A stretch of 42,032 bases of DNA from a virus: IMG/VR virus record IMGVR_UViG_3300049617_000051, positions 1-42,032 of that record; one strand, 5' to 3'. Positions within the stretch are counted from its first letter, which is position 1; the number at the start of each line of letters is the position of its first letter. Positions 1-42,032 of this stretch are shown here, piece by piece. The notes under the pieces are model-generated. The model saw only the letters and a list, made by a program, of their open reading frames with translations. It did not search any database and was not told the DNA's origin. The position numbers and the translations under genes are program-made.

Positions 1-207
1 ATAAAATTCCCCGAGAGCGGAATATTGTTGGACGTTCAATGTCTTCGGCGGCCGATAATGCAGGTTCCACAACAGCTTGAATGAGACGCCGACGCGGCTC
101 GCGACCCTGCGCATGGCCGGGCCATAATCTCCAGGAAATCGGCTCTCGGCGCGGACCAATTCCCGCGCCCACCTCCCGGCTTCCTCTACGTAGGCAGACG
201 AATTCAT
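1..207 (-). CDS. Partial phage regulatory protein, 3' end beyond window
   Basis: An open frame runs from an ATG at 207 to the left edge without a stop, giving 69 residues that begin MNSSAYVEEAGRW. The middle (RVASRVGVSFKLLWNL) looks like a small helix-turn-helix, and the HYRPPKTLNV segment is of a kind I associate with short phage and prophage DNA-binding proteins of Hyphomicrobiales; that is recall, not a search. A GGAG Shine-Dalgarno sequence lies 7 nt before the ATG. The start codon is embedded in the first of two tandem 17-bp inverted repeats (207-223, 229-245), which suggests autoregulation. It is the last visible gene of the leftward immunity operon. The C-terminus is unknown because the window ends. 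Confidence 0.6.
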   Translation of the reverse strand, partial: MNSSAYVEEAGRWARELVRAESRFPGDYGPAMRRVASRVGVSFKLLWNLHYRPPKTLNVQQYSALGEFY

Positions 208-245
208 TTGCTCACTCCGCAAACGCGATTTGCCCATTTCGCAAA
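207..245. promoter_or_regulatory. Tandem operators TTTGC-N7-GCAAA
   Basis: Two inverted repeats, TTTGC-N7-GCAAA at 207-223 and 229-245, are direct repeats of one another with a 22-bp centre-to-centre distance, about two helical turns. The left copy overlaps the ATG and Shine-Dalgarno of the leftward partial gene. This is the expected layout for cooperative binding of a dimeric repressor and for autoregulation of that gene. The binding protein is not shown by the sequence; the adjacent HTH protein is the simplest candidate. The sites differ from the CGGTA operators at 1173-1219, so a second regulator is implied. Confidence 0.5.
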
Positions 246-406
246 CGCTCCCATGGTTTGATATGGCCATGGCAACGCAGACGGTTGGACGCACACCAAC
301 AGGAAACCCAGGAACCCGACACACACGCTACGAAACAACCATCGCGCGGGCCTCGGCAAAGGCCCGACGCGGCTTCAGCACGAGGGTCGAAGAAAATGGA
401 AGCCGG

Positions 407-907
407 TCATCGTACGGCCTCCGCGTCCGACGGCATGGGAGATGGCCAAAGGTCGGGACGCAACTCATGAAGAGGGACGCCGGTAATCTCGGACACCGCT
501 CGCGCGCGCATGCTCGGCACACGCCGCCATTGCGACAGAGCCTGCCGCGTAACCCCAAGCTTGGCGGCGAGGGCCGCCGACGAGCTGGCCCCCTTGATCG
601 CCCTATCGACGGCTTCGCGAGGCGTCGCCTGGACTCTATCGCGGTCGACATCCTTGTTCGGAAGCATGTCGATGAAATGCAGAACTGCGCCCTCCTTGCG
701 AAACCATTCACCGCGAATCCGCCATCTCGCCAAGAGGCCGTGCAGTTCCTTCTCTTGCTCCGGAGCTGCTGCGACGAACCCGACGAGACAATACGGGGCG
801 GATGAGCCGATTCCGATGTTATGAGAGCGGCGCACCGGGTCTTTGGCGAAGCCGATCTCCACGGCGTCGCCGGACTCGATCGCGTAAACAAAGCCGGCGG
901 AACTCAT
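407..907 (-). CDS. GIY-YIG/Mug113-like domain fused to YdaS/Cro-type HTH
   Basis: The protein has 166 residues in two parts. Residues about 5-80 resemble the Mug113/T5orf172 branch of GIY-YIG nucleases: a GFVYAI strand, AVEIGFAKDPVRR, then KELHGLL and the RGEWF block near residue 67. Residues about 96-155 form a Cro/YdaS-like helix-turn-helix (SSAALAAKLGVTRQALSQW). The ATG at 907 overlaps the stop of the upstream gene as ATGA, so the two are translationally coupled and share the operator-controlled leftward promoter. Its position, divergent from the repressor gene, is that of a cro gene. Whether the N-terminal domain cuts DNA is unclear, because the usual second tyrosine motif is degenerate (EIGFAKDP). 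The domain calls are from motif reading. Confidence 0.7.
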   Translation of the reverse strand: MSSAGFVYAIESGDAVEIGFAKDPVRRSHNIGIGSSAPYCLVGFVAAAPEQEKELHGLLARWRIRGEWFRKEGAVLHFIDMLPNKDVDRDRVQATPREAVDRAIKGASSSAALAAKLGVTRQALSQWRRVPSMRARAVSEITGVPLHELRPDLWPSPMPSDAEAVR

Positions 908-1170
908 TCGGCGGCCACCGCTTCAGCGCTTGCGCCTGATGTCGGTGAAGGTCGGTCAACGCCTTTTGGCCACTCGGCGCCATCAGGCCAATTGTCCGCG
1001 AACCATTGTAGGGCAGCTTCGGCGCGTGTGACCTGTATGTCGGCTCCTGAGCGAAGCGCAGCGACCTTCTTCGAATCACCAAACACGCGCCAGCTCGTCT
1101 TGGTGTCGGGGTGACCGCCAGCCATGCCGTAGGCGTCGATGACAGAAAGCAGGGATTTGATCATGCTCAT
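904..1170 (-). CDS. Small phage immunity-region protein
   Basis: This 88-residue soluble protein is the first gene of the leftward operon. It has the conserved-looking block ALQWFADNWPDGAEWP near residue 54, which I recall from short proteins beside repressors in rhizobial phages; the preceding segment could be a small HTH. No function is assigned. Two start codons are possible, ATG at 1170 or ATG at 1164. The putative -10 at 1178-1183 lies so close that a transcript would have almost no leader, so a leaderless message starting at 1170 is plausible. The stop overlaps the next start (ATGA). Operator 1173-1186 covers the promoter. Confidence 0.6.
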   Translation of the reverse strand: MSMIKSLLSVIDAYGMAGGHPDTKTSWRVFGDSKKVAALRSGADIQVTRAEAALQWFADNWPDGAEWPKGVDRPSPTSGASAEAVAAE

Positions 1171-1172
1171 GT

Positions 1173-1219
1173 CGGTAAAAATACCGATTTACCGACAATT
1201 GTCAACGGTAAACATACCG
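1173..1219 (-). promoter_or_regulatory. Leftward early promoter with two CGGTA-N4-TACCG operators
   Basis: Read on the minus strand there is TTGACA (1205-1200), a 16-nt spacer, and TATTTT (1183-1178), a good sigma-70-like promoter for the leftward operon. A 14-bp inverted repeat, CGGTAAAAATACCG, at 1173-1186 covers the -10, and a second, CGGTAAACATACCG, at 1206-1219 abuts the -35. The half-site TTTACCG also occurs at 1188-1194, so the whole stretch is symmetric. The arrangement fits repression by the adjacent cI-like protein. The same operator recurs at 2820-2833 and 2850-2863. Confidence 0.65.
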
Positions 1220-1227
1220 GCGGCAAG

Positions 1228-1253
1228 GTAACCTAAACCCGGTTAGATTACCG
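1228..1253 (+). promoter_or_regulatory. Imperfect palindrome at the repressor start
   Basis: GGTAACCTAAAC and its near-complement GGTTAGATTACC flank a CC centre, with 10 of 12 positions paired. The element ends 4 nt before the repressor ATG at 1258. A TAGATT sequence (1244-1249) could be the -10, which would put the transcription start at or next to the ATG and make the message leaderless, as for lambda cI from its maintenance promoter. No convincing -35 is visible, so activation by a bound protein, or a different control, is possible. Confidence 0.4.
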
Positions 1254-1257
1254 GCCC

Positions 1258-1806
1258 ATGGACCCGACCCGCTTGCTCTCCAGGATCGAAGCCCGCTTGG
1301 AAGCGTTGAACATGAGCGCCAACGCGGCGTCGAAAGCAGCGAACACTCCGGACGCGATTCGAAATCTCCGCCGCGCTGTAAAAAATGGGACCCGAGGCGG
1401 CATGTCCACGGCAACCATAGCCGCTTTGGCGCGAGTGCTCGAGACTACTCCCGCTTGGCTCCTCGAAGAGAAGACGCAGATTTCCCTCAGTGCCGTGCCG
1501 CTCTCTTCGCCCGCGCCAGAGCGCAATGGCTCGACGGACACAGTTCGCACCCCAACGCCCCGCGAAATACCTCTGAAACAGATTGCCCCGGAGGCGGTAG
1601 CGGAGATTGCGGCTGCGATCGAGAAACTGTATCGGCGGAGACAACGAAGGCGTCCCACGGACGCCGAAATGGAGTATCTGGCGCAATCGTCGAAAGAAGT
1701 GTTTGCAGCCCGCAGAGTTCTATCTCAGTTCGACCATCAAGAGGAGCCTCAAATTCAGCCCGAAGCTCAAGATCGCAAAGACGAGAAAGGAGAAGGGCGC
1801 GAATAA
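1258..1806 (+). CDS. cI-like phage repressor lacking a peptidase domain
   Basis: The protein has 182 residues. Residues about 15-70 form a Cro/cI helix-turn-helix: NMSANAASKAANTPDAIRN for the turn and recognition helices, then ATIAALARVLETTPAWLL, the usual closing helices. In rhizobial phage repressors this domain is often followed by a peptidase S24 (LexA-like) domain; here the rest is a short Pro/Ser linker and a charged helical tail (EIAAAIEKLYRRRQRRR) with no Ser-Lys dyad, so RecA-stimulated self-cleavage is unlikely. It lies divergent to the leftward operon with operators between. I infer that it binds the four CGGTA-N4-TACCG sites. No Shine-Dalgarno precedes the ATG, consistent with a leaderless message. 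Confidence 0.75.
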   Translation: MDPTRLLSRIEARLEALNMSANAASKAANTPDAIRNLRRAVKNGTRGGMSTATIAALARVLETTPAWLLEEKTQISLSAVPLSSPAPERNGSTDTVRTPTPREIPLKQIAPEAVAEIAAAIEKLYRRRQRRRPTDAEMEYLAQSSKEVFAARRVLSQFDHQEEPQIQPEAQDRKDEKGEGRE

Positions 1807-1906
1807 GATCTGTATGCTGCATAGTATCTCCCCATTATAACTATTGTTTGTATTCTCCAAGTTTTTTGGATGCAGCGGACGTTAGGCGCAACAGCGCGAC
1901 GAACGC

Positions 1907-1942
1907 AAGGCGGGTGTTGCTCATACAGTAAACACCGCCTTT
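1907..1942 (+). terminator. Terminator after the repressor gene
   Basis: AAGGCGGGTGTT and AACACCGCCTTT form a stem of about 11 bp with one bulge and a loop of about 10 nt, ending in a short TTTA tract. It lies 100 bp downstream of the repressor stop, before the next rightward gene. The T tract is short, so efficiency is uncertain. Confidence 0.55.
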
Positions 1943-2087
1943 ACTTGGATGACTGTGACCTAAGGTTGATAAATCATTTCCGCCGCTCGGGAAGCGGAGT
2001 TACGTACTTTTAAGAAATACCGACTATGATGCAACGTTGATGCAAGTATGCTCACCGGAGAATTCATTTCAGCAAAGGAATTGCACC

Positions 2088-2324
2088 ATGAACAATGTCA
2101 CTGTCAGCGTCGCTATCATCATGGGCGTGGGTTGGATTTGCGGTTGGGGTTGCCTATGCGCGTTCATAGCCGACGCGAGAGGACGGAACGACATCCTGTG
2201 GTACGGGCTCGGCGCGCTGTTCGGCTTCCTTCCGCTGTTCGTGCTCGTGCGCTTGCCGGTCTTGCCGCCCCGGTCCGCTTCGACGGCGACGCGTTCGGCC
2301 CAAATGGCGGCTATGCGAGGATAG
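2088..2324 (+). CDS. Small two-helix membrane protein
   Basis: This 78-residue protein begins MNNVTVSVAIIMGV and has two hydrophobic segments (about 4-26 and 34-53) separated by a short charged loop (ADARGRND), so it is probably an inner-membrane hairpin. The start at 2088 is preferred over an in-frame ATG at 2037 because AAAGGA lies 8-14 nt upstream of it. A TATGAT sequence at 2025-2030 could be a -10, but no clear -35 is seen. It lies between the repressor and the early operon, where phages often carry lysogenic-conversion or superinfection-exclusion genes; that role is only a guess. Confidence 0.55.
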   Translation: MNNVTVSVAIIMGVGWICGWGCLCAFIADARGRNDILWYGLGALFGFLPLFVLVRLPVLPPRSASTATRSAQMAAMRG

Positions 2325-2335
2325 AGGGGCAAGCG

Positions 2336-2602
2336 ATGGAACGCTGGCGCATCGAGAACACCGACCAGCCCGGCGTCTTGCGCGTCGTTCACGAAGATCA
2401 GGAATTCATGGACTCGGACGGCGAGATCGTGGTGTCATGGAGCGTCGACTTTCCTTCGCCGGTTCAGGGATCAATCGACCTTTTGCAGATCGAAGCTGCG
2501 CGCCGCGTTCTGAAGGCCCTGAAGGACTACCTGTCGGGAATGGAGCGGATGCTTTCTCAGGCCGATCCGATAGAACCACCTGATACCACTGACCCGTCTT
2601 GA
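2336..2602 (+). CDS. Hypothetical protein
   Basis: The 88-residue acidic protein starts MERWRIENTDQPG with GAGGGG 6 nt before the ATG, 11 nt after the membrane-protein gene, so the two are likely co-transcribed. It has a beta-rich N-terminal half (VLRVVHEDQEF, EIVVSWSVDF) and a helical C-terminal half (IEAARRVLKALKDYL). I recognise no family. It is soluble, with no signal peptide. Confidence 0.55.
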   Translation: MERWRIENTDQPGVLRVVHEDQEFMDSDGEIVVSWSVDFPSPVQGSIDLLQIEAARRVLKALKDYLSGMERMLSQADPIEPPDTTDPS

Positions 2603-2819
2603 GGTCGCACAGAGTGCCCGGCACGTGGCGCCCCGCTAAATAGTAGAGGCGGACGGCGCCGCCCGCACATAGCTCGCTCAGCATTTTGCCGGCCCCGCGG
2701 CGCAGTTCGCTCCGCCTTCGCCGATCTGCGCCCCCACCGTTCCCATCGCCATCTGCAGCTCCCGCGATCCACGCGCGAGGGGCAATTTGCGCGCGCGTAG
2801 AGCCGGCGTCAAGAAGTAG

Positions 2820-2870
2820 CGGTAAATATACCGGATATCGCTTGACGGCCGGTATTTTTACCGCTACAAC
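2820..2870 (+). promoter_or_regulatory. Rightward early promoter with two operators
   Basis: Operators CGGTAAATATACCG (2820-2833) and CGGTATTTTTACCG (2850-2863) match the two at 1173-1219; the second is the exact reverse complement of 1173-1186. A promoter fits around them: TTGACG at 2842-2847, a 17-nt spacer, and TACAAC at 2865-2870, with the second operator lying between -35 and -10. It would drive the early operon starting at 2914 and be shut off by the repressor. The 310 bp before 2914 hold no gene that I can support. Confidence 0.65.
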
Positions 2871-2913
2871 ATCCCCACACGCCGCGTTCCATCGTCGGCA
2901 GGGGAGCCCGCAA

Positions 2914-3639
2914 ATGCAAGCCACCGCCCAAACCGCAAGCGACGCGTTGTCGCTCTACCGCGAAGCCCTGGAGCACGACGCGCTCATTCAGTCTGGATGG
3001 CACGAAACGGGCGAGGACGGTCGCAAGCTTGCCTGCGCCCTCGGCGTGCTCGGGCCGACAATCAACGACGACGCGAAATGCCCGGCCGCGATCATGCCGC
3101 GATGGCTGGCGCAGATGGTGCCATGGTTTTTTGACCGTCAGGATTTTGCCGATGCGAAGACATGGGGGCTCGCGTTTTATGCCGAGCTTGCTCGCATCGG
3201 GGGCGCTGTCCCTTTCTCCGTCGTGCATGATTGGCACGCAAATGTCGTCGGCCCGCTGGCGATAGAGATCGCGACCGAGCGCAATGGAAATATAGCGGCG
3301 CATACGGCGCTTGCCGACATGCAAGCCAAGGCTCTCGGCGGCGCGAAATTCAGCGCCGACGAGTGGCGACCTGTTCTAAAGGAGGCCTACGCCGACGCCA
3401 ACGTCGACGCCTACGCCTACGCCAACGTCGACGCCAACGTCGACGCCAACGTCGACGCCTACGCCAACGTCGACGCCTACGCCTACGCCTACGCCTACGC
3501 CTACGCCAACGTCGACGCCGACGCCAAGCGCTCAGCAATGAAGCGTCTCGCGACGGGCATGGTCGAATGCTTGTCGCGGGTTGTTGCCCTCGCCGAGCAT
3601 GAGGCCGGGGTGTTGGTGCGGCTGTATCGGGCGGGGTGA
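2914..3639 (+). CDS. Early protein with alternating DA/YA/NV repeats
   Basis: A protein of 241 residues. The first 155 residues are a folded, conserved-looking domain shared with the next gene (ALGVLGPTINDDAKCP, RIGGAVPFSVVHDWHANVVGP). Residues about 158-204 are a tandem repeat in which every second residue is Ala or Val (YADANVDAYAYANV), encoded by 6-bp units. A helical tail follows (MKRLATGMVECLSRVVALAEH). The start at 2914 has AGGGGAG just upstream; a longer frame to 2686 runs through the promoter and is rejected. It is the first gene of the repressor-controlled early operon. I know no function. Similar dipeptide-repeat proteins occur in rhizobial phages, from recall. Confidence 0.7.
   Translation: MQATAQTASDALSLYREALEHDALIQSGWHETGEDGRKLACALGVLGPTINDDAKCPAAIMPRWLAQMVPWFFDRQDFADAKTWGLAFYAELARIGGAVPFSVVHDWHANVVGPLAIEIATERNGNIAAHTALADMQAKALGGAKFSADEWRPVLKEAYADANVDAYAYANVDANVDANVDAYANVDAYAYAYAYAYANVDADAKRSAMKRLATGMVECLSRVVALAEHEAGVLVRLYRAG
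3385..3525 (+). repeat. Hexanucleotide tandem repeat inside coding sequence
   Basis: This 141-bp tract is made only of the 6-bp units GCCTAC, GCCGAC, GCCAAC and GTCGAC in register with the reading frame. Copy-number change by slippage would keep the frame. A shorter relative lies in the paralogous gene at about 4190-4225. Confidence 0.85.
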
Positions 3640-3702
3640 TCCCAGCCTGAGCCGGTCCGCGGGGCCGGCTCATACGGCGACCATGCCGATGGAGCTACGA
3701 CA

Positions 3703-4311
3703 ATGTCGAAACACGCAACAGCCAAAACAGCTTCCGACGCGCTTGCTCTCTATCGAGACGCGATGGAGCACGACGCGCTCATTCAATCATCCTGGCGCGA
3801 GCGAGCCGATGACGGCCGGATGCTGGCCTGTGCGCTCGGCGTGCTCGGGCCGACAATCAACGACGCCGCGAAATGCCCGGGCGCGATCATGCCGCAGTGG
3901 CTGGCGAAAATGACTGTGTGGTTCTTCGACAAACAGGATTTCGACGCCGCGAAGGCATGGGGTCTGAAGTTCTACGCAGAGCTTGCCAGGATTGGCGGCG
4001 TCGTTCCGTTTTCGGTGATCCACGACTGGCACGCCAACGTTGTCGGGCCGCTCGCTATCGAAATGGCGACGAGGCGCGGGGCAAATGTAGCGGCTCACGA
4101 AGCGCTCGTGGCCATGCACCGAAAGGCGCTGGGCGGCGAGAAGTTTTCGGCTGACCAATGGCGACCCATCCTGAAAGGGGCATTTAAGGACGCCTACGCC
4201 TACGCCTACGCCTCCGCCTCCGCCCGCGTGCACGCCTACCACTCGGCGGTAACTCGGTTCGCGGATGGTATGGTGGCTTGCTTGCGTCGCCTGCCTTCGG
4301 TGGAGGCCTGA
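3703..4311 (+). CDS. Paralogue of the upstream repeat protein
   Basis: The protein has 202 residues. Its first ~155 residues align along their whole length with the protein at 2914-3639 (same ALGVLGPTINDAAKCP and HDWHANVVGPLAIE blocks), so the pair arose by tandem duplication. The alternating repeat is much shorter here (DAYAYAYASASARV), then a similar helical tail (RFADGMVACLRRL). It lies 63 bp downstream in the same operon. The next gene begins 4 nt after its stop. Function unknown; the different repeat lengths in two otherwise similar proteins suggest the repeat is the fast-changing part. Confidence 0.7.
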   Translation: MSKHATAKTASDALALYRDAMEHDALIQSSWRERADDGRMLACALGVLGPTINDAAKCPGAIMPQWLAKMTVWFFDKQDFDAAKAWGLKFYAELARIGGVVPFSVIHDWHANVVGPLAIEMATRRGANVAAHEALVAMHRKALGGEKFSADQWRPILKGAFKDAYAYAYASASARVHAYHSAVTRFADGMVACLRRLPSVEA

Positions 4312-4314
4312 CCG

Positions 4315-4509
4315 ATGTTGGACGCCATCGACCCTGCCGCAGACAGCACCGCCGTGCAGATTTTGATCCTCGAGGAGATCATCCGCAGCTGCCAGGATCG
4401 CATCGACCGGCTGCGCCGGCGCGGGGCGAAGCTTGCGGACATCGCAATCCTGGCCGCTCGGCGGGACCGATGCCAGCGCGCCGCCGCCGAAATGAGGGGC
4501 GAGCGATGA
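4315..4509 (+). CDS. Small coiled-coil hypothetical protein
   Basis: This 64-residue, largely helical, basic protein (ILEEIIRSCQDRIDRLRRRG) starts 3 nt after the previous stop and ends in an ATGA overlap with the next gene, so it is translated by coupling. I recognise no family; size and context suggest an accessory early protein. Confidence 0.55.
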   Translation: MLDAIDPAADSTAVQILILEEIIRSCQDRIDRLRRRGAKLADIAILAARRDRCQRAAAEMRGER

Positions 4510-4760
4510 AGCTGCCGGCCTATCCAACCATCGCTGTTTACAAGCTCGGCGACGCCGAACCGTTCTTTCATATTTACTCCGATGGCTTCGGCCCGATCCG
4601 TTGGTGGGAAAAGCAGATCATTCTCGCGGACTATTTCGGATGCAGCGTCGATGACGTCGCTTCGCGCGAGGACGCCGATGGGCGTGAACTGATCTTCATC
4701 GACGACAAAGTCGTTGGCTCGTTCGATTTTCCTGTCAACCAAATGGAGGCGACCCGATGA
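4506..4760 (+). CDS. Hypothetical early protein
   Basis: The protein has 84 residues and starts MKLPAYPTIAVYKLGD. The ATG at 4506 overlaps the upstream stop, and its own stop overlaps the next start (both ATGA). It is acidic with mixed strands and helices (FFHIYSDGFGPIRWWEKQI). No family recognised. Confidence 0.6.
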   Translation: MKLPAYPTIAVYKLGDAEPFFHIYSDGFGPIRWWEKQIILADYFGCSVDDVASREDADGRELIFIDDKVVGSFDFPVNQMEATR

Positions 4761-4957
4761 AACTTTCCTTCAACAGCGAAGGCGGCCCGCTGGTCATCGA
4801 GGCGGTGCTGACGTGCCGTGCTGATGCCAACAGGCTTACGAAGATCGTCGATGAGTTGGCGTATTCTTTATGGCCGTTCCGCGCGGCGGAGCCGCTACCG
4901 CAGGAAGAAATAGCTCAGCCACTGGCATTTCCTGGACTTTTCGAGGTGGTCGAATGA
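4757..4957 (+). CDS. Small hypothetical early protein
   Basis: A protein of 66 residues, start in an ATGA overlap, stop in an ATGA overlap with the next gene. The sequence begins MKLSFNSEGGPLVIEAVLTC and has a Pro/Glu-rich tail. It is supported mainly by its exact fit in the chain of overlapping genes; no family is recognised. Confidence 0.5.
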   Translation: MKLSFNSEGGPLVIEAVLTCRADANRLTKIVDELAYSLWPFRAAEPLPQEEIAQPLAFPGLFEVVE

Positions 4958-5289
4958 CCCTCACCCAACTAGACATCCTCGTGTATCGCCCTGGCGCGAT
5001 GATGCCCGAACCGCGCACGATCGATCTCGTGGAGGTTCCATCATTCCTTGAGATCAAACACGTCCTCTCGCCGCTCATCCGCGGGGGCATAGAGCATGTA
5101 TCCGTCCTGTTTCGCGGCGAGCGGCACGACATGTTCGTGCACGAAACCGGCGCGGCCGACGGGTTGCCGGTCAACGACGCGGCGACGCTGATCTACCACG
5201 AAGCAAGCCGCCAGCGCGGCCAGGACACGACGGGCGCGCCGAAGATTTACGGCGTGGCGATCCTGACGATGCGTCGCGTGTGGTTTTAG
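4954..5289 (+). CDS. Hypothetical early protein
   Basis: A protein of 111 residues beginning MTLTQLDILVYRPGAM; the start at 4954 overlaps the previous stop. It contains alternating strand-like segments (HVSVLFRGERHDMFVHE) and a C-terminal IYGVAILTMRRVWF. It lies directly before the recombination exonuclease gene, with GGAGAG near its stop serving that gene. No family recognised. Confidence 0.6.
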   Translation: MTLTQLDILVYRPGAMMPEPRTIDLVEVPSFLEIKHVLSPLIRGGIEHVSVLFRGERHDMFVHETGAADGLPVNDAATLIYHEASRQRGQDTTGAPKIYGVAILTMRRVWF

Positions 5290-5302
5290 AGGAGAGTGGT
5301 CT

Positions 5303-6343
5303 GTGAAAGACAATTTCGAGAAGCTAGGCGATGTCGCGGGCGGAATGGTGGCGGGGATGAGCGCTTGCCGGGCGGTTGAAACCCGTGTTCCCTCTTCGCG
5401 AAAGGAATGGCTGTCCGATCGCCGCTCGACGATCGGCGCCAGCGAGCTTCCTGCGCTGTTTGGGGTACATGCGCATATGACGCCTTTCGAGTTGTTCGCA
5501 ATCAAGAGCGGGCAATATCGCCGCGAGTTCCGCGAGGCGGACATTCGTGAAAACTCTATTCATCTCCCGCCTACCGAGCGCGGCAACGCCCTCGAACCCG
5601 TTGCGTTCGAATTGCTCCGACGGCTCCGGCCGACATGGTCGGTCATTCCCAACCAAATCCCCGGCGGCCAAGTCTTCGTCGATACCCTATCTCGAATGTC
5701 CAGCACTCCCGACGCCTTCCTGATCGACCCCACCCGCGAGGGACGCGGGAGCTTTCAGGTCAAGAGCATGGCATCCTCGATCTTTGACCGCGATTGGAAG
5801 CCGAATGGCGAGCCCGAACCGCCGGTCGCAGTTGCTATCCAAGCGATAGCCGACGCAACCCTTTCCGACTGCCGATGGGCGTGTGCCGGCGCGATCGTAG
5901 CTGGCTATGGGATAGACCTCTATCTGTTCGATATTCCGCTCCACGCCTCGCTCATGGCAAAGGCTCGCGGGTTGGTGGCCGACTTCTGGGATCGCATCGA
6001 AGACGAGCGGCCTTATCCTCCGGACTTCGCTCGGGACGGCGCGGCTATTGCCGCGATTTATGCGGACGACGACGGCACGGAGATCAACCTAGCGAGTTCC
6101 AACCGCATCACTGAGGTCGTCGCTCGTCGAGAGGAATTGAAGGCGATCGAGACGGCAGGAAGCGCAGCGGAAAAAGAGCGGAAACTCCTCGACGACGAAC
6201 TTCGCTTCGCGCTGGGGAATGCGACGCGCGGTCGATTGGCGGACGGTCGGATCGTGGAAGCCAAGGTCGTCAAACGGCGGGGCTTCACGGTCGAGCCCTC
6301 ACAGTCCAGACCGGTCAAGATCAGGGAAAGCAAGTCAGCATGA
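5303..6343 (+). CDS. YqaJ-type viral recombination exonuclease
   Basis: This 346-residue protein has the core of the YqaJ/lambda-exonuclease family: STIGASELPALFG (~42-54), RGNALEPVAFELL (~92-105), the acidic STPDAFLID (~133-141), the Q-x-K step FQVKSMASS (~151) and a Gln-bearing helix AVAIQAIADATL (~176). In this family the motifs bind metal and degrade one strand of double-stranded ends for phage recombination by annealing. The start is GTG at 5303, 13 nt after the previous stop, with GGAGAG in front. The C-terminal third is a charged helix (AAEKERKLLDDELRFALG). Its stop overlaps the next start (ATGA), pairing it with the protein at 6340. The family call is confident; activity is inferred. 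Confidence 0.8.
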   Translation: MKDNFEKLGDVAGGMVAGMSACRAVETRVPSSRKEWLSDRRSTIGASELPALFGVHAHMTPFELFAIKSGQYRREFREADIRENSIHLPPTERGNALEPVAFELLRRLRPTWSVIPNQIPGGQVFVDTLSRMSSTPDAFLIDPTREGRGSFQVKSMASSIFDRDWKPNGEPEPPVAVAIQAIADATLSDCRWACAGAIVAGYGIDLYLFDIPLHASLMAKARGLVADFWDRIEDERPYPPDFARDGAAIAAIYADDDGTEINLASSNRITEVVARREELKAIETAGSAAEKERKLLDDELRFALGNATRGRLADGRIVEAKVVKRRGFTVEPSQSRPVKIRESKSA

Positions 6344-7488
6344 ATACGCAGCAACAAGTCATCGTGCGCGACAGCGAAGAAACCACGAGCGGTCTTCCGG
6401 CCGGCTTCGAGGCTGGTGGAAGCCTTGCGATCGGTCTCGCCCGCGCTGAGATCGACCAACAAATCCTCACCGCCCGCGCCATGCCGCGGAGCATCACCAG
6501 GGCTGTCCAGAACATCACGACGCTGGCGACGCTTGATGAAGCCAGCGCGGAGGAATGCGTCTACGCGCTGCCGCGGGCCGGGAAAGCGATCAAAGGCCCA
6601 AGCATCCGTCTCGCCGAGATAATCGCCGGCCAGTGGGGCAACTGCCGCGTCGGCGCGCGCGTGGTCCATGTCGACCGCTTCGAGAAGTTTGTCGAGGCCG
6701 AGGGTGTATTTCACGACTTGGAAACCAACACCGCGACAACCTCGCGTGTGCGGCGCCGGCTTTCAAACAAGCGTGGCGATCTCCTCGCCGAAGACATGAT
6801 CATCGTCACGGGCAATGCCGCCTGCGCCATCGCGAAGCGCAACGCCATTCTGGGCGGTGTTCCGAAGGCCGTTTGGCGCAAGGCCTATGACGCTGTCGAA
6901 GCGGTCGTCGCTGGTGATATCAAGACATTATCGGAGCGGCGCGGAAAGGCCATACAGGCCTTTGGCGCCTTCGGCGTCACGCCAGAGCAGATATTCACGG
7001 CGCTCGGCGTGGGTGGCCTCGAGGATATTGGGTTGGAGCATCTCTCGACCCTCACCGCGTCTAGGTCGGCGCTGAAGAGCGGCGAAGCGACGATCGACGA
7101 GCTGTTCCCGAAGATCGACGCCAAAGGGCCCAAGATGACGATGGCAGAGCGTCTAGATGCGCTGGCCGAAGAAAAAACAGACACGACGGTCGACCAGCCG
7201 TCGAACGGAGCGGCTTCCGGGACCCAGCTGCCCGGTGAGCCGCAAGCGGGCGTGGGAACGTCATCGTCCCCCCAGGCGTCTTCCACGCCCGCGACGCTCA
7301 GCGACGACGATGGGGCATTGCTGGCCGATCTGACGGCTACCGGCGCGGCGCGCGCGGAGTCCGGCTCGATCGCGCTGAGGGAGTTCCTTGATGGTCTCAC
7401 GCCTTACGAGCGCAAGCTGCTGCCCAACGACCTCGTGGTCGCGTGGGTGTCGAAGGCGCGGTTGGCCTCGGCGGGAGCGGGCAGATGA
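6340..7488 (+). CDS. Probable recombination partner of the YqaJ exonuclease
   Basis: A protein of 382 residues. Residues about 25-250 form one conserved-looking domain (RAMPRSITRAVQNITTLATL, CVYALPRAGKAIKGPSIRLAE, DMIIVTGNAACAIAKRNAIL), a set of blocks I recall from phage proteins encoded beside YqaJ or other exonucleases. Residues ~270-335 are a low-complexity Thr/Ser/Pro/Gly linker, followed by a short C-terminal helical domain. Translational coupling (ATGA) to the exonuclease suggests the two act together, perhaps as an annealing protein, but RecT and Erf signatures are not evident. The next gene again overlaps by ATGA. Confidence 0.65.
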   Translation: MNTQQQVIVRDSEETTSGLPAGFEAGGSLAIGLARAEIDQQILTARAMPRSITRAVQNITTLATLDEASAEECVYALPRAGKAIKGPSIRLAEIIAGQWGNCRVGARVVHVDRFEKFVEAEGVFHDLETNTATTSRVRRRLSNKRGDLLAEDMIIVTGNAACAIAKRNAILGGVPKAVWRKAYDAVEAVVAGDIKTLSERRGKAIQAFGAFGVTPEQIFTALGVGGLEDIGLEHLSTLTASRSALKSGEATIDELFPKIDAKGPKMTMAERLDALAEEKTDTTVDQPSNGAASGTQLPGEPQAGVGTSSSPQASSTPATLSDDDGALLADLTATGAARAESGSIALREFLDGLTPYERKLLPNDLVVAWVSKARLASAGAGR

Positions 7489-7709
7489 CACCGCGCTCCC
7501 CCGCTGAGATCCGCGCCGAGATCACCCGCTGGTCAGACATGATCCGCGAGAAGCGGACCGTCCGCGAGCGACCACGCGCCACGCCTCGCGGTGAGATCGA
7601 ATACGCAGCGGCGTCAATTGAAGGAGCCGCAGCGGCGATTATTGTTTCGACGTTGGCGTGGGTTCTCGGCGAGATGGCATCGCCGACGGTGAGGGTGAAG
7701 ATCAAATGA
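7485..7709 (+). CDS. Hypothetical protein with one hydrophobic segment
   Basis: A protein of 74 residues starting in an ATGA overlap. It has a basic N-terminal half (SDMIREKRTVRERPR) and an Ala-rich apolar helix (AAAASIEGAAAAIIVSTLAWVLG) that may be membrane-associated. The stop overlaps the next start. Unknown function. Confidence 0.5.
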   Translation: MTPRSPAEIRAEITRWSDMIREKRTVRERPRATPRGEIEYAAASIEGAAAAIIVSTLAWVLGEMASPTVRVKIK

Positions 7710-7849
7710 GCGCCAAGCTAACCGAAATGAGAGAAACTGCCCTCAAATTTCCAGTGTTTGATCCGGAGCGACAAATAGATGGTCGTTTCTTTTGGTTCGC
7801 TGAGCGTGATGTTTCAGTAGGGCTAACCGCAAATGTGGGGCTGGAATGA
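7706..7849 (+). CDS. Short protein, probable 5' half of a gene split by TGA
   Basis: This 47-residue product has an ATGA start and ends at TGA 7847-7849. The reading frame stays open and protein-like straight after this stop (IRYADGRPLWQLSLC...) and continues to 8140. The residues before (FFWFAERDVSVGLTANVGLE) and after the stop read as consecutive strands. I therefore suspect one ancestral 144-residue gene, broken by a nonsense change, or a real two-gene arrangement. Readthrough is an alternative. No family name is assigned. Confidence 0.45.
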   Translation: MSAKLTEMRETALKFPVFDPERQIDGRFFWFAERDVSVGLTANVGLE

Positions 7850-7888
7850 ATCCGCTATGCGGACGGTAGACCACTCTGGCAACTCAGC

Positions 7889-8140
7889 TTGTGCTGGTGG
7901 CAAGGCGGTCATCGTCTGCCGGTGCTCCGTTGGAGCCCAACAAAGTGGCGGAAAGCCGAAGCAATCAGGGACAAAATCATGCGAGGCGTCGGAACCGATG
8001 AGCCGTGGATCGTCGAAGAGATGAGCAAACAACTTGGCGATCAGGCCTTTGCGGTCCACTATCGCCGGCCGCTCAAGATAGAAGAGGTCGCGCGCATGGG
8101 GCAGACAACCGAAGTGCGGCAGAGACTAGGGAGGGGCTGA
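7889..8140 (+). CDS. Short protein, probable 3' half of the split gene
   Basis: An 83-residue product if TTG 7889 is used; ATG 7979 is a shorter alternative (53 residues). The frame is the same as that of 7706-7849 and opens directly after that stop. It contains a Trp-rich segment (LRWSPTKWRKAEAIRD) and FAVHYRRPLKIEEVARMG. No good ribosome site precedes TTG 7889, which supports the view that this is the detached C-terminal part of one gene. Its stop overlaps the next ATG (TGATG). Confidence 0.45.
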   Translation: MCWWQGGHRLPVLRWSPTKWRKAEAIRDKIMRGVGTDEPWIVEEMSKQLGDQAFAVHYRRPLKIEEVARMGQTTEVRQRLGRG

Positions 8141-8313
8141 TGGCCGACGAGCGTTCCGATACCCGTGCCAGCCGCGACGGTCTTGGCCGCAACCCCGCCG
8201 ACGCCAAGCGGAAAGCAGCGCAGGCAAAGGCGACCAACAAGTCCAGCATCACGAAGCGGCAGAAGTTCGTGCCCGTGACGCTGGCCAAGGTTGGCGTGCG
8301 GGAGAAAAGCTGA
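8140..8313 (+). CDS. Small basic hypothetical protein
   Basis: A 57-residue, Lys/Arg-rich protein (AKRKAAQAKATNKSSITKRQK) whose ATG overlaps the previous stop. It could bind nucleic acid by charge, but no fold is apparent. A 16-codon frame (8313-8363) is coupled after it and leads to the next gene; I do not call it. Confidence 0.45.
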   Translation: MADERSDTRASRDGLGRNPADAKRKAAQAKATNKSSITKRQKFVPVTLAKVGVREKS

Positions 8314-8373
8314 TGGGTGGCAATTCCAACTTTCTTGGCTGCAATTTTCGCAGCGCCGTCTGAGGTTTGAGCC

Positions 8374-9816
8374 ATGGGCAAGTATACCAAAATTGAGTGG
8401 GCTGACGCAACGTGGAATTGCATTCGGGGATGCTCCCGCGTCTCGCCAGGGTGTGGAGGCCCCGGCAAGCACGGCGGATGCTACGCGGAGGCCATCGCAG
8501 CGCGATTCAGCGACCCAGGCCAACCATTCCATGGCTTTGCCGAAAGAACAGCCAACGGCCCTCACTGGACCGGGAAAGTGGAATTGGTAGAGGACAGATT
8601 GACGCTACCTCTCAAGTGGCGCAACCCGGCCCGCATTTTCGTCAGTTCGACGTCCGACCTGTTCCATGAGAAATTGCCGGACGCATGGATCGACCGCGTC
8701 TTCGCAGTGATGGCGCTCGCGCCGCAACACACGTTCCAATGCCTTACGAAAAGATCGAAGCGGATGCGGGAATATTGCAGCGACGAGAATACGCCGTTCC
8801 GAATTGCCCAAGCGATCGACGCCATGCAGGGTGATGACGTCGGCCCCGAAGAGATACGGCCAATCTCCGGCTATCCGGGCTACTTCGCATCATCTCTAGG
8901 CGTTATCTACACAGAACATCGTGGCCCGCGCCGCGCCATGAAGCCGGACGTTGGTGAGCAGGGTCACAGCCGCGTTCAACTGCATCGCGAGGGTGCTGGA
9001 CGTTATGGCGATAGGCTCCTAGTTCACAGGGTCATCTTGGAAACGTTCGTTGGTCAGGCCCCGATGCTTGAAACGCAAGGCCGACATCTCGATCGCAATC
9101 CGCAGAACAACGCCGCACGCAATCTTCAGTGGGGCGATCAGCCGTCGAACTGGCAAGACAGTAAGCGTCACGGAACGCATCGCCGATATTCCAAGTTGAC
9201 CCAAAGCGACGCGAACGCGATTCGTCAGCGGCACGCTGCTGGCGAAACTGGCGAAGCGCTCGCGCGCGAGTTCGACATCTCTGCCACGCAAATCCGCAAC
9301 ATCGCCTCCGGTCGGCAGTGGAACGTTGAGCCTCCGATCTCTTGGCCACTCGAAAATTGTTGGCTCGGCGTCTCCTGCGAAGATCAGACCCGTGCCGACG
9401 AGCGCATCCCCGACCTGCTCGCGACCCCGGCGGCCGTGCGGTTTATTTCGGCAGAGCCGCTGTTGGGCAGAATCGATTTCAAATCGTGCTGGTTGAGCCG
9501 GATGACGCTTTGCGGCCATTGTCCGTCTTCAGACGAAGGGACGCCTATCACGTGCGAATGCGCCAACGAGCGCCTCGATCAAATCATCGTAGGTGGTGAA
9601 TCCGGCCCATGCGCGCGCCCGATGCAGGTCGAATGGGCGCGGTCTATCGTCAAGCAATGCCAAGCCGCCAGGGTTTCTGTGTTCGTGAAACAGATGGGCG
9701 CTAATCCGGTATGGAGCGATGGCGCGTTCCTCAATCTTCGCGACCGCAAGGGCGGCGATATGGCCGAATGGCCGGAAGATTTGCGGGTGCGCCAAATGCC
9801 GGGAGCGCAGCCATGA
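8374..9816 (+). CDS. DUF5131 (Gp37/Gp68) protein with in-frame HNH endonuclease insertion
   Basis: The 480-residue protein is much longer than a usual DUF5131 protein (about 250-330). Residues 1-~158 give the family N-terminus: KIEWADATWNC, a Cys cluster (CIRGCSRVSPGC, GGCYAEA) like an Fe-S binding motif, and IFVSSTSDLFHE. Residues ~317-480 give the C-terminus (WPLENCWLGVSCEDQ, VRFISAEPLLG, IIVGGESGPCARPM). Between them, residues ~159-316 are a complete NUMOD4-HNH_3 homing endonuclease: EIRPISGYPGYFASSLG, HRVILETFVG, the H-x-D...N...N core (GRHLDRNPQNNAARNLQW) and a NUMOD-like HTH (ALAREFDISATQIRNIASG). No intein splice residues are seen, so the product is probably one fused chain. DUF5131 proteins are radical-SAM-like; their phage role is unknown. 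The start has no strong ribosome site. Confidence 0.8.
   Translation: MGKYTKIEWADATWNCIRGCSRVSPGCGGPGKHGGCYAEAIAARFSDPGQPFHGFAERTANGPHWTGKVELVEDRLTLPLKWRNPARIFVSSTSDLFHEKLPDAWIDRVFAVMALAPQHTFQCLTKRSKRMREYCSDENTPFRIAQAIDAMQGDDVGPEEIRPISGYPGYFASSLGVIYTEHRGPRRAMKPDVGEQGHSRVQLHREGAGRYGDRLLVHRVILETFVGQAPMLETQGRHLDRNPQNNAARNLQWGDQPSNWQDSKRHGTHRRYSKLTQSDANAIRQRHAAGETGEALAREFDISATQIRNIASGRQWNVEPPISWPLENCWLGVSCEDQTRADERIPDLLATPAAVRFISAEPLLGRIDFKSCWLSRMTLCGHCPSSDEGTPITCECANERLDQIIVGGESGPCARPMQVEWARSIVKQCQAARVSVFVKQMGANPVWSDGAFLNLRDRKGGDMAEWPEDLRVRQMPGAQP
8848..9321 (+). mobile_element. HNH homing endonuclease domain inserted in DUF5131 gene
   Basis: The segment encodes NUMOD4, HNH_3 and a C-terminal DNA-binding repeat in the order found in free-standing phage HNH endonucleases, in frame within the host gene. 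The flanks match the uninterrupted family at a loop before WPLENCWLG. The boundaries are estimated to within about 15 bases from where the DUF5131 pattern stops and resumes. Confidence 0.65.
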
Positions 9817-10004
9817 GCGACAAGATCGTCGATATCACCGTCGAGATACGCGCCGAAACCGATAAGGCCGTCCAAGTCTACGACGGCAAGGTGACGGTTT
9901 GGTTGCCGAGGAGCCAAATCGAGATCGACCACGACTGCGCGGTGGGGGGATCGGTCAATGTCGTGATGCCGGAATGGCTCGCGGAAGAGCGGTGGCTGAT
10001 TTGA
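9813..10004 (+). CDS. Small hypothetical early protein
   Basis: This 63-residue, beta-rich, acidic protein (ITVEIRAETDKAVQVYDGK) starts in an ATGA overlap with the DUF5131 gene. It ends with the pattern VVMPEWLAEERWLI. Short proteins of this look are common in rhizobial phages beside DUF5131 (recall). Function unknown. Confidence 0.6.
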   Translation: MSDKIVDITVEIRAETDKAVQVYDGKVTVWLPRSQIEIDHDCAVGGSVNVVMPEWLAEERWLI

Positions 10005-10132
10005 CCGCCCCCGACACGTCCGACCTCGCCGTAACCTGCCGAAGACCGCGCCGAGCAGGTGATGATTTTCGCAGGCAATGTGATGACCAGAATAGGCGTC
10101 ACGCCGAACACGCTGCAATGAGGCAATAATCC

Positions 10133-10495
10133 ATGACCCTAGTCCAAGACCGTGACCCGCTGGCAGCCGCGCGCCGCGTGACCATCGACGAGGCCTCAGA
10201 GCAACGTCGGCCGGCTGAACTCGACCAGCGCACCGCCGACATGCGGGATGCCGCGTTGCTCAATGCCATTGCGGTCGCAAAGGCGCACGGCATGTCGCCA
10301 GAATGGACCGAAGCGGACGTCGCTCGCTGGCGCTACATGCGGACCATGACAGACGCGATTGCGGCAGGCGCCAACGAGGGCGAAGCGTTGCCGCAGGGGT
10401 TTGGGCCTGCGGTGCGCGCGCGACAGACCGAGGTGCTGTTGCGAATTGCAACCAAAGCAACGGCCTTTGTTCCCGAGCAGGAGACATCACGGTGA
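10133..10495 (+). CDS. Hypothetical early protein
   Basis: A protein of 120 residues, helical and charged (ADMRDAALLNAIAVAKAHGM), starting at ATG 10133 with GAGG 9 nt upstream. The final TGA overlaps a GTG start for the pentapeptide-repeat gene (GTGA). No family recognised. The 128 bp before it hold only a doubtful 19-codon frame (10062-10121). Confidence 0.55.
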   Translation: MTLVQDRDPLAAARRVTIDEASEQRRPAELDQRTADMRDAALLNAIAVAKAHGMSPEWTEADVARWRYMRTMTDAIAAGANEGEALPQGFGPAVRARQTEVLLRIATKATAFVPEQETSR

Positions 10496-11160
10496 AAATG
10501 GAAATCAGAAATCGCTGGACCGGGCAAACCCAGTTCATGGCCGAGATCGAGTGCGACGAAGATGCGTCTTGGCAGCTCAAAATTGGCCTTGCCGTCCGCT
10601 GGGCCTTGAGAACGAATACGGACCTCACGGGCGCGAATCTCACGTGCGCGGACCTCACGGGCGCGAATCTCACGTGCGCGAAGCTCACGGGCGCGGAGCT
10701 CACGTGCGCGAAGCTCAGGGACGCGAAGCTCATGGGCGCGAATCTCACGTGCGCGGACCTCACGGGCGCGAAGCTCAGGGACGCGAAGCTCATGGGCGCG
10801 AAGCTCACGTGCGCGAAGCTCAGGAGCGCGGACTTCACGGGCGTTCCTGTAATTAAAAACATCCACCGTAAGGTATTTGCTGCCGCGTCCCAGGACGCAG
10901 CGCTCGATATGTCCGTATGGCATACGTGCGAGACCACGCATTGCCTCGCAGGGTGGGTTACGACGCTGGCCGGCGACGCTGGCCAGCAGCTCGAAGAGCT
11001 GATCGGGACGGATGCCGCCGCCATGCTGATCTATATGGCTAGCGACCCCGACTTGGGGCGACTACCCGATTTCTATTGCGACAACGCATCCGCTTTGGCC
11101 GACATGAAGCTCCGCGCGGAAATTGAGGCGTCGAAATCGCCGGCGGCCGGCGGGGCATGA
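10492..11160 (+). CDS. Pentapeptide-repeat protein
   Basis: A protein of 222 residues. After a short N-terminal domain (MEIRNRWTGQTQFMAEIECD), residues ~43-120 are pentapeptide repeats of the A(D/N/K)L(T/x)G/C type (TDLTGANLTCADLTG), which fold as a right-handed quadrilateral beta-helix. Residues ~121-215 are a C-terminal domain with the DMSVWHTCETTHCLAGW and ASDPDLGRLPDFYC blocks, which I recall as the usual partner of these repeats in alphaproteobacterial phages. Start: GTG 10492 in a GTGA overlap; ATG 10498 is possible. In some families such repeats mimic DNA and bind gyrase, but nothing here proves this. Confidence 0.7.
   Translation: MKMEIRNRWTGQTQFMAEIECDEDASWQLKIGLAVRWALRTNTDLTGANLTCADLTGANLTCAKLTGAELTCAKLRDAKLMGANLTCADLTGAKLRDAKLMGAKLTCAKLRSADFTGVPVIKNIHRKVFAAASQDAALDMSVWHTCETTHCLAGWVTTLAGDAGQQLEELIGTDAAAMLIYMASDPDLGRLPDFYCDNASALADMKLRAEIEASKSPAAGGA
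10618..10844 (+). repeat. 15-bp tandem repeats of the pentapeptide tract
   Basis: The tract is built of near-identical 15-bp units such as GACCTCACGGGCGCG and AATCTCACGTGCGCG, in frame. The high nucleotide identity, also at third positions, means recent expansion or gene conversion. The array also leaves open reading frames in other frames and on the other strand; these are shadows. Confidence 0.75.
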
Positions 11161-11366
11161 CGCGCCGCGCCGCCACCGTCACCCAGGCCGAGATCACCCG
11201 CGTTGTAAAAGCCGTGCAAGCGGCGGGTGTCGTCGTAGGCAGGATCGAGGTTGACGCCAACGGCAAGATCATCGTCACATCGGCCCCACCCGGCGCGGCA
11301 ATGCCGCCAGCGGATGAGTTCGAGGCCTGGGAGGCCAAGCGTGCGAGTTTGTCTCAAAGGGATTAA
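11157..11366 (+). CDS. Small protein upstream of the integrase
   Basis: A protein of 69 residues beginning MTRRAATVTQAEITRVVKAV, start in an ATGA overlap. It has the pattern of a short strand/helix protein (VGRIEVDANGKIIV) with a C-terminal FEAWEAKR tail. I recall close relatives immediately upstream of tyrosine integrases in rhizobial phages. An excisionase role is possible from position only; no winged-helix excisionase pattern is visible. It overlaps the integrase start by 26 bp. Confidence 0.6.
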   Translation: MTRRAATVTQAEITRVVKAVQAAGVVVGRIEVDANGKIIVTSAPPGAAMPPADEFEAWEAKRASLSQRD

Positions 11367-12408
11367 GCGCACGACAACACGGCTCGCTGATGGTAGCCGC
11401 GTGACCTATTATTATGCTTGGCGGGGTGGCCCTCGCCTGCCGGGCAAGCCAGGGAGCGCAGAATTCGGCGCGGCCTACAACGCTGCCATCGCGCAGGCCC
11501 GGCCGAAGCGACACGACACGCTAGCCGCGATCCTCGACGCGTACCGAGACTCAGAGGCTTTCCGCGGGTTGGCGCCGCGTACGGCTGTAGACTACGAAAA
11601 GCACCTCGGCGCTATCGGAAAAGAATTCGGCGACCTCCCCATTTCTCTTCTCGCGGACAGGCGGGTGCGGGCGAAGTTCCTGGGTTGGCGCGACGAAATT
11701 GCCCGCAATAGCCCAAGGGGCGCGGATTACGTCTTTGCTATCTTCGCGCGCGCGCTGTCGTGGGCGCTCGACCGCGGGCTCACAGCAGCCAACCCGCTTG
11801 AAAAGCCGGGCCGGGTCTGGAAAGGCAACAGAAAAGACGCCGTCTGGGGGGACGTCGAGGAAGCGAACATGCGCGCCGCCTCTGGCCAAGCGCTGCGGCT
11901 CGCCATGACGTTGGCGCTTTGGACGGCCCAACGCCAGGGGGACATCCTCCGCATGACCTGGGCGGCCTACGATGGCCAAACGCTGCGCGTGCGCCAGGGC
12001 AAGACCCACGCGCAACTCATCATCCCCGTGAGCATGGCATTGAAAGCAGAACTCGACGCGGTGCAACGGGACGGCCTGTACATCATCAGTCATGGCGGAC
12101 GCCCCTACACGTCCGATGGGTTCCGGTCGGTTTGGAGCAAGGCCGCCGAGCGCGCCGGCATCGAAAAGTTGACGTTTCACGACCTGCGGGGGACCTTCGC
12201 GACCCGTGCTTACGAATGCGGCGCGACCGACGCCGAGGTCGCGGCCGTGACCGGCCACGGAGCTGTCGGGCAGGCGCACGCAACCCTCCGGCGCCACTAC
12301 CTACACCTCAATCTCGCGCTCGCCCGAGAATGCATCCGCAAGCTCGAAACGCGAACAAAGTTGGCAAACGTTTTGGCAAACGGCCGCGCAATCCAGGGCT
12401 CGAAGTAA
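11341..12408 (+). CDS. int: Tyrosine-family phage integrase
   Basis: A 355-residue protein from GTG 11341. The N-terminal arm and core-binding domain (TLAAILDAYRDSEAFRGL, to ~165) precede the catalytic domain, where all active residues are visible: Arg in LWTAQRQGD (~198), Lys in RQGKTH (~221), H-x-x-R in FHDLRGTFATRA (~280-283), His in TGHGAVG (~306) and the nucleophile Tyr in RRHYLHLN (~320). It recombines attP with a host attB. The 45-nt tRNA-Lys 3' end 20 bp downstream is its probable core site. The start is the first one after the upstream conserved gene; a longer frame back to 11251 lies inside that gene and looks non-coding. Confidence 0.88.
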   Translation: MRVCLKGIKRTTTRLADGSRVTYYYAWRGGPRLPGKPGSAEFGAAYNAAIAQARPKRHDTLAAILDAYRDSEAFRGLAPRTAVDYEKHLGAIGKEFGDLPISLLADRRVRAKFLGWRDEIARNSPRGADYVFAIFARALSWALDRGLTAANPLEKPGRVWKGNRKDAVWGDVEEANMRAASGQALRLAMTLALWTAQRQGDILRMTWAAYDGQTLRVRQGKTHAQLIIPVSMALKAELDAVQRDGLYIISHGGRPYTSDGFRSVWSKAAERAGIEKLTFHDLRGTFATRAYECGATDAEVAAVTGHGAVGQAHATLRRHYLHLNLALARECIRKLETRTKLANVLANGRAIQGSK

Positions 12409-12427
12409 GCTAAGCCTTTGATTTCGA

Positions 12428-12472
12428 TGGTGGGCGCACAAGGGCTCGAACCTTGGACCCGCTGATTAAGAG
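12428..12472 (-). other. attP: Attachment site core: 3' end of tRNA-Lys(CUU)
   Basis: On the minus strand the segment reads as a tRNA from the anticodon loop (CTCTTAA, anticodon CUU) to the end: TCAGC anticodon-stem strand, T-arm CAAGG-TTCGAGC-CCTTG, TGCGCCC acceptor strand, A and CCA. The 5' half is absent: the bases upstream (GCGGC) do not pair with TCAGC. This is the usual form of an integrase core site that rebuilds the tRNA 3' end on insertion. It lies 20 bp after the integrase. Phage genes continue on both sides, so attP of a non-integrated genome is more likely than attL or attR. Confidence 0.75.
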
Positions 12473-12578
12473 GCCGCTTGCGGCGTTGAAATCGTTAAGT
12501 GGTTTTGGCAAATGGCCATGAAAGCTGCCTCCGAATATCAATGGGATACGATGAATTTGGCAAACGGATTTCAGCAAC

Positions 12579-12611
12579 AAAAAAGCCCCGCAGCCAAGTG
12601 GCCCGGGGCTT
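12579..12611 (-). terminator. Rho-independent terminator of the lysis/late operon
   Basis: Read on the minus strand, AAGCCCCG, a 17-nt loop region with further pairing, and CGGGGCTT are followed by a run of six T. It lies 23 bp after the stop of the last late gene at 12634, so it ends the long leftward late transcript before the attachment site and integrase. Confidence 0.8.
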
Positions 12612-12633
12612 GAGATAAGCGAAGACGGAACGC

Positions 12634-13116
12634 TTAAAACCCGTACAGCCACACGACCAGCGAGATGATGAACACACCGCCGGCCACAGCCGAGCCGAGC
12701 CTGATCCACGCCCGGCGGGGGAACTTTCCGTCTATGACCTCGGGCGCCGATAGGTGGCACACCCCGCCCAGTGTGGTCAGGGCTATCATGGCGGTGTGCA
12801 AATGGGTATTGAAAAATGTAATATCTTTGCCCATCGCGCGACCGACCAGCGAATAGATGCGCTCCCCCGCAATCGCAATCCAGGCCAGCCAAATGCCTAG
12901 CGCCAGGATGCCGCCACGCGTCGGCACCCGCGTCCGTAGCGCGTCCGTAGCGTTTTCCAAATAGGCGAATGCGACGCCGATCCCGGTTGCGATCAGCAGC
13001 GAATTCTCGATTTCGATGAGCTGCACCGGCGTGAAGAAGAAAGTACAGAGAACCCAGACTGCGATGAGAAGAGCGAAAATCTGGCCCAAATGGCTGCGGA
13101 TGATTTCCTCGAGCAC
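12634..13116 (-). CDS. Multi-pass membrane protein, lysis region
   Basis: A protein of 160 residues from GTG 13116 (AGGGA 8 nt upstream). At least four apolar segments are visible: IFALLIAVWVLCTFFF (~13-28), LLIATGIGVAFAYL (~40-53), ILALGIWLAWIAIAG (~70-84) and AVAGGVFIISLVVWLYGF (~143-160). It is the last gene of the late transcript. Given the endolysin 1.3 kb upstream, a holin or antiholin is a reasonable candidate, but holins are too diverse to claim this from sequence alone. Confidence 0.6.
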   Translation of the reverse strand: MLEEIIRSHLGQIFALLIAVWVLCTFFFTPVQLIEIENSLLIATGIGVAFAYLENATDALRTRVPTRGGILALGIWLAWIAIAGERIYSLVGRAMGKDITFFNTHLHTAMIALTTLGGVCHLSAPEVIDGKFPRRAWIRLGSAVAGGVFIISLVVWLYGF

Positions 13117-13121
13117 CGACG

Positions 13122-13349
13122 CTATTCCCTATTCCGTTTCTGGTGTTCGAGCATGCTGTCGAGCAGCTGGTTTATGGGGGCCATGCTCGCGCGCACCTCG
13201 TCGGCCACTTGGTTGGATTTTGCGATCGATTGCCGCAATATTTGTGTGTTGACTTCTACCGCCGCGCGAACGACCTGCGGCTCGTCACGCCGGGCCGTCC
13301 CTACGACGAGGAACGGGAAGGCGTGCGTGAAAAACTCCCTCAGCACCAT
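13122..13349 (-). CDS. Small helical protein, lysis region
   Basis: A protein of 75 residues from ATG 13349 with GAGG 7 nt upstream. A short apolar N-terminal stretch (FFTHAFPFLVVGTA) is followed by a long helix likely to form a coiled coil (VEVNTQILRQSIAKSNQVAD). It may be a membrane-anchored accessory protein of the lysis cassette. Five bases separate it from the next gene's start. Confidence 0.55.
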   Translation of the reverse strand: MVLREFFTHAFPFLVVGTARRDEPQVVRAAVEVNTQILRQSIAKSNQVADEVRASMAPINQLLDSMLEHQKRNRE

Positions 13350-13353
13350 ATCG

Positions 13354-13680
13354 CTACCTCGGCGGTGATGGCGGCAGAAGCGACGTCATTTCGAGTTGCA
13401 CGCGGCGCTCGACCTGGGTGAGTTGCCACATGGTCGTAAAATTCCCCAGGGCTCGGGAAATCTCTCCTTGTGACGCGTCGCGAGCGACTGACGCTGCGTT
13501 GGAACTCTCGACCACCGCCTTCAGCGCGATCGCCTCGGCGATACGCAAATCGTTGCATCGCCGAAGCTCGGCTCGCGTTCGCTCGTGATCGTATTTCTCC
13601 CATGCCCACATCACGAGGAAAACCGCTCCCAGCGGCCCAAACACGGGAACTATCTTTTCGAGCGTATCGAGCCATTCCAA
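13354..13680 (-). CDS. Membrane-anchored coiled-coil protein, i-spanin candidate
   Basis: A protein of 108 residues from TTG 13680 (AAAGG 8 nt upstream). One N-terminal membrane segment (FGPLGAVFLVMWAW, ~13-27) is followed by a long charged helix (KYDHERTRAELRRCNDLRI...). This topology is that of an inner-membrane spanin subunit (Rz type), which bridges to an outer-membrane lipoprotein at lysis. A tiny lipoprotein encoded at 13996-14103 could be the partner, though the order is the reverse of the usual Rz/Rz1 and another small gene lies between. Candidate only. Confidence 0.55.
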   Translation of the reverse strand: MEWLDTLEKIVPVFGPLGAVFLVMWAWEKYDHERTRAELRRCNDLRIAEAIALKAVVESSNAASVARDASQGEISRALGNFTTMWQLTQVERRVQLEMTSLLPPSPPR

Positions 13681-13681
13681 C

Positions 13682-13999
13682 TCACCGGCCTTTGCTGAAG
13701 CGCTGCTGATCGGGGCCAGGGTTGCCCGGATCGCCCGCCGGCGCGGCAGCGAATAGCGTCAAGGCGTCGTCGATGTAGGGTAGCGCGATCTGCGCGTCTT
13801 TGATAATCGTCGGAAGGTCGGCGACGGCCTGCCTGATCAGCGCGGCTTGCGGCACGCCTATGAACATCGCGGCGAGCTCTTGCGCACCCGCCGCGTCAGC
13901 TTCGATCGTCGCCATGTTCTGGTCGAGGAACGTGACCAATGTTCGCAAGGCCGCAACGCTCTGCGCCAGCGTCACAGTCGGGAGCGTGGCCGTCGTCAT
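13682..13999 (-). CDS. Hypothetical helical protein, lysis region
   Basis: A protein of 105 residues starting at ATG 13999 in an ATGA overlap with the lipoprotein gene. It is helical and acidic (QSVAALRTLVTFLDQNMATIE), with no signal peptide and a Gly/Pro-rich tail. Coupled translation to the lipoprotein suggests joint function in lysis or envelope work. A frame extending upstream to 14056 overlaps the lipoprotein in another phase and is not used. Confidence 0.55.
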   Translation of the reverse strand: MTTATLPTVTLAQSVAALRTLVTFLDQNMATIEADAAGAQELAAMFIGVPQAALIRQAVADLPTIIKDAQIALPYIDDALTLFAAAPAGDPGNPGPDQQRFSKGR

Positions 14000-14103
14000 C
14001 GCGTGCTCGAAGGGCTGGGCGTCGGCGCGAGCGGCGGAGCCGTTCCCTTGCCGCAAGCGCCGAGAGTCAATACCAGCGCCAAAGCCAGAGCTGCGTATTT
14101 CAC
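13996..14103 (-). CDS. Tiny lipoprotein, o-spanin (Rz1-like) candidate
   Basis: A 35-residue product from GTG 14103 with GGAG about 8 nt upstream. A Lys at position 2, an apolar stretch (AALALALVLTLGAC) and a lipobox LGAC with Cys17 form a classic lipoprotein signal. The mature part is only 19 residues and proline-rich (PPLAPTPSP), as in Rz1 proteins of two-component spanins. The stop is in an ATGA overlap with the next gene. It sits between endolysin and membrane genes. An entry-exclusion lipoprotein is the main alternative. Confidence 0.65.
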   Translation of the reverse strand: MKYAALALALVLTLGACGKGTAPPLAPTPSPSSTR

Positions 14104-14117
14104 GACGACACTCCGTT

Positions 14118-14354
14118 TCAGAGATGCCTGAAACTGAAACCGCCCAAGCATCCTATAAGCTCAAACACGAGGTAAATCAAGAATATGGCGATCATTGCCC
14201 AGATGAAAATATTGATCGCCTGCATTATGACGCTGCCGCCAACGCCCAACTGACCAAGAATGAACGGCAGCAACAACCGGACAAACGCGACGATCGCGAT
14301 GATGACAACCAACCATACGAGCAGATTTTCTAGGAAACCCAAGTTGAAACACAT
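14118..14354 (-). CDS. Small two-helix membrane protein, holin candidate
   Basis: A protein of 78 residues from ATG 14354, chosen over ATG 14363 because GAGAGG lies 9 nt before the former and directly abuts the latter. Two long apolar segments, LLVWLVVIIAIVAFVRLLLPFI and INIFIWAMIAIFLIYLVFEL, make a membrane hairpin. It follows the endolysin gene by about 60 bp, which is where a class II holin would be expected. Similar small membrane proteins also occur on rhizobial chromosomes (recall), so the role is tentative. Confidence 0.55.
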   Translation of the reverse strand: MCFNLGFLENLLVWLVVIIAIVAFVRLLLPFILGQLGVGGSVIMQAINIFIWAMIAIFLIYLVFELIGCLGGFSFRHL

Positions 14355-14416
14355 GGCCGTCATCCTCTCTGTCGGGGGCGCGTCACGACAACGCGCTCCG
14401 GCTCGGTTGGGTTGCT

Positions 14417-14788
14417 TCAGTTCAGCGCTTGTGGCGTCAGCGCCGGTGGGGACGAGATCGCGGTTGCCGTCGCTGCGGCTTGGCCCGTCGAGCCGCCAAA
14501 GCCGGGGACCAGCTTGCGCAGGAAGCCAACCAAGCCCTCGGCGATCGGCAGGAATTCCTCCGCCGTGCCGGCGAACGGCACGCCGGCGACGGTGGCGGCC
14601 TTGACCGCGATGTTGGCGACGTCCTCGATCGCGGTGATTGGATCGCTCGAGGCGGTCTCGATCGCATCTCCGATCTGAGAAAAATTGAAGTTCTGCAGCA
14701 TGTCGAGGCCGATTTTCAGGTCTGCGAAGATGCCGCTGGCCGGCGCCGTCGGGACAGTCGTCGTCGCTGAGGTTGCTGAAGTTGCCAT
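14417..14788 (-). CDS. Possible nested product: C-terminal domain of the endolysin
   Basis: An internal in-frame ATG at 14788 has AAAGGA with a 6-nt spacing, exactly at the junction between the linker and the C-terminal domain. It would yield 123 residues (MATSATSATTTVPTAP...). Phages often make short in-frame products of lysis or structural genes. Nothing else shows that it is used. Confidence 0.3.
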   Translation of the reverse strand: MATSATSATTTVPTAPASGIFADLKIGLDMLQNFNFSQIGDAIETASSDPITAIEDVANIAVKAATVAGVPFAGTAEEFLPIAEGLVGFLRKLVPGFGGSTGQAAATATAISSPPALTPQALN

Positions 14789-15349
14789 TGTCGTTCCTTT
14801 GGTTGTTGCCGGCCCCGAAGGGAGTCCCGACGCGGCGGGACCGGCCGTCCCCGCGCCGGGGTTCGTGTTGGCGATAGCTTCGGGCTGCGCCTTCACCGGC
14901 ACATCGAAGCGATATAAGTTTTGCGTTCTCATCACCGCGAGCAGCACGGCCGCGTAGTTGGGCGCAGTGGCGTAATGCGGAGCCATCGCGCGCACATAGT
15001 CGTCGGGGTTGGTCGCCCTCTGAGCTGCCGCGTAAATCGGCGACGTCGCGAGCAGCTTGGCGTGTGCTTCGAAAGCGTCGGTCAGCGATGCGTATTTGGC
15101 GAAGCGTTGCGGTATTGTCTCGCTGATCCCGTTGATGACTTCACGCGTCATTGAGATCACATAGGGCTGTCCAGCCACCGCCTTGATGCCGAAGGGATTG
15201 TCGCTGCCGGCCGGCTCGTCGTGACCCCAAGCCGATTCTACGGCCCATTGCGCCAGGGTGACGGATACGAACGGCCCGCGTGGGAAATAAAGCTTGTGGG
15301 CGGCCTGGGCGGCAGCGATCACGTCGGAAGGAATTTCGGCGAGCGTCAT
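14417..15349 (-). CDS. Glucosaminidase-type endolysin with C-terminal extension
   Basis: A protein of 310 residues. Residues ~5-150 match the GH73/FlgJ-like glucosaminidase fold: VTLAQWAVESAWG with the likely catalytic Glu38, DNPFGIKA, IPQRFAKYASLTDAFEAHAKLL and PNYAAVLLAVMR near the end. It would cut the glycan of peptidoglycan at lysis. Residues ~151-190 are a Gly/Pro/Thr linker, and the remaining ~120 residues are a helical domain unlike a known cell-wall binder. A second start inside the frame (ATG 14788, with AAAGGA) could give the C-terminal domain alone. The leader holds a hairpin that includes the ribosome site (15355-15392). Confidence 0.75.
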   Translation of the reverse strand: MTLAEIPSDVIAAAQAAHKLYFPRGPFVSVTLAQWAVESAWGHDEPAGSDNPFGIKAVAGQPYVISMTREVINGISETIPQRFAKYASLTDAFEAHAKLLATSPIYAAAQRATNPDDYVRAMAPHYATAPNYAAVLLAVMRTQNLYRFDVPVKAQPEAIANTNPGAGTAGPAASGLPSGPATTKGTTMATSATSATTTVPTAPASGIFADLKIGLDMLQNFNFSQIGDAIETASSDPITAIEDVANIAVKAATVAGVPFAGTAEEFLPIAEGLVGFLRKLVPGFGGSTGQAAATATAISSPPALTPQALN

Positions 15350-15354
15350 CAGAT

Positions 15355-15392
15355 TCTCCGCGAGAAACCCCGGCCTTCAGGCTAGGGCGGGG
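15355..15392 (-). promoter_or_regulatory. Double hairpin before the endolysin gene (copy B)
   Basis: On the minus strand CCCCGCCCT...CGGGG forms a GC-rich hairpin (15392-15368), followed by TCTCGCGGAGA (15365-15355), a small hairpin whose 3' arm GGAGA is the ribosome site for ATG 15349. A near copy sits before the gene at 19834-20454. Likely roles are partial termination or mRNA end formation plus control of translation start. Confidence 0.5.
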
Positions 15393-15403
15393 AAGACGTT
15401 AAT

Positions 15404-18031
15404 TCAACCGGTCCCGCCATTCGGCGCGACGCTCTGCGCGTAGGTTATCGTCAACTGCACCGCGCCGGCCGTGAAGCTCCCGCCAGTAGCCGTCAGCACG
15501 ATCGTGGTCGGAGTTGTGATCAACATCGAGCTGATCGCGCCGGCGTAGCTGCTGCCCGCCGTCAACGGCAGCGAACTGCCAAAGAGTCCTGGCGACGCAG
15601 ATGTGCCGACCTCAAACGACATCGGCCCGGTGATCGTCGTCGTCACGAGGGACGCGACGCTTGCCAAATAGACGTTGGCCGGGATTTGGATAGGCGCGCT
15701 GACGGACGCTCCAGACAGACCGCTGACGACCTCTTGGAAAGCAGGTGACAATCCAGCCCCGGTGGGCACGTAGGTATAAGCCGTGCATGCCGACAGCTCC
15801 TCGACGCCGGAGCCGAAGATATTGAAGCTCTGAAATTTCACGTAGAGCGTGACGCCGATATAGCTCGGCGGCAGGTCATAAGCGATGACGGTCGAGCCGA
15901 GCACAATCCTGAAGTAGTTCGCGCCCGACAGATGCGCTGCGCCGCTCGTGCCGTAGAGCCCGCGCTGCAGATCGGTGAGATTGTAGTGGTACGAGCTCGT
16001 GAGCGTCGCGACTTCATAGGCGAGCAGCTCGCTGTCGACCAGAGAAAGCGTTCCGCCCTGCTGAGCGTAAGCCATCGAAGTGCCGGCGAGTTCGCCGCCA
16101 CTTTCCGCCAAGTTGACGGCGAGCGTGTTCGTGGTGTCCCACCCCGACGCGCTTGCGATATTGGCCGTGAGCACACCCTGCGCTATCGGCGCGCTCAGCG
16201 ACGTTGTCAGTTGCTCATAGGTGACGTTGTCAATCGACAGCCATATGTAGGCCCCACCCCAATTTGGATCGACGACGCCAGCGTTGCCCCCGGAAGCGCC
16301 GATCCACACGACCGCCACTCCGCCTGTAGCGCCAGGCGGCGGCTCGTAGATGAGTGGAGTATTGACCGAATAGACGCCTGCCGCAGTGTTGGGCTGAATA
16401 GAGACGGAGCCGCCCGAGCTCGGATAATAAGCCGGGGTCGAAATGCCGACGGTCAGCTCTTCGGCGATGAAGGTGAGGAGGCCTTTGTCGTCCTCCTCGA
16501 TCGAGCGGATGCGCACGGGATATCCGGAAAGCCCGAGGTTCGCGTCGGTGATTTCGACGATGTCCATCGGGTCGAGCAGGCAATATTCCCACGACAGCTT
16601 CCAAGTGAAAGTGGCCCGGACGTAGAGTTGCCGCTGCAGGATCGTCTGTGCGACGATAGGCCCGATGATCACCTCGTCGCATATTTCATGCGCCTGAATC
16701 GTCGTTCCGACCCGCGGGCCGTAAATCTCGATCTGCGATTGGTCGCGGGCCTCGACCGGAACGCCCGCATATTGATTGTTGCGAGAGAAGCATTCGATGC
16801 GTTGGATCGTCGGCAGCGAATAAGGATCGACGCGCGAGCAGGTGACCGGGTCTTTGTTGTTGTCGCCGATGTAATCGTGGTCGGTCAGGCTGTAGACGAC
16901 CGCAAGGTTGGGAACATAATTCGAAGTGTTCGAATAGGTGAAAGTGATATTGAGGACTTGGCCGACGTCGTTCCCGCTGCCCGCCGAGAAGAAAATGTAT
17001 GTTCCGGCCGGGTTGATCCCGTAGGTGCCGACGCCGGTCGGGGACGTCCCGGTGTGGGTGAGGGCGGTTCCGGAAAAAGCGTATTTGACACCGCCGTCCG
17101 ACACGAACGACGCGGCGCTGACGAGCTGAACCTCGGGGAACGGAGTCGGCGGCGTCGGCGCAGGAACAGGCGTCGGAACAGTGATCTGCACCGTGGTCGT
17201 GATGTTGCCCGAGTCGATCGCCAAGTCGCCGTAGGGGATGAATTTCAGTTTTCCACCGCTCCACACCGCAGCGCAGTTCAGCAACTGCAGCCACCGGGTC
17301 AGTATGGTCGAGCCCTGTTCCGCGGTGGTCAGCAGCGGGCTGATGCCGATGCCCTGCGCCTGGCAATAGGTCTGCAGGCTGGCGTCACGGCCCGAGCCGT
17401 ACAGGGTGGAATAGTCGATGCTCGCGCTGGCGAAACCGACGCCATAGATGGCGTTGGTCAGAAAATCGTCGACGCACATCGCCGGGTCGGCGTCGACGCC
17501 GTTGACCCCGGAGCCTGCGAAAATTCCCTTCACTTCGACGTTCGTCTGTCCAAACGTGGCGTTCGAGCCGAGGTAAGCGTTCGGTATTCCGAAATAGGCC
17601 GTGCCCTGATAGGAGATCGCCTGCATCGGATAATTGTCGGAAAGGTAAGTCCATATGTCCTGAGGGATCGTCCCGTCGAACAGCGTCCAGCCGGCCCCCG
17701 GCGTCCCGACCGTGGCCAGCGTATATTGCGCGTTGTTGGTCCAAATTGCCCCGACGCCGCTGATAGGACCTTCGCAAAGCGCGATGATCATATCTGCGCC
17801 ATAGTAATAAGTGACTTGGCCACCGCCGAAGAGTCCTCCTCCGCCCTTGCCGCCGCCTCCTCCTCCGCTTTCAGTCTTGTAAAGTTTCAGGTTGGCGTAC
17901 CAGATGATGTTGATCCCGACCTTGACGGTTCCCCATGCGATCGGAATCGGCAAGATGCTGGTCGCCGTGTTGAGCTGCAGCGCGGTATAACTAGGCGCGA
18001 TGTCGCCTTGGTTGGAACCGAAAAAGCTCAT
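15404..18031 (-). CDS. Large tail hub/host-specificity protein (GTA g15-like)
   Basis: A protein of 875 residues, start ATG 18031 in an ATGA overlap with the peptidase gene. A hydrophobic start (ILPIPIAWGTVKVGINIIW), a Gly-rich loop (~56-71), then hub domains of the baseplate type (WLQLLNCAAVWSGGKLKFIPYGD; SWEYCLLDPMDIVEITD; VRIRSIEEDDKGLLTFIAEE). The pattern and its place after DUF2460, DUF2163 and NlpC/P60 genes correspond to the RcGTA g12-g15 tail-tip order, where the last is the central fibre/hub. Residues ~303-368 are an inserted beta-rich domain (FVSDGGVKYAFSGTAL) also seen in two other virion proteins here. The C-terminal 250 residues would reach the cell surface. Confidence 0.8.
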   Translation of the reverse strand: MSFFGSNQGDIAPSYTALQLNTATSILPIPIAWGTVKVGINIIWYANLKLYKTESGGGGGGKGGGGLFGGGQVTYYYGADMIIALCEGPISGVGAIWTNNAQYTLATVGTPGAGWTLFDGTIPQDIWTYLSDNYPMQAISYQGTAYFGIPNAYLGSNATFGQTNVEVKGIFAGSGVNGVDADPAMCVDDFLTNAIYGVGFASASIDYSTLYGSGRDASLQTYCQAQGIGISPLLTTAEQGSTILTRWLQLLNCAAVWSGGKLKFIPYGDLAIDSGNITTTVQITVPTPVPAPTPPTPFPEVQLVSAASFVSDGGVKYAFSGTALTHTGTSPTGVGTYGINPAGTYIFFSAGSGNDVGQVLNITFTYSNTSNYVPNLAVVYSLTDHDYIGDNNKDPVTCSRVDPYSLPTIQRIECFSRNNQYAGVPVEARDQSQIEIYGPRVGTTIQAHEICDEVIIGPIVAQTILQRQLYVRATFTWKLSWEYCLLDPMDIVEITDANLGLSGYPVRIRSIEEDDKGLLTFIAEELTVGISTPAYYPSSGGSVSIQPNTAAGVYSVNTPLIYEPPPGATGGVAVVWIGASGGNAGVVDPNWGGAYIWLSIDNVTYEQLTTSLSAPIAQGVLTANIASASGWDTTNTLAVNLAESGGELAGTSMAYAQQGGTLSLVDSELLAYEVATLTSSYHYNLTDLQRGLYGTSGAAHLSGANYFRIVLGSTVIAYDLPPSYIGVTLYVKFQSFNIFGSGVEELSACTAYTYVPTGAGLSPAFQEVVSGLSGASVSAPIQIPANVYLASVASLVTTTITGPMSFEVGTSASPGLFGSSLPLTAGSSYAGAISSMLITTPTTIVLTATGGSFTAGAVQLTITYAQSVAPNGGTG

Positions 18032-18489
18032 CGACTTGGCGACCAGCAGCTGGCGTATAGCGCGGTCGGCAGTCTTGCGGCGAGCATCGTTATCCGGTCC
18101 ACCTGATCCTCGACGACGCGTCCGACCCGGGCGAAGGCGTGAACAATCGTGAGCGGGTTGGCTATCGTCACAATCCCTCCGTGAGAATAGGTTCGGCCGG
18201 CGCGAAACAAGACGATATCGCCAGCGGCCACCTCGTCTTTGGTTATCCGGTGGCCGCGCGGGAACACATGTTTCAGGTATTCTTCCTCGTCTCTGTGGAG
18301 CATCCACGAGGGGCTGTAGGGCCGAGGGTCAAACGCAGGGACCAATTCCAGATCAACAAACACCCTGACAATCAACATACCGCAGTCCACGCCGGCGTGT
18401 TTGACGTCCGCACAGACCTTGTAAGGGGTGCCTCGCCAACTCCGCGCCTCGGCAACGATAGCCTGCCTCGATTGCTGTTCAGTTGTCAT
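18028..18489 (-). CDS. NlpC/P60 family tail-tip peptidase
   Basis: A 153-residue protein from ATG 18489 (ATGA overlap with the DUF2163 gene). Catalytic Cys36 lies in GVDCGMLIVRVF and the first His in YSHGGIVT (~103), with IVHAFARV (~117) nearby. NlpC/P60 enzymes cut peptide stems of peptidoglycan; in GTA-type tails (g14) the protein sits at the tail tip and opens the wall for DNA entry. Its stop overlaps the hub gene. The usual pattern VDCSG is here VDCGM, with Gly and Met after the Cys; this is worth noting, but it keeps the nucleophile. Confidence 0.8.
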   Translation of the reverse strand: MTTEQQSRQAIVAEARSWRGTPYKVCADVKHAGVDCGMLIVRVFVDLELVPAFDPRPYSPSWMLHRDEEEYLKHVFPRGHRITKDEVAAGDIVLFRAGRTYSHGGIVTIANPLTIVHAFARVGRVVEDQVDRITMLAARLPTALYASCWSPSR

Positions 18490-19361
18490 AAAGCTAGCTG
18501 GGCTGGTGGAACAAACGGAAACGCCCGGAAATTCACGAGATTGTCGAATTTGGACTGACAATCGCCTCTCGTATGGTTGCAGCCGAAATAGACGGTGAAG
18601 CCGTCGCCCGACGCCGGGAGGCTGGGCAGCGGATACATCAGCGTCATATAGTCGCCGACCGCGACGGCCTTCACGGTCGCGGAAATATCGGCATTCACTC
18701 CCGACGTGAAGGTGATCTTGCCCTGGGCGAAGCTGGCGCTGGCGCTGGCCCAATTGATGATGGTCGTCGTCGAGCCGGCCCCGACGGCGGCGGTGGTGGC
18801 GAAACTCGACGACGAAACGCTGCACCCCGTGGCGTACAGGGTCCAAAGACACGTGGTCGAATAGAGGTTTCTCGGCATGTCGTAGTCGAGGACGACGAGA
18901 TCGCTCGCAACCGTGATCGTCGCCGACGTCCGGCCGACCGAATCGATGGTCGAAACTCGGCCATGAAACAGCGTCACGCCGCCGACGACGCTCGATCCCA
19001 GCCCGCTGGTGAAGAACACGCGATCGCGTTGGATCGTCCCGCCGTCGAGGCCGCCGCCGCGGATGAGGGTGAGCCAGGGATTGCCGCTGACGGTGTCTGT
19101 CGGGCGCGCGGCGAAGGTGATTTGCTGCTTGTCGACGTCGAGCCCGACCGCAGCTTTGTACCTCAATCCGTTGACCAGAGGGCCGTTAGCTAAAAACGTG
19201 TGGCCGTTATAGGTGACGGGCTGGTCGACGTTCGTGTAGTAGAGCGTCGTTCCCGTCAGCAACGTTACCGTGAAACACTCGGCGAACGAGGCCTGGGCGT
19301 CGGGCGCGGCGATCAGGGCCGCCAGATACGCAGTTACGGCTGACGTCGTGGCTTTGGTCAC
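18486..19361 (-). CDS. DUF2163/BR0599-type tail-tip protein
   Basis: A protein of 291 residues from GTG 19361 (GTGA overlap). Family features: ASFAECFTVTLLTGTTLYYTN near the start, RDRVFFTSG, LFHGRVSTID, the Cys-bearing CLWTLYATGCSV, and a C-terminal Cys pair in FGCNHTRGDCQSKFDN (BR0599 domain). In RcGTA the homologue g13 is a hub protein between the distal tail protein and the peptidase. The order in this window is the same. Confidence in the family is high from the motif set. Confidence 0.82.
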   Translation of the reverse strand: MTKATTSAVTAYLAALIAAPDAQASFAECFTVTLLTGTTLYYTNVDQPVTYNGHTFLANGPLVNGLRYKAAVGLDVDKQQITFAARPTDTVSGNPWLTLIRGGGLDGGTIQRDRVFFTSGLGSSVVGGVTLFHGRVSTIDSVGRTSATITVASDLVVLDYDMPRNLYSTTCLWTLYATGCSVSSSSFATTAAVGAGSTTTIINWASASASFAQGKITFTSGVNADISATVKAVAVGDYMTLMYPLPSLPASGDGFTVYFGCNHTRGDCQSKFDNLVNFRAFPFVPPAQLAL

Positions 19362-19837
19362 GATCGCATCCCCGCGAATGCGCCGTTGAGGAAGACGATC
19401 GTCGCCGCGCGTTGGTGATCGCTCATATTCGTTGTAAATTCGAAAAAGTCGATGGGACCGTTATCTCGCTCCGAGAGAAAAAGCATGCGGCCATCCGCCT
19501 CGATGAACAGAAAGACTCTTGACGTGTTTTGAACAGCAAGCTGGACACACCTTTGAACGCCTTCGTTCTTGAGATAGATCGCCCGGAGTGCGTGAGATAT
19601 TTTCAGCAAGCGCCCAATAGGACAGCCGCTTGAGGCAACAGCTGCGGTGATGCAGGCTATCATCACCTCTTGCGCACCAAATGTGCGGTGCGTCCCGGAG
19701 CCGGCTCGCTCGGTCTCTTCATCTGCGTAAAGCACGCCGCTTTCGGCCCAGATTTGCACGGCTCTCGGTTTTGAGCCTGTGATCCGGCTGAGATCGGATA
19801 GGGTCATCCGGCTGAAATCTGAGAGGGCACGAGTCAC
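19358..19837 (-). CDS. MerR-like regulator inside the tail operon
   Basis: A protein of 159 residues from GTG 19837, in a GTGA overlap with the DUF2460 gene. Residues ~10-75 look like a MerR-type winged helix (MTLSDLSRITGSKPRAVQIW, ESGVLYADEETERAGSG, THRTFGAQEVMIACI). Residues ~85-159 are a beta-rich domain of unknown type (VFLFIEADGRMLFLSERDN). It overlaps the neighbours on both sides without gaps, so it is co-expressed with tail-tip genes. A DNA-binding protein here is unusual; it could be a late regulator or a protein for which the HTH is structural. The start was moved from 19879 because of the exact overlap. Confidence 0.6.
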   Translation of the reverse strand: MTRALSDFSRMTLSDLSRITGSKPRAVQIWAESGVLYADEETERAGSGTHRTFGAQEVMIACITAAVASSGCPIGRLLKISHALRAIYLKNEGVQRCVQLAVQNTSRVFLFIEADGRMLFLSERDNGPIDFFEFTTNMSDHQRAATIVFLNGAFAGMRS

Positions 19838-20454
19838 GACGTTCTCACTTGCGTGAATTTGAACGATTTCATCTCCCACAAACCGCTATAGAATTCCTCG
19901 AAGTCCAACTGGTCCTCGCTTGGCCTGCACAAGAACTGATAGCTGAACGTCGAGGTTATCGCTGCTCCGCTGGTGGGAGCCGACGCGAACGTCAGCGTGT
20001 TCGGCGTCGTCGCGGACCAGCTCGTCGACGGTTGCACAACCCCTGCGATCTTGACGGCAGACACCGTCGTGATGAGGCTGACAGGCTCCGTGAACCCGCC
20101 GATCGTCCGCACGAAAGGAAACGATGCCGACACCGCATTGCCGGTCGCAATGAATTGGTTGGTGACGCTATTGTCGGTCGGGTCGAGGTATGTGAACGTC
20201 CCCCACTGGCCCGACAGTTGCTGAAAGAACCCCATCAGGCTCTGCAGCGACTGCGCGCCCAGCGATGACGCCGCGGCTCCCGAAGAGGCGCTCGTCAGCG
20301 CCTCGAAGGTCATCTCCCACTCGTAGAGCGAATACTGATAGTTCGCGTACCGAACCTCGCGGCCGGACGGATGCGACGCGATGATCGAGCTCATGGTCGG
20401 CCGCTTGACCACTGGAAACGTCATGCCGACGAGCGTGGGGAAGGCGAGCGTCAT
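19834..20454 (-). CDS. DUF2460-type distal tail protein, copy 2
   Basis: A protein of 206 residues, with the DUF2460 signatures FPTLVGMTFPVVKRP, SGREVRYANYQYSLYEWEM, LMGFFQQLSGQWGTFTYLDP and the end LCRPSEDQLDFEEFYSGLWE. In RcGTA the g12 homologue forms the distal tail ring. It is a clear paralogue of the next upstream gene (20498-21295). GGAGA, the ribosome site, is placed in a small hairpin in the leader. The stop overlaps the MerR-like gene. Confidence 0.8.
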   Translation of the reverse strand: MTLAFPTLVGMTFPVVKRPTMSSIIASHPSGREVRYANYQYSLYEWEMTFEALTSASSGAAASSLGAQSLQSLMGFFQQLSGQWGTFTYLDPTDNSVTNQFIATGNAVSASFPFVRTIGGFTEPVSLITTVSAVKIAGVVQPSTSWSATTPNTLTFASAPTSGAAITSTFSYQFLCRPSEDQLDFEEFYSGLWEMKSFKFTQVRTS

Positions 20455-20459
20455 CTGAA

Positions 20460-20492
20460 TCTCCGCGAGATACCCCGTCCTTCAGGGCGGGG
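20460..20492 (-). promoter_or_regulatory. Double hairpin between the two DUF2460 genes (copy A)
   Basis: On the minus strand CCCCGCCCTGAAGGACGGGG (20492-20473) is a near-perfect hairpin, followed by TCTCGCGGAGA (20470-20460), which contains the GGAGA ribosome site of ATG 20454. The same two elements precede the endolysin gene at 15349. Sequences of this CCCCGCCC-GGGCGGGG type also resemble the end hairpins of IS200/IS605 elements, though no transposase is present. Confidence 0.5.
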
Positions 20493-20497
20493 ATCGG

Positions 20498-21295
20498 TTA
20501 CGAGAGGTATCTCACGCTCTTGAACTTGAACGTCTGCAACTCGAACAACATCGTCATGAATTCACTGAAGTCGAGTTGATCATCCATCAATCGGCAGATG
20601 AACGCGAAGGTAAACGCTACGTTTACGTGGGCGTTGGCGATTGGGGCCGTGGAAAAGGTCAGGATGTTCGGAGCCGAAAACGTGAAGCCGGAGAACAGTT
20701 CGGAGCCGCCGACTTGCACTTCGCTGACCGCCGTCACCCAAGGGACCGGCTCGTCATAGCCGCCCATGGCGCGCGTCAACACGAACGTCGTCGTGGAGCC
20801 GTCGCCGATGGCTTGCAACTCCGTGATCGGCACGGAATAGTCCGACGGGTCGACGAACAGCCAAGGCTCGTACTGGCCATATACCTGCAGGAAGAACCCC
20901 ATCAAGGTTTCAAGCGACTGCGCCCCGAAACCGGTCGCGTCGGGGTTGGCGCTGGACAGGCCGTTCCACAGCGCCTCGAATTCCCACAGCGGATACTGGT
21001 ATTGCTGATATCGCGTCGACCGGCCGGACACGTGCGAAGCGACGCCTGTCGACCAGATCGGCTTTTTGTGAAAGCTCCACCCCTGGCCGACGAGCGAAGG
21101 CAGCGTCAGGCCGTTGTAGAAGGGCGGCGCCGGCGGCACAAAGATCGAGTAGAGGACTTCCAACTTGGAAGCGACGAGCCGAGCCGCAGGATTGCCCTCG
21201 CCGAGCACCTCGGACTTGACCGCGACCAGCGTTCCAACTGGCGCGCCCTCGCCAAGGACTTCGCTTTTTACCGCAACGAGTGTGGCTTCCGTCAA
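20498..21295 (-). CDS. DUF2460-type distal tail protein, copy 1, with N-terminal repeats
   Basis: A protein of 265 residues from TTG 21295. The body has the DUF2460 signatures (LPSLVGQGWSFHKKP, YQQYQYPLWEFEALW, LMGFFLQVYGQYEPWLFVDP, CRLMDDQLDFSEF). The first 48 residues are extra and made of three related units (TLVAVKSEVLGEG, TLVAVKSEVLGEG, RLVASKLEVLY). The protein resembles the second DUF2460 copy along its length after the repeats. The TTG lacks a strong ribosome site, so a start nearer the DUF2460 domain cannot be excluded, but the repeats keep the frame and look coding. Confidence 0.75.
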   Translation of the reverse strand: MTEATLVAVKSEVLGEGAPVGTLVAVKSEVLGEGNPAARLVASKLEVLYSIFVPPAPPFYNGLTLPSLVGQGWSFHKKPIWSTGVASHVSGRSTRYQQYQYPLWEFEALWNGLSSANPDATGFGAQSLETLMGFFLQVYGQYEPWLFVDPSDYSVPITELQAIGDGSTTTFVLTRAMGGYDEPVPWVTAVSEVQVGGSELFSGFTFSAPNILTFSTAPIANAHVNVAFTFAFICRLMDDQLDFSEFMTMLFELQTFKFKSVRYLS

Positions 21296-21299
21296 GGGA

Positions 21300-22325
21300 T
21301 TACGTCACGTTGAAGCCGACGTTCGCGGCATTGACCGCCGAAACCGTCCATTGCGCGGAAGTCTGTGGGTTTTGGTTAAAGACACCAAAAATATGCGAGT
21401 AAGTAGTCAGCAACGACGTGCTCGCCCCGACAGCCGTCGTGCTGCTGCTGCGGATCACGGACTGCGCAGTGAAAGCGCCACCGTCGGTCTTCGCGACCAC
21501 GTTCAGCGCCCGGACGGCCCAAACGTTCGTCGGATTGTTCGCAAGCGACGTGACGCCAAAAATCTCTTCCTGTCCCGAAGTGTTGGCCAGGGTGAGCGAA
21601 TTGGACGAGCTCCATTGCGCCTCATCGACCATGGCGTAGTGGATGGAGCCGCTCGACGGCGTCCCGTTGTTCGGGCCGGCGTCGCTGTTCGGGACCAAAG
21701 TCTCGATGCGGCTATCGTTGAGCAACGTGTTGTTCGGCAGCGAGGTCGGGTCGAGGATGTACCAATCGTCGTACCAAGCCTGGCACGACGTGAATGGATG
21801 CGGGCTACCGATCGTAATGCCGATGATCGACGTGCCGCCAAAATGCGCCGTGTTCACGGTGCTGATATTGAGGGTCTGCACCCCGTCGACCCAAGTCCCG
21901 ACAGCGCCGATGCTCGCGCTGAGCACAAAGTATATCTCGATCCAATGCCAAGTTCCTTGGGGAACCGATGAGCCGACGCCAGTGCCGATAACGCTGCTTA
22001 GATCGCCCGCCCAAGCCTTGAAGACGCCGGTCAGCGTGTTTAGCGTGATCGTGGTTTCGTTGCCCGCGGCGCTGAGGACCGTTAGGATGGGGTTGTCGGC
22101 GTTGGTTGGCCCCACCGAGTTGAACGCAAACCCGGTATAGAAGGTGGTCAGGCCGCTGGGGACGGCCTTGTAGAGGTAGGAGGGTTCGTAGCTCGTGATC
22201 TCGAAAGCGCCAGCCCCAAAGCGACCGGACGTCGTGCCGACGGTGCAGCTTTGGACAGTGTATTCCATCCCGAGGTCGGCGCTCGTGGCGTAACTGTCCA
22301 TGCCGTCCAGATGAAAGATCGTCAA
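21300..22325 (-). CDS. Minor tail protein with concanavalin/LamG-like fold
   Basis: A protein of 341 residues from TTG 22325, chosen because GGGAGG lies 5 nt upstream and the tape-measure stop is directly before. The sequence is beta-rich (FHLDGMDSYATSADLG, TTFYTGFAFNSVG, WHWIEIYFVLSAS, VGTWVDGVQTLNIST, WYDDWYILDPTS), a pattern of LamG-like jelly rolls in phage tail proteins that may bind sugars. It lies between the tape measure and the distal tail genes. Homology is inferred from pattern, not from a search. Confidence 0.65.
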   Translation of the reverse strand: MTIFHLDGMDSYATSADLGMEYTVQSCTVGTTSGRFGAGAFEITSYEPSYLYKAVPSGLTTFYTGFAFNSVGPTNADNPILTVLSAAGNETTITLNTLTGVFKAWAGDLSSVIGTGVGSSVPQGTWHWIEIYFVLSASIGAVGTWVDGVQTLNISTVNTAHFGGTSIIGITIGSPHPFTSCQAWYDDWYILDPTSLPNNTLLNDSRIETLVPNSDAGPNNGTPSSGSIHYAMVDEAQWSSSNSLTLANTSGQEEIFGVTSLANNPTNVWAVRALNVVAKTDGGAFTAQSVIRSSSTTAVGASTSLLTTYSHIFGVFNQNPQTSAQWTVSAVNAANVGFNVT

Positions 22326-22326
22326 G

Positions 22327-25300
22327 TCAGCCTCCCACCAGCCGGCGCATGCCGAGGAACGCCCCGTGCCGCGCGTTCTGTTCCATCGCCTTAGCCAGCA
22401 CGTGGCCGTTGTTGCGCGCCCAAGCCTCGACAGAGGCGCTGTCGTTGGCGCTGATGTTGACGTTCGTGGTCGGGTGGATGTGCACCGCGCCCGAGCTGCG
22501 CCCGCCGGCCGCCGCACCCGAGGCGCCGCCGCTGCCCTCGATCAGGTTGCGCAAGCCCGCAGATTGCGACGCGTCGGCGATCATCTCGCCCTTGTGGACG
22601 TAGGCGAGCTGGTCGCTCGGGATGTTCCACGCGCCGGTGTCGAATGAGCCAATTCTGTTGCGCGGGTTCATCGGGTTGACTGCGGCGGGCAGTATCATCT
22701 CGCCTTCGTGCACGAGGGCCGGCATCGTTTTCGGGACGTAGGGCGTCCCCGTCGCGAAGGGGAACAGCTTGGTGATGGCAGAGGCCTGCGTCGCGACGGT
22801 GTTGCCGATGGTGGCCACGGTGTTCGGCAGCGTCGCCGCCGCGACAGCATCGGTGGAGGCCGTCCCGGCGACGCTCGCGGCTGTTCCGGCTGTCGTCGCC
22901 GCCGTGTTGGCCGTCTGCACCGATGTGCTCAGCGTGTGCGCGCCTGTGTTGAGCCCGAGCGCCGCCGTCAAGGCGCTGATAACCCCGGTGAGGGGATTGC
23001 TGCCGCCGGCAGCGCCAGCGGCCCCGGCGGTGAATGCGCCCTTGAGCGGAGCCTCAAGGCCCGTCAACGCGCTGTTCAGGCCAGACTTGATGATCTGCTC
23101 GGTTAGGTCGAGCAGGATTTTCTTCATTGCCTGGCCGAAGGTTTCCGTGTGCGTGAGCAGCCCGTCGACCTGCGACGTGATCGCGTTGTTGATCGACTGC
23201 GTCGCGGACTGCCATTCCTTGGTGTAGGCTTCCGCGGCCTGCTGCTGGTCGGTCTGCATCTGCTTGTCGATGGCGGCGATCGCCTGCGCCTTCTGGCGCT
23301 CGATTTCTTGCACCTTCAGCGAATTGTTCCCGGCCGCCGCGATCTCGGCGTCATATGCCGCAGAGACCGCCGCCTTTTCTGCGTCGAGGTCGGCCGTCAC
23401 TTGCGTGAGCCACTGCTTTTCCGTGATGTTGCGCTCTTTGAGCGATGCGCTCGCCGCCGACGTTTGCGACGCCGCGGTTTCCTGCGCCTTCTTGATGATG
23501 GCGTCTTGCGTCTGAGTGGTCTGCGCCAGGAGAGCGTTGTTATAGGCCGTGTCGGCGGCGAGCTTCTGCTCGTCGGCCTGCGCGATGCGAACCGGGTCTT
23601 GCCCGGCTTCCTGCGTCTTGAACGCGGCCAGCGCGAGTTCGGCGTCGTGGATTTTCGCGATGTCGTTGACGGCCTTGGCCTGCGCGACCGAGAGCCGGAG
23701 CGCCGCCTCGGTCTGCTCGTTCTTCGCCGTGGTGACGCCGCGTTCGGCGTTGGTGACCTGCATCGTCTTTTCGAAAATTACCTGCTGGGATGCGCCCAGG
23801 CTCTGCTGCGTTTGCAGGTCTGTGCGCGCGGCCGAAAGCTTTTGCTCGGCGACGCCGACTTCGTTCTGCCGCGTCGAAACGGAGGCCTGCGCAATCGACA
23901 GTTCCGCCTTTTGAGTTTCGGTCGCACCGCGCTGTTGTGTGAGGAGTTCCGCGCGCTTCGCCTGAGCAGCGGCGAGTTCTTCGTTGAGCTTGGCCACGTT
24001 GGCCGCGTCTTGGGCGCTGGCCGCCGCGCTCTCGGGAGACGATAGCGCCGAAGCCGACGCCGCCGTGCCGCCAATCGCCGACGCTGGCGCCGCAGTGACG
24101 TTGGCCGCCTCTTGCGCCCGGCGATGCTGCGCGGTGTCGGGAAGCGACGAAATTGCCTCGGCGATCGTGATGTTGTCACCGGTTTTTGCTGCCGTGACGA
24201 CGTTGCTCGGGACGTGGCCGTAATTGTAGGCGACGCTCGTGATCGACGCCTTGACGTTGTCCGATAGGCCAGCCCACGCGGGGCCTATCTTCGCCGCCGC
24301 CGCGGTCTGAAATTCGACGATGCGGCGGGCCAAGTCCGCTTCGGCGTCCGCGAGCGTCGCCGTCATTCCCTCCGTGACCTGCCGAACTTGTCCGGTCGTC
24401 GCGTCAGTCGTGGTGCTTGAGCCGTAACCGATGCGGTAGCCCGCCGACGCCCCGCTGGCGTAGTGATCCTCGTAGGCGGTCGTGGCTGCTCGCCCGCTTC
24501 CCTCGAAGTTTCGGATGAGCTCGGCTGCGCTGTTGATCGCCGGCTGCACTCCGGTCGCGATGCCCTGGCCGGCCGACTGTGCGGCAGGCCCCAGTTTGTC
24601 GAGCGAGCGCTTGATGCTCGCGATATCGGCGTCGAGCGCGTCGAGGGCTTTGTTGCCGCCGTACTTTTCGCCAGCGTCGAGGCCATGTTGGACGACATCG
24701 CCAGCGCTCTGTTGGGTGCTGACGAGAATATCGCTGTATTTCTTTAGCTGCTCCTGGCCGTTCTTGATTTGCTCGTTGGCCTGCTTGAGATCCTCGATCT
24801 GCCTTTCCAGCGCGGCGTTCGCGTAGTCGATGCCAACCGCCGTCGCTTCGTCCGCACCGAACGACGTCAGTCGCGCTTCGTTGGCGGTGATTGCCTCTTT
24901 CGCGCTCGCTATCAGCTTGTTGTTCTCGGTGATGGCGTGTTCGGCATTCTCAGCAGCATTCTCAGCAAAGGCCTTTTGGATGGCTGCTTGCGCCTGTACG
25001 ACGTCGCCGGTCTGTTGAGCAGCCGCGATGTATTGCCGCTGTTCCAGCGTCAACGTCGGGATGAGCTTCTCGATTTCGCTGATCGGCCCGAGCGCGTTGC
25101 TGAAGGCCGCCGTCAAGTCGCGGACGGCGTCCTTCGGCTCGACGCCGGCTTGAACGAGCCGGCGGAAGTCCGCCACCATCGCGGCGATCGAGACATCGCT
25201 TGCGTTGCGCATGTTCTGAAAGGCGCCGACCGCTTGCTCCGCGATTTCCTGCGTCACGCCGCTGAGACCGAGCAGCGAGGCCCGGTATTGCTTGATGGCG

Positions 25301-25860
25301 TCGTCGGAAAGCTTCACACCGCCGAACAGGTTGGCTTGCTGCGCCAGCCGGTTGGCCGCATTGGTCGCCTGAACCTCTTGCAGCGTCAGGTAGGCCATGG
25401 ATGCGCCCACGGCCGCGACGGCGAGGCCGAACGCCGTCAACACCGGATTGGCCGCCGCGAACGCCGCTGCCGCGCTGGCCCCGTGCACGGCAAAGTTGAG
25501 CAAGCTGCCGTCAAACTGCCGGAAGCGACCCGACGCCAGCTCGTCGGCCATCGCGCGGGCCTCGCGGGTGTAGAACGATAGGCCAGCCCCGGCCCCCCTC
25601 GCGTGACCGCCGGTCGTCTCTATGGCCACACCAGCGGCCTTGAGCGTGTTCGTCAGGCTCGCCGCTTCCGACTGCGTATGACGCAGCGCGCCGACCAGCT
25701 CGACGTCCAGCGTCCGCCCCGACGCGACCGCCTTCTGCGCGATGCGGGTGACCTCGTCGTTCAGCGCCGCGAGCTGCGCCTTGGCCGCAGCAGTGCCGGC
25801 GGCGAGCCCCGCCGTATTCGCGCCAAAGCTGATCTGGACGTCGTTGTCGGTGTTTGCCAA
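22327..25860 (-). CDS. Tail tape measure protein with embedded lysozyme domain
   Basis: A protein of 1177 residues from TTG 25860 (AAAGG 8 nt upstream). Long Ala/Gln/Lys-rich helices (e.g. TAAAKAQLAALNDEV and AKLNEELAAAQAKRAELLTQ), an apolar section ~124-160 and a Gly/Ala-rich C-terminal part are typical of tape measures, which set tail length and reach into the cell at injection. Residues ~446-585 are a GH24-like lysozyme: LIRNFEGSG with the likely catalytic Glu (~452), YEDHYAS, the GYRIGYGSS block, VTEGMTATLADAEADLARR and SVAYNYGHVP. This phage lysozyme subfamily has Arg where T4 lysozyme has Thr26. The domain would open peptidoglycan during infection. Confidence 0.85.
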   Translation of the reverse strand: MANTDNDVQISFGANTAGLAAGTAAAKAQLAALNDEVTRIAQKAVASGRTLDVELVGALRHTQSEAASLTNTLKAAGVAIETTGGHARGAGAGLSFYTREARAMADELASGRFRQFDGSLLNFAVHGASAAAAFAAANPVLTAFGLAVAAVGASMAYLTLQEVQATNAANRLAQQANLFGGVKLSDDAIKQYRASLLGLSGVTQEIAEQAVGAFQNMRNASDVSIAAMVADFRRLVQAGVEPKDAVRDLTAAFSNALGPISEIEKLIPTLTLEQRQYIAAAQQTGDVVQAQAAIQKAFAENAAENAEHAITENNKLIASAKEAITANEARLTSFGADEATAVGIDYANAALERQIEDLKQANEQIKNGQEQLKKYSDILVSTQQSAGDVVQHGLDAGEKYGGNKALDALDADIASIKRSLDKLGPAAQSAGQGIATGVQPAINSAAELIRNFEGSGRAATTAYEDHYASGASAGYRIGYGSSTTTDATTGQVRQVTEGMTATLADAEADLARRIVEFQTAAAAKIGPAWAGLSDNVKASITSVAYNYGHVPSNVVTAAKTGDNITIAEAISSLPDTAQHRRAQEAANVTAAPASAIGGTAASASALSSPESAAASAQDAANVAKLNEELAAAQAKRAELLTQQRGATETQKAELSIAQASVSTRQNEVGVAEQKLSAARTDLQTQQSLGASQQVIFEKTMQVTNAERGVTTAKNEQTEAALRLSVAQAKAVNDIAKIHDAELALAAFKTQEAGQDPVRIAQADEQKLAADTAYNNALLAQTTQTQDAIIKKAQETAASQTSAASASLKERNITEKQWLTQVTADLDAEKAAVSAAYDAEIAAAGNNSLKVQEIERQKAQAIAAIDKQMQTDQQQAAEAYTKEWQSATQSINNAITSQVDGLLTHTETFGQAMKKILLDLTEQIIKSGLNSALTGLEAPLKGAFTAGAAGAAGGSNPLTGVISALTAALGLNTGAHTLSTSVQTANTAATTAGTAASVAGTASTDAVAAATLPNTVATIGNTVATQASAITKLFPFATGTPYVPKTMPALVHEGEMILPAAVNPMNPRNRIGSFDTGAWNIPSDQLAYVHKGEMIADASQSAGLRNLIEGSGGASGAAAGGRSSGAVHIHPTTNVNISANDSASVEAWARNNGHVLAKAMEQNARHGAFLGMRRLVGG

Positions 25861-25993
25861 CGCGAGTGCCTTTCGGATTGAATCAGAAACGGCTGGCTAA
25901 GGGCGGCCCCAGCGGTCAGCCGTTCTGCGCGCGCCGTACCCGAGCCGAGGCCGTCTCGCCCGGAAGCGATCCGACGGCTGCTCGCCGAGGCGC

Positions 25994-26302
25994 TCAAGTC
26001 CGCTTGAAGAAGCGCGACGGCGCCTTGAAAGCGTCGCCGGTCGCTTTGAGCGCGTCCTTGAAGGAAACGTTTTTTTCCGGCTCCTCGGGAGGCTTCGGCG
26101 GCTTCCAGCCCCAGGACATCGCCAGCACGCGCAGCAGGTCGCCATGCGGCGGGTATGTGTCCCAGAAACGAAAAAGCCGGAACACATCCGGCAGTTCTGT
26201 CGCCCGAGCCGTGTCGGGGGTATATTTGCATTCGGAGATCAGTCGGCCGAAGGCGAATTCGGCGAATTGCTTGAACCCGCCACGCCCCCGGCCCCGGCTT
26301 CC
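25994..26302 (-). CDS. T part of the G/GT tail-assembly chaperone (-1 frameshift)
   Basis: The frame is open in the -1 phase relative to the G gene and lacks its own convincing start. It encodes FKQFAEFAFGRLISECKYTP, FRFWDTYPPHGDLLRVLAM and a basic tail. A size of about 100 residues and the place between G and the tape measure are those of gpT domains. Expression would be as a G-T fusion. The best slippery site is GGGGGAA on the minus strand (26305-26299), with P-site GGG re-pairing perfectly; a second G run is at 26289-26285. The exact slip site is not proven. Confidence 0.65.
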   Translation of the reverse strand, partial: GSRGRGRGGFKQFAEFAFGRLISECKYTPDTARATELPDVFRLFRFWDTYPPHGDLLRVLAMSWGWKPPKPPEEPEKNVSFKDALKATGDAFKAPSRFFKRT

Positions 26303-26613
26303 CCCGTGGGTCTGTCCTCGATCATGCCGCTCAGCCGATAGATCGCGACCATCGCGGCGTTCAGATCCTGAGAGGTGCATTCGAGCTCACGCACATCCGG
26401 GATAGGCGGCGACGCCCGGCGAAACAGCACCTCGGCCGTCTGCAGCTTGCGCGTGACGGCGGCCTTCCCGCGAAGGATATTGCCATCGGCGTCGAGATAG
26501 TTGCCGGCGGCGTCGGCATCGGTGAATTCGGCCATGTCTTCTATCTGGCCAATGTTCAGGGGCGGGAACGTGTAGTCGATCTCGCCCATTCGCACGGTTA
26601 CGGTTCGCGGCAT
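26239..26613 (-). CDS. Tail-assembly chaperone G
   Basis: A protein of 124 residues beginning MPRTVTVRMGEIDYTFPPLN. The N-terminal strand pair and the helices (AAVTRKLQTAEVLFRRA, QDLNAAMVAIYRLSGM) fit tail chaperones that coat the tape measure before tail assembly. The C-terminus is low-complexity (Ser/Asn/Pro), as is common for the short form that ends just after the frameshift site. It starts right at the stop of the major tail gene. Confidence 0.7.
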   Translation of the reverse strand: MPRTVTVRMGEIDYTFPPLNIGQIEDMAEFTDADAAGNYLDADGNILRGKAAVTRKLQTAEVLFRRASPPIPDVRELECTSQDLNAAMVAIYRLSGMIEDRPTGEAGAGGVAGSSNSPNSPSAD

Positions 26614-27381
26614 TTAGCTGAGGTCTCCGAAGGTCCACGTGCCAATATTGCCCGTCCCGTCGTCCATGACTTCCATCTCAAAGTCCGGCATTTCGTAATC
26701 GGAGGTCTTTGTTCCGGCCGATAGTTTGCTCGCCGTCAGCCGGTTCAGGACGAGTGTGTTGTAAAGGCCGGTCTTCGGATCACGCTCTCGCAACACGGCA
26801 TTGAAGAAGGGCGTCGAGCCCAAAATCACATTGCTCAGCGAAATGTGCTGGCCGGTCGTAACCGTGTAGAGGTAATTCAGCAGCACCGAAGCCCCGGCGT
26901 CCGACGAGTTGAAGGCGTAGACGCCGGTCGTGCTCGGGTTGGCCGGAGGCAAATAGAGGCCGATCGCGCCGGGCGCAGCCGTCGTGGCCGTCAGCGGCAA
27001 GCCAGGCACGCCGCTATAGGTGACGCCCTCGTCACCGGCGAAGGTCGCTTGGTTGGTTGGCGAAATGGTGAACGGCGTCGATGCCGGAACTGAATGCGCT
27101 TCGTGCGCGGCTAGCTGTGTGCCGCCGGTTGTCAATGTCTGCGAGAAGAATATCGAGTTGAACAGGTCGCCAGAAATAATCGCGGCCTTGGCTTTGAGGG
27201 TCCACTTCGCCTCGCCGCGTGCGATGAACACCGCGAACTGGTTGAGGCCGAAGAGCGGCTTGGTCGTAAAGCCGAAGTCGAGGTCGACGCTCTGCAGAAC
27301 GCCGAATTCTATCGGTGTCGAGTTGGCAATGCTGGTGTTGGTGCCGAACAGCACGCCGGTGCCGAATGAGGCGAGAGCCAT
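26614..27381 (-). CDS. Major tail tube protein
   Basis: A protein of 255 residues from ATG 27381 (AGGA upstream). Placement before G/GT, high beta content and sequences such as SVDLDFGFTTKPLFGLNQFAV, AKWTLKAKAAIISGDLFNS and DYEMPDFEMEVMDD fit siphovirus tail tube proteins that form the hexameric tube. Residues ~101-176 hold an inserted beta-rich domain (FAGDEGVTYSG ... DAGASVLLNYLY) shared with the connector protein and the tail hub; it would project from the tube. Confidence 0.75.
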   Translation of the reverse strand: MALASFGTGVLFGTNTSIANSTPIEFGVLQSVDLDFGFTTKPLFGLNQFAVFIARGEAKWTLKAKAAIISGDLFNSIFFSQTLTTGGTQLAAHEAHSVPASTPFTISPTNQATFAGDEGVTYSGVPGLPLTATTAAPGAIGLYLPPANPSTTGVYAFNSSDAGASVLLNYLYTVTTGQHISLSNVILGSTPFFNAVLRERDPKTGLYNTLVLNRLTASKLSAGTKTSDYEMPDFEMEVMDDGTGNIGTWTFGDLS

Positions 27382-27411
27382 TTCGATTGGTCCTTATTTG
27401 GAGTGGTGGCT

Positions 27412-28203
27412 TTACTCAGCGGCCAGAACAGCGGCCTCAAGCTTTACGACCTCGTCGGGCGGCCAAGCTCCGGGATCAATCTCCGCGATCCTGGCCCGCA
27501 AGCGCGCTCGAGCGTCGTCCAGCCTCTGCGGCGTGACTCCCTTGCGGGCGAGGTAGTCGCTGTAGCGCCCGAAGAAGGTCTTCGACCCGGTGTGGAAGAT
27601 CGCGAGATTCGGATCGACCCACACCGTTCCGCCCGCTTCACGAAAGCGCCGGCAGAACAGGAAATCCTCGCTGTAGTATTGGTGATCGCGATACTCTTGG
27701 TCAAAGAGCCAGATCAGGCGCCCGAGCTCGCGATCGTCGACGTATAGGTCTGGAAAGTGCGCGGTCATCCGGTCGACCGCAGCGCGAGTGATGCGCATGA
27801 AGCCAGCCGGCGTGCCATGCACTTCGATCAAGCCGCTCGGCCGGATATCGTCCAAAGACAGCGGCGCGGGCGATTGGATGGCATAGCCTTCCGGGTCTTT
27901 GCGCCACCGGTAGGCCCCGGCGACGAACTCGACGTCGTGCGAAAGCAGTTGCGAGAAAGCGCCGGGCGGGACGCTGATGTCTGCGTCCCAAAAGACCAGA
28001 TCGGTCATGCCCGACTTGACGAAGTCCGTCAGCATGACGTTGCGCGCTCGTGGAAGAAGGCTGTCGAGGGGCCGGAATTCGACGGTGCATGGCCAACCCA
28101 GGACTGTGACCTCGTCGCGGGCGCGCATCAGGCTGTTGGCCGTCGTGCACTCGATCTGGCCGGAATAACACGGCACCGCGATGAAGATGCTGCGATCGGT
28201 CAT
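27412..28203 (-). CDS. GT-A fold glycosyltransferase in the tail region
   Basis: A 263-residue protein whose ATG 28203 overlaps the stop of the upstream neck gene (ATGA). Features of a family 2-like GT-A enzyme: IFIAVPCYSGQIE at the start, a metal-binding D-x-D in FWDADIS (~73-75), VEFVAGAYRWRKD, and the acceptor-side ED in YYSEDFLFCRRF. The same order is found in the first half of the protein at 36839-38515 (MVDDDV, FSEDYTFCRRW, FHTGSKTF against HHTGTKTF), so the two are paralogues. Position between neck and major tail genes suggests that it modifies virion proteins. The donor sugar is unknown. No membrane segment. Confidence 0.8.
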   Translation of the reverse strand: MTDRSIFIAVPCYSGQIECTTANSLMRARDEVTVLGWPCTVEFRPLDSLLPRARNVMLTDFVKSGMTDLVFWDADISVPPGAFSQLLSHDVEFVAGAYRWRKDPEGYAIQSPAPLSLDDIRPSGLIEVHGTPAGFMRITRAAVDRMTAHFPDLYVDDRELGRLIWLFDQEYRDHQYYSEDFLFCRRFREAGGTVWVDPNLAIFHTGSKTFFGRYSDYLARKGVTPQRLDDARARLRARIAEIDPGAWPPDEVVKLEAAVLAAE

Positions 28204-28649
28204 GGCATCGTTACCTCTAGGTCGATCATCAGCAGCCCGTCGCCGTCCAAATCCCCAGCATCAAAGACCGGCACGTTGGCGATGCGGCAGTCGTCGACCA
28301 GGCCGCCCAGCGTGTTCTTTCCCGTCATGGCATCGCCGCCGGATGGAAAAATCACAGCGTCGACCGCATCCCAAATCTCGTTCAGCTGCGTCGCGCCTAT
28401 GATGGTGGGGTCTTTCGCGTTGGCGTAGAACCACAGCCTGATCTTCAGCAGCCGCCGGATCGAGCCGTAGATCGTGCCCGAGCCGTAGTTGTACGGCTGC
28501 GCTTCGCCCTGGGTCATGTAGAACGACGGTCGGGTTGCGAGCGGATCATCGCCCCAAAGCCGAAGGCGCCGCGACGTGTAACCGAAAGCGTAGGCTCCCG
28601 ACACGAGGCTGAAGACCGCCGTCGCGATCTGCTCGCGGGTGGCTGACAT
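28200..28649 (-). CDS. Tail terminator/neck protein candidate
   Basis: A protein of 149 residues. ATG 28649 directly follows the stop of the gp10-like gene (TGAATG) and the gene ends in an ATGA overlap with the glycosyltransferase. The pattern (REQIATAVFSLVSGAYAFGY, LLKIRLWFYANAKDP, DGLLMIDLEVTMP) and the location between the gp10-like protein and the tail tube gene fit a tail terminator of the lambda gpU type. Homology not certain. Confidence 0.6.
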   Translation of the reverse strand: MSATREQIATAVFSLVSGAYAFGYTSRRLRLWGDDPLATRPSFYMTQGEAQPYNYGSGTIYGSIRRLLKIRLWFYANAKDPTIIGATQLNEIWDAVDAVIFPSGGDAMTGKNTLGGLVDDCRIANVPVFDAGDLDGDGLLMIDLEVTMP

Positions 28650-29141
28650 TCAGGGAGAGCCGGCCGCGTCGCGCGCTGCCGCCGTCATTTGCTCAATGAT
28701 GGTTTGGCGCATGTCGTCGAAGGCTCTGCCCATGTAGCGCTGTGCCGGGATCGTCACGCTGTGCGCCTTGGCCCTCATGGCGAACACCGTCTTGCCGCCG
28801 ACTGCGAAAGCCAGCGCGCGCGCCTTCGTCGGGACGATCTCTGGAATTTGCACCGTCCCGCCGAGTTCTTGTATGCGGGCGTATGGCGTGTCCGCGCCCG
28901 TGGCGACGACGCCCTCGACAAGGGTGTCGCTGTCGTTCGCCTTGCTGAAGATCGACCGCCGGAGCTGCCCGCCAACGTGCGTCTTGGTTGACGGCCCGAC
29001 CGGCGCGTAGCCCTTCGCCTTCGCTTCGAGCGCGAGAAGCAACGCGTCGCGCTTCCGTCGCAAGGCGAACAGCACCTTGAGCGGAACCTGGTCGACCTTG
29101 ACCGTCGCGCGGTAGGCGTCGATTTCGGCGGAGAAGCTCAT
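28650..29141 (-). CDS. HK97 gp10-like head-tail joining protein
   Basis: A protein of 163 residues with the gp10 family layout: an N-terminal helix (ALRRKRDALLLALEAKAKGYAPV), then P-V-x-T/S-G/H...LR-R-S (THVGGQLRRSIF), then YARIQELGGTVQIPEI and the end VTIPAQRYMGRAFDDM. Such proteins complete the neck between head and tail. It is the first late gene to the left of the reversed island (29.1-30.84 kb). Confidence 0.75.
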   Translation of the reverse strand: MSFSAEIDAYRATVKVDQVPLKVLFALRRKRDALLLALEAKAKGYAPVGPSTKTHVGGQLRRSIFSKANDSDTLVEGVVATGADTPYARIQELGGTVQIPEIVPTKARALAFAVGGKTVFAMRAKAHSVTIPAQRYMGRAFDDMRQTIIEQMTAAARDAAGSP

Positions 29142-29175
29142 AAAGCCGGCTGATCTTCAAAGGCGAACATGTTGG

Positions 29176-29205
29176 TTGACATCCTTTGTTTGATTGACCT
29201 ATCGT
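29176..29205 (+). promoter_or_regulatory. Candidate promoter of the reversed island
   Basis: TTGACA (29176-29181), an 18-nt spacer and TATCGT (29200-29205), or CTATCG with 17 nt, lie 135 bp before the rightward gene at 29340. The area just downstream has partial repeats of CTATCG and GCGAT that may be an operator. This would give the island its own transcription, opposite to the late genes. Confidence 0.45.
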
Positions 29206-29339
29206 GATCTATCGCGGCGATCAACGCGATTGAGAGAGCGCGACACCAAATCCCGAACTTCTTCGCGGCCGGTGTCGCTTTACGTGACCCTTGTGCTCGC
29301 GCTCCAGGCTTGATCGGCCGGACCGCGAAGGAGACTGCG

Positions 29340-29909
29340 ATGAGAGACGTTACGATCGCGATTGAGGGAATCACGCCCTACTCCGCGTCCATTCCGATCG
29401 AAGACGCGTTCCTGAAAGGCGAATCCAGAGACGAGCACGAAAAGCGCCGATGGCGTGAGAAGGCTCATGTCGACGACCGAGGCGTCGTGTTCATTCCTGG
29501 CGTTTCGTTCAAGATGGCCCTAGACGAAGTTGCCGGAGTGCTGAAGGAGAAAATCAAAGGCAAAGGCAACTCGACTTGGACCGCTCAGTTCAAGACCGGC
29601 GTTACCGCGATGAGCGACCTTTCTCTCGGCATCAAGATCGACGACGTGAAATCGATCGCGCTCTACTGCAACGCCGACGGCCGCCGCGGCTCAGGCACGC
29701 GCGTATGGCGATATTTCCCGATCATCCCGACATGGCGGGGCGCCTTGGATATGCGGGTTTTCAACGACACGCTGTCGACGGAGGTATTCGAGAGGTACTT
29801 CGAACAAGCCGGCATTTTGGCCGGCGTCGGCCGGGGGCGCCCGATAACAGGGTGCGCAGCCGGGAACGGACGATTTAGGCCAGTCGCCTTCGACTGGAAG
29901 GACAGTTGA
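29340..29909 (+). CDS. Reversed-island protein A, RAMP-like pattern
   Basis: A protein of 189 residues from ATG 29340, preceded by AGGAGA with 5-nt spacing. Blocks: VTIAIEGITPYSAS at the start, HEKRRWREKAHVDDRGVVFIP, FKMALDEVAGVLKEKIKGKG, GTRVWRYFPIIPTWRG, VFERYFEQAGILAGVGRGRP and a final NGRFRPVAFDW. I recall many phages with proteins of this type, usually unannotated. The paired Gly/Arg-rich loop near the C-terminus and the strand-rich layout recall the RAMP (Cas7-like) fold, but this is a weak impression. It is transcribed against the late genes and is followed directly by a pentanucleotide array. Function unknown. Confidence 0.65.
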   Translation: MRDVTIAIEGITPYSASIPIEDAFLKGESRDEHEKRRWREKAHVDDRGVVFIPGVSFKMALDEVAGVLKEKIKGKGNSTWTAQFKTGVTAMSDLSLGIKIDDVKSIALYCNADGRRGSGTRVWRYFPIIPTWRGALDMRVFNDTLSTEVFERYFEQAGILAGVGRGRPITGCAAGNGRFRPVAFDWKDS

Positions 29910-29910
29910 C

Positions 29911-30152
29911 ATCGCACCGCATCGCATCGTGCCACCTCGCTCCGCAACGCCCCGCGCCGCAACGCGCCGCCGCGCGCCGCAACGCATCGCATCGCTCCGC
30001 AACGCAACGATTCGTTTTGGCATTTTTCCGACGCCTCGCACCGCATCGCACCGCATCGCACCGCCGCGCCTCGCGGCGCATCGCAACGATTGTTTTAGCC
30101 CTTTCCCAACGCATCGCTTCGCGCCGCGTCGCGCCGCCTCGCAACGCAACGT
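29911..30152. repeat. Degenerate pentanucleotide array 1 (CGCNN)n
   Basis: About 36 five-base units, CGC followed by two variable bases (CGCAT, CGCAA, CGCAC, CGCTC, CGCGC ...), by my hand parse. The array is broken by two non-repeat cores: 30003-30034 and 30082-30112. The second reads CGCAACGATT then GTTTTAGCCCTTTCCCAACGC, and is identical at 30 of 31 positions to a core in array 2 (30735-30765). It fills the whole gap between the two island genes. No coding signal is acceptable here on either strand. Confidence 0.85.
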
Positions 30153-30179
30153 CCGCATCAGACCAGGAGCCCTTGAACC

Positions 30180-30671
30180 ATGCGCCCAATCTTCAGCCGG
30201 TCGGTCGAAACAAGAAAACTCCTCGATCTGTTCGAGGGCGCCAGCATCGACACGCCAATCTCGTTCGCCGACGCGAGCCGTAAGCTCGGGTTCGCTATCA
30301 CCTCGACCAGCGGCTCGTACCACTCAGCGCGTCGCATCGCGGTCAAGGAGTGTGGGATCGTCATCGAGGCCATCCGAAACTTTGGCTTTGTTCGGCTCTC
30401 CGGCTCAGGCATCGTCAAGCGCGGAGACTCCCACGATGGCGCGTTGCGCAGGCGGGCTCGCCGGGCTGGCGATGAAATGGCGATCGCGATCGTGCAGAAC
30501 CTCGATCGAGAAGAGATGCAATCCGCGACCGAGAAACTGTCGCGCTACCGGATCGTCTCCGATCTGACTTCGCCAGCCAAGGCAGCTTCGAACCGCCTCG
30601 TCACTCAAGAGCCAGAACAACAGGAACCCGTCGACATTCGCGCCAGATTGCGCACCGTCGGCAAGAGTTGA
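30180..30671 (+). CDS. Reversed-island protein B, HTH-like phage protein
   Basis: A protein of 163 residues from ATG 30180 with AGGAG 10 nt upstream, directly after array 1. The N-terminal half reads like a winged helix (RKLLDLFEGASIDTPISFAD, ARRIAVKECGIVIEAIRNFGFVRL) and the C-terminal half is a basic helix (GALRRRARRAGDEMAIAIV) with a disordered tail. I recall related phage proteins starting with FSRSVETRKL. It is likely a nucleic-acid-binding partner of protein A. Array 2 follows its stop. Confidence 0.6.
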   Translation: MRPIFSRSVETRKLLDLFEGASIDTPISFADASRKLGFAITSTSGSYHSARRIAVKECGIVIEAIRNFGFVRLSGSGIVKRGDSHDGALRRRARRAGDEMAIAIVQNLDREEMQSATEKLSRYRIVSDLTSPAKAASNRLVTQEPEQQEPVDIRARLRTVGKS

Positions 30672-30673
30672 CA

Positions 30674-30836
30674 ACGCCGCGCATCGCATCGCTTCGCTCC
30701 GCCCCGCTCCGCCTCGCAGCGCTCCGCGCCGCTCCGCAACGATTGTTTTAGCCTTTTCCCAACGCTCCGCGCGTCGCTCCGCAACGCAACGCCCCGCGCC
30801 GCCGCGCTTCGCTTCGCATCGCAACGCATCGCAACG
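30674..30836. repeat. Degenerate pentanucleotide array 2 (CGCNN)n
   Basis: About 27 CGCNN units around one core (30735-30765), which matches the core of array 1 at 30 of 31 positions. The array starts 3 nt after the stop of protein B and ends CGCAACG-TTTTT next to the stop of the leftward connector gene (30845). The T run at the right edge might end rightward transcription. Confidence 0.85.
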
Positions 30837-30844
30837 TTTTTAAT

Positions 30845-31696
30845 TCACGGCGGAATATAAACAGCCCTGAAAGGCTGAAGCATCAGGTCCAGCGTGGGTG
30901 GGATCGGCCGTTGCGAATAGGCCATGGTCTCCTGCCCGCCGAGCGACTTCGACGTCAAGCCGATGCGGCCCATGTAGCTGAAACGCTCGCCGACCAATTC
31001 TGTAGCAACTTCGACGACGTCTTGCGGCAGAAAACCGTAAGAAATCAAGACGCCCTTTCCTGCGTCGGCCGCCGAGAACGTGTATAGGCCAGTCGACACG
31101 CTGTATTGACCGACAGTCGGTCCCGACGCGACCGGGACTAGCGCGACGCCCGTCGCAGCATAGGTGACACCTTGATCGCTCCACCACGGCCCGTATTGGG
31201 CCAGCGCCGTGACTTGGAACGGCGTCGTCGGAACCGTCCAGGCCTCGCCCGTGACCTGATAACCTGCTTCATAAACAATCGATACGTTCTGCCGCCCTCG
31301 GCTGAAGGCGTAATTACCGAAATAGATGTACTGCCCGTAGATATCGATCGCCTGCGGTTGTCCAGGCGGCGTGCCGTCCCACGGCTGAATGATGAAGCCG
31401 TTCGGGATCGGCTGATTGGGCCCTGGCGGCGTCCCTTGCGGAATGGTTGTGCCCCAATTGACCAGCGACGAGACCGACAGCACGGGCCAATTGCGCAAAT
31501 ACATGCGGTGATTGGCTTGGCCGTCGTAGCGCTCGGTGAACGTGCGCGGCAGCAACGACGCGCGCCCAAGGTTGGAATAGATCGTGCGCGACATGGCCGT
31601 GATGAGGCTGGACAGCAGCGCGTCGCTGTTGGTGGTCGTGATCGCGAGCCACGCCTTGACGTTCGCCAGCGTCGTCAGATCAATCGGGCTGCTCAC
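30845..31696 (-). CDS. Head-tail connector (gp6-like) with inserted beta domain
   Basis: A protein of 283 residues from GTG 31696 in a GTGA overlap. The N-terminus (TTLANVKAWLAITTTNSDAL, LSSLITAMSRTIYSNLGR) and the C-terminal DVVEVATELVGERF are typical of gp6-type head-tail adaptors, split here by extra domains. Residues ~158-222 carry the accessory domain WWSDQGVTYAATGVAL ... YTFSAADAGKGVLISYGF also found in the tail tube and hub proteins. It is the last late gene before the reversed island. Confidence 0.75.
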   Translation of the reverse strand: MSSPIDLTTLANVKAWLAITTTNSDALLSSLITAMSRTIYSNLGRASLLPRTFTERYDGQANHRMYLRNWPVLSVSSLVNWGTTIPQGTPPGPNQPIPNGFIIQPWDGTPPGQPQAIDIYGQYIYFGNYAFSRGRQNVSIVYEAGYQVTGEAWTVPTTPFQVTALAQYGPWWSDQGVTYAATGVALVPVASGPTVGQYSVSTGLYTFSAADAGKGVLISYGFLPQDVVEVATELVGERFSYMGRIGLTSKSLGGQETMAYSQRPIPPTLDLMLQPFRAVYIPP

Positions 31697-32262
31697 GTAG
31701 CCCCTGGCTCCGAAAGCGGCGGCGTCTGCGGCGGGAGCGGATCGGCGGCCGGCGTCTGGCCCGGCAGCGGCGCGGCGGGGGACTTCTCAGCGGCGGCGGA
31801 ATTCGAAGGCGCGGAGCCTTCCGCGGCGGCGGCGCGGCGAGCCATCCCGCGCAGCTTGTCGGTTCCATGCGCCGGCTGGGCTCGGACGCCGTGGGCGCGC
31901 AGCCATTCGAACAGCTCCTCGCGGCTCATCTCGCCGAATTCGTCACCTTCGCCATTTGCGTCGGCCGCGGCGACGACCGGCATGCCCATGACATTGGTGG
32001 CCGCTGCGCGGAGCTGCTCGACGGTCGCGCTGGTCATCTGTTTGCGGCCATGTTCGACGAGCAGCTCGATCAACGCCTCGCGGCTCATCTGGGCGATCTC
32101 GGTAGGCTCGCTGATCGCCGCCGACTGGATATCGTTTCCGAAGCTCGCTTGCAGGATCGGCGCAAGCGACGACGGGACGGTCAGCACCCCGTTGCTGTCG
32201 GCGTCGAATTGCTGACCGCCGACGCTGACCTTCGTGTTGCCGTTCTTAAATTTGAAGCGCAC
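31693..32262 (-). CDS. Head-region protein with HeH/SAP-like motifs
   Basis: A protein of 189 residues from GTG 32262 (GGAG 7 nt upstream). It has a beta N-terminus (MRFKFKNGNTKVSVGGQQF), two related helical motifs (MSREALIELLVEHG and MSREELFEWLRAHGV) like HeH/SAP modules that bind DNA or head proteins, and a Pro/Ala-rich tail. It lies between the major capsid and connector genes. The role is probably structural; not assigned. Confidence 0.6.
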   Translation of the reverse strand: MRFKFKNGNTKVSVGGQQFDADSNGVLTVPSSLAPILQASFGNDIQSAAISEPTEIAQMSREALIELLVEHGRKQMTSATVEQLRAAATNVMGMPVVAAADANGEGDEFGEMSREELFEWLRAHGVRAQPAHGTDKLRGMARRAAAAEGSAPSNSAAAEKSPAAPLPGQTPAADPLPPQTPPLSEPGAT

Positions 32263-32470
32263 GGTTCACTCCCATCGCGGCATCCGCATCAGCTGGCTCA
32301 GCGTCGCGCATATCCTCGCCGATCGGTTTCTCCGGAACCAATGTCGAGACCAACACGAAGATGTTGTCGCCGCTGCTGGTCCGCAGCCAAGCGGTATCTC
32401 CGTCGGCCGCGACAACCGTCGCCCGCCGCCCTGAGGACGACACCAAATCGCCCTTGACGAATGTGCCCAT
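32246..32470 (-). CDS. Small SH3-like hypothetical protein
   Basis: A protein of 74 residues from ATG 32470 with GGAGG 6 nt upstream. The first 50 residues are strand-rich (KGDLVSSSGRRATVVAADGDT) like a KOW/SH3 barrel; the tail is acidic. The 3' end overlaps the next gene by 17 bp. It is positioned right after the major capsid gene, where small decoration or accessory proteins occur. Confidence 0.6.
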   Translation of the reverse strand: MGTFVKGDLVSSSGRRATVVAADGDTAWLRTSSGDNIFVLVSTLVPEKPIGEDMRDAEPADADAAMGVNRALQI

Positions 32471-32489
32471 GGGATGCCTCCGTATCGAT

Positions 32490-34139
32490 TCAGAAGCTCG
32501 GACTGACGGCCGCGGAGTTCAAATTCACGATCATCGCAAAAGCCGGCATAAAAAACCCTGCGGCCAGCTCGTCCACGTAAACCCCGAATTCATGACGCAT
32601 AGTCGCCCAAGGCCACTGTACTTCGTAGTAGTCCTGCCGCACGTGCATCTCCAGTATATTCGCGATTCCGGACAGCTCGTAGGGAATACGATCGGACCAG
32701 AATATTACCGTGCCAACCGGAATATACGGGTGGATTTCGATGTCGAGCGAGTTGTTGAAGAACTTATTGAGATACGAGTTGACGCGCCGGCCTGCGGTGA
32801 TGCGGCCGGTGTCGCTTTCCGCGTCGAACAGGATCTTGAACTGCGCCGCCGCTCCGCTGGCGAAGAATGCGCCCGCGTTGTAGCTGATGTCTTGAGACGA
32901 CATCAGGATGCGATCGAAGCCGATCTTGTACTGGTCGTAAGCTCCTTGCAAAAGCACGTCCCATTCGGCGACGTTCGTGCCCGAGATCGTCAAGCCGGTG
33001 TTCGTGTTGTGCATGGTGTAGACGAGCGAGCCGGCGTTGGTGATCGTCAGCGTATCACCCGAGCTGACGACGCTAGGCAGTTGCGAGTTGGTGGCCATCG
33101 GCGTTCCGGGCGCGGAGCCGAAAATGGCGTTGGTCATCATCGGGATGATGCCGTCAAACAAATAGGCGTTGACGGAATTGTCCTGATACAAACCACTGAC
33201 CTGCAAATTCGTCACGGGCTGGACCAAAGCGCCGGGCTTGGTGAAGGTCGCGCGGGAAACGCTGGTGATGCCCGCGAGCGTCTCGGCTCCGCTGGTCGTC
33301 CCGACATACCATGCGTAGGCTACGGCGCCTGCGATCGGCGTCACAACTGCAGTGACGGTCTGCGCGGTAGTCACGCCGCTGACGGACGCCTCGGCCGACG
33401 GTTTGGCCGAGCCGCCGCCATAGGTGTCGGTCGAGCCGTCCGCGTTTACCTTGGTGACTTGCCCCGGTACACCGCCGATGCCGGTCGACGCGTTGAACGG
33501 TTGATAGTTCAGCAACCCGAAGCCGGTCAGAGCAACGCAGATGACATAGACAGACACCGTTGCGCCCCAAGTGCCATTTGTCGCGCCAGTGTTGGTCGTG
33601 AGGGTGGGTGTCGGGGTCGTCGCCAGCGCCTGCGTCGCGTTGCCGAGAATCAGCGTCTGCTCTTCTCCGATCATGACCGAGCGCAGGGTGGACTGCGTCG
33701 CGATCGCCCGGTTGTTAGGCGTCAGTTGCCCGTTCGCCCATCCGGCTTGGAAGGTGACCGAGCTTTCGAGGCCGAGCGTCTTGTAGACGCCTTGCTGATC
33801 CTGCTCGCTGATGGCGATGCGCGCCGCGCGCTGGCCCTCGCCGACGCCGAGGCTGAGGTTGCCGATGTTGACGCCGACAATGCGCTTCCAGTGAAACCCG
33901 GTGCCGCCCGCGCCGCTCACGCGCGGCAGGCGCGAGATGAGCGGGATCAGTTCCTTGTAGGGGTAGAGCAGCTGCACGACGGGGCGCAGGTCATACCAGT
34001 TGAGGCCGGTCGCGGTGCTGACGGTGTCAGCCTTGAACAGCGAATTCGGGCCGGCGATGAGCGACGACGACAGGCCCTTCAGAAAATCCTGATCGGCGAG
34101 CAACGCGCTGATGAACTCATTTTTCATTTCGAAGCCCAC
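32490..34139 (-). CDS. Major capsid protein with insertion domain
   Basis: A protein of 549 residues from GTG 34139 (AGGAG, 7-nt spacing). Position after the prohead protease and motifs such as LNWYDLRPVVQLLYPYKELI, GFHWKRIVGVNIGNLSLGVG, TLRSVMIGEEQTLILGN, AEWDVLLQGAYDQYKIG and IPVGTVIFWSDRIPY support an HK97-fold capsid protein. Residues ~173-305 are an Ig/FN3-like insertion (VNADGSTDTYGGGSAKPSAE, VAYAWYVGTTSGAE) that would sit on the outer surface. The protein is longer than a plain HK97-fold subunit (about 300-400). Confidence 0.78.
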   Translation of the reverse strand: MGFEMKNEFISALLADQDFLKGLSSSLIAGPNSLFKADTVSTATGLNWYDLRPVVQLLYPYKELIPLISRLPRVSGAGGTGFHWKRIVGVNIGNLSLGVGEGQRAARIAISEQDQQGVYKTLGLESSVTFQAGWANGQLTPNNRAIATQSTLRSVMIGEEQTLILGNATQALATTPTPTLTTNTGATNGTWGATVSVYVICVALTGFGLLNYQPFNASTGIGGVPGQVTKVNADGSTDTYGGGSAKPSAEASVSGVTTAQTVTAVVTPIAGAVAYAWYVGTTSGAETLAGITSVSRATFTKPGALVQPVTNLQVSGLYQDNSVNAYLFDGIIPMMTNAIFGSAPGTPMATNSQLPSVVSSGDTLTITNAGSLVYTMHNTNTGLTISGTNVAEWDVLLQGAYDQYKIGFDRILMSSQDISYNAGAFFASGAAAQFKILFDAESDTGRITAGRRVNSYLNKFFNNSLDIEIHPYIPVGTVIFWSDRIPYELSGIANILEMHVRQDYYEVQWPWATMRHEFGVYVDELAAGFFMPAFAMIVNLNSAAVSPSF

Positions 34140-34191
34140 GGTAGTTCTCCTTTGCGCGTGATCGCGATTGTGGGATTAGTTGAACGACGCG

Positions 34192-35007
34192 TTACCGGGC
34201 GCCCGCGCCGGCTCGACCGCGGAAACTCGGGTCGGTCACGCTCTTGGCGAACAACTGCGGGTGGGCGTGCATGTTCATGATGACCTGCGCCGCCGCGTCG
34301 GTCGCCTGCGCCGGATCGGCCGGGTTCATGTTCACGTTCTTGTAGAGCGCGCCCACGGCATCGGGGGCATCACCAGCGCCGCTCCCGGGCGCGAAGGCCT
34401 TGTTGATCTCGCCGAAGCGCACGGCGCGGGGGTTGCCGGCGGGCAGCTTCGAATAGACATCCACCTTTGCCTCCGCCGCCGCAGCCTTACGCTCTGCGGC
34501 GATGAGCTGATCGACGATTTCCTTGGTGTAGCCGGCGCCGGCGGCCTTGCCCGGATAGGGCATCGTCGGATCGTAGAAGGGAACGCTCCCCTCTGTGAGA
34601 TGCCCTTGGCTGACGTCGCCAGACTCGCCGCCGACGTTCTGGCCCGGCGCCGAGCTTTCGTCCGCCGCCCCGCCGGTCGAACCGCTTGCGCCGGCCGCCT
34701 TGCCCATGTGGTGCTGAGCGAGGTCGTGGTGGTCGTGCATCTCTTCCATTTTGGCGTTGCCCGCCGCCATGTGGGTCAAGGCTTGCGTGAGGTGATCGGA
34801 AGTCGCGCCCGACTTCTGCGCCTTCATGTGATCCATCATGCAGCCGGCGCATTTGCCGAAGTGGCCGTGCGCGGCTTTGGCGCATTCCATGGCCTTGCCG
34901 AGATGATGGGCGGCTTTGGCCATGTGCGCCTTCGCGCTGGCCCCGCGCTTGACGACGTCGACGTTCCCGCCGCTGAAGCGCGCGAGAATTGAGTTCAGGT
35001 CGGCCAT
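34192..35007 (-). CDS. Probable nested scaffold protein
   Basis: Inside the protease gene, ATG 35007 (MADLNSILARFSGG) has AAGGAG 9 nt upstream, a far stronger ribosome site than that of the full gene. It would yield 271 residues, all of the C-terminal scaffold-like part in the same frame. This is the arrangement of lambda C and Nu3, where the scaffold is made from an internal start of the protease gene. It contains the His/Met/Cys-rich stretch (about 34700-34935). Confidence 0.6.
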   Translation of the reverse strand: MADLNSILARFSGGNVDVVKRGASAKAHMAKAAHHLGKAMECAKAAHGHFGKCAGCMMDHMKAQKSGATSDHLTQALTHMAAGNAKMEEMHDHHDLAQHHMGKAAGASGSTGGAADESSAPGQNVGGESGDVSQGHLTEGSVPFYDPTMPYPGKAAGAGYTKEIVDQLIAAERKAAAAEAKVDVYSKLPAGNPRAVRFGEINKAFAPGSGAGDAPDAVGALYKNVNMNPADPAQATDAAAQVIMNMHAHPQLFAKSVTDPSFRGRAGAGAR

Positions 35008-36102
35008 TTCGAGATGCTCCTTTATTTGGTCGAAGGGCGATGCCGATGCAGCCTTTTCGCCGGCGTCGCCCTCATCGCCGTCTTCGGGTTCTTCCGTGAT
35101 TTCGGACGCGACGAATTCCTTGAGCTGCGCGATTGCGGAGCGCAGCGCGGCGACCTGCTCGGGCTCGTCCTCTTCCTCGTCCATCTCCCATTCGAGGAGG
35201 TCGGACAGGATTTGGATGGCTTGCAGCGCGGTGCGGCTGTCGAGAACCTCGTTGCCGTCGTATTTCTTCAGATCGGCGAGCAGCGTTTTCTTGGTTGCTG
35301 CGCCGGGAGGTCCAGCCGGGTCGATCTTCTTTTTCCACGCCGCGACGATCTTCGCCTTGATGGATGCGAGGTTCTCGCTCGAATATTTGCCGGCGTTCTT
35401 GGGCTTGTTGATATAGTTCCAAGCGCTGCGGATATGGTCTTCGGTGTCGACTGGATAGCGCTTCTTGCCGTCCTTCTGGTGGCCCGGATCGGCGTATTCG
35501 ACCGAGCCGTACGGCTTGTCGCCGTCGCCAGGCGCGTCGCCGCCCTTGCCGAACAGCCGGGTGAAAAACTTGCGCAGCGGGCCGACGTCGGACGCGGGGA
35601 TGACGAGGTCGCCAGTTGTTGTTTCGCGTGCAACAACTGGTTGGACAAGAGCCACACCGGCGCTGGCGGATTTGCCAACGGCATGGGCGACGAACGAGCA
35701 GTCCGGATTTGCGGGCCGATCGACGACGCTGATCTCGATCAGCTCAAGTTCGGTGATGACGTCGCCCTTCTTCGCGAGCTTCTTGCCGCCGATCGAAAAG
35801 CCTTGCAGGACTTTCTCGTCGATCAGCTTGACGCATGCGGGATCGACAATCTTCGCCGTCAGGAAAAGCCCGTCGCTGTCGACGTTGGCCTCTTGCGCGC
35901 GGCCGACCGCAATCGGCTGATGCATGGACCTTATATTTCGCCACTCCCAATAGCCCGGCAGCGCGCCCTTGATCGCGTCAAGCGAGACGATCTCGCCGTC
36001 TAGGTCTCGCGTGGGCGTCGACGCGTAGCCAGAGACCAACCGCGAGCCGTCGGCCTGGGTCTCGACTTTGCTGATCGGCATAAAGAAGTTGAAATCATCC
36101 AC
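34192..36102 (-). CDS. Prohead protease fused to scaffold-like domain
   Basis: A protein of 636 residues from GTG 36102 (GAGG 6 nt upstream); TTG 36138 and ATG 36081 are alternatives. Residues ~5-150 are a capsid maturation protease: SRLVSGYASTPTRDLDGEIV, IRSMHQPIAVGRA, GLFLTAKIVDPACVKLIDEK, GFSIGGKK and ELIEISVVDRPANPDC. Next come a domain with KRYPVDTEDHIRSAWNYIN and an acidic stretch (DEEEDEPEQVAAL). The last ~270 residues (from about 366) form a scaffold-like part with a His/Met/Cys-rich segment and a disordered Gly/Pro-rich region; an internal start may express this part alone. The protease trims scaffold and capsid in the prohead. Confidence 0.75.
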   Translation of the reverse strand: MDDFNFFMPISKVETQADGSRLVSGYASTPTRDLDGEIVSLDAIKGALPGYWEWRNIRSMHQPIAVGRAQEANVDSDGLFLTAKIVDPACVKLIDEKVLQGFSIGGKKLAKKGDVITELELIEISVVDRPANPDCSFVAHAVGKSASAGVALVQPVVARETTTGDLVIPASDVGPLRKFFTRLFGKGGDAPGDGDKPYGSVEYADPGHQKDGKKRYPVDTEDHIRSAWNYINKPKNAGKYSSENLASIKAKIVAAWKKKIDPAGPPGAATKKTLLADLKKYDGNEVLDSRTALQAIQILSDLLEWEMDEEEDEPEQVAALRSAIAQLKEFVASEITEEPEDGDEGDAGEKAASASPFDQIKEHLEMADLNSILARFSGGNVDVVKRGASAKAHMAKAAHHLGKAMECAKAAHGHFGKCAGCMMDHMKAQKSGATSDHLTQALTHMAAGNAKMEEMHDHHDLAQHHMGKAAGASGSTGGAADESSAPGQNVGGESGDVSQGHLTEGSVPFYDPTMPYPGKAAGAGYTKEIVDQLIAAERKAAAAEAKVDVYSKLPAGNPRAVRFGEINKAFAPGSGAGDAPDAVGALYKNVNMNPADPAQATDAAAQVIMNMHAHPQLFAKSVTDPSFRGRAGAGAR

Positions 36103-36188
36103 GAGGAGCCTCGCGTGTTGAACGGCGCACAGCGTCACGCCCTCATCTGGCGGGGCAAAACCGGAAGCGCACAGACTTGGTTAGGAAA

Positions 36189-36842
36189 TCACGACCAGAA
36201 CGGCCCGCGTGGCCTAATTCGCGCGTCGCACCGCAGGAACACGCCGTCGACTTGCAACAGCGATCCGCGCTGGTCGCGGTGCATCTGCTCGTCGATGTCG
36301 AAGAGCGCGAAGCCGTGCTCGTTCATGTAGCTCATGACGTCGCCCATGAGCGGCGCGCCCTCGTTATATTCGACGAGAGACATTTCAATCACGAAAGCAT
36401 CGACGCCGCTCATCTCGCTGTAGCCGTCGAGCACGTCTAGTTCTGCGCCTTGCACATCAAGCTTGACCAGATTGAACCTCTGTTTTAGCAGCTCGTCGAG
36501 CGTCTGCATTTGCATGAGCCGCTCGACCATCGGGAAGTCCGAGCGTTCCCGATATACGGACGACCCTGTCTTGCTGAGCGACGGCCGCGCATCGGTATCG
36601 GCGACGTGAAACGTGATTTCGCGCTCGGAGTGCCCGACGAGCGCCGTTACAAAAGCTGCGTCGATTTCCTCGCACACCCAAGCCAGGACGGGCGCGCATT
36701 CGGCTAAGGCCTCGATCATGAGGATACTGGCCTTCGGAAATATCCGGCGCGCGACCTTGGCGAAGGCGCCGGCGTGCGCGCCGACGTCGAGGATCGCGGC
36801 CGGCGCGAAGCCGAGGGCGGCTAGGCGTTCGAGAGATTTCAC
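36189..36842 (-). CDS. FkbM-family methyltransferase
   Basis: A protein of 217 residues from GTG 36842, in a GTGA overlap with the glycosyltransferase fusion. The SAM-binding motif is AILDVGAHAGAFAKV (~16-30), then ILMIEALAE, and the FkbM hallmark LVKLDVQGAELDVLDGY (~139-155). FkbM enzymes methylate sugar hydroxyls in many surface and antibiotic glycans. Coupling to the glycosyltransferase strongly suggests methylation of the glycan it makes. It lies between the fibre-like and protease genes of the late operon. No membrane segment or export signal. Confidence 0.8.
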   Translation of the reverse strand: MKSLERLAALGFAPAAILDVGAHAGAFAKVARRIFPKASILMIEALAECAPVLAWVCEEIDAAFVTALVGHSEREITFHVADTDARPSLSKTGSSVYRERSDFPMVERLMQMQTLDELLKQRFNLVKLDVQGAELDVLDGYSEMSGVDAFVIEMSLVEYNEGAPLMGDVMSYMNEHGFALFDIDEQMHRDQRGSLLQVDGVFLRCDARIRPRGPFWS

Positions 36843-38515
36843 TCGGCCGCCTTCGGCAGAGCCCGCGCGGCGCATGCCTCGTCGATCAACGCGCGCCATT
36901 CATCGGCGCGGGTAGTCCAGTCGTAGCGAGCGTGCGCCCATGCGCGCTGCTCATCGAAGTTGCGCGTCCGGACGTGCTTGATCTCACTCTTCACTGCAAA
37001 GGCGAAGCCGCGCGCATGTGTCATCGGATCGTTCGAGGGCTCGTACAGCGTCGCCAAGCCGCCGCAGGTCTCCTCAAGCGCGCCGTAGCGCGGGCAAATG
37101 ACGTGACACCCCGCCGCCAGCGCTTCGATCACCGAAATGCACGACGTCTCGGCGAACGTGCAGGGATACGCCAGAATGTCGATACCGCGCAGCGCGGCGC
37201 GTACGACGTCGTTCGGCTCGACGCCGTGGAAAAACACGCCCGGCAGCGACCTCGCCCTATTGTACAGTGTTTCGAACTTCCGGTCCGCCTCGGCTTGGTC
37301 GGGGCCGTAAAGCCGCATCGACGACCAGATGTGCAGTTCGGCCGTGCCGGGCGGCAGTTTGGCGATCTCCCAGGCCGCGAGCAGCACGTCGAGCCCGCGG
37401 AACGGCGTCGAGGTGTACGCCAGCTTCACCGGGCCAGTGCGCGGCGGCAACGGCGAGAGGTCCACCTCGGTCGCGTTGCGCAGCACGCGGCATTTGGCCG
37501 GATCGACGTCGAACGCGGCTATATACCGGTCGCGCTGCCATTGGCTGACGAAGACGAAATAGTCCATCACATCCCGCAGCGGATGCAGGGGGTTGTCGCG
37601 GCGGACGAGCCACTGCGCCGCTTCCTGGTCGATGTCGCAGTGAATCCAGCAAATCTGGGGCTTGTTCGCACTAAACGTGACAACGCTTCGCGCAGTCGCG
37701 GTTGGATAGTTGACGTGCAACTGCACCCGGTCGAGCTCGTCGCCCAGCCTCGCCTTCAGGCCCTCGACCATCAGCTCAGTCCCGCCGAGCGGCCGATCCG
37801 GCGACCATCCCGGAGCACTGACGTTGATCAGCTTCCCGTCTTGCGACCTTAGCCAATCCCCGAACTTGCCGCTGAAAGTCTTCGTCCCCGTGTGATGCAG
37901 CATCAACTCCGGATCGACCCACACCTTGCCACCGAGGTCGCGCCAGCGCCGGCAGAAGGTGTAATCCTCCGAGAAATATTGATGCTGCTCGGCGACCAAA
38001 TCAAAATCGAAGAAGTCGATGATCTTCATGCCCGGCGCTGTCATGTCCTCGTACCAGCGATCCTTGCGCGCGGCGGCGATGCTCTCGATCGCGCGGCGGT
38101 TGATGCGAAGGAAGCCGGCGGGAACGCCCTCGACTTCCATCAGGCCCGACGCAGGCTCGAACGTGAGCTCGTTCCCGATCGGCTTGAGCACGAACGGCGG
38201 GTTGATGTTGTCGCCGCGCGCGGGATAAGCGCCGGCCACGACATCGACGTCATGGCTGACGAGCCGCGTGATTGCGCCCTGCTGCCAGGCGACGTCGTCG
38301 TCGACCATGATCATATCGGTGAAGGTGGACTCAAGGAACGTCGTCGCCAGCACATTGCGGGCGCGGGTTACCATCGAATCGCCGCAGCGCATGACGACCG
38401 ATATCTCCCAACCAAGCGCGGCGCACTCGGCCGCGCTGCCCATCAACGCCATGACGAGCGTGTGGTCGAGCTTGCCTGAATAGCAGGTGACAGCGAACAT
38501 GACGCGTCGCGACAT
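36839..38515 (-). CDS. Two-domain glycosyltransferase (GT-A plus GT-B)
   Basis: A protein of 558 residues from ATG 38515 (GGAGG, 5-nt spacing). Residues ~1-225 are a GT-A domain with D-x-D in MIMVDDDVAWQ (~72-74), VDVVAGAYPARGD, FSEDYTFCRRW and HHTGTKTF, paralogous to the protein at 27412-28203. Residues ~240-550 are a GT4-like GT-B domain: GGTELMVEGLKARLG, CRVLRNATEVDLSPL, VKLAYTSTPFRGLDVLLAAWE and the E-x7-E motif in FAETSCISVIEALAAGC. One chain could thus add two sugars in turn. It is translated with the FkbM methyltransferase and lies within capsid genes. Confidence 0.82.
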   Translation of the reverse strand: MSRRVMFAVTCYSGKLDHTLVMALMGSAAECAALGWEISVVMRCGDSMVTRARNVLATTFLESTFTDMIMVDDDVAWQQGAITRLVSHDVDVVAGAYPARGDNINPPFVLKPIGNELTFEPASGLMEVEGVPAGFLRINRRAIESIAAARKDRWYEDMTAPGMKIIDFFDFDLVAEQHQYFSEDYTFCRRWRDLGGKVWVDPELMLHHTGTKTFSGKFGDWLRSQDGKLINVSAPGWSPDRPLGGTELMVEGLKARLGDELDRVQLHVNYPTATARSVVTFSANKPQICWIHCDIDQEAAQWLVRRDNPLHPLRDVMDYFVFVSQWQRDRYIAAFDVDPAKCRVLRNATEVDLSPLPPRTGPVKLAYTSTPFRGLDVLLAAWEIAKLPPGTAELHIWSSMRLYGPDQAEADRKFETLYNRARSLPGVFFHGVEPNDVVRAALRGIDILAYPCTFAETSCISVIEALAAGCHVICPRYGALEETCGGLATLYEPSNDPMTHARGFAFAVKSEIKHVRTRNFDEQRAWAHARYDWTTRADEWRALIDEACAARALPKAAE

Positions 38516-38551
38516 TTTGCCTCCCGAACTATGCGCGTAAGTATGCGTCTC

Positions 38552-39715
38552 TCAGAGGTCCGCACTCGCGGTGATGACGCCCGCGCCGCCGGAGCTGATG
38601 AGGAACGCCGCGTTGCCCGAGCTGATTGCGACTTGGCCGTGCACCGTGATCGCGTTGGTATTCTGCGTCGTGTTGGCGGCGAACGACGTCACGGGCGTGT
38701 AGACGCCGAGCACGCCGGCGCCGAACCCGCCAACCGTCGCGGAAACCGTTGGGGGCGCGCGCATCGGAACCGGCAATGGCAGCGCGAATACGGCTGAATT
38801 GGTTGGTCCGGCATAGCCCGCCGCGACGACGGCGCCCGTCGCCGCCTCGTTGAGCTGGTAGTAGTAACGCTGGCACAGCTCCAATTCCGTGCCGACGCGA
38901 CGATGCTCGAACGCCGTCGGCGACCCCAGTCCGGGTTTGACCACCTCGAGTTGGATACCTTCCATGGTGATCGTCTCGTTGGCGAGCGCCGAGGCTGCGG
39001 GCGTGTAGGAGAATAGGACGCCGACTTGCGTCACGCTCGATGGAATCGCGCCGGTGAAATTGTAGCGGGTGAGCGTGCTCGTCAGGGCCTGCGTGGTCGA
39101 GACCGCGTTGCCAAAGCCGGTCCAAGTCCCGGCGACCAGCGATGATGCGCTTTGATCCGTGCCTGTGCCGTAGCAGATTTGCACGCCGAGCGCGTTGACG
39201 CCCGTCGTCGGGCTCAGCCAACCCGATTGCGCCGAAGCCCAGAAAGACAGCGTCAGGTTCTCGTTCTGACAGCGGACCGAATTGAGCGTTTCGAGCGCTT
39301 GGCCGAGATAGACCGTGTTCGACGCGGTGGCGCTGAGCGAGCGACCCCAGACGAAGGATTGGTTGAACGTGGTCTGCGAGGTGCTCGCGGTCTTCGCCAT
39401 CGTGCCCGAGGAATTTGCGGCGCCCTGCATGAACCAACGATCGGCGGTGTAAGTCAGCGTCCCCGTGATGTTGGAGAACGACGTTCCGCGCTGCCACGGG
39501 TTGGTGGTGGCGTCGCCGCCGTCGAGCAGGTTGCGGAAGTTTTCCGGCCCGCTGCTGACCACCATGCCGTAGCCTTGGCTGAGCAGCGCGGAGACGTCCT
39601 GCAACTGCACGCCCGTAATGATGCCGAGCGAGTTGGACTGATATGTCGTGCCTGACGGCATGCCGGTGATGACGCCGCCGAGGCCGGAGTTGGCCGGCGC
39701 TTGCATTGTGACCAT
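38552..39715 (-). CDS. Fibre- or decoration-like structural protein
   Basis: A protein of 387 residues from ATG 39715 with AAGGAA upstream; a frame to 39760 is not used. The beta-rich sequence is typical of receptor-binding or decoration proteins of phages: FRNLLDGGDATTNPWQRGTS, WFMQGAANSSGTMAKT, QNENLTLSFWASAQSG, VGVLFSYTPAASALANE and FEHRRVGTELELCQRYYYQL. The last block is common at the end of phage proteins with carbohydrate-binding jelly rolls. Located between the head morphogenesis and glycosyltransferase genes, it could be a head fibre and a substrate for glycosylation (inference). Confidence 0.65.
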   Translation of the reverse strand: MVTMQAPANSGLGGVITGMPSGTTYQSNSLGIITGVQLQDVSALLSQGYGMVVSSGPENFRNLLDGGDATTNPWQRGTSFSNITGTLTYTADRWFMQGAANSSGTMAKTASTSQTTFNQSFVWGRSLSATASNTVYLGQALETLNSVRCQNENLTLSFWASAQSGWLSPTTGVNALGVQICYGTGTDQSASSLVAGTWTGFGNAVSTTQALTSTLTRYNFTGAIPSSVTQVGVLFSYTPAASALANETITMEGIQLEVVKPGLGSPTAFEHRRVGTELELCQRYYYQLNEAATGAVVAAGYAGPTNSAVFALPLPVPMRAPPTVSATVGGFGAGVLGVYTPVTSFAANTTQNTNAITVHGQVAISSGNAAFLISSGGAGVITASADL

Positions 39716-39731
39716 GATGGATTTCCTTTCT

Positions 39732-40520
39732 TCAGAAGGTAACGTGCGGCGAAACTGCACAACGGCAGCGCGGATGCTGCGTCGGCGCAGAAACGCCGCC
39801 TACAAAATTCACGTCGAGGTCCAGCGGGCCTTGGGCTGCATTTTCGTCGCAAATCTCGCACACACGCTCGCCGGGCGCGACCAACCACACTTTGCGAACC
39901 TGGACGCCGTTGCCGCGTATCGCCCGATAGCCCGCGAGCGCGCCCTCGCTGTTGGCGTTGGCAATCTCGGTGTTGGCTATCAGCGCCGCACGTGCGGACC
40001 CGAAGGCCGGCAAGCCGTCGGCGTCGCCGATGCCTTCGATGTCGCCGGCGATCTGCACCGCTGTTCGGCCGGTCGCCAAGCCTTCCGACACCGCCTTACG
40101 CACGGCGTCGCGGGTAGTCTCGTCGACGCCCGACACCAGGTCCGCCACCCGTCTCGTCGCCCATGTCGCGGCGCGCGCGTTGATCTGGTTGAAGATCGTA
40201 TCCTGCTCGGGTCCGATCTCGCCGCCGATCGCGACGTGCACTTGCGAGTACCCTGCGTTGCCTGAGACCGCGCTGTAGTTGGCGAGCGCCTCTCGCACCG
40301 CGTACGCTTCTTCGTCGGTCAGGCTATCGCCCAATGCGTCGAGCGCATCCTCGACGATCCTATTGTCGTCCTCGGCCGAGGAGGCCTTACCCGACTGGAT
40401 AGCCCGCAAACGCTTTGCGACCCGCGAACTTTGGCGAGAAAGCGCCACCGCCCACGACGAGGCAATCGTTACAGTAGCATCGTTGGTCGTGTTGCGCGGA
40501 TGCGCCACCGGCGGTAGCAA
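39732..40520 (-). CDS. Mu gpF/SPP1 gp7-like head morphogenesis protein
   Basis: A protein of 262 residues, start assigned to TTG 40520. Helical N-terminal part (SRQSSRVAKRLRAI), ATRRVADLVSGVDETTRDAVRKAVSEGL, ARAALIANTEIANANSEGALAGYR, then the conserved Cys/His end GERVCEICDENAAQGP and QHPRCRCAVSP, typical of the phage Mu F-like minor head protein domain. It acts with the portal in prohead assembly. Its first 134 bp overlap the 3' end of the portal gene in another frame, which is a long overlap; either the portal has an extra C-terminal tail or the true start is further in. Confidence 0.75.
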   Translation of the reverse strand: MLPPVAHPRNTTNDATVTIASSWAVALSRQSSRVAKRLRAIQSGKASSAEDDNRIVEDALDALGDSLTDEEAYAVREALANYSAVSGNAGYSQVHVAIGGEIGPEQDTIFNQINARAATWATRRVADLVSGVDETTRDAVRKAVSEGLATGRTAVQIAGDIEGIGDADGLPAFGSARAALIANTEIANANSEGALAGYRAIRGNGVQVRKVWLVAPGERVCEICDENAAQGPLDLDVNFVGGVSAPTQHPRCRCAVSPHVTF

Positions 40521-42032
40521 CTTCCCGCCCGAGAAAGGTCGTGGCGGCCTTGCCGACCCCCGGCGGCTTTGCGGGAGGAGCCGGGGGCGGCGTGGTCGCG
40601 GCGGCGTGAGCCGCGGAGAGCTGGTCAGGGACGGCGAGCGCCTTCTGCCGGTTGGCTTCGATCGTCTCTGCGATCGGGACGGGCCCGTTGACCGTGTCGA
40701 CCGTCAGCTCGTCGCCGCCTTCGAGCGCCTCGAGCCCGAGCTGGTCGCGGCCCTCGTTGCGGGTGAGAACGCCTTCCTTAGTAAACCCGGTGATCACCTG
40801 CATCTGGATCAGCGGATTGACGTCCGGCTCTTGCTGATATTTGAATTCGAGGTCGTCGTAGCCGAACCCGATGTCCTCTTGGATCAGCGGGTTCATAATC
40901 TCTTGGCGGAACCAGTCCAGCGTCGGATGCAGGCCTTCCTCTTCCGAAGCCTCCTGTGCGCTCTCTGCCGTGGCGCGATTGACGGCTCGAATGAACGGCG
41001 TCGGCGACACGGAATAGGCAAAGCAGACGATGCGCGTCAGCCACTCGTCGATGTCGGCCTTGAGGCCTTCGCCGTTGGCGTTCTTGATGTCGAATGGCTT
41101 CATGCCATCAGGGACGAAACGGATGCGCGACTTGGTGGCTTGGTTGCCGGCCATCAGAGCGTCGAACATCGCTTGCCATTGCGCAAGCTGCTGAGGGTTC
41201 CACCCTTCGGGAACCGTCATTATCATTTCCGGCATCGTGCCCTCTTTCCAGAAGAGGGCCTGATACTGCGCGCGCGAGATGCCGGAGATGATCTCGGTGA
41301 CAATCTGCTCGACGGGCGAATTGCCGCACCAAGCGGGCTTACCGTTCCTGCGGACGTAAACGATTCCGTTCGGCACAGACACGCAGTGCACCGTCCCCTC
41401 GTAAGGCGTCGGCTTGATCTTGAAGCCCATGGCCTTCGAATATCGCACTCTCACAGAATAACAGTCTCTGACGTTGCAGAGATTGCCGACAATCCATTGC
41501 TTGCCTTTACTCACACGCTTGTAGACGGACGCTGACCATCCGAGTTTTTGCGCCAGCTCCACAAGTTGCCCTGCCATGCGTTCACTGACGGTCGTAACTC
41601 TTACGCCGGGCTGGCCGACGCGACCGCGACCGCTGACATTTTTGCGCACAGCGAACGAACCATCACCGAGAACATAATAGTCCCAGAACAATTTGATCTG
41701 ATGCTTGGGTGCGTTCATGATTTCGTCGGGAATGAACTTCTCGTGCGCAAGCCCGAACTGACGGAAATGCTCGGTCATGCCGCAGCGTGCGAAGACAAAA
41801 GCTCGCCCGGTGTGCTGCGCGGGCCCCCCGAGCACTCTTGCCGCAAGCGCAGCATAGGGCGCGAAGCCCTTCGAGGTCTCTTTCTGAGCAATTTCTATCC
41901 CGCCAGCGCTCCGAACGTTGCCCTCGGCGAGATACGCGCCCATGAGGGCGCAATAATCGTCACCCGAGAGAGATACCGTCTTCCCTTGCATGCTCGACGC
42001 AGGGACAGTTATATTTCTCAAGGACCCAGCAT
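40387..42032 (-). CDS. Portal protein, partial, interrupted by an intein
   Basis: The frame is open to the right edge, so the N-terminus is missing. Downstream of the intein, residues from 41319 read SPVEQIVTEIISGISRAQYQ, FWKEGTMPEMIMTVPEGW, KSRIRFVPDGMKPFDI, EWLTRIVCFAYSVSPTPF and NRATAESAQEASEEEGLHPTL, all recognisable portal blocks (wing/stem region). The intein splits the YGxSPVEQ motif. The C-terminus is Pro/Ala-rich and continues to 40387, overlapping the next gene by 134 bp. The portal forms the dodecameric DNA channel of the head. A TTG at 42021 in the intein is not a true start. Confidence 0.8.
   Translation of the reverse strand, partial: AGSLRNITVPASSMQGKTVSLSGDDYCALMGAYLAEGNVRSAGGIEIAQKETSKGFAPYAALAARVLGGPAQHTGRAFVFARCGMTEHFRQFGLAHEKFIPDEIMNAPKHQIKLFWDYYVLGDGSFAVRKNVSGRGRVGQPGVRVTTVSERMAGQLVELAQKLGWSASVYKRVSKGKQWIVGNLCNVRDCYSVRVRYSKAMGFKIKPTPYEGTVHCVSVPNGIVYVRRNGKPAWCGNSPVEQIVTEIISGISRAQYQALFWKEGTMPEMIMTVPEGWNPQQLAQWQAMFDALMAGNQATKSRIRFVPDGMKPFDIKNANGEGLKADIDEWLTRIVCFAYSVSPTPFIRAVNRATAESAQEASEEEGLHPTLDWFRQEIMNPLIQEDIGFGYDDLEFKYQQEPDVNPLIQMQVITGFTKEGVLTRNEGRDQLGLEALEGGDELTVDTVNGPVPIAETIEANRQKALAVPDQLSAAHAAATTPPPAPPAKPPGVGKAATTFLGREVATAGGASAQHDQRCYCNDCLVVGGGAFSPKFAGRKAFAGYPVG
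41320..42032 (-). mobile_element. Intein with LAGLIDADG endonuclease in the portal gene (partial)
   Basis: At least 237 codons lie upstream of the C-extein. LAGLIDADG-type motifs are DYCALMGAYLAEGNV (near 41950) and IKLFWDYYVLGDG (near 41690). The C-terminal splicing block is VHCVSVPNGIVYVRRNGKP-AWCGN, followed by Ser as the +1 residue (41319-41317). The penultimate residue is Gly where His is usual; the terminal Asn is intact. The N-terminal splicing block lies beyond the window. Confidence 0.78.

Follow-up and report, generated by a model that had tools for sequence, protein, structure and literature searches.

A CGCNN guide-array locus, very probably a VIPR system, in a temperate alphaproteobacterial phage

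Positions 29340-30836 of the IMG/VR record IMGVR_UViG_3300049617_000051 (42,032 nucleotides, analysed at full length and referred to here as the window) very probably constitute a VIPR system. This cargo lies within a late operon that belongs to a temperate alphaproteobacterial phage and runs on the other strand, and its guides of variable nucleotide pairs (NN), read with a 1-nt skip, would direct repression. VIPR, discovered in 2026 and suggested to be ancestral to class 1 CRISPR, is described in the main text of its report as a Vipr protein with vrRNAs of alternating GGY triplets and NN pairs followed by a 3' tail (PMC13142463). According to the same text, double-stranded DNA is recognised by the NN pairs, which skip one target nucleotide each time, mostly at codon wobble positions, so that competing elements are repressed, and carriers of type II include phage SUSP1 and a Pseudomonas fulva prophage (PMC13142463). 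Four observations underlie the assignment of the window locus: the homology of gene A to RAMP proteins, the linkage of gene A, gene B and the arrays, the combination of hypervariable NN with a fixed CGC triplet, and the 1-nt-skip targets of a related system. From these, we infer transcription, RNP assembly, repression and this phage's own guide targets. The locus was picked out from the raw sequence, without prior knowledge of VIPR.

Phage context and layout of the arrays

The phage appears to be temperate, since the window encodes a tyrosine integrase (11251-12408) and a YqaJ-type recombinase domain (5303-6343). Other features of the window include a portal protein gene with an internal LAGLIDADG domain (40387-42021; likely an intein), a DUF5131 protein split by an HNH endonuclease region (8374-9816; likely an intein or homing insertion), and a large late-region protein (36839-38515) resembling glycosyltransferases from phages of rhizobia, Caulobacter and Pelagibacter.

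Whole CGCNN arrays occupy 29913-30149 and 30675-30834, on one strand. A scan of both strands of the 42-kb window for seven consecutive exact CGCNN units gave 29 matches, all on the + strand and confined to 29938-30142 and 30675-30832, with none elsewhere. The lag-5 CGC count reaches its maximum of 15 per 100 nt in the arrays, and the opposite-strand GCG lag-5 count, taken as background, is at most 4 per 100 nt anywhere in the window. The CGCNN arrays of the preliminary description are thus real, being unique in 42 kb, restricted to the + strand and well over the period-5 background. Its count of two arrays does not stand, however, as five guide tracts of 8-19 repeats each are read in phase, with gene B and the cores lying between them; the first begins at 29913, directly 3' of the gene A stop codon (29909).

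All tracts and junctions lie on the + strand. Guide tract 1 (29913..30007) reads NN = AC AT AT GC CT TC AA CC GC AA GC CG GC AA AT AT TC AA AA, with strict CGC only from 29938 and CGT and CAC variants 5' of that position. It is followed by junction 1 (30008..30031), formed by the 3' tail of guide 1 and the 5' leader of guide 2 and compared with the junctions of other loci; this is the diverged core (30003-30034), which on direct reading carries a 1-nt insertion. Guide tract 2 (30032..30086; NN = CT AC AT AC AT AC CG CT GG AT AA) leads into junction 2 (30087..30109), directly read as CGATTGTTTTAGCCCTTTCCCAA and representing the first near-identical core, and guide tract 3 (30110..30149; NN = AT TT GC GT GC CT AA AA) ends shortly 5' of gene B. 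Beyond gene B, guide tract 4 (30675..30739; NN = CG AT AT TT TC CC TC CT AG TC GC TC AA) is separated by junction 3 (30740..30764), the directly read second near-identical core, from guide tract 5 (30770..30834; NN = GT TC AA AA CC GC CG TT TT AT AA AT AA), after which comes CGTTTTTAATT.

Direct reading confirms the previously reported near-identity of the cores at 30082-30112 and 30735-30765 (one mismatch in 31 bp) and the existence of a diverged third. These cores had been taken as the strongest hint of function, a view that must be reversed: they are junctions between consecutive tracts (a 3' tail plus the next 5' leader) rather than isolated elements, and thus constant guide ends, with the information carried by the variable NN. 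In the tracts of the window and of other loci, the final repeats at guide 3' ends are mostly AA, and the tail recurs within the window. Folding analysis of the window tracts revealed no conserved structure in the guide tails, and the tracts are less structured than shuffled sequences of the same dinucleotide composition (z +1.6 to +2.2). No match to Rfam families, hammerhead ribozymes included, was obtained in the window region or in six array loci. A candidate sigma-70-like promoter lies 5' of gene A (29176..29205, +; TTGACA, 18 nt, TATCGT), identified by a consensus match of 10/12 for which 0.4 are expected in shuffles.

A small RAMP protein and a predicted DNA-binding partner

Gene A (29340..29909, +; 189 aa) is, judged by family profile and modelled fold, vipr, encoding a small RAMP/Cas7-like protein predicted to bind RNA. 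When the A-family profile was compared with all PDB chains, the single match was 36pp, 'SUSP1 Vipr protein' (E 4.2e-15). The AF2 model of gene A (pLDDT 95) has Csm3/Cas7 RAMPs of types III-A and VII as its top Foldseek matches (E down to 1.3e-7), and profile and fold together agree with the definition of Vipr as a RAMP with an RRM core and a glycine-rich loop. Residues G158, G162, R167 and G177 are invariant in the A family, all 37 of whose members match phrog_4652, a family of unknown function. No match to the gene A product was found in cultured phages by tblastn, nor any to the CGC-type Vipr of one array locus (L047) in cultured phages and plasmids. A broad Vipr alignment proved too diverse to serve for locus search.

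Gene B (30180..30671, +) is a putative vap-like accessory gene, as suggested by its recurrence beside arrays and by its predicted structure. The AF2 model (pLDDT 90) has a winged helix-turn-helix topology with a long helical tail and gives weak Foldseek matches to MarR/PadR-type regulators, and the product is therefore predicted to be a DNA-binding helper. With 40 array loci and a winged-helix model, the B family resembles the DNA-acting accessory (vap) genes that adjoin vipr.

CGCNN arrays in other viruses and prokaryotes

CGCNN arrays form a class that extends well beyond this phage. Scanning IMG/VR for ten CGCNN units yielded 101 stretches, 89 of which have variable NN. Homologues of gene A accompany ~71 of these 89 loci, often together with gene B; they lie inside the fetched stretch in 51 of the 89 and elsewhere in the record for 20 of 36 remaining loci. 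Vipr was not seen in ~18 of the 89, many of which are short fragments. Protein clustering of the array loci produced two outstanding families, corresponding to genes A and B of the window: the A family occurs in 54 loci (within 60 nt of an array in 45) and the B family in 40 (array-adjacent in 34). Control records with simple repeats (n=11) gave no strong match to A and three weak ones. The concern that arrays might be absent beside homologues in related phages is thereby removed, as dozens of contigs carry arrays next to homologues of the two genes. Most matches in the prokaryote collection are simple (CGCAA)n repeats, found in several unrelated genera (e.g. Pasteurellaceae, Neisseria). Variable arrays occur in six contigs, from Roseomonas, Rhodospirillales, Ancalomicrobiaceae, Paracoccus and two Nitrospira-group MAGs, and gene A is present in 6/6 prokaryote genomes with variable arrays versus 0/2 without.

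The arrays fill transcribed intergenic gaps, from ~0-15 nt after a stop codon to ~10-40 nt before the next start. The CGC strand agrees with both neighbouring genes in 95 cases and opposes both in 14, as assigned with a simple gene caller. CGC makes up 3885 of ~4260 in-phase triplets, with CTC, CAC and TGC the chief deviants, and tracts outside the window mostly comprise 8-16 repeats. The nearest copies of genes A and B (77% and 61% amino acid identity) are neighbours in an Ancalomicrobiaceae MAG. Since they are adjacent there and the fetched array loci contain nothing equivalent to the window's structural genes, the pair moves as cargo. The exact window core has no match in viral contigs.

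Several loci show distinctive layouts. L050 carries thirteen CGCNN tracts in series on the - strand (from ~3.9 to 1.4 kb of the locus), mostly parted about every 150 nt by hairpins (GGCCAGCCCCGCGAGGGGCTGGC, GGTGCC..GGCACC) without an Rfam match, and L091 has a similar hairpin-spaced arrangement. In L049, a very short ORF that has a ribosome-binding-like site (ATG ACT TTT GCG ACA GGC CCA TGA; MTFATGP) parts the guide tracts and occurs three times with small changes. Low-diversity CGCNN arrays with weak Vipr-like matches only (E ~1e-5), possibly very divergent Vipr proteins, are found in L020, L057 and L070.

Natural targets of a Paracoccus relative

The targeting code was tested with guides of the CGC-type system of P. 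litorisediminis, whose Vipr is 42% identical to that of the window, by searching 125 Paracoccus genomes. Read with a 1-nt skip, guide P3 has six sites at ≤2 mismatches, including two perfect 20/20 sites (~0.001 expected in random sequence). Four of the six lie at the same codons of the prophage terminase gene GpA (two 20/20, one 19/20, one 18/20). Controls with skip 0 and skip 2, run for P3 only, gave no sites in the 125 genomes. With the same 1-nt skip, guide P1 has 77 perfect 22/22 sites (counted from the table of matches), which vary among themselves only at skip bases; the target copies that were read are serine recombinase genes, matched antisense at the motif VDVVVVYKIDR. For guide P4, 26 sites were found at 2-3 mismatches in genes of the serine recombinase family; they fall on IYTRKSSEEGL, the motif of the catalytic serine, which is 210 bp away from where P1 matches. 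Since the serine recombinase sites are homologous, the P1 and P4 counts represent one or two events, not 100, and the terminase target of P3 is evidence separate from them. The skip base coincides with codon wobble in the Paracoccus targets. Three guides of this relative are thus directed with a 1-nt skip at competing mobile elements, and its natural targets obey the 1-nt-skip code. The carrier genome's own serine recombinase (G024:C45:183394-183635) has two and three mismatches to P1 and P4, as if self-targeting were avoided. An exact 1-nt-skip scan of viral contigs with P4 gave no matches.

Equivalent exact scans of viral contigs with window guides 1, 2, 4 and 5 found no targets, and 397 Hyphomicrobiales genomes searched at 3 mismatches gave one match for guide 4 and two for guide 1, about chance level. 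For an uncultured phage, such an outcome is unsurprising. A search of fetched loci (~1.0 and 1.6 Mb) with 279 guides at skips 0-3 gave no real target signal; the zero-mismatch skip-3 matches there most probably stem from arrays that were left unmasked and matched themselves.

The matches of the Paracoccus guides make it highly improbable that the arrays are instead an RNA scaffold on which a TRAP-like oligomeric protein, or the gene A product, binds one CGC per subunit to control the phage's own genes, with NN as spacers. Sites of TRAP (trp RNA-binding attenuation protein) have fixed triplets every five or so nucleotides, a pattern that the arrays reproduce, and their intergenic position on the transcribed strand would suit such a regulator. 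However, spacers would neither give perfect gapped matches in mobile-element genes nor follow codon positions, and for the Paracoccus relative the code test refutes this reading. TRAP (PF02081) is moreover absent from 23 array records, in a search whose control detected it in B. subtilis.

Still less probable is an array of DNA sites for recombination, packaging or replication, bound by the product of gene A or B. Although YqaJ, ERF or RecT-like genes occur near some related loci and the gene B model looks DNA-binding, array orientation strictly follows transcription, gene A encodes an RNA-binding RAMP on the evidence of profile and fold, and the NN are guide-like. Of the two options first put forward, an RNA or a DNA element, the RNA scaffold with variable pairs has therefore been retained, with CGC as the scaffold and NN as the targeting letters, and the DNA binding-site array is not supported.

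Turnover and composition of the guides

Among loci with Viprs 75-98% identical, guides at the same position share NN letters at 0.23-0.27 identity, against 0.26 by chance, and CGC is unchanged; the letters are wholly replaced even where Viprs are 97% identical. A passive pentanucleotide expansion that later mutated is scarcely credible, since simple (CGCAA)n repeats do exist in unrelated genera but their records lack gene A, three weak matches aside, and near-identical relatives keep CGC fixed with NN at chance. Guides facing changing targets would fit this pattern. The initial view of a selected element that is neither a CRISPR, an iteron nor a microsatellite is accordingly upheld by the retention of CGC at chance NN identity and by the linkage to genes A and B. 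Across 279 guides, NN composition correlates with reversed codon positions 1-2 (r 0.71 versus 0.32 with genomic dinucleotides), a resemblance that is suggestive only.

Proposed mechanism and significance

In the proposed VIPR mechanism, each CGCNN tract would be transcribed as a vrRNA, along which Vipr subunits, by homology, may align, gripping the CGC triplets so that the NN pairs are exposed. These pairs would base-pair in register with double-stranded DNA, leaving one unpaired base per pair (NNxNNx...), and the complex, bound to a gene of a rival phage, prophage or satellite, would block its transcription, with gene B (vap) possibly assisting as a DNA-binding helper. Carrying the locus thus probably enables a virus to silence competitors. 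With the code test on the Paracoccus relative, the noncontiguous NN code is seen to hold on a different scaffold triplet, which renders testable the recognition of triplets by Vipr, the orthogonality of different triplets and the identity of the rivals of these uncultured phages. The Paracoccus guides also add natural targets, namely two serine recombinase spots and a prophage terminase. Perhaps, though the case stands somewhat short of even, CGC/NN marks a hitherto undescribed type of VIPR that recognises its triplet in its own way, Vipr lineages having evolved mutually orthogonal triplets under the same 1-nt-skip NN code.

Comparison with known systems

Simple (CGCAA)n phase-variation repeats are alike in unit length and CGC content, but have invariant units and no Vipr. 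TRAP sites are alike in triplet spacing; here, in contrast, 23 array records gave no TRAP homologue and the NN carry target information. Class 1 CRISPR RAMPs (Csm3, Cas7; types III-A and VII) have their fold and glycine-rich loop in common with gene A, whereas the window locus has no CRISPR repeats or spacers, a noncontiguous guide and one small RAMP. A class 1 CRISPR-Cas assignment was rejected, given the 5-nt period, the gapped code and the presence of only genes A and B beside the arrays.

Relative to the VIPR systems described in the main text of PMC13142463, the locus differs in its triplet (CGC versus the published GGY), in a Vipr that is only distantly similar in sequence, in guide ends of CGCAACGCAACG followed by a T-rich tail, and in gene B, whose product has a winged helix and is only a putative relative of the published vap proteins. 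A CGC scaffold is not mentioned in that main text, which states that the triplet may also follow 'a related consensus (fig. S17)', a figure of the supplement (PMC13142463). As its triplet is not GGY, the window system is classed as a VIPR variant, and would be a plain VIPR member if fig. S17 contains CGC. The likenesses to the published systems are nevertheless extensive: a phage-borne small RAMP with an accessory gene, guides that flank and sit between the genes, tandem 5-nt repeats of a fixed triplet with hypervariable NN (8-19 repeats in the window, ~9-16 in VIPR), and, as seen in the Paracoccus relative, a 1-nt-skip code with the skip at codon wobble and competing mobile elements as its targets (PMC13142463).
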